A DNA stretch of 27,651 bases from Nitrospirota bacterium (GTDB taxonomy: Bacteria; JACPQY01). The position numbers were made by a program, and so were the translations under genes. The notes beneath the pieces were generated by a model. It was not told where the DNA came from, did no database searches, and worked only from the letters and a program-made list of their open reading frames with translations. Position 1 is the stretch's first letter; the number at the start of each line of letters is the position of its first letter. This document shows, in pieces, positions 1 through 27,651 of the stretch. The stretch is taken from the NCBI GenBank assembly GCA_016190245.1, contig JACPQY010000077.1, positions 1 to 27,651 on the forward strand, in the 5' to 3' direction.

Positions 1-30
1 ACGCGCAATCGTTTGAGATGCACGAAGCCG

Positions 31-58
31 TTGACTAATGGCCCGCGTTCTCTACACT
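31..58 (+). promoter_or_regulatory. Probable sigma-70 promoter of tRNA-Asp
   Basis: A TTGACT box at 31-36 and a TACACT box at 53-58 are separated by 16 bases. The predicted transcript start is near 65, about 30 bases before the mature tRNA. The boxes match 5/6 and 4/6 of the consensus. Position just upstream of a stable RNA gene supports the call. There is no other gene between this promoter and the tRNA. Confidence 0.55.
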
Positions 59-96
59 ACTGCCGACTTTCCGCGCTCACGCGGACTGCCGAAATT

Positions 97-173
97 GGGG
101 ACGTAGTGCAGCCTGGTTCCAACACGCCGCCCTGTCAAGGCGGAGATCGCGGGTTCAAATCCCGTCGTCCCCG
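97..173 (+). tRNA. tRNA-Asp (anticodon GTC)
   Basis: This folds as a full cloverleaf. The 7-bp acceptor stem pairs 97-103 with 166-172 and the discriminator is G173. The D arm lies at 106-125. A perfect 5-bp anticodon stem (127-131 with 139-143) carries the loop CTGTCAA, with anticodon GTC at 134-136. The variable loop has 5 bases, and the T arm at 149-165 has the loop TTCAAAT. The 3' CCA is not encoded. GTC reads aspartate codons GAC and GAU. The D stem has one weak pair (C109 with A122), which is unusual but tolerable. A short repeat begins within the last bases of the gene. Confidence 0.95.
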
Positions 174-332
174 TACATGGATGTACTGTACCCGCGGCAC
201 AATCGCTCTACAGGAGGTACACCGTACCAGAGCAGGTACGACATGGATGTACGGCACCCGGAGGAGTGTCGGGGGCCGTGATGGCCCGAGGAAGAACGAC
301 GAGCGCATCACATGGAAGTGCGGCACTGGACT
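169..332 (+). repeat. Three degenerate ~67-bp repeat units after tRNA-Asp
   Basis: Three copies of the core ACATGGA(T/A)GT(A/G)C start at 175, 241 and 310, spaced 66 and 69 bases apart. Each is followed by a G/C-rich stretch beginning TGTACCC, GGCACCC or GGCACTG. The first core sits in a small palindrome (GTAC-ATGGAT-GTAC). Units one and two each have a different local hairpin about 40 bases in: GGTAC-ACC-GTACC, and GGGCC-GTGAT-GGCCC. The leading CCCCGTACATGG at 169-180 overlaps the tRNA 3' end and resembles CCCCGTGCATGG at 10271-10282. The rest of 174-386 holds no convincing gene. Function is unknown. Confidence 0.5.
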
Positions 333-386
333 CACCCAGAGGGGTGTGGCAGGGGTTTTCTTTCTCTGATGCCGCTCTGAATTTCG

Positions 387-1370
387 ATGGATCTTGTCAC
401 CCACTACCAGCAGGACCTTCGGCTACTGCGCAGGCCATGGCACACGGCTGTCTTCGCGCTGGCTCTCGCCTGCCTCTCGGCTCTCCCGTTCGCGGGAAGC
501 GAGTACGTGACCTACCTCGCCAGTTTGGTTCTCGTCTACGCGATCGGCATCGTCGGCCAGAATCTTCTGATTGGTTTTGCCGGCCAGATCTCCATGGGGC
601 AGGTGGGCTTCCTGGCCGTCGGGGCCTATGTCCATGCCCATGCCACGCGCGCGGGGATCCCGTTCGTGGCGAGCCTCCTGCTGACCGCCGGCGCCGGGGC
701 GATCGCGGGAGCGCTTGTCGGCCTGCCCTCGCTCAGGCTCAAAGGACCTTACCTGGCCATCGCCACGCTGGGCTTCGGGATCGCCGCGGCCCAGATGCTG
801 TCGAACTGGGAATGGCTCTCCGGCGGCCGTATGGGGCTCACGGTGCCGCGAGCGGACCTGCCGGGTTTTGACCTGCCGGCAACGACGGAGACCTATCTGC
901 TCACCCTTGCGGTGGCGCTCGGACTCATCATGGGTGCCTATTCGCTGGGCCGCTCGTACGTGGGGCGCGCGTTCGTGGCGATCCGCGAGAGCGAGGTGGC
1001 CGCCGAGGTCCTTGGTATCCACCTCACGAAATACAAAGTCCTCGCCTTCGTCATCAGCTCGGCCTACACAGCCGTGCACGGGGCCCTGTGGGGGCAACTC
1101 CTGGGGTATCTCGAACCGCAGATGTTCACGTTCATGGAGTCCGTGTACATGCTGGCGGCGGTCATCATCGGCGGTGTCGGCTCCGTGGCGGGGTCGGTGC
1201 TGGGGGCCGCGTTCGTGACGCTGGTCCCGCAGGTTCTGAGCGGGTACCGCGAACTGATCCCGATCCTGTTCGGCATCGTCATCATTCTCGTCATGCTCTT
1301 CGAGCCCCTCGGATTGTACGGCCGATGGATCAAGGCCAGGCTGTACGTCCAAAACTTCCCTTTCCGATAG
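387..1370 (+). CDS. livM: Branched-chain-type ABC transporter permease LivM
   Basis: Inner-membrane permease of a Liv/HAAT-type ABC importer, pairing with LivH to form the channel for substrate delivered by a periplasmic binding protein. The 327 residues are mostly hydrophobic, with about eight to nine membrane segments. Family hallmarks are visible: GFAGQISMGQVGFLAVGAY near residue 63, LRLKGPYLAIATLGFG near 115, and the cytoplasmic loop GRAFVAIRESEVAAEVLGI near 193-211, which docks the ATPase. ATG at 387 is the only sensible start, although no clear Shine-Dalgarno site is seen. It lies 7 bases before livH. The order livM-livH is reversed from the commoner livH-livM. Its ATPases and binding protein are about 13 kb away on the other strand. 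Confidence 0.93.
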   Translation: MDLVTHYQQDLRLLRRPWHTAVFALALACLSALPFAGSEYVTYLASLVLVYAIGIVGQNLLIGFAGQISMGQVGFLAVGAYVHAHATRAGIPFVASLLLTAGAGAIAGALVGLPSLRLKGPYLAIATLGFGIAAAQMLSNWEWLSGGRMGLTVPRADLPGFDLPATTETYLLTLAVALGLIMGAYSLGRSYVGRAFVAIRESEVAAEVLGIHLTKYKVLAFVISSAYTAVHGALWGQLLGYLEPQMFTFMESVYMLAAVIIGGVGSVAGSVLGAAFVTLVPQVLSGYRELIPILFGIVIILVMLFEPLGLYGRWIKARLYVQNFPFR

Positions 1371-1377
1371 GATACGC

Positions 1378-2259
1378 ATGGAGAGTTTCCTCGCCTACGC
1401 AACCCCCGGCTTCGCCACGGGGAGCCTCTACGCCCTCGTGGCGCTCGGACTCGTCCTTGTGTATCGCGCCACCCGCACCCTCAATTTCGCCCACGGCGAC
1501 ATCTCCGCCCTCGTCACATTCTTCGCCTACACGGCGCTCTCGGCGCACATTCCCTTCGCCGTTGCTTTTCTCATCGCGGTGATCTTGGGGGCGGGCGTTG
1601 CGGCGTTGTTCTACCGGTTCGTCCTCCTCCCCGCGCGCCGGAGGGGAGGGGGCCCGGTGAGCCTCCTCATCCTCACCCTGGCTGCAGCCCTGATCCTCCA
1701 AGGGGTGACGAGCTGGATCTGGGGGACGCAGCCGCGCGTCCTCCCATTCCCGCTCTCCGATTCGAAAACGCTGACTTTCGGTCCCGTCGTGCTCAGCCAT
1801 CTCCATGCCGGGACGCTCGTTGTTGCGGCGCTTGCCGCTGCGCTCCTCTACATCCTCATCCAGCGAACACGAACCGGGCTCGCCATGCGGGCCCTGGCGC
1901 TGGACGTCGAGGGTGTCCAGACGCTCGGCATACCCGCCCGGAAGCTCCTGGCCCTCACATGGGCGCTTTCAGCCGTGCTGGGCGGAACGGCCGGCGTGTT
2001 CCTCGCTCCCGTTCTCTTCGTGGATCCCTATTTCATGCTCGACCCGTTCCTCAAGGGATTCGCCGCGGCAGTTGTGGGAGGATTGGACAGTCTCCCAGGT
2101 GCGGTCTTGGGCGGACTGTTGCTGGGAGTCGCCGAAAGTCTCTTCGGGGGATTCATCTCGATCAAGTTCAAGGCCACGTTCGTGTTCGTGGTCATTGTGG
2201 TGGTACTATTAGTGCGTCCGGAAGGCCTGTTAGGTAAGGTATTTAAGGAAAGAGTATAG
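1378..2259 (+). CDS. livH: Branched-chain-type ABC transporter permease LivH
   Basis: Second permease of the Liv-type importer, 293 residues, all-helical membrane protein. The N-terminal stretch GLVLVYRATRTLNFAHGDI (about residues 23-41) is the classic LivH signature. The loop TRTGLAMRALALDVEGVQTLGI (split around 165-186) is the ATPase-contact region. The C-terminal segment AAAVVGGLDSLPGAVLGGLL is also typical. The gene follows livM by 7 bases, and its stop codon directly abuts the GTG start of the acyl-CoA synthetase, so the three are surely one operon. The last 20 codons (from about 2197) are markedly richer in A/T-ending codons than the rest of the gene. The substrate could be a carboxylic acid and not an amino acid, given the CoA ligase partner. 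Confidence 0.93.
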   Translation: MESFLAYATPGFATGSLYALVALGLVLVYRATRTLNFAHGDISALVTFFAYTALSAHIPFAVAFLIAVILGAGVAALFYRFVLLPARRRGGGPVSLLILTLAAALILQGVTSWIWGTQPRVLPFPLSDSKTLTFGPVVLSHLHAGTLVVAALAAALLYILIQRTRTGLAMRALALDVEGVQTLGIPARKLLALTWALSAVLGGTAGVFLAPVLFVDPYFMLDPFLKGFAAAVVGGLDSLPGAVLGGLLLGVAESLFGGFISIKFKATFVFVVIVVVLLVRPEGLLGKVFKERV

Positions 2260-4047
2260 GTGTTTGTGGGTACGCTCCCGACACTTTTTTTCAATCGCGC
2301 GGCCGCGCAGGGGGATAGGGTGGCCCTTCGCTACAAGGAAGAGGGACTCTGGAAGGAGGTCACTTGGTCCGCGTACGCGGAGCAGGCCAAGCGCGCGGCG
2401 CGTTCGCTCCTCGCCCTGGGTGTGGGGAGCCAGGAACCCGTCGTGATCCTGGGGGACAACCGGCCGGAATGGCTGATCTGTGACCTCGCAACCATGGCTG
2501 TGGGAGGGATGACCTGCGGCATCTATCCGACTTCCTCGGCCGACCAAGTGGCCTACATTCTGGCACATTCGGGCGCCCGGGTGGTCTTCGCGGAAAACGA
2601 GGAGCAGCTCGACAAGTGCCTGGAGGTCCGCGACAAGGTCCCCATTCAGGCCATTGTGGTCTGGGACAGGCGCGGCCTGTGGGGATTCGAGGACCATGGC
2701 GTAATGTTCTTCGATCAGTTCATGGAGCGGGGCGAGGGCGTTCCCAAGGAAACTGTGACGGAGCGGCTGCGGGCGATCCAGCCGGAAGATACGGCTGTCC
2801 TGATCTACACCTCGGGCACCACCGGCCCGCCAAAGGGGGCCATGCTCACACACCGGAATCTTGTCTTCTTGGCGGGAAGCCTCAGCCAGGCGAATCCCGT
2901 CGGGCCGGCGGATCAGGTCCTCTCGTATCTCCCTCTGTGTCACATCTACGAACGGCTCCTCTCGCTCGTTCAGGCCGTGCACGCCGGCTACACGGTCAAT
3001 TTCGTCGAGTCCATGGACACCCTCTTCCAGAACCTGCGCGAGGTCTCGCCGACCGTGTTCGGCAGCGTGCCGCGGATTTGGGAGAAACTGGCCTCGCAGA
3101 TTGATCTCATGATCGCCGATTCCACATGGCTCAAGCGGATGGTTTATCGCGCCTCGATCCGCGCCGGTCGCGCCGTAATCCGGGCCAGGCAGAACGGTTC
3201 CCCCGCGCCCATGAGGAAGCGCCTGCTATATGCTCTGCTCGGGCCCACGGTTCTGTGGAACCTGCGCCGGCTCCTCGGGTTCGAGCGTGTTCGGCTCGCC
3301 TTGTGTGGCGCTGCACCGGCCTCCCCCGATGTATTCGAGTTCTACCTCGCCCTCGGGGTACCCCTTCATGAAGGCTACGGCATGACGGAGTCAACGGGCG
3401 TGATCAGTGTCCAACGATTGGGAGACATGCGTCGCGGCACCGTCGGAGAAGCGCTGGAGGGCGTGGAGATCCGGATCGCAGCGGACGGAGAGATCCTCGC
3501 GCGCGGGCCCAATGTCTTCAAGGGTTACTTCAAGGATCTAGAGTTAACCTCTCAAACCGTCATGGATGGCTGGCTCCACACAGGGGATATCGGAAAGCTG
3601 GAGAACGGTGCCCTCTCCATTCTGGACCGAAAGAAGGACATTCTGATCACGGCCGGGGGGAAGAACATCACGCCGTCCTACATTGAGAACAAACTGAAGT
3701 TTAGTCCCTACATCCAGGATGCCGTTGTGGTGGGCGACGGGCGGAAGTATCTGGTAGCCCTCATCCTGATCGAAGAGGACAACGTGACGCGTTTCGCGCA
3801 GGAGCAGAAGATCTCGTTCACGACGTTCACGGACTTGACGCAGAATGAGGCGGTCCGAAAGCTGATCGAGCGCGAGATAGACGCCATCAATCGGAGTCTG
3901 TCTTCCGTGGAATCCATCAAGAAGTTCGCCCTCCTGCCGCGGAGGCTGTACGAGGAGGAGGGGGACGTCACGCCGACCAAGAAGGTGAAGCGCAAGGCGC
4001 TCGAGAAGAAGTACAAGGACCTGATCGAGGGGCTCTACGGGGGCTGA
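2260..4047 (+). CDS. Long-chain fatty acid--CoA ligase (AMP-forming)
   Basis: Activates a carboxylic acid to its acyl-CoA through an acyl-adenylate. It has 595 residues, normal for the FadD15/FAA-like group. Motifs run in order: the P-loop YTSGTTGPPKG at about 183-193, YGMTES at 373, GWLHTGDIG at 437, DRKKDILITAGGKNITPS from 456, and the C-terminal TPTKKVKRKALEKKY with the expected catalytic-lysine region. The start is GTG at 2260, immediately after the livH stop, with a purine-rich AAGGAAAGAG about 8 bases upstream. The next in-frame GTG (2266) is possible. Operon position implies that it activates the acid brought in by the Liv importer. A second, different ligase lies at 19778. The exact substrate cannot be read from sequence. 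Confidence 0.92.
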   Translation: MFVGTLPTLFFNRAAAQGDRVALRYKEEGLWKEVTWSAYAEQAKRAARSLLALGVGSQEPVVILGDNRPEWLICDLATMAVGGMTCGIYPTSSADQVAYILAHSGARVVFAENEEQLDKCLEVRDKVPIQAIVVWDRRGLWGFEDHGVMFFDQFMERGEGVPKETVTERLRAIQPEDTAVLIYTSGTTGPPKGAMLTHRNLVFLAGSLSQANPVGPADQVLSYLPLCHIYERLLSLVQAVHAGYTVNFVESMDTLFQNLREVSPTVFGSVPRIWEKLASQIDLMIADSTWLKRMVYRASIRAGRAVIRARQNGSPAPMRKRLLYALLGPTVLWNLRRLLGFERVRLALCGAAPASPDVFEFYLALGVPLHEGYGMTESTGVISVQRLGDMRRGTVGEALEGVEIRIAADGEILARGPNVFKGYFKDLELTSQTVMDGWLHTGDIGKLENGALSILDRKKDILITAGGKNITPSYIENKLKFSPYIQDAVVVGDGRKYLVALILIEEDNVTRFAQEQKISFTTFTDLTQNEAVRKLIEREIDAINRSLSSVESIKKFALLPRRLYEEEGDVTPTKKVKRKALEKKYKDLIEGLYGG

Positions 4048-4078
4048 AGGGGTTTCGGGGGGGGGAAGGGGATACGTC

Positions 4079-5986
4079 TTGCCGCTCTCGTGTGTCGGTC
4101 CTCAAGTCCAACCTCTGGAGCGGATGTTCTCCCTCGCATTTGCTCTCGCCCTCCTGACCTCGTGTGACGAGATCATGGGTGTCCCGCCGCAAGACGAGGT
4201 CATGCCCCGCGCGCCGTCGGCTTTCAGCCGTGCCGCCTACGACCTGAACACGCTCACGCTGGAGTGGCGGGACGACTCGACCGTGGAGGACGGATATGTC
4301 CTCGATGTGTCTACAGAGCCGGCGACCAACAACTACGCACCGCCGGTCATCCTCCCCAAGGACTCATCGCGCTACTCCTGGGATGATCCTCCCGGCGGCC
4401 AATACCGGCTTTGTGCCTTCAACGGGATCCTCCGCTCCGAGTGCTTGTTCGCATGTCTGCACTATCAGGACGAGGACAAGGACGGGTTCGGAGTGGATGT
4501 CAGGCTCACCGAAGGCCCTTGCCCCGAGGGCGATGGCCTCGTCCTGAAGCCGGGGGACTGTGACGATGGCGATGCGAGGCGTTTCCCGGGGAACAAGGAG
4601 GCGTGCGAGGGGATTGACAACGACTGCGACGGGGCGGTGGATGAAGATTTCCCGGGCCTTGGGACCGCGTGCCCTTTCGGCACGGGTACCTGCGCCCGTA
4701 CGGGCGTGAAGGTGTGCGGGCCCGACGCGACCGGAAGCAGGTGCGAGGCAGCTCTGTCCCCGCCTGGCCCCTGCGCGGTGGGCGTCGGCGAGTGCGCCCG
4801 CACGGGTTTGGCCGTGTGCTCGCCAGAGGGGATTCAGATCTGGTGCGATGCGATGGCCGGCGCACCCACGCCTGAGACCTGCGATCTCAAGGACAACGAC
4901 TGCGACGGGGAAGTGGACGAATCGAAGGTCTGCGGGCTCCCCGTTGTTGCAAGGCTGCCCTCGGCGCGAGATGGCCTTTCCTGCGCGGAGGTGGGCGGGA
5001 GGATCTACTGTTTTGGCGGATGCTGTTTCGGATGGCACTACATATCGGCGGTTGTTGAGTTTGACCCTGCGACATACGATGTGGACACCATGTCCGCCAA
5101 AATGCCGTCCGGGCGTGACTTGTCCTCCTGCGCGGCCTCGAAAGGGAAGATCTACTGCCTTGGAGGGCTCCGTAGGGATGAGATCATCGAGTTCGATCCG
5201 CCTGCGGATTCCGTGTCCGTCATGTCGGCCAAGCTTCCCTCTCCGAGGGGTAACTTCTCGTGCGTGCCTGCTGGTGGCATGATCTACTGTTTGGGAGGCG
5301 AGGGTAACGGGGAAGTCCTCGAGCAGATCACCGAGTTCGATCCGGATGCGAATACCGTAGTCAGCGAGGTGGCCAGACTGCCGGTACGCCGATTCGCGGC
5401 GTCGTGTGCTCCCGCAATAGGCAAGATCTATTGCTTCGGGGGTACGACCAACGGGTTCGACCCTCTCGATCAGATCGTGGAGTTCGATCCTCTTGTGAAT
5501 TCAGTGGCCGTCAGGTCGGCGAACTTGCCGACGCCACAGCTTGGGCTAGCCTGTGCCGTGGCAGATGGAAGAATCTTCTGCTTTGGGGGCCTTGGCAAGG
5601 GGGGTGAGAGTGACCGCATCGTGGTCTATGACCCTGTGGCAGATAGGGTGGAGCTGAAGACTCGGCGGTTGCCCTCGGCACGGGATCGCTTCTCCTGCGT
5701 AGGAGTGAACGGCAGGATCTACTGCTTCGGGGGTTCGCACGGCTACACACTGCTCGACGAGGTGGTTGAATACGATCCGCGTGAGCCTGCCCTCGTTTCC
5801 AACAGGGGCGCGGCCACTCCCGGCCCATCGGCAGCGATTGGTTCTGCCCGCGAAGGGGCGGACGACGCTGCCAGCAGCCCCTTCGACAGCCTTGGCTTCG
5901 GGTGTTCGGCAGTTCCTCCCGGGTCAGATCCAGCCGCAAGACAACGGGGCCGCTTTCCGAACCCGCATGACCACGGCCGAGATTGA
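4079..5986 (+). CDS. Exported lipoprotein: FnIII + MopE motif + six Kelch blades
   Basis: Predicted surface lipoprotein of 635 residues. The segment MFSLAFALALLTSC ends in an L-T-S-C lipobox with the cysteine near residue 29. A FnIII-like domain follows (about 45-130). Next comes a MopE-type metal-binding region rich in CDDGD, EGIDNDCDGAVDED and LKDNDCDGEVDES (about 135-285). Six Kelch-like blades (about 290-570) each read roughly S-C-x5-7-G-[KRM]-I-[YF]-C-[FL]-G-G. The tail is Ala/Pro-rich and low in complexity. TTG at 4079 has a purine-rich site (GGGAAGGGG) 8 bases before it. ATG at 4124 is the alternative but gives a signal without positive charge. Binding of calcium or copper and of a ligand by the propeller is inferred from the families. 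No operon partner is evident; the next gene is convergent. Confidence 0.8.
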   Translation: MPLSCVGPQVQPLERMFSLAFALALLTSCDEIMGVPPQDEVMPRAPSAFSRAAYDLNTLTLEWRDDSTVEDGYVLDVSTEPATNNYAPPVILPKDSSRYSWDDPPGGQYRLCAFNGILRSECLFACLHYQDEDKDGFGVDVRLTEGPCPEGDGLVLKPGDCDDGDARRFPGNKEACEGIDNDCDGAVDEDFPGLGTACPFGTGTCARTGVKVCGPDATGSRCEAALSPPGPCAVGVGECARTGLAVCSPEGIQIWCDAMAGAPTPETCDLKDNDCDGEVDESKVCGLPVVARLPSARDGLSCAEVGGRIYCFGGCCFGWHYISAVVEFDPATYDVDTMSAKMPSGRDLSSCAASKGKIYCLGGLRRDEIIEFDPPADSVSVMSAKLPSPRGNFSCVPAGGMIYCLGGEGNGEVLEQITEFDPDANTVVSEVARLPVRRFAASCAPAIGKIYCFGGTTNGFDPLDQIVEFDPLVNSVAVRSANLPTPQLGLACAVADGRIFCFGGLGKGGESDRIVVYDPVADRVELKTRRLPSARDRFSCVGVNGRIYCFGGSHGYTLLDEVVEYDPREPALVSNRGAATPGPSAAIGSAREGADDAASSPFDSLGFGCSAVPPGSDPAARQRGRFPNPHDHGRD

Positions 5987-6034
5987 GAGCTGAGCTCGGC
6001 ACGTGCACGGTACTGAGGCGACCGGCTTCCCGTG

Positions 6035-9000
6035 TCAGTGTTCGCTGGCGGCGCAGCCCCAGCCGGCGGGGTCGGCACTCGATCGGGGCGAGTCGATCCG
6101 GAATCGCCGTTCGATCGTGCGGCGGTGGCCGGCGGCGTCCTCGGCCTCGATTTCGAGGGTGTGCTCCGTGTCTGGTGAGAGGCCGGAGAGGTCTAGCGTC
6201 ACCTTTTCTGGGAAGGCGACCGGGTCGGCGTCATCCAAGCGGTAATGCGAGGCCTGGGAGGGCTGGGGACCGCCCGCGTCACTGATGTAGATCGAAACGG
6301 ACAACCCTCGCGCGACGAATCCGGCAGGATCTTCATCAAGGCCCCGCACGCGGATGGCGGGCGGAACGCTGTCCACCACGAAACGGAGCCTGGCGGGCGA
6401 GGGGTCGCGGCGGCCCCCGGCGTCCACGGCGGCCACTTCAAGAACATGGCTCCCCTCAAGCAGGAAGGGCAGGCGGATGGTGGGGCCGGAGGAAGTTCGC
6501 CAGAAGCCGCGGTCCACGCGGTAGTGGTAGCCCGCCGCGTCGGAGCCCACGCCTTCCACCTCGATGCGGGAGCCGGACGGGACGAATCCGGCAAGGACGC
6601 TCTTTTGGGCGTCGAGGTCGAGGGCATAGGAAGCTTGACCGGTGAGGGGGTCGACGAGAAACGTGTCAGGCCCCCCCACCGGTGTTTGGGCTGTGGTATT
6701 TCGCCTGGGCGCGGAGGCGAGGCGGTCGCGCAGGGCATCGAGCTCCGATGCGAGACAGGGGTTTCGGCTGCTCCCCTGGAGGCGATCGAGGATCATGTCC
6801 AGGTCCATCCCGCCTGAGTCGAAGCGACCCGCGCACGTCAGATAGTCCCCGCGCCCGTTCCCATCGAGATCAGGGGCGTATCGGTTCGGCCCGAAAAAGA
6901 CGCTTTCGATACCGAAGCCCGGGAGTCGGAGCGGCAGCTCCATCCAGAAGTCGAGGAGCCCTCCCGCGAGCGCGAGGAACACGTCGGGCACCGCCTCCGC
7001 GAGCTGCGCCTGATCCAGACGGTAGCAGTCGGGGTCAGCGGGATCGAAGGACGGACAGTCGGTGTCCAGAGGATCGAAGTACAGGACTTCCTCCACTTGG
7101 AGATCGAGCGGGCCGAGCGCCAGCTTGAGGCACGGGCCGCCCGCCGAGGCGGCGTTGCAGTTGGACTCGAGGAAGGCCTCGGCGTCGGCGAACACGCGCG
7201 GGGTGGAGGGATCGGTGTCCCAGACGTCCTCGGCATCGAACTCAAGAGCGCCTTCGAGAGAGGTGACGAGCCCCAGGGCCTTCACCGGTGTCCCGCCCTG
7301 CTGCACCCAGACATCGGTATGGAAGCGGCGGAAACTGAAGACGACGTCGCGGTCGGCCGCCGTGACCGCCGAACAGCCTTTTTCCTGGAGCTCGGGGCCG
7401 GGCGCACCTCCAATCGAGAGACAGATCTCGGGCGTGGAGGGGTCGGCATCGCCGAAGGGCTGGAGCCTGAGTGACACGCTGGTGTCCGGGTCGGCGATGT
7501 CATCGAGCGGTGGCAGGAGGCCCGCGAACCGATCCACGCTCAGGAGGTCCGCCACCGCCGGCGGTAGGGCGACCGGTGGCTGCTTGGCCAATGACAGCCC
7601 CCGATCATCCAGTTCGATCGAGAAGAGGCCCGACTGGAGGAGTGTGTCGGCGCTCTGGGCGAGGACGTCCTGCGAGGTGGAGCAGGCGAACATCATGCCG
7701 TCGGGTGCGCCGTCACCATCGTAGTCGGGCTGGGCGCCCGGACGGGGCTGGCAGCTTCCGAGGGCCGGGCAGCACGGGGTGTTCGAGGGGGGATTTCCGC
7801 TGCACGTGCCGCATCCCGGCTGCCCGCAGCAGCACAGGCTCGCCTGGGCCGTGAGGCGGCCGGGCGTCATGTTGAGCTCGGGCTCGCGAACCTCGCAGGC
7901 GAAATCCGAGTGCATGGTCATTCTCTCGCCCGGCCCCGTGACGACCGTGAGGTGCGGGTACACGCCGACGTCCGTGAGGCCGCCCGTGGAGGGCGTGGTG
8001 CAGGCCATGAGGCCGTACTCGGTGGGCGGTGTCTTGCCGATCGCGGCGTCGTAGGCGGGAAGGCGGAGGTCCGGGAGACCGTCGGGTTTGCAGTCCGGAT
8101 CGGGCTTGCAGTCGCCGGGGCCGGAAGGCGGCGTGAGAGGGTTGCAGGCGGCACCTTCGGAGCACGTCGCTGTCTCGGGATCGTACGTGCAGCGATCGGC
8201 GCAATACCCGTAGTGGGGGCATTCGACATCGTCCTGAACCCCGTGGGCACACCAGTCGCCTCGGGCCGTTCCCGCGTAGGTGGGGCACGCGAAGGCCGGC
8301 TGGCTGCTGAAGAGGGCGTTCATGTCCATGGGGAAGGGGCCGGAGAGGGTGTTCCTCATCGTCGTGCCCAGCGCGTTGTCGAGCACCGGATTGAGGCTCG
8401 AGGCCACGCAGCCGTCCCACGAGACGTCCCGGTTGCAGATCGTCATGTCCCCCTGGGGATCCACAGTGACCTTGGGGATGTCGAGGGTGATGACGGCGTC
8501 GTCCGCGCGCGCATTGATGTTGTTCGCATCCACCTTGTTGGGATCGAGGACCATCGTGATGGGGAACGTGGCGAACTGGGGCTGGGCGTCGCAGTTCCCG
8601 CAGATGAAGAGGACGCCGGCGCGCACCTTCACCTCGAAGACGACGTCGTAGAGGACGACGTGGGCGTCCAGGTGCGCCTCGTCGGGGTGATCATTGTCCG
8701 GGTCCGAATCCTGGTCCGTGCCGTGGGCGTCCGGCAGCAGTTCGAGTGTGAGTTCGGGCGGGCAGGAGGTGGCGCCGGCCGCGCAGGCGTTCTGATCGAG
8801 GGTCGGGGACTTCGAGGGGTCCGTGGAGGGGTCGGACGTCGAGTCGAAGTAGAGAAAATGACGATCGGCGTTCAGATCGTAGGCACAGGCCCATTCCACA
8901 TTGGCCCAGCCGCACGTTCCTTCGAGGAGAGAGGCTGTCACCTCTCCAGCCGGCGCCCCGGGGCAGGGTCCGCCGTCCACGAGGGACTCCTCGATCAGGT

Positions 9001-9223
9001 CGCGAAAATCCTCGTCCAGGAGCGATTCTTCGAGTTGCTCGGCGATCAGGTCGAGAGCGGTGCGGCGGACCTCCAAGACCCAGCCGTCCTTGATGATGGA
9101 GGTGGCGGCGAAGGGGACCGACTTGGAAGGTACAGAGATGGCGGACTTGGGGTGATAGCCTACCGACATGGCCAAGATCGAGGCGATCATGAGAAAGAAC
9201 GGATATCTAGAGTACCTAATCAT
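6035..9223 (-). CDS. Large exported Cys/Asp-rich protein, function unknown
   Basis: A 1062-residue protein I cannot assign to a family as a whole. The N-terminus (SRYPFFLMIASILAMSVGYH) looks like a Sec signal. The body is acidic and rich in cysteine, with Cys clusters around 395-430 and 480-520 (CCCGQPGCGTC, NTPCCP). It has Asp/Gly calcium-loop-like stretches such as DYDGDGAPDG and PDLDGNGRGDY. The last ~220 residues look like two Ig-like domains: one ends at VDSVPPAIRVRG, the next runs from there to the C-terminus. There is no transmembrane anchor, and it ends GWGCAASEH. It converges on the Kelch gene with a 48-base gap. The start has no clear Shine-Dalgarno site; ATG at 9190 is an alternative. 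The upstream DNA is AT-rich. It is probably extracellular or periplasmic. Confidence 0.75.
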   Translation of the reverse strand: MIRYSRYPFFLMIASILAMSVGYHPKSAISVPSKSVPFAATSIIKDGWVLEVRRTALDLIAEQLEESLLDEDFRDLIEESLVDGGPCPGAPAGEVTASLLEGTCGWANVEWACAYDLNADRHFLYFDSTSDPSTDPSKSPTLDQNACAAGATSCPPELTLELLPDAHGTDQDSDPDNDHPDEAHLDAHVVLYDVVFEVKVRAGVLFICGNCDAQPQFATFPITMVLDPNKVDANNINARADDAVITLDIPKVTVDPQGDMTICNRDVSWDGCVASSLNPVLDNALGTTMRNTLSGPFPMDMNALFSSQPAFACPTYAGTARGDWCAHGVQDDVECPHYGYCADRCTYDPETATCSEGAACNPLTPPSGPGDCKPDPDCKPDGLPDLRLPAYDAAIGKTPPTEYGLMACTTPSTGGLTDVGVYPHLTVVTGPGERMTMHSDFACEVREPELNMTPGRLTAQASLCCCGQPGCGTCSGNPPSNTPCCPALGSCQPRPGAQPDYDGDGAPDGMMFACSTSQDVLAQSADTLLQSGLFSIELDDRGLSLAKQPPVALPPAVADLLSVDRFAGLLPPLDDIADPDTSVSLRLQPFGDADPSTPEICLSIGGAPGPELQEKGCSAVTAADRDVVFSFRRFHTDVWVQQGGTPVKALGLVTSLEGALEFDAEDVWDTDPSTPRVFADAEAFLESNCNAASAGGPCLKLALGPLDLQVEEVLYFDPLDTDCPSFDPADPDCYRLDQAQLAEAVPDVFLALAGGLLDFWMELPLRLPGFGIESVFFGPNRYAPDLDGNGRGDYLTCAGRFDSGGMDLDMILDRLQGSSRNPCLASELDALRDRLASAPRRNTTAQTPVGGPDTFLVDPLTGQASYALDLDAQKSVLAGFVPSGSRIEVEGVGSDAAGYHYRVDRGFWRTSSGPTIRLPFLLEGSHVLEVAAVDAGGRRDPSPARLRFVVDSVPPAIRVRGLDEDPAGFVARGLSVSIYISDAGGPQPSQASHYRLDDADPVAFPEKVTLDLSGLSPDTEHTLEIEAEDAAGHRRTIERRFRIDSPRSSADPAGWGCAASEH

Positions 9224-9605
9224 ACGATATATACAATTGCATCACGCAGCAATTATTACTATCAATATGTTAGTCAAGACTGACGATTCATTGTCGTAAT
9301 GATAGGAAAAGCACATTAATTGTCAAGTGAATTCAGTGATGTATTGATATACACGTGAATACATAGTAATAGATAGCCATACATTGGTAATATAAGTTAT
9401 CATTGAAACGGATGCCATACGTCGTTACCACCATGAGGCTCCCCATGCCGGCCCAGGCACGGCCGCCGGGCTAAAGTCCCCCAGCATCCCTGCCGATATA
9501 ATCTTCGAGTTCGGTGCACGATCAGGGGGAGTGGCGACCTAGTCGGCCGAATGGAATCAGTTGGAGTAGGTTGTCAAGGATACTTCTCTACAGGAGGTAA
9601 AACTC
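9224..9605. promoter_or_regulatory. AT-rich divergent control region
   Basis: This 382-base gap separates two divergent genes and holds no convincing ORF. About the first 200 bases (9224-9420) are strikingly A/T-rich against the GC-rich surroundings. They contain a palindrome AGTC-AA-GACT at about 9272-9281. On the minus strand, TTGACT and TAATTG spaced by 16 bases could form a promoter for the 1062-residue protein. The right half returns to high GC. It ends with GATACT at 9579-9584 and an excellent ribosome-binding site AGGAGG (9592-9597) 9 bases before the ATG at 9606. The promoter boxes are tentative. Confidence 0.4.
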
Positions 9606-10211
9606 ATGAGTGACATGACAGTTTCTTCCGCCCCCAGATTCAACCCGCGCGACCTGATTGACCGTTTCAAAGAAAATGAGGCGCGTCGAGTGGATCGCTT
9701 TCGCGACAACGAGGCGAACCGGGTTGATCGATTCGAAGAGAAGGAGCGGGACCGGGTGGACCGCTTCGTGAACAACGAGCGCGACCGGGTGACGCGATTC
9801 CAGGACAGCCAGCAAAACCAGATCGACACCTTCAAGTCGGTCGAGCAGCGGCGGCTGGAGGAGTTCCTGGCCAACGGCGGCACGGTTGAAGAGTTCAGGG
9901 CGCAAGAAGCCGACCGCGTGGATCGGTTCCAGGAACACCACGGCGACCGCGCGGATCGGTTCGCCGACCATGAGCGCGAGCGCGTCGACCGCGCTGCCGA
10001 CCATGAGCACGATCGGGTGGACCGGTTCGAAGACCACGAGCAGGACCGGGTTGACCGGTTCCGTGACCACGAGGGCGATCGCGTGGATCGCTTCGTGAAC
10101 TGGCTTAAGGACCACCAGCGCGATCCGCGGCTCCTCGGGCCACCGGAGCAGGGAGGGGACGGCACAACCGACCCGACCGCCCAAGCCGTCACGCTGAGCG
10201 TGATCGCCTGA
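9606..10211 (+). CDS. 11-residue-repeat helical protein, function unknown
   Basis: A 201-residue, highly charged protein without signal peptide, cysteine or membrane segment. From about residue 16 to 165 it is built of roughly 13 copies of an 11-residue unit with consensus D-R-V-D-R-F-x-D-H-E-x. One imperfect joint (EEFLANGGTVEEF) falls near residue 85. Val at position 3 and Phe at position 6 recur, and the remainder is Arg/Asp/Glu/His. Eleven residues make three helical turns, so a long amphipathic helix or right-handed (hendecad) coiled coil is expected. Known 11-mer proteins (LEA group 3, apolipoproteins, synuclein) use different consensus sequences. The tail after 170 is Pro/Gly-rich. The strong AGGAGG site makes it certain that this is a gene. 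A repeat pair and a terminator follow. Confidence 0.85.
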   Translation: MSDMTVSSAPRFNPRDLIDRFKENEARRVDRFRDNEANRVDRFEEKERDRVDRFVNNERDRVTRFQDSQQNQIDTFKSVEQRRLEEFLANGGTVEEFRAQEADRVDRFQEHHGDRADRFADHERERVDRAADHEHDRVDRFEDHEQDRVDRFRDHEGDRVDRFVNWLKDHQRDPRLLGPPEQGGDGTTDPTAQAVTLSVIA

Positions 10212-10222
10212 AGTAGCCCGCG

Positions 10223-10318
10223 CCCCGTGCGTGGTGCTGAACATCGTTCGGCACTGCATACGGGGCCGCGCCCCGTGCATGGTGCCGAATAGCATTCGGC
10301 ACGTCATACGGGGCCGCG
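10223..10318. repeat. Two tandem 48-bp nested-hairpin repeats
   Basis: Units 10223-10270 and 10271-10318 are head to tail. Each has an outer stem CCCCGT/ACGGGG (10223-10228 with 10260-10265, and 10271-10276 with 10308-10313). Each also has a 9-bp inner stem: 10234-10242 with 10246-10254, and 10282-10290 with 10294-10302, around 3-base loops. Differences inside the inner stem keep pairing: C-G becomes T-A, and T-G becomes C-G. This suggests that structure is under constraint. The units lie just after the stop of the 11-residue-repeat gene and could be REP-like elements or a 3' mRNA structure. Confidence 0.7.
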
Positions 10319-10354
10319 CATCACCGAGGCCCGCCGTACCAGTTGTGGCGGGCA

Positions 10355-10390
10355 GGCCCGCCCGACCGCCCAACGTCCGGCGGGCCTTTT
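10355..10390 (+). terminator. Rho-independent terminator
   Basis: GGCCCGCC at 10355-10362 pairs perfectly with GGCGGGCC at 10379-10386 and is followed directly by TTTT and a pyrimidine-rich run. It should end transcription of the 11-residue-repeat gene before the ABC transporter operon. An upstream stem (10329-10335 with 10347-10353) uses nearly the same sequence, so alternative pairings are possible. Confidence 0.6.
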
Positions 10391-10439
10391 CGTTTCTTCT
10401 TCGGCTGACCCCGCGCCCGTTTTCTGGTAGAGGAAGGCT

Positions 10440-11360
10440 GTGCTTGCGATCGAGACCCACGGCCTGACGCGGCGGTTTGGACGGCAGACGGCGGTGGACG
10501 CAGTAGACCTCGCCATCGGCGAGGGGGAGGTGTTCGGTTTCCTCGGCCCGAACGGAGCGGGCAAAACCACGATGATCCGCCTCCTCACCGGCATCCTGCG
10601 CCCCTCCTTGGGAGAGGCGAGCGTGCTTGGTCTGGACGTGGTACGCGAGCCCGAGGCCGTGAAGCAACGCATCGGCTACGTCGCCCAGGCGTTCGGCCTC
10701 TACCTGGATCTCACGGTCGAGGAAAACCTCCGCTTCTACGCCTCGCTCTACGGCGGCGCGGACCCCGGCCGTCTCAGCGAGCTCATCGAGGCCTACGGTT
10801 TCGCCGAGCACCGCCGCAAGCTCGCCCGCGATCTCTCCGGAGGCTACAAGACACGCCTCGCGCTCATCACCGCACTGGCCCACCGGCCGTCCCTGCTTTT
10901 CCTGGACGAGCCCACAGCCGGAGTGGATCCCGTCACCCGCAAGGAACTTTGGGACCTCTTCTACGCCATGAAAGGAGAGGGGACGACGCTCTTCGTCACC
11001 ACGCACTACATGGAAGAGGCCGAGCGCTGCGATCGGCTCGCCTTCATTTTCAAGGGGCAGCTCGCGGCCGTGGGAACGCCCGGCGAGATGAAGAACCTAC
11101 TCGCCGATCGCGACGTGTTCGAGATCCAAACGCCCTATCACCCCCAACTGGTGGCCGCGATCCGGGGACTCGAGGGCGTGGAGGCAGACAATCAGTTTGG
11201 TCACATCCTCCGTGTCGTCTGCCGCCGCCACCCGGACAACCGCGCGAGGCTTACCCATGCGGCCACCCAGTGCGGCCTGGACGCGGCGAGCGTCCACCCG
11301 GGCACCCCTTCCATGGAAGACGTCTTCGTTACCCTGACGCGCCGCGGCGCCGGCTCATGA
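10440..11360 (+). CDS. ABC-2 type exporter, ATP-binding protein
   Basis: Cytoplasmic ATPase of a two-gene ABC-2 exporter, 306 residues (DrrA/CcmA/YbhF-like). Walker A GPNGAGKTT is at 36-44, signature LSGGYKTR near 135, Walker B LLFLDEPTAGVDP near 155, and the H-loop lies in VTTHYMEEAE. The start is GTG at 10440, preceded by AGAGGAAGG at the right distance. The C-terminal ~90 residues are the usual extension of this group and end in MEDVFVTLTRRG. Its stop overlaps the ATG of the permease (ATGA), so the two are translationally coupled. Substrates of such pairs include drugs, lipids and polysaccharides; none is indicated here, and no HlyD-type partner is present. Confidence 0.93.
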   Translation: MLAIETHGLTRRFGRQTAVDAVDLAIGEGEVFGFLGPNGAGKTTMIRLLTGILRPSLGEASVLGLDVVREPEAVKQRIGYVAQAFGLYLDLTVEENLRFYASLYGGADPGRLSELIEAYGFAEHRRKLARDLSGGYKTRLALITALAHRPSLLFLDEPTAGVDPVTRKELWDLFYAMKGEGTTLFVTTHYMEEAERCDRLAFIFKGQLAAVGTPGEMKNLLADRDVFEIQTPYHPQLVAAIRGLEGVEADNQFGHILRVVCRRHPDNRARLTHAATQCGLDAASVHPGTPSMEDVFVTLTRRGAGS

Positions 11361-12478
11361 CTCCCCTCCGCGCCGTCGTCTGGAAAGAGTTCCTCCACAT
11401 CGTCCGGGAGAGGCGCCTCCTCGGCTTCATCTTCGGCGCGCCGGTCCTCCTCCTCGTCCTCTTCGGCTACGCTCTCCGTCTCAAGGTGGAGAATCTTCCC
11501 ATGGCCGTCTTGGACTTGGACAAGAGTATCTTCAGCCTGCAAATCCTGGACACGCTGCGCAGCGAGGGCGGCTTTCGTGTCCTGGAGGTCGCCTCCGAGG
11601 AGGACATGCGACGCATGCTCCACACTGGTGAGGCACGCCTCGGGCTGATCGTCCCGGCCGATCTGGCGGACCGCCTCACGCGCAACGAGACGGCCACGCT
11701 CCGTCTCCTCGTGGACGGAAGCATGCCGACCCTGGCCATGATGGCGATGTACGGGGCGGGGGTGCTGACGGGCGACGAACTCACGGCCAACCTCTACTTT
11801 GCGGACCCCGACAAGGACGCGCCCCCCCCCCGGGCCCCGCCGATCCGCGTGGACCGGGAGATCCTCTTCAATCCCGAGTTGCGCGACACGGATTTCTTCC
11901 TTCCCGGGATCATCGGGATCGTGATCATGCAGGTCACCCTCATCCTCGCCTCCATCAGCATCGTGCGCGAGAGAGAGCAGCGCACGATGGAACAGCTCAT
12001 GGCCACGCCGGTCTCGCGCTCAGCCTTCGTGGTCGGCAAGCTCATCCCCTACGCCGTTATTTCCGCAGTGGACTTCGCCGTCGTCATCGGGGCGGGGCAC
12101 CTTCTCTTCGATCTGCCCTTCGCGGGCCCCCCGGCTCTCATCGTGGTTCTGGCCGTGCTCTACATCCTCTCGCTTCTGGCCCTGGGGGCGTTCATCTCGT
12201 CGTATTCACAGACGCAGCCGCAGGCTGTTTTCCTCGCCATCTTCGTCCTGCTCCCGTCCGTTCTGCTCTCCGGCTTCGTGTTCCCCATCGAGGCCATGCC
12301 CGAATGGCTCCAGCCCGTGCCGCAATTCATCCCCATGACCTACTACCTCGACGCCATCCGCGCCCTCACGCTGAAGGGAACAGGCTTCGGGATCGTGGCG
12401 AAGGACTTCGCGGCGCTGGGAGCCTTCGGCCTGGTCTTCACGATCGGCGCCATCCTCCGCTTCAAGAAGACTGGCTGA
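11357..12478 (+). CDS. ABC-2 type exporter, permease protein
   Basis: Inner-membrane permease of the exporter, 373 residues from ATG at 11357, which overlaps the ATPase stop by 4 bases. The reading frame stays open well upstream, but that part lies inside the ATPase gene in another frame and is not coding. One N-terminal membrane segment (about 20-40) is followed by a large periplasmic domain (about 45-190), then five more segments. The motif REREQRTMEQLMATPVSR near residue 205 is the family hallmark of YhhJ/YbhS-type ABC-2 permeases. One permease gene is present, so a homodimer is likely. The gene ends at the convergent region before 12722. Confidence 0.92.
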   Translation: MTPLRAVVWKEFLHIVRERRLLGFIFGAPVLLLVLFGYALRLKVENLPMAVLDLDKSIFSLQILDTLRSEGGFRVLEVASEEDMRRMLHTGEARLGLIVPADLADRLTRNETATLRLLVDGSMPTLAMMAMYGAGVLTGDELTANLYFADPDKDAPPPRAPPIRVDREILFNPELRDTDFFLPGIIGIVIMQVTLILASISIVREREQRTMEQLMATPVSRSAFVVGKLIPYAVISAVDFAVVIGAGHLLFDLPFAGPPALIVVLAVLYILSLLALGAFISSYSQTQPQAVFLAIFVLLPSVLLSGFVFPIEAMPEWLQPVPQFIPMTYYLDAIRALTLKGTGFGIVAKDFAALGAFGLVFTIGAILRFKKTG

Positions 12479-12486
12479 TCGAGGGG

Positions 12487-12509
12487 AAAGGGGACATCCC
12501 TGTCTTCCC
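12487..12509. repeat. Single arm of a REP-like repeat
   Basis: AAAGGGGACATCCCTGTCTT, continuing as CCC, matches the left arm of the palindrome at 22553-22633 at 18 of 23 positions, with four of the five differences being transitions. No second arm is seen nearby, so this looks like a decayed half element. The rest of the convergent gap 12479-12721 holds a triple AAGACTG direct repeat (about 12671-12692) and no gene. Confidence 0.4.
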
Positions 12510-12721
12510 TGTCAACGACGAACCCGGCAAAGGAGTCCGCACAGGTTGCCGCAGGTTGCTGGGGTCACTGTTGCATCTTGAGTATTGACGGGGGGCGGAT
12601 AGGGGCGGACTCGCACTCAATGCGGACAAATGACCCGGAAGGCCAATATGATAACGAAAGACCTGACCCCAAGACTGCCAAGACTGCAAGACTGGGGAGG
12701 AGGACGGGCAGGGGGGGGCGA

Positions 12722-14518
12722 TCAGCGGTTCTTCCAGTCTGAGGGGGCCGTGGTTGCCGTGGAGAGATCTCTGAGGCCGCGATACGAAATCCACGGTCGA
12801 TCGCGAGGATCCAGAGCCAAGCTGGTGTACCCTCCATCGGCCTCCACGGTGTCGACGGTCGTCAACTCCCAGCGGTCCGACTCCTTCACCGCGTATTTGA
12901 CCTGCTGCAGGGTTTTCTCGTAGTACGCGAGGTGAATCCGTCCCCCGCGGTCGATCGCGAGTGAGGCGAAATGGCCGGGATCGAGCGCTTCGTCCACCGT
13001 CTCCCGTTGCCAAGTTCCGGCGGTTTGGGTGAGATGTTCCAGACCGTCGAACTGGTCGACCTCCGGGCCATTCGACAGGAAGTAGTACGCCACGTGGACC
13101 TTACCCACCGGGTCCAAGGCCAGGCTTGCATAGTAGCCCAGGATGACAGAGGCGTCCCGAAGAAGGTCGCGGGTCACCCAGGATCCCGACGCATTGGTGG
13201 CGTATCCGATCCATCCCCACCCCTGGAGCTTTTGGTAGGCAATGTGGACTCCGCCTTGGGGGTCAATCGCGATGGAGGAGTACCTCCCCGCGTCTCCTTC
13301 GGAGTCGAGGGTCTGGGTGGCCCACGCTCCGGAGGCGTTCGTAGCGTATTTCAAGTCGGCATTCGTGCTGTCGTAGTAGGAAATGTGAGCGTGGCCGGCT
13401 GCGTCCACAGCGATGGAGGTGTAGCTTCCGACGTCTCCGGCGAGGTCAACCACTTCCCTCTGGGGTACACTTGTGTAGAGGATCCGGGTATCCACCGAGA
13501 GGTACCGCAGATCCCCATTCGATGCATCGTAGTAGGCGACATGGAGCCTGCCGTTGTTGTCCAGGGCCGTGCTGGCATAGGACCCCACGTCTCCGGTCGA
13601 ATCGAGCCCGAGTCGGGTCCAGTCCCGCCCATTGACGGCGGTCGTCCTGAGCACGAGATCCAGGTTGCGCTTGTCGTAGCTCACGACGTAGAGATCCATG
13701 TGGGGATCGATCACGAAATCCGTAAAGAATGCGCCCTCGGTGTACCCCGGGTGGCGATCGATCCGCCAAGGTGTCACGGCGCGAACCTCCGGTGCGGGTT
13801 CCGAGACGAACGAACCGGACCGGATGCGCAGCCGGTAGGTGTAGGGCGTTGCGGGGTCGAGGCCCGTGTCCACGTATCCGTGGTAGCTCGAGCCCAATTC
13901 CGACAGAAGCCCCCACGTCCCGGTCTTGGCGCCTTTTTCGACCAGATAGATCTCCCCCTCACGAGCTCCGCCCGCCCAGGACAGCCGGACTTGGTCCCAG
14001 GCGAGGGCGGAAGCCTCCAGGAGGAGTGGTAGCGAGGCCGGCCCGGCCGGCACCGTGAGACTGAGTTCGACCGGCACAGACCTAAGGATTCCGTTCACGG
14101 CCGCCACCCGATAGGCATACGTCCGGCCGGGTTGGGTTGTGGCATCGAGGTAGGAGGTGCTCTCGGGGGGCAGGAACGCGAGCGCGCCATACGTTGTTCC
14201 GTTCGCGAGACGCTCCACCACGAAGCCCGTCTCCGAATCCGAGACATCGAGCCAAGTCAACAGCACGGACTCGCCTTGGACGACCGTTGCGGCAAAGGAT
14301 TCGGGGCTCCGGGGGGCGGATCGGGTGCCGGCGCGGCTGTCCGCCTCGCGGTCCTTTCCGCAGGCCCAAGGCGACAGGCCCGTGAGCAGGCATGCCGCGA
14401 GGCCGGCGAGGACCTTGGTGCGTTCCGCCGTCCGGCGTTGCTTTCGCCCGCTCCCGGGCGAGGCCTCTTGGGGACGAGCGGGCCCAGGTGCGGTGGAGGT
14501 GGAGACCGGTGCTACCAT
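12722..14518 (-). CDS. Exported protein: two FnIII domains + seven-blade propeller
   Basis: A 598-residue exported protein. The basic n-region is followed by a hydrophobic stretch (about 35-52) ending in WACGK. This could be a poor lipobox (P-W-A-C) or a plain Sec signal. Two FnIII-like domains (about 68-155 and 156-250) carry typical Y-x-Y-R-[VL] strands. Then come seven repeats of 45-50 residues with a core like G-[YF]-x-S-[IL]-A-[IL]-D-x2-G-x-[VI]-H-[IV]-[AS]-Y, ending at the C-terminus. These predict a seven-blade beta-propeller. ATG at 14518 overlaps the end of livF by 7 bases, so it may be translated from the liv transcript. Its first FnIII domain shares NGILRS with the Kelch lipoprotein at 4079. 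Ligand and role are unknown. Confidence 0.8.
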   Translation of the reverse strand: MVAPVSTSTAPGPARPQEASPGSGRKQRRTAERTKVLAGLAACLLTGLSPWACGKDREADSRAGTRSAPRSPESFAATVVQGESVLLTWLDVSDSETGFVVERLANGTTYGALAFLPPESTSYLDATTQPGRTYAYRVAAVNGILRSVPVELSLTVPAGPASLPLLLEASALAWDQVRLSWAGGAREGEIYLVEKGAKTGTWGLLSELGSSYHGYVDTGLDPATPYTYRLRIRSGSFVSEPAPEVRAVTPWRIDRHPGYTEGAFFTDFVIDPHMDLYVVSYDKRNLDLVLRTTAVNGRDWTRLGLDSTGDVGSYASTALDNNGRLHVAYYDASNGDLRYLSVDTRILYTSVPQREVVDLAGDVGSYTSIAVDAAGHAHISYYDSTNADLKYATNASGAWATQTLDSEGDAGRYSSIAIDPQGGVHIAYQKLQGWGWIGYATNASGSWVTRDLLRDASVILGYYASLALDPVGKVHVAYYFLSNGPEVDQFDGLEHLTQTAGTWQRETVDEALDPGHFASLAIDRGGRIHLAYYEKTLQQVKYAVKESDRWELTTVDTVEADGGYTSLALDPRDRPWISYRGLRDLSTATTAPSDWKNR

Positions 14519-15294
14519 CGGCGTCGTTTCTTGAAGAGGCGCCAGCCCTTGCGGGACTCCTCGGTCTGCACGCCCAGATACACGCTCTGCACGTCCGGGT
14601 GTTCGCGCAGCTCGGCCGCCGTGCCTTCGAGGACGATGCGCCCGCCTTCCATGACGTAGCCGTAGTCGGCAACCTCGAGCGCGAGACGGGCGTTCTGTTC
14701 CACGAGGAGCACCGTGATCCCTTCTTCGCGGAAACGTCCCAGCGTGGAGAGGACCTCGCGACTGACGCGGGGCGAGAGCCCGAGCGAGGGCTCATCCAGG
14801 AGCAGGAGCTTCGGACGTCGCAGGAAGGCCCTGCCGAGCGCGAGCATCTGCTGCTCGCCCCCGGAGAGTTTGTCCGCCTCCTGCGCCCGCCTCGCGTGCA
14901 GGATCGGGAACATCGCGTGCACGCGTTCGAGATCCGCCCGCGCCCGGTCGTCGGATCGATTCCACAACCCAAGGACAAGGTTCTCCTCCACGGTCAGCTC
15001 GCCGAAAATGCCCCGGTGCTCCGGAACCCAGCCCAGACCCAGGGCGGTGATCCGGTCGGGGTCCAGGCCGTTCAGGCGGCGGCCCCCGAATTCCACGGTT
15101 CCCTTGCGGGGCTGGTCTCTGAGGAGCCCTAGTATAGTTTTTAGTAGTGTAGTTTTACCCGCCCCGTTGGGGCCGATGAGGGCGCGGATTTCCCCGGGTG
15201 GGAGGGAAAGCGACAGGCCGCGCAGGACGCACAGCCGGTCGAGATAGAACGTCTCGATGTTCCGCAGGCCCAGGAGGGGGGACCCGGTCGTCAT
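14512..15294 (-). CDS. livF: Branched-chain-type ABC transporter ATPase LivF
   Basis: One of the two ATPases that drive the Liv-type importer, 260 residues, slightly longer than the usual ~235. Walker A GPNGAGKTT lies at about 42-50, the signature LSGGEQQMLALGRA near 145, and Walker B LLLLDEPSLGLSP near 166. The H-loop is replaced in the LivF manner by LLVEQNA. VPEHRGIFGELTVEENL is a LivF hallmark. The ATG at 15294 overlaps the livG stop by 4 bases. The C-terminal extension ESRKGWRLFKKRRRW is unusually basic. The Walker A helix region (15129-15159) is coded by a run of A/T-ending codons in an otherwise G/C-ending gene. The downstream propeller gene overlaps it by 7 bases. Confidence 0.94.
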   Translation of the reverse strand: MTTGSPLLGLRNIETFYLDRLCVLRGLSLSLPPGEIRALIGPNGAGKTTLLKTILGLLRDQPRKGTVEFGGRRLNGLDPDRITALGLGWVPEHRGIFGELTVEENLVLGLWNRSDDRARADLERVHAMFPILHARRAQEADKLSGGEQQMLALGRAFLRRPKLLLLDEPSLGLSPRVSREVLSTLGRFREEGITVLLVEQNARLALEVADYGYVMEGGRIVLEGTAAELREHPDVQSVYLGVQTEESRKGWRLFKKRRRW

Positions 15295-16067
15295 CCCACG
15301 TAGGCCCGGCGCACCTCGGGGTGGTTCTGCACCTCCTTGGCCGTCCCCTCCGCCAGGACGCGCCCCGAGTTGAGCGCCATCATTCGGTCGCAGGCGGCGG
15401 CCGCGAGGGCAAGGTCGTGCTCCACGAGAAGCAGTGCAGGCCCCAGACGGCCTCGGATTTCACGAAGGTAGTAGACCAGTTCCTGCTTCTCCTCCGTGGT
15501 CAGACCGGCAGCCGGCTCATCCAGGAGGAGGAGGCGCGGCTCGAGGGCGAGCGCACGCGCGAGCTCGACCTTGCGCTGCACGCCGAAGGGAATCTCGCCT
15601 GCGCGGGCCTTGCGAACGGCCTCGAGACCGAGGAACTCGATGATCTCCTCCGCCTTTCGGCGGTGTTCGACCTCGCGCCCGAGGAACCCCAGAAACGCCA
15701 GCGGCCACGATCCCTCCAGACGGCGGTGGCGGCCGAGCAGGATGTTCTCGATGACAGTCAACGTGTGCACAAGGCGGATGTTCTGGAAGGTGCGCGCGAT
15801 CCCGAACGCCGTGATCTCGTCCGGGCGGAGGCCGGTGAGAAGGCGGCCGTCCAGGCGGATCTCGCCCTGATTCGCACGATAGACGCCGCTGATACAGTTG
15901 AAGAGCGTGGTCTTGCCGGAACCGTTCGGGCCGATGAGCGCGAGCAGCTCCGAGGCGTGGATGTGCAGGCCGACACCGTCCAGCGCGCGGATCCCGCCGA
16001 AGGAGACGGACAATCCCTGGACGGCGAGGAGCGCGCCGGCGCCGCTCACGCAGTGGGGAGGCCCCAT
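15291..16067 (-). CDS. livG: Branched-chain-type ABC transporter ATPase LivG
   Basis: Second ATPase of the Liv-type importer, 258 residues. Walker A GPNGSGKTT lies near 42-50, and the LivG hallmark GIARTFQNIRLVHTLTVIENIL is split around 88-109. Walker B LLLLDEPAAGL and the switch histidine in LLVEHDLAL are present. The ABC signature is unusual: IPFGVQRKVELARALA in place of the common LPYGxQRRLEIARAL, so its first residues are non-canonical. ATG at 16067 has GAAGAGG just upstream, inside the end of livK. A start a few codons in, at the GTG of VSGAG, is possible. It overlaps livF by 4 bases and forms the operon livK-livG-livF. Confidence 0.93.
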   Translation of the reverse strand: MGPPHCVSGAGALLAVQGLSVSFGGIRALDGVGLHIHASELLALIGPNGSGKTTLFNCISGVYRANQGEIRLDGRLLTGLRPDEITAFGIARTFQNIRLVHTLTVIENILLGRHRRLEGSWPLAFLGFLGREVEHRRKAEEIIEFLGLEAVRKARAGEIPFGVQRKVELARALALEPRLLLLDEPAAGLTTEEKQELVYYLREIRGRLGPALLLVEHDLALAAAACDRMMALNSGRVLAEGTAKEVQNHPEVRRAYVG

Positions 16068-16073
16068 GCCTCT

Positions 16074-17261
16074 TCAGAACAGGGGAGGGAAGTCCACCCG
16101 TTCCTTCACGAGCACGTATTTCCCGCCCTCGGCGCGGGCCACGGCCACGCTGTTCATGCCGTGCCGGCGCTGCGGCCCGAAGCTCACGGGGAACATGCCA
16201 CCTTCGGCCCAGCCCTCGATGGATTCCATGGCCTTGATGAAACCCTCCCGCGTGGGTTTCGGTCCCGCCCGCTTCAGGCCTTCCACCGTCAACCGCAGGG
16301 CGTTGACGCCGTACGTCACGAAGTTGGGGTAGCTCTTGAGGTCGGGGTTGTATTTGAGAGCGATCTCGAACTGCTGGTCGGCCTGCGGGTCCAGTCCCGG
16401 GAACCGTGCGCCGAGCGCCACGTGGGCGCCTTCCCAGAGTTCGGCGGCGAGCGTGAACATGATCGGATCGCCGAGCGGGAAGCTGGCGAGCAGCTTCGGG
16501 CGGTAGCCGAGCTTGGCCATCTCCTTGACGATCATGGCGCCGTGCTTCGGGGTGGGGTAGAGGATCACGGCGTCGGCCTTCGCCTCCTTCAGCTTCTGGG
16601 CCTGTGTGCTGAGCTCGCCGCTTCCTACCTCGTAGGGGATCTGGGCCACCAGGCTCGCGCCGGCCGATTCCTTCACGCCCTGTTCGACACCGGCGAGCCC
16701 CGACTTGCCGTAGTCGTCGTTCTGGTAGAAGACCGCCAGGGTCTTGCTGCCCAGCTCTTCCGCGGCGAACCGCGCCAGATATCGGCCTTCCTCCGTGTAG
16801 TCGGGGTACATCACGAAGACCCCGGCGCGCTTGGCCGGCGGCACCTCAGTCCAGATGCGCACGTTCCCGAAGGGCGAGATCATCGGAATTCCTTTCTCGG
16901 CGAGTTGATCGCGGCAGGCGCTGATGACCGCCGTGCCGAGCAGCCCGACAATCGCGAACACCTGGTCCGCCATCTCCCGCATGTTGGCGACGGCACGGCC
17001 AGGGTTGTACTGATCGTCCTTGGCGATCAACCGCAGGGTTCGGCCGTGGACGCCGCCGGATTCGTTGACGTACTGGACGTACGCCTCCATGCCACGCGTC
17101 ACGTTGCCCCAGAGGGCGGCGGGGCCCGTCAGGGGAGCCGATGTGCCGAGAACGATCTCCTTGTCGGTCAGCCCGGGTGTCTCCTTTTTCGCGCAGGCAG
17201 GCAGGCACGCCAGCAACGCGAGAAACCCGAACGCAGTCATTGTGGTACGGTGGCGATTCAT
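16074..17261 (-). CDS. livK: Branched-chain-type ABC transporter substrate-binding lipoprotein LivK
   Basis: Receptor of the Liv-type importer, a lipid-anchored or periplasmic type I binding protein of 395 residues. The chosen start is ATG at 17261, because a perfect AGGAGGT (17268-17274) lies 6 bases upstream. The frame is open further upstream but has no such site. The signal FGFLALLACLPAC ends in an L-P-A-C lipobox (Cys near residue 23). The mature part begins TPGLTDKEIVLGTSAPLTGP, the usual opening of Peripla_BP_6 proteins, and GIPMISPFGN and VFYQNDDYGKSGL are further family marks. The closest-looking relatives bind amides, urea, aromatic acids or branched amino acids. The nearby CoA ligases favour an organic acid. 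It is first in the operon with livG and livF. Confidence 0.93.
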   Translation of the reverse strand: MNRHRTTMTAFGFLALLACLPACAKKETPGLTDKEIVLGTSAPLTGPAALWGNVTRGMEAYVQYVNESGGVHGRTLRLIAKDDQYNPGRAVANMREMADQVFAIVGLLGTAVISACRDQLAEKGIPMISPFGNVRIWTEVPPAKRAGVFVMYPDYTEEGRYLARFAAEELGSKTLAVFYQNDDYGKSGLAGVEQGVKESAGASLVAQIPYEVGSGELSTQAQKLKEAKADAVILYPTPKHGAMIVKEMAKLGYRPKLLASFPLGDPIMFTLAAELWEGAHVALGARFPGLDPQADQQFEIALKYNPDLKSYPNFVTYGVNALRLTVEGLKRAGPKPTREGFIKAMESIEGWAEGGMFPVSFGPQRRHGMNSVAVARAEGGKYVLVKERVDFPPLF

Positions 17262-17300
17262 AGTCGGACCTCCTTCGTGTTGTGCCGGACAAGGTCTGGC

Positions 17301-17454
17301 CGAGATTGCTTCAATCGTCCCCGCCGGGTGGCGGGGACTCCTTCGCAATGACACCAACCCGTCGTCATGCGAGCGACTCGTGCTACGCAGCGCTCTCTGC
17401 TATGCGTAGCGCTTCGCAGAGCATAGTCGCAGAGTAGCAATCGAAGCAATCTCG
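17301..17454. repeat. Palindromic element with 12-bp terminal inverted repeats
   Basis: CGAGATTGCTTC at 17301-17312 is the exact inverse complement of 17443-17454. Inside lie smaller hairpins: CCCCGCC/GGCGGGG (about 17319-17336) and GCTACGCA (17382-17389) with TGCGTAGC (17403-17410). The element fills most of the gap between livK and the next upstream gene on the same strand. It resembles non-coding mobile repeats (MITE- or REP-type). No transposase is in it and no target duplication is clear. Confidence 0.55.
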
Positions 17455-17506
17455 TTCTTGGAAATTTCGTCATGACTTGCCCTGCGGGCCACTCCTGTCC
17501 GCTTCA

Positions 17507-18106
17507 TCATGGCCTCAATTCCTTCAACCACTGCGTCGAAACCGGCTGGAACACCTGCGTGAGAAAATCGAGACGGCTGGTCAGCTTGTCCGCCATCTCG
17601 GTGCATCGGGCCTGCGCGGCGGCGAGGGCCTTCGGCCAGGCGGCGCCGAAGGCTGCTTGGATCTCGGCATCGAAGAACGAGGCCGGGATGGGTTTGCCCC
17701 CGAACAGGAATTCCCGACCCGTTCCAACCGGGCGGAAAGGAACCAACTCGTTGCCGATGCCTTCCTGGATCAGTTTCGAAACGTCGTTCGGATGGACCTC
17801 GCCTGGGTAACGGCGATCGAGATCCTTCCAAACAGGTGACGTCTTGAGAAGTTGACCTCCCTTGAAGAGGCGGAAGTTGAGGGCCCTCGATCCCGCCCAA
17901 CTCCTCGCATCGTGCTGGGACATCCCGGCCTTGAGTGCTCGGGCAAATTGAAGCACGGCCATCACGTGAAACGAACTGAGAGGCTCGGGCATGGCGCGGA
18001 ACGTACTTTGCGGCGGGGCGCGCGGGCAGTCAAGCGCAAACGGCTCGGGCGGTCTTCGCTTGGAATTCGCCACCGATTCGAGATACATTGAAATCTTGCG
18101 GTCCAT
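17507..18106 (-). CDS. Hypothetical protein
   Basis: A 199-residue soluble protein I do not recognise. It has no signal peptide or membrane segment. The middle (about residues 48-85) reads as a helical, basic segment with RSWAGSRALNFRLFKGG, and the C-terminal third has an Ala-rich helix. ATG at 18106 makes its start codon overlap that of the divergent gene, which is unlikely to be right for both. ATG at 18088 or 17992 are alternatives, none with a clear ribosome-binding site. Codon use is like that of neighbours, and the frame is long for chance on this strand, but confidence in the gene is moderate. Confidence 0.55.
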   Translation of the reverse strand: MDRKISMYLESVANSKRRPPEPFALDCPRAPPQSTFRAMPEPLSSFHVMAVLQFARALKAGMSQHDARSWAGSRALNFRLFKGGQLLKTSPVWKDLDRRYPGEVHPNDVSKLIQEGIGNELVPFRPVGTGREFLFGGKPIPASFFDAEIQAAFGAAWPKALAAAQARCTEMADKLTSRLDFLTQVFQPVSTQWLKELRP

Positions 18107-18116
18107 GACTTACCGG

Positions 18117-18965
18117 ATGGCGACACGGATGAGACGTGCCCTGGCCGCAGCAGCCGGCGCTGCGGCGATTGCGGGGGCCGAGCTCCCGGCGCAGGCCCAC
18201 CACACCAGCGCTTTCATTTCCGCCGACATCGCCGAAGTGGCCGAGAAGAACAGCAACGAGCTCTTTCTGATGGGTTCCTACTTCCGTCCCGAGCTGGGCC
18301 CGACGACGGGACATCATGCCGACCTGATGCCCGGCTACCGTCGCGGCATCTCGGACGATTTCCAATTCGAGTATCACTTCCACTGGGTGACGGATCCTGC
18401 GAAGGGTTTGGAGCCCGGCGAGTCGGTTTTCGAGGAGCACGGACTGGCCGTCAAGCAGGTCTTCCCCGAATGGAGCGGGTTTCCAATGAGGGTGGCCGCC
18501 TTCGGCGAGGTGGAGCTGCCGACCGCCCATGCCGTCAAGAAGGTGGGGGCGACCACGGCGGGAAAACTCCGCTTGATCCTCAGCCGGCACACCGTGGGCG
18601 GCCTCCTCCTGGCGGTCAATCTCGACGGTCTGGCGGAAGTCGGTCTGCGCTGCACCCAAGGCGCCGCGCCGGCGATGGCGCCCAGGCGGCACACACCGGA
18701 CGACCGCCAAGCCTGTGAGCAAGGCGAGCCGGTCACGAACCTGGATTGGGGGTTCGCGGTGGCGCTGCGCAAGTCGCTCTCGGGCCCGGTGAGCGCGTCC
18801 GTCGAGCTCGCCAAGGAGATTGACCACCCGCCGGGTGTCACCACCATCATCGGTTTCCATGTGCATTCGGCCTCCACGTGGTACTACCATTTTGGCGTCG
18901 GGTTCCCCGTGGGACTCGACGAGGACTTCCTTTCCCTCAGACTCGGGGCAGGGACCAAGTTTTGA
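18117..18965 (+). CDS. Exported protein, possible outer-membrane beta-barrel
   Basis: About 282 residues with a clean signal peptide: MATRMRRALAAAAGAAAIAG and a cleavage site after PAQA-HH. The mature part is rich in alternating polar/hydrophobic strands (for example LRLILSRHTVGGLLLAVNLDG) with many aromatic residues. It ends FLSLRLGAGTKF, a C-terminal phenylalanine as in outer-membrane barrels. This pattern is like MetA-type putative transporters, but I see no diagnostic motif. ATG at 18105 and 18129 are also in frame; 18117 avoids overlap with the divergent gene. The stop overlaps the next gene by 4 bases (TTGA), so the two are likely co-translated. Confidence 0.6.
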   Translation: MATRMRRALAAAAGAAAIAGAELPAQAHHTSAFISADIAEVAEKNSNELFLMGSYFRPELGPTTGHHADLMPGYRRGISDDFQFEYHFHWVTDPAKGLEPGESVFEEHGLAVKQVFPEWSGFPMRVAAFGEVELPTAHAVKKVGATTAGKLRLILSRHTVGGLLLAVNLDGLAEVGLRCTQGAAPAMAPRRHTPDDRQACEQGEPVTNLDWGFAVALRKSLSGPVSASVELAKEIDHPPGVTTIIGFHVHSASTWYYHFGVGFPVGLDEDFLSLRLGAGTKF

Positions 18966-19756
18966 GCGACGCACCCGAAACCAGGAAGAGCAGGCCGAAG
19001 TGGTTGATCCCTTTGGCCATCGGCCTGGGTTTGGCCGGGCTCGGGGCCGCAGGCGCCGGCGTCTATTTCTTTCTCATGAGAGCGAGAGGTGAGGAAAGAG
19101 TGGCCGTCACCCAGCAGGCAGTGGCCCAACTCCGAGCCGAGCTTGATGGTTATTTCGCCCATCAAGGATCTTATCCTAATAATATTAATGAACTAGGTGA
19201 GGTATCGGAACGGCTCCTGGCGATGAGCCTGACGGGTTCCCCGGACGTGCGTGCCGTTCGGTTCAAGGATGTCCTGCCGGGAATCGACGAGCTTCGATCC
19301 CAGTGCGCACACGAGCGGGAAGGAAGCTACGGGTGGTTGTACGACGTGCGCGGACTCGTCGTGGCCTGCCCAACGGGCGAGATCAACACTGCGCAGTGGG
19401 CTTGGCCGGTGCCACTGTCCTTCCCGAATCTCTCCGACGAGGGCGAAGGGGGGGAGGTCCAGCAAGGGCCGAGCGCCCCCGGTCCGGGCGGAAGCCCCCC
19501 CGGGGAGGGCTCGACCGTCGCCCCGGCCCCACCTGAGGAGGGTTGGAAGCCTGACCTGGTGGTCATCTCCGCTGTGGCCCCTCTTCGTTCGAAAGCCGCG
19601 CAGCACGGGCGGATCGTGGCGAGGCTCCGCCTGGGGGAGGGGCTCGCAAAGAAGGGTCAGAACGGTCCGTGGTTCCGAGTACTACGCGAGAGCGGGCAGG
19701 TGGGCTGGATCAGCGGATACGATATCAAGTTCATCGAACCGACAGGCTCCCCATAA
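18962..19756 (+). CDS. Membrane-anchored SH3-domain protein
   Basis: Predicted inner-membrane protein of 264 residues. TTG at 18962 overlaps the previous stop (TTGA) and gives a short basic N-terminus before one membrane segment (about 15-38). Next is a pilin-like stretch, QQAVAQLRAELDGYFAHQG followed by SYPNNINEL (about 50-77), like the helix and loop of type II pseudopilins. A Pro/Gly/Ser-rich linker follows (about 160-195). The C-terminal ~70 residues form a bacterial SH3 domain (PLRSKAA through GQVGWISGYDIKFIEP). Bacterial SH3 domains often bind cell-wall peptides; that role is inferred here. Codons 67-81 are almost all A/T-ending, unlike the rest. It is coupled to the barrel-like gene upstream. 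Confidence 0.75.
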   Translation: MSDAPETRKSRPKWLIPLAIGLGLAGLGAAGAGVYFFLMRARGEERVAVTQQAVAQLRAELDGYFAHQGSYPNNINELGEVSERLLAMSLTGSPDVRAVRFKDVLPGIDELRSQCAHEREGSYGWLYDVRGLVVACPTGEINTAQWAWPVPLSFPNLSDEGEGGEVQQGPSAPGPGGSPPGEGSTVAPAPPEEGWKPDLVVISAVAPLRSKAAQHGRIVARLRLGEGLAKKGQNGPWFRVLRESGQVGWISGYDIKFIEPTGSP

Positions 19757-19777
19757 AGAGACGAGAGGTTCACGATA

Positions 19778-21586
19778 GTGGCGACAGGTCCCGAGCCCCG
19801 CACGATCCCCGAGCTGTTCTTCAGGCGCGTCCAGGATAGCCCCAACGGCCTCGCCTACCGGTACTCCCGGGATGGCCGAGTGACCGAGGTGACGTGGCGC
19901 GAATACGGGGAACTGGTGCGGCGATTCGCGAACGGGCTCCTCTCCCTCGGTTTCGAAAAGGGCGACCGCTGCGCCATCCTTGGTGAGACACAGCCCGAGT
20001 GGACCATCGCCGACCTGGCCGCCATGGCAGCCGGCGGCACCGGCGTCGGCATCTACCAGACCAACACGGCCAAACAGACCGAGTACATCCTCCAGCATTC
20101 GGAGGCCAAGGTCTGCGTGCTCGACACCAGGGCGCAGGCGCAAAAAGTGGCGGCCTCTCTGGTGAACCTCCCCCGTCTCAAGACTGTGGTCGCCTGGGGC
20201 GATGGCATAGGGGACGGCATTATCTCTTTCGACGAGATCCTGCGAAAGGGCGACGAGTTCGCCAAGATCCATCCGAACGTCCTTGAACAGCGGATGAAGG
20301 CCGTGCGGGGTGAGGACCTGGCGATCCTGATCTACACGTCGGGCACCACGGGGCCGCCGAAGGGCGCGATGCTTTCCCATCGCAACTGCGTCTTCGAGAT
20401 CTGCTCCCTCGAGCGGATCATCCCCTCGTCGGTGGGAGATATCACGGTTGCGTTCCTGCCGATGTCCCATGTGGCGGAGCACCTCATCGGCTTTGTGGGG
20501 AGGATTCGGAACGGTATGGCCGCGGCCTATGCCGAGTCGCTGGACAAGGTCCTGGACACCGTCAAGGCCACCCGCCCAACCGTCTTCGGGAGCGTCCCGC
20601 GGATCTTCGAGAAGGCGTACGCCCGAATCCTTTCCCAAGTGGGGCAGGCGTCCCCGCTGAAGCGCCGGATCTTTGAGTGGGCGAAGCGGACGGGTCTGGA
20701 GAAGAGCCGGAGGCTCCAGCAACGGCAGTCCGTTCCTCTGGGGCTGGCGATCCGCTACGCCGTGGCGGATCGGCTGGTCTTCTCGAAGATCCGGGAGGCC
20801 TTCGGCGGGCGCGTCAAGTACTTCGTTTCGGGCGCGGCGCCGATCTCGACTGAGATTCTTGAGTTCTTCCACGCCGCGGGCCTGTTTGTCGCCGAGGTGT
20901 ACGGACTGACGGAGTGTGCCGCGATCGCTACAGCCAACCGCTTCGACGATTTCAAGTTCGGGACGGTTGGGAAGGTCATCCCCGATGTGGAGGTCAAGAT
21001 CGCGCCGGACGGAGAGATCCTCATGCGCGGTCCGAACATCTTCATGGGTTACTTCAAGGATGATGTCGCAACACATGAAGCTATCGAGAAGAACGGATGG
21101 CTGCACTCCGGCGATATCGGCGTATTGGACACCGACGGGTTTCTGAAGATCACGGACCGCAAGAAGAATCTCATCATCACGGCGGGAGGCAAGAACATTG
21201 CTCCCTCGAACATCGAGACACTCGTTAAGAACCAGTCCCCCCTCATCAGCCAGGTGGTGGCGATTGGCGACCGGCGGGCTTTCGTGGTGGGGCTGATCAC
21301 ACTCAGCCCCGATGAACTCAAGGCCTATGGGGCGGAAAAGGGTTGGGAGGGGGCGTCGCCGGCGGAATTGAGTCGTCGGCCCGAAGTGCAGGCGACCGTG
21401 GCTGCGGCGGTGGAGAGGGCCAACGCCGAGCTGGCGCGCTACGAGCAAATCAAGAAATTTTCCGTCCTGGAAGCCGATTTCACGGTTGAGTCGGGCGAGA
21501 TCACGCCCACGCTCAAGGTGAAACGCAAGGTGGTCGAGGAGAAGTACCGGGAGAAGATCGAGTCTCTCTATCGGGAAGGCGTGTAA
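19778..21586 (+). CDS. Long-chain fatty acid--CoA ligase (AMP-forming), second copy
   Basis: A second acyl-CoA synthetase of 602 residues, clearly a paralogue of the one at 2260. Motifs are the P-loop YTSGTTGPPKGAML from about 186, YGLTECAAI near 380, GWLHSGDIG near 440, DRKKNLIITAGGKNIAPSNI near 460, and TPTLKVKRKVVEEKY near the end. GTG at 19778 has GAGAGG about 8 bases upstream. It lies 21 bases after the SH3 gene on the same strand. The 3' end overlaps the convergent TRAP-binding-protein gene by 19 bases. The ligase may serve the Liv importer or general fatty-acid use; substrate is not readable. Confidence 0.92.
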   Translation: MATGPEPRTIPELFFRRVQDSPNGLAYRYSRDGRVTEVTWREYGELVRRFANGLLSLGFEKGDRCAILGETQPEWTIADLAAMAAGGTGVGIYQTNTAKQTEYILQHSEAKVCVLDTRAQAQKVAASLVNLPRLKTVVAWGDGIGDGIISFDEILRKGDEFAKIHPNVLEQRMKAVRGEDLAILIYTSGTTGPPKGAMLSHRNCVFEICSLERIIPSSVGDITVAFLPMSHVAEHLIGFVGRIRNGMAAAYAESLDKVLDTVKATRPTVFGSVPRIFEKAYARILSQVGQASPLKRRIFEWAKRTGLEKSRRLQQRQSVPLGLAIRYAVADRLVFSKIREAFGGRVKYFVSGAAPISTEILEFFHAAGLFVAEVYGLTECAAIATANRFDDFKFGTVGKVIPDVEVKIAPDGEILMRGPNIFMGYFKDDVATHEAIEKNGWLHSGDIGVLDTDGFLKITDRKKNLIITAGGKNIAPSNIETLVKNQSPLISQVVAIGDRRAFVVGLITLSPDELKAYGAEKGWEGASPAELSRRPEVQATVAAAVERANAELARYEQIKKFSVLEADFTVESGEITPTLKVKRKVVEEKYREKIESLYREGV

Positions 21587-22638
21587 GCGGCCGCGGCTTC
21601 GCGGATCTGGCGGAGGAGTGAATCGGGGTAGAGGGTCCCGACGAGCTTGGCGTAGACCCGCTCCATCCTCGACTTGAGCTCTTTCATGGCCTCCGGGGCC
21701 AGTGGTAGTACCTTGAGCCCATGCGAGCGGAGCCCGGAGAGGGCCTTCTCGTTGTCCTTCCCGGCGCTGGTGGAGAGTTCCGTGACCATGATGCGCGCCT
21801 GCTCCGCCACGATGCGGCGATCCTCTTCGGAAAGGGAGGCGTACGCACGGCTCGCCACGACGATTCCCCCCATGCCCATTGCGAACGGCGTCTCGATCAT
21901 GTACTTGGCGAAGGGATGCCACTGGAGGGCGACCGTGGCCATCGGGGCGTTGTAAAAGGCGTTGACCATCCCTGTTTGAAGGGCCGGCAGGACCTCGACC
22001 ACGGGGAGGGGAGTGGGGGAGAGGTCCAGCTCCCTGAAGGCGGCATCCGCGAGCGGATCCCCCGCCCAGGCCCAGAGCTTCTGTCCCTTGAGATCTTCCA
22101 GGGTCTTCATCGGCACCTGCGTGAAGAAATAGACGGCTCCGAAGGGAAGCCATCCCAGGAGGACGTACTTCTTCGATTCATACAGTTCGCGGTACGTCGG
22201 GAACATCCGATCGAGCACGTAGAGCGCCTGATCGTAGGATTCCATCAGGAACGGAAGCTCCAGGGCACGGATCTCAGGCGAGATCAATCCGAGCCCCATC
22301 GCCGTGATAGCGGCCCCTTGGATCTGCCCGAGTCTGAGCTTGCGCACGACGTCCGGGTCGTCGCCCATCACGCCGCCCGCGTAGAGGGTGATCTCGACGC
22401 GGCCCTGAGTCTGCGCGCGCACACTCTTGACGAACCCGTCCAGCACGTCGCCCCATGCGGAGCCCGGAGGTGCGAGTGTCGCGAACTTGAGCTGCGCGGC
22501 ATGGGCGGAGGAGGCGAGGGTAAGAGCTAGGGCGACCGTGCTCAGGATGGAGAAAGGGGACGTTCCTATTTTCCGGCGTGGTCCCCCTCGCCGGATTCTT
22601 CGTTGAAACGGAAAATAGGAATGTCCCCGTTTTGACAT
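21568..22638 (-). CDS. TRAP transporter substrate-binding protein (DctP family)
   Basis: Periplasmic receptor of the DctP family, typically binding small organic acids. It has 356 residues. The mature part starts AQLKFATLAPPGSAWGD after an AHA-A cleavage site (about residue 47). GVMGDDPDVVRKLRLGQIQG and LELPFLMESYDQALYVLDRM are family marks. The membrane partners DctQ and DctM are not in the window, so it is an orphan here. Residues 2 to about 28, including the basic n-region of the signal peptide, are coded inside an inverted-repeat element. No ATG, GTG or TTG exists in frame between that element and the hydrophobic core. Either the repeat really supplies the start or the native start was lost. 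No Shine-Dalgarno site is visible. Confidence 0.85.
   Translation of the reverse strand: MSKRGHSYFPFQRRIRRGGPRRKIGTSPFSILSTVALALTLASSAHAAQLKFATLAPPGSAWGDVLDGFVKSVRAQTQGRVEITLYAGGVMGDDPDVVRKLRLGQIQGAAITAMGLGLISPEIRALELPFLMESYDQALYVLDRMFPTYRELYESKKYVLLGWLPFGAVYFFTQVPMKTLEDLKGQKLWAWAGDPLADAAFRELDLSPTPLPVVEVLPALQTGMVNAFYNAPMATVALQWHPFAKYMIETPFAMGMGGIVVASRAYASLSEEDRRIVAEQARIMVTELSTSAGKDNEKALSGLRSHGLKVLPLAPEAMKELKSRMERVYAKLVGTLYPDSLLRQIREAAAAYTPSR
22553..22633. repeat. REP-like inverted repeat with internal hairpin
   Basis: GGGGACGTTCCTATTTTCCG (22556-22575) pairs with 22609-22628 at 19 of 20 positions. Between the arms is a second hairpin, CCGGCG (22573-22578) with CGCCGG (22589-22594). The A and T runs outside the arms extend the symmetry. 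The type resembles REP sequences spread by RAYT transposases. It lies across the 5' end of the TRAP-binding-protein gene. Confidence 0.75.
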
Positions 22639-22648
22639 CGGGCGCCAT

Positions 22649-22657
22649 ACTATACCA
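22649..22657 (-). promoter_or_regulatory. Candidate extended -10 promoter for the DctP-like gene
   Basis: On the minus strand the sequence reads TGGTATAGT, an extended -10 box (TG-n-TATAGT). The start point would be near 22642, only a few bases before ATG 22638, giving an almost leaderless message. That would fit the missing ribosome-binding site. No good -35 is present. Tentative. Confidence 0.3.
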
Positions 22658-22689
22658 AAGACGATGCGATTGCCTTAGAATGGGGCTCC

Positions 22690-23328
22690 ATGCCCTCACG
22701 AAAGGAGCCGTCAGCGCACGGCACGGATGCCGATACGGACGTCGCCCGGCGCGTGAGCCGCTCGATCCGCGAATCACGGCAGGATCTCGACGTGAGCATC
22801 AGCGACTTGGCCAGGCGGTCCGGGATCGCCGTGTCCACTCTCTACAAGATCGAGAACGACGAGATGGTCCCGACCGTGGTTACCCTGGACCGCATCGCGA
22901 GGGCACTGGGACGCACTCCCGCCAGTCTCCTTCATGGTGACGGGCGCGAGGCGGAACTCGAGCACGTCTGCTCATCCAGGGCCGACCGTTTCACCTCCGA
23001 GACCGGTTTTTCAGGCTGGGTCGTGGCCGGTGGTCTCCCGGGTGGGCGACTCTTCTCCGCCGTTCTCGAGGTCACACAGAACGGGCAGAGCGGACGCAGA
23101 GCGCTCTCCCACACCGGCGAGGAACTCATCGTCTGCATAAGAGGCCGTCTGGAAGTAACCGTGGGATCGCGAAAATTCGTGCTCCAAAGAGGGGATTCCC
23201 TCCACTACAAGGCCACGCTCGAGCACGGCTTTCGCAATCTCGCAGGCGCTCCCAGCCGTATCATGTACGTCCTCACACCTTCTCCGGTCTTTGGAGAAAC
23301 AGCCTGGGAAGGGTACGGACTGCCATGA
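22690..23328 (+). CDS. XRE-family transcriptional regulator with cupin domain
   Basis: Cytoplasmic DNA-binding regulator of 212 residues. An N-terminal lambda-repressor-like helix-turn-helix (about 20-80; SISDLARRSGIAVSTLYKIE contains the recognition helix) is joined to a C-terminal cupin barrel (about 115-208) with HTGEELIVCIRGRLEVTVG and QRGDSLHYKATLEHGFRN. This is the PuuR/SutR-like layout, where the cupin senses a small metabolite. It is divergent from the DctP-like gene, 51 bases apart with a repeat between, so control of that gene is a natural guess. The cupin keeps several conserved histidine/glutamate positions. The ATG has no strong ribosome-binding site. Confidence 0.88.
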   Translation: MPSRKEPSAHGTDADTDVARRVSRSIRESRQDLDVSISDLARRSGIAVSTLYKIENDEMVPTVVTLDRIARALGRTPASLLHGDGREAELEHVCSSRADRFTSETGFSGWVVAGGLPGGRLFSAVLEVTQNGQSGRRALSHTGEELIVCIRGRLEVTVGSRKFVLQRGDSLHYKATLEHGFRNLAGAPSRIMYVLTPSPVFGETAWEGYGLP

Positions 23329-23370
23329 GGTTGGCGTAGACCGGAAGGCACAGAACCCCACCTCGCACAC

Positions 23371-24123
23371 GTGGACCCCGAGCGCCGCAGGCAGCTTTCA
23401 TCCCTCGAGGTAGCCCTTGGCTATTCCTTCGCGAACCCGCGGCTCTTGGATGTAGCCCTCACCCACAAGTCCTTCGTGGAGGAGACCCGCGCGGCAGGGG
23501 AAGCAAACCCGGCAGCCGGCATCGAGCACTACGAGACGCTCGAGTTTCTCGGCGATGCGGTGCTCCAGCTCGGTGTGACCACGATGATCCTGAACCGGTT
23601 TCCGATGGCGGGGGAGGGCGTCCTTTCCAAACTGCGCTCCGAATGGGTCAGTGAGAACAGCCTCTACGGACTTTCGCGCGCGTACGACTTGGGCCAATAC
23701 CTCACGTTGGGGAAGGGAGAGGAGGTCACACAGGGGCGGGAGAAGAAATCCATCCTGGCGGACGTCTACGAGTCTATCCTGGGCGCGGTCTACCGCGACG
23801 GGAGCTTCGGAGAGGCGTTCCAGATCGTGCGGCGCGATTTCTCCTCCCGGCTCGACGATCTGCCCGACGATCTCCAGGTCGAAGCCTTCACCCGCGACTT
23901 CAAGAGCCTCCTCCAGGAGTATTCGCAGAAAAGCTGGAAAACTATTCCCGCGTACGTGACGGCCGGGGAGTGGGGCCCCGATCACGACAAGACGTTCCGC
24001 ATTCGCGTGATGGTGAACGGCGAGCTCCTCGGGGAGGGAGAGGGGAAGAGCAAGAAGGCCGCCGAGCAGTGCGCAGCGGAAGAGGCACTGTCCAGGCTGC
24101 CGGAAGCCGATCAGGGGGAATGA
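23371..24123 (+). CDS. rnc: Ribonuclease III
   Basis: Double-strand-specific endoribonuclease for rRNA and mRNA processing, 250 residues. The signature HYETLEFLGDAVLQL lies at about 52-66, with the catalytic Glu/Asp cluster. The second acidic site is in ADVYESILGAVYRDGS (about 131-146). A C-terminal double-strand-RNA-binding domain (about 175-245) ends GKSKKAAEQCAAEEALSRL. The start is GTG at 23371. The stop overlaps der (ATGA), so the two genes are translationally coupled. The arrangement rnc-der-TPR-bamB is a housekeeping operon. Confidence 0.95.
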   Translation: MDPERRRQLSSLEVALGYSFANPRLLDVALTHKSFVEETRAAGEANPAAGIEHYETLEFLGDAVLQLGVTTMILNRFPMAGEGVLSKLRSEWVSENSLYGLSRAYDLGQYLTLGKGEEVTQGREKKSILADVYESILGAVYRDGSFGEAFQIVRRDFSSRLDDLPDDLQVEAFTRDFKSLLQEYSQKSWKTIPAYVTAGEWGPDHDKTFRIRVMVNGELLGEGEGKSKKAAEQCAAEEALSRLPEADQGE

Positions 24124-25574
24124 CTATCCCGGCGGTGGCTCTCGTCGGGCGCGTGAACGTGGGCAAGTCCACGCTCTTTAACGCCCTGTTGGGACGGGAA
24201 CGGGCCGTCGTGGATCCCATGCCGGGCGTAACGCGCGATGCCCTTGTAGAGTTCCTCTCCATCCGAAACCTCCGTTTGACGCTGGTGGACACCGGGGGTG
24301 TTGGCGAAGCGGGGAGCGATTCTCTCATCGAGAGTGTCCAGGACCGGACTCGCCACTGGATCCGGGCTGCCGACCTCGTGGTCCTCGTGGTGGACGCGCG
24401 TACTGGTCTGCACCCTCTGGATGCAGAAGCGGCGCGTCGGGTCCGCCGCGCCGGCAAGCCGTTCATCCTTGCGATCAACAAGGTGGATCCTCAAGGCCGG
24501 GGCAAGAGAACTGCCGCGGGCGACGGCGGACCGGCCGTTGCATCGGATCCGGCGGCCGAGTTCAGTCCGTTGGCCGCGGAGGATACCCTACTGGTGTCGG
24601 CCGCGCACCGGGCGGGTGTGGGGGCACTGCTGAACGCCATCGCGGCGCGCCTCCGGCGCATCGAGAGCCCACCGGAACCCGAGGCGAAGCCGTCTCCTTG
24701 TTCAACGGCGACTCATGTGGCCGTCGTCGGTCGCCCCAATGCCGGCAAGTCAACCCTGATTAACTCGCTGTCCGGCGAGGAGAAGGTCTTGACGGACCCG
24801 CGCCCCGGCACCACGCGCGACACTATTCACGTTACCCTTGCCCGCGGGGAGCGCACCTACGAGCTGAGCGACTCGGCAGGGATCCGCAGGAGGGCGCGGA
24901 TCGAGGAGCGACTGGAGGAGAAGTCCATCGGATATGCGCTCAGCGCGCTCCGCAGCGCGGACATCGCCCTCCTCGTTATGGACGTGCGTGAACCCGGAAC
25001 GGCCCAGGATGCCCGGCTCGCTCATGCGGCCGTCGCCCGTGGAATCGGCCTCGCGCTGGTGCTCACGCAGTGCGACCTGGTATCGCCAGAAGTCGTGGAA
25101 CGGTCTGCCTGGGCGCTCCAGGCGCGGCTGCGCCATCTTGCGTTCTGTCCCGTCCTGCGGGTTTCAGGCCTCACAGGGGAGGGGGTGCAGCGCGTGCTCC
25201 CGCTCGTGGATCGGATGGTTGAGCAACTGGATCGGCAAGTGTCTCCCCAGGAAGCCACCGTAGCGCTTCGCGCCTGCACGGACGCCCACCCGCCCCCTGT
25301 CGCGAACGGCCGCCGAATCCGCTTTCGTGCGATCCGGCAGCTCGGGTGCCGTCCCCAGCGGTTCCTCGTTTCAGTAGTCTCCGCAGCGGCTGTCCCCGCG
25401 CCGTACCAGGGCTATCTCATGCACCAACTCCGGAGGGAATTCCGTTTACAGGACGTACCGATTCTCCTACACTTCCGACCGTGGATGAAGCTGCAGCGAT
25501 CGGTTTCGCGGCATCCCCCCCGCCAGGCGCGGAGGCGTGGTCGCCCCGGTGGGCGTCGCACGGCCGCGCCGTAG
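24120..25574 (+). CDS. der: Ribosome-assembly GTPase Der (EngA)
   Basis: Essential GTPase with two tandem G domains and a KH-like tail, acting in 50S assembly; 484 residues. ATG at 24120 overlaps the rnc stop by 4 bases. The longer open frame upstream lies within rnc and is not used. Domain 1 has GRVNVGKS at 10-17, DTGG at 57-60 and NKVD at 120-123, then an unusually long Ala/Gly-rich insert. Domain 2 has GRPNAGKS at 204-211 and DSAGIRRR in place of the usual DTAG. At the guanine-specificity site it has TQCD (316-319), not NKxD. The KH-like part ends in a basic, Arg-rich tail. It is clearly Der, but domain 2 is atypical. Confidence 0.94.
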   Translation: MTIPAVALVGRVNVGKSTLFNALLGRERAVVDPMPGVTRDALVEFLSIRNLRLTLVDTGGVGEAGSDSLIESVQDRTRHWIRAADLVVLVVDARTGLHPLDAEAARRVRRAGKPFILAINKVDPQGRGKRTAAGDGGPAVASDPAAEFSPLAAEDTLLVSAAHRAGVGALLNAIAARLRRIESPPEPEAKPSPCSTATHVAVVGRPNAGKSTLINSLSGEEKVLTDPRPGTTRDTIHVTLARGERTYELSDSAGIRRRARIEERLEEKSIGYALSALRSADIALLVMDVREPGTAQDARLAHAAVARGIGLALVLTQCDLVSPEVVERSAWALQARLRHLAFCPVLRVSGLTGEGVQRVLPLVDRMVEQLDRQVSPQEATVALRACTDAHPPPVANGRRIRFRAIRQLGCRPQRFLVSVVSAAAVPAPYQGYLMHQLRREFRLQDVPILLHFRPWMKLQRSVSRHPPRQARRRGRPGGRRTAAP

Positions 25575-25606
25575 TCCGTTCCACCCGGCCGGTGGGGAGG
25601 AGCTGA

Positions 25607-26353
25607 GTGAAACTCACACCCAAGGAGCTGAAGAGACCCGACGAGTTTCAGACCCGTGGACTGCGCACCCTCCAGTGGGCGAGGGTACATTCCAAGCGGA
25701 TCGCGTTGGCGGTCGGGCTGTTGGTCCTGCTTTCGGCCGGTGCCCTCGGTTTCAACGCGTGGAGGCTTTCGCGGGCGGAAGCGGCTTCGAAGGAGCTGAG
25801 CGAGCTCGCGGATGACGTGCGCGCCGAAGAGGAGTCTCCAGGGAGCCTCGACCCTTCCGCCGCCACCAAGTGGACGGAACTGGCCGAGCGCGCCGGGAAG
25901 CTTGCTGAAGCCCATTCGGGAACGCGGGCAGCCGCGTGGGCGAAGGTCATCCGGGGAAAGAGTCTTCTCAGGGCAGGTCGGGCCGCAGAGGCGGAACCGG
26001 TCCTGCAAGAGGCCGTGGGAGGAGTGACCGTTCCACTCCTCAAGGCCCTCGCCATCGAGATCCTCGGATACGCCCAACTCGAGGCGGGAAAGACCGACGA
26101 GGCCCTGAAAACCTTCGAGTCCCTGTCGGCGATCGAGTCGCCCCTGAAAGCCCTCGTCCCGTACTATCGAGGGATCGTGCTCGCCCGACAGGGCAAGCCG
26201 GATGAGGCATCGAAGGCGTTTGCTGAGGCGGGCGCGGCCGCTTCCGGTTCGATGTTCTGGGGGCGGAAGGTCGCGGACGACATCCGGTTGCAGGAACTGG
26301 GCGAAACGCAGGCGTGGCTCGATGCCATCCGTCCGCCTGAACCGGCCAAGTAG
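25607..26353 (+). CDS. YfgM-like membrane-anchored TPR protein
   Basis: A 248-residue protein with a short basic cytoplasmic N-terminus and one membrane segment (about 33-52). The helical periplasmic part carries TPR-like pairs (EILGYAQLEAGKTDEALKTF and GIVLARQGKPDEASKAFAEA). GTG at 25607 follows GGGGAGGAG. In E. coli the gene next to bamB and der is yfgM, a periplasmic chaperone linked to the Sec translocon. The same neighbours and topology here support the match, although the sequence alone is only TPR-like. It overlaps the bamB start by 32 bases. Confidence 0.8.
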   Translation: MKLTPKELKRPDEFQTRGLRTLQWARVHSKRIALAVGLLVLLSAGALGFNAWRLSRAEAASKELSELADDVRAEEESPGSLDPSAATKWTELAERAGKLAEAHSGTRAAAWAKVIRGKSLLRAGRAAEAEPVLQEAVGGVTVPLLKALAIEILGYAQLEAGKTDEALKTFESLSAIESPLKALVPYYRGIVLARQGKPDEASKAFAEAGAAASGSMFWGRKVADDIRLQELGETQAWLDAIRPPEPAK

Positions 26354-27488
26354 GGTTCTGCTCGCCGCCGCGCTCGCCTGCTCGGCCGCGGCGGGGTGCA
26401 CTCCCACGCGCGAACTCCCGTTCGTCCGCCCCGACGGCCAAGCCCGGCACTTCCGTCACCTCTGGCGCTACCCGGCGCGCAACACCCCGGCCGCCGAATG
26501 GGACGGGCAGATCCCCGCCTTCGAGACCTCCGCGCCGGTGCTCGATCACGACACCCTCTTCCTCTCCTTCGGCCTCCTGCGGCGTCTGGCGGCGGTGGAC
26601 CCGGCCACAGGACGCGAGCGATGGACCCTGGAGGCGGCCCAAAGCCTGGAAGGGCAGGGCACGGTGCACGAAGGCCGTCTCTATGTCGGGACAAGCGATG
26701 GACAGGTTCTGTGCCTCGAGGCCGCCACCGGCACCCAAGTCTGGCGATACGAGGACCGCAAGGAGTTCACCGCCCCACCGGCCGTCTCGTCCGAGGGCGT
26801 CTTTGTGGTCGCCACGGACGATACGGTGATCGCGCTGGATGCGGCAACAGGCTCACCGCTCTGGCGGCACGAACCCGGCTATGCGGTGGATCTGGCCTAC
26901 CGCCGGTCGGCGGGACCGGTCGTGCGCGAGGGCCGGATCTTCGTCACGACGGTGCGTGGAGACCTGCTCACACTCGACGCGCGCTCGGGAGAGATCGAAA
27001 TGTCGCTCCACCTCCACGATGAGTTGGAGAAGCTGAGCGACCTGAACCTGGTCCCGATGTTCGCGGATGGACGGGTGCTCCTCAACACGCGCGAGGGTCT
27101 GTGGGCGCGTGACGAGGACAAGGGTCGCTGGGAGGAATGGTACGATCTCGCCTCCACGGAGCCGCCATGGATCACGGCGGACGCGATCTACCTCACCACC
27201 CGCCTCGGCCGTGTCGCCAAGATAGACCCCGTCCACCACGAGACGGTCTGGGAGACCGACCTCGGTGAAGCCTACTTGACATCCCCCGTTGAGGTGGGCC
27301 GGATCTTCATCGCCGTCGGGTCCTGGGAAGGGGGCCTCTACCTCATCCACAAGAACTCCGGCCGCGTGGTGGAGCAGTTCATGCCGGACGTACGGGTGAC
27401 CGCCGCGCCTGTGGCGGATGGATCGAACCTGTACGTTCGATCGCACCTCGGAACGGTCTACGCCTTGCGCTTCCAGCCGCCGCTCTAG
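26322..27488 (+). CDS. bamB: BamB-like outer-membrane assembly lipoprotein (PQQ propeller)
   Basis: Lipoprotein of 388 residues, close to the size of E. coli BamB (392). The start at ATG 26322 gives a proper signal, RVLLAAALACSAAAGC, with an A-A-G-C lipobox (Cys near 26). The upstream part of the open frame belongs to the TPR gene. The rest is a chain of PQQ-type propeller blades such as LLRRLAAVDPATGRERWTLE, VLCLEAATGTQVWRYE and VIALDAATGSPLWRHE, with weaker ones to the end. BamB helps the BAM complex insert outer-membrane proteins. The name rests on length, lipobox, propeller and the der/yfgM context. Confidence 0.85.
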   Translation: MPSVRLNRPSRVLLAAALACSAAAGCTPTRELPFVRPDGQARHFRHLWRYPARNTPAAEWDGQIPAFETSAPVLDHDTLFLSFGLLRRLAAVDPATGRERWTLEAAQSLEGQGTVHEGRLYVGTSDGQVLCLEAATGTQVWRYEDRKEFTAPPAVSSEGVFVVATDDTVIALDAATGSPLWRHEPGYAVDLAYRRSAGPVVREGRIFVTTVRGDLLTLDARSGEIEMSLHLHDELEKLSDLNLVPMFADGRVLLNTREGLWARDEDKGRWEEWYDLASTEPPWITADAIYLTTRLGRVAKIDPVHHETVWETDLGEAYLTSPVEVGRIFIAVGSWEGGLYLIHKNSGRVVEQFMPDVRVTAAPVADGSNLYVRSHLGTVYALRFQPPL

Positions 27489-27559
27489 GCTCTGTTTGAA
27501 AACGACCTGCAAGGGGATCGACCATGGGCAGGGCGGTTCTTCGTAATTGTATGAAAGCG

Positions 27560-27616
27560 GCTGCCTCCCGTGGGATGATCGTGGAAAAAGGATTGTCCCA
27601 ACTGAAAGGAGGCAGC
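27560..27616 (+). promoter_or_regulatory. Hairpin masking a ribosome-binding site
   Basis: GCTGCCTCC at 27560-27568 is the exact complement of GGAGGCAGC at 27608-27616. That right arm contains the Shine-Dalgarno AGGAGG (27607-27612) of the ORF starting at 27618. Between them TGGGA (about 27570) and TCCCA (about 27597) can add a second stem. Such masking is known upstream of insertion-sequence transposase genes, where it blocks translation of read-through messages. Confidence 0.5.
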
Positions 27617-27617
27617 G

Positions 27618-27651
27618 ATGCAAGGGGATTATATCGCAGGCTTGGACCTGC
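27618..27651 (+). CDS. Start of an ORF cut by the window edge, possibly a transposase
   Basis: ATG at 27618 follows AAAGGAGGCAGCG, an excellent ribosome-binding site. Only eleven codons are visible (MQGDYIAGLDL). The pattern hydrophobic-G-hydrophobic-D is like the opening of IS110-type transposases (VGIDV), but many ATPases of the actin fold begin similarly. The 129 bases between bamB and this start begin GGCTCTGTTTGAAAA (from 27488), which resembles some insertion-sequence ends. Identity is a guess. Confidence 0.35.
   Translation, partial: MQGDYIAGLDL

Follow-up and report, generated by a model that had tools for sequence, protein, structure and literature searches.

An orphan gene of a Nitrospirota bacterium encodes a hendecad-repeat protein predicted to fold as a helical hairpin

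What kind of protein is made almost entirely of one 11-residue unit, and is the reading frame that spells it a gene at all? Both questions are raised by a frame on contig JACPQY010000077.1 of a Nitrospirota bacterium, the 27,651 nucleotides of which we call the window. Read directly and confirmed by repeat and codon analysis, the frame (9606-10211, plus strand) starts with ATG and encodes 201 amino acids plus a stop. The strong ribosome-binding site of the original prediction is there, a Shine-Dalgarno sequence (AGGAGGT, 9592-9598, plus strand) that can be read directly 7 bases 5' of the ATG. So is the AT-rich upstream region: positions 9200-9399, between divergent genes, have a G+C content of 31.5% and are a probable promoter region, with only weak sigma-70-like matches on the plus strand. 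A riboswitch upstream of the gene was considered and dropped, as Rfam gave no match. On the 3' side, one terminator-like stem-loop with a T-rich tail was found (10366-10393, plus strand), a count within the chance expectation of 0.8.

The 11-residue repeat itself is borne out by a periodicity far beyond that of shuffled sequences. At a lag of 11 residues, 66 of 148 positions are identical, whereas shuffling these residues 100,000 times gave at most 34, and the identity is 0.44, 0.39 and 0.33 at lags of 11, 22 and 33 but 0.02-0.17 at lags off the 11-residue period. The units number 14 and occupy residues 16-168, seven in each of two arms split by a LANGGT turn, with the consensus D-R-V-D-R-F-x-D-[HN]-E-x. 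Twelve are clear, and the remaining two, RRLEEFLANGG and GTVEEFRAQEA, lie beside the turn. The earlier estimate of about 13 units came close to this count. The register slips by one residue exactly at the LANGGT break. Phe, Arg, Asp and His abound in the unit, Ala and Lys are scarce, and His at unit position 9 is confined to the second arm.

A 33-bp tandem DNA repeat can by chance hold frames open on both strands, and long antisense ORFs do run over the same stretch. The repeat copies were compared as codons, and in the coding frame they differ at a proportion of 0.67 of synonymous sites (pS) and 0.37 of nonsynonymous sites (pN), a ratio of 0.56; in the other five frames the ratio is 0.66 to 1.39, and three of these frames have stops in several units. 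A non-coding substitution pattern would have spoken against a gene; the pattern found favours the sense frame, where the ratio is lowest. Synonymous sites are near saturation, which indicates that the repeats are old and that the protein sequence has been kept. The G+C content by codon position (0.75, 0.38 and 0.79) resembles that of neighbouring genes, as does the codon use, and the strong Shine-Dalgarno sequence likewise argues for the sense frame. The antisense ORF (211 residues), folded as a control, modelled very poorly, with a mean pLDDT of 42.2 and a pTM of 0.21 compared with 83.9 and 0.63 for the sense product. The codon pattern largely refutes a chance frame, which we regard as extremely improbable, and the ORF is very likely a real gene under selection at the protein level.

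A hendecad is a stretch of 11 residues in three helical turns, or 98 degrees per residue. The hydrophobic moment of both arms is highest at 98-99 degrees per residue and AlphaFold2 predicts long helices, in agreement with the hendecad helical protein first proposed. From the one sequence, with no homologues in the input, the predicted model has a mean pLDDT of 83.9 and a pTM of 0.63, with most helix residues above 90. Predicted helix 1 covers residues 14-89 (9645-9872, plus strand), with units 1-7 starting at residue 16, and predicted helix 2 covers residues 94-172 (9885-10121, plus strand), with units 8-14 and their His at position 9. The turn, N-G-G-T, is predicted at residues 90-93 (9873-9884, plus strand), where the 11-residue register slips. 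A C-terminal tail rich in Gly, Pro and Thr (residues 173-201; 10122-10208, plus strand) has low confidence after about residue 175, with a pLDDT below 60. The single very long amphipathic helix that had also been suggested is replaced in this prediction by two helices, of about 76 and 79 residues, that form a hairpin. The sequence shows neither a signal peptide nor a membrane segment.

The register in which the two arms may pair can be read from several sums of residue numbers. Across the hairpin, the pairs of Val (or Ile, Leu, Ala) with Phe (or Ala) all sum to 181, and for the predicted helix ends the sum is 183. Near the turn three registers score best, 178, 181 and 184, and a score of hydrophobicity and charge does not separate them. 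A sum of 184 belongs to the pairs that join Arg (position 2, arm 1) to Glu (position 10, arm 2), and five of the seven are R-E. In the other two pairs (L17-L167 and Q72-H112) both partners depart together, a coincidence with a chance of 1/21 that was noticed after the fact. As both arms have a period of 11, a register match modulo 11 is partly automatic, so that the hairpin is informed only by the phase (about 3 of 11 possibilities) and by the two coincident departures, which are supportive but not proof. The helical wheel runs Phe-Glu-Val, two variable positions, three acidic positions and then Arg-His-Arg. In hendecad terms Val at a and Phe at d are hydrophobic, e is variable and h is mostly Glu; the seam may be weak because only two of the four core positions are hydrophobic.

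From these features we infer a cytosolic, highly charged protein folded as a single antiparallel helical hairpin with a length of about 11 nm (75 residues at 1.5 Å each). Its role would be structural, that of a rigid rod or scaffold, and not enzymatic, and we give this reading about an even chance. Seven hendecads would run outward, the N-G-G-T turn would reverse the chain and seven hendecads would return. Val at position 3 and Phe at position 6 would form the narrow seam that closes the hairpin, while Glu at position 10, between them on the wheel, would pair across the hairpin with the Arg at position 2. On its outside the rod would bear an unbroken acidic stripe (positions 1, 4 and 8) and, next to it, a basic/His stripe (positions 5, 9 and 2), and through these stripes the rods would probably associate side by side. 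A soluble structural rod is our best guess at the role; the filament, spacer or stress protein of the original prediction was likewise a guess. A bolder version, which we hold to be improbable, makes the protein the founder of a new family of helical-hairpin rods that assemble themselves, zipping via matched acidic and basic/His stripes into a cytosolic filament or sheet that only this sparsely sampled phylum would have, under His-dependent control by pH or metal.

Relatives were sought widely. Searches with the protein sequence found nothing significant in Pfam, NCBIfam, PHROGs or PDB sequences, where the best match, ATP synthase subunit d (E 0.95), is not above chance. Structural libraries returned generic hairpins only, with a best Foldseek E of 0.27; for VIA the best Z was 10.3 at an rmsd of 7.7 over 158 residues, and many unrelated hairpins score alike. 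By tblastn there was no match in phages (50,697 records) or plasmids, a profile search of 386 genomes recovered only the window itself, and the only other genome of the phylum among these (G001) had no match to the gene at E 10. A profile of permuted repeat units, with artificial rows, found none in viral and genome contigs. Homologues of varying repeat number had been named as a check on the original prediction; family libraries, PDB sequences, phages, plasmids and the 386 genomes yielded none. A DNA pattern of two consecutive units matched at six loci among 84,980 species genomes, a strict search that would miss diverged relatives, and the collections searched may omit the window's genome or near ones; only two of the six look like real 11-residue repeat proteins, both from Rhodothermales. 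PARCEL elements were rejected as a parallel, since their units are 25 residues long (PMC2996958), a period different from 11.

One viral sequence from IMG/VR (L002) bears on a possible phage origin, in which part of the protein would have been borrowed from phage tail proteins; short IDRFKENE-type segments are present at the N-terminus of a tail-spike-like phage protein. At the start of this protein L002 has IDRFKENESRIDKFVNQEG, with a two-unit stretch in common with the hendecad protein (IDRFKENESRIDKF), and the L002 segment is also matched by a Janthinobacterium phage protein whose gene lies two genes past the one for the tape measure. The likeness spans about two units with a register gap, however, and composition bias can explain it; moreover, the window protein is unmatched in the 50,697 phage records and the window is without phage genes. 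Borrowing from phages is, in our judgement, very unlikely.

The neighbourhood gives no hint of function. The gene appears to stand alone. Upstream, across the AT-rich gap, is a divergent gene for a large, probably secreted protein (6035-9223, minus strand), and downstream is an ABC-2 exporter pair; the pair is also present in G001, with the ABC transporter ATPase at 72% identity, but there the hendecad gene is missing in front of it. Other genes of the window encode parts of an ABC importer of the branched-chain-amino-acid type, two acyl-CoA ligases, a DctP-type binding protein, an HTH-cupin regulator and RNase III. The large protein encoded upstream belongs to no Pfam family; both this genome and G001 have several paralogues of it. 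A Kelch-repeat gene contains a duplicated segment with a MopE-type metal-binding motif (4598-4645 and 4874-4921).

The 3' hairpins had been counted as part of the hendecad gene, and this does not hold: they are two copies (10218-10265 and 10266-10313) of a palindromic element, about 50 bp in size and dispersed, which is found at about ten more places in the genome (L031-L040) and is independent of the hendecad protein. Its 19-pair stem is kept in eleven copies, with six pairs changed on both sides in a compensatory manner. No match to the element was found in G001 at E 0.01. Some copies lie within genes. In a CobA-HemD fusion (L036, 114-1727) the element, at about 1501-1561, is in frame within the HemD part and adds 17 residues, and exactly these residues are absent from the relative in G001, a clean empty-site comparison. 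Further in-frame copies lie in an MtaB-like methylthiotransferase, between its UPF0004 and Radical_SAM domains (L035, 545-2296, minus strand), and, close to the beginning of the protein, in a 49-kDa complex I/hydrogenase-like subunit (L034, 123-1694, minus strand). Copies within protein genes use different reading frames of the element. Another copy is an insertion in the RNase P RNA gene (L027, 1410-1832; RF00010, E 1.5e-16, below the gathering score). Such in-gene copies recall the Rickettsia palindromic elements (PMC10969869).

Two families of 11-residue repeat proteins offer other explanations of the hendecad protein. The first is that of group 3 LEA (LEA_4) proteins, which likewise have 11-residue repeats, charge stripes and a very hydrophilic, highly charged sequence. 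By this analogy the gene, apparently a separate transcription unit, would encode a desiccation or stress protein that is disordered or half folded when wet and helical when dry. The unit is nevertheless unlike the Ala/Lys-rich LEA_4 motif TAQAAKEKAXE (PMC7215670), and the predicted order is of high confidence, whereas LEA_4 proteins are mostly predicted to be disordered. The original view that the unit differs from the LEA and apolipoprotein 11-mers agrees with Pfam, in which neither family gave a match (E 1 or below), and we think a LEA-like role improbable.

A lipid- or polymer-surface coat is somewhat less improbable, though still unlikely. Here the hairpin would open on a hydrophobic surface into 3-11 amphipathic helices like those of perilipin-4, synuclein and apolipoproteins, and the charged stripes would join neighbouring helices. 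The 11/3 period and asymmetric charge stripes fit the description of perilipin-4 (PMC6164224), so that period and segregated charges are common to these helices and to the hendecad protein, and the two acyl-CoA ligase genes of the window are a loose hint of lipid metabolism. These genes are not in an operon with the hendecad gene, however, and the apolar face is a narrow stripe in which Val and Phe, just two of every eleven residues, are separated by a Glu. The hairpin is ordered in the AlphaFold2 model, and the Apolipoprotein, perilipin and phasin Pfam models are unmatched.

If the hairpin of the structural-rod reading is true, it would be an unusually regular natural hendecad hairpin, with two hydrophobic residues per eleven and a Glu-Arg seam pair, and it would be useful for coiled-coil rules and for protein design. 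The protein, an orphan whose repeat copies are old and diverged and whose phylum is sparsely sampled, also represents a type that family libraries have missed.

Other close parallels lie in unit or shape. Two paralogous proteins of one Rhodothermales MAG (L023 and L025), with unequal numbers of ESAERFGKIKT-type repeats and a shared LTITLPDFVRYEVR segment, have 11-residue units with [AV][DE]RF at the same place. They differ in their own N-terminal segment, their C-terminal hydrophobic (membrane) segment and a composition rich in Ala, Thr, Lys and Met, and their Pfam matches, such as KMP11 and Apolipoprotein, are sub-threshold only; we take them as an analogy rather than as homologues. The antiparallel hairpins of YscO, SMC arms, PI3K p85 iSH2 and Vipp1 are alike in overall shape, a common arrangement only, and the hendecad protein has no Pfam match to the YscO/FliJ and Vipp1/PspA families. 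Hendecad coiled coils, such as the rotary ATPase peripheral-stalk subunits, have the same 11/3 repeat, hydrophobic a and d positions and a long rod. Between their packed helices there is a slight right-handed supercoil. They are defined by residues of hydrophobic character at a, d, e and h (PMC6131620); here a and d agree with this, while e is polar or variable and h is mostly Glu. The rod is predicted to be a single chain folded into an antiparallel hairpin, where theirs is a two-chain stalk. The hendecad helical repeat is of an already known type; what is new is the lack of a family, the unit itself, the Glu-containing seam and the predicted symmetric 7+7 hairpin.
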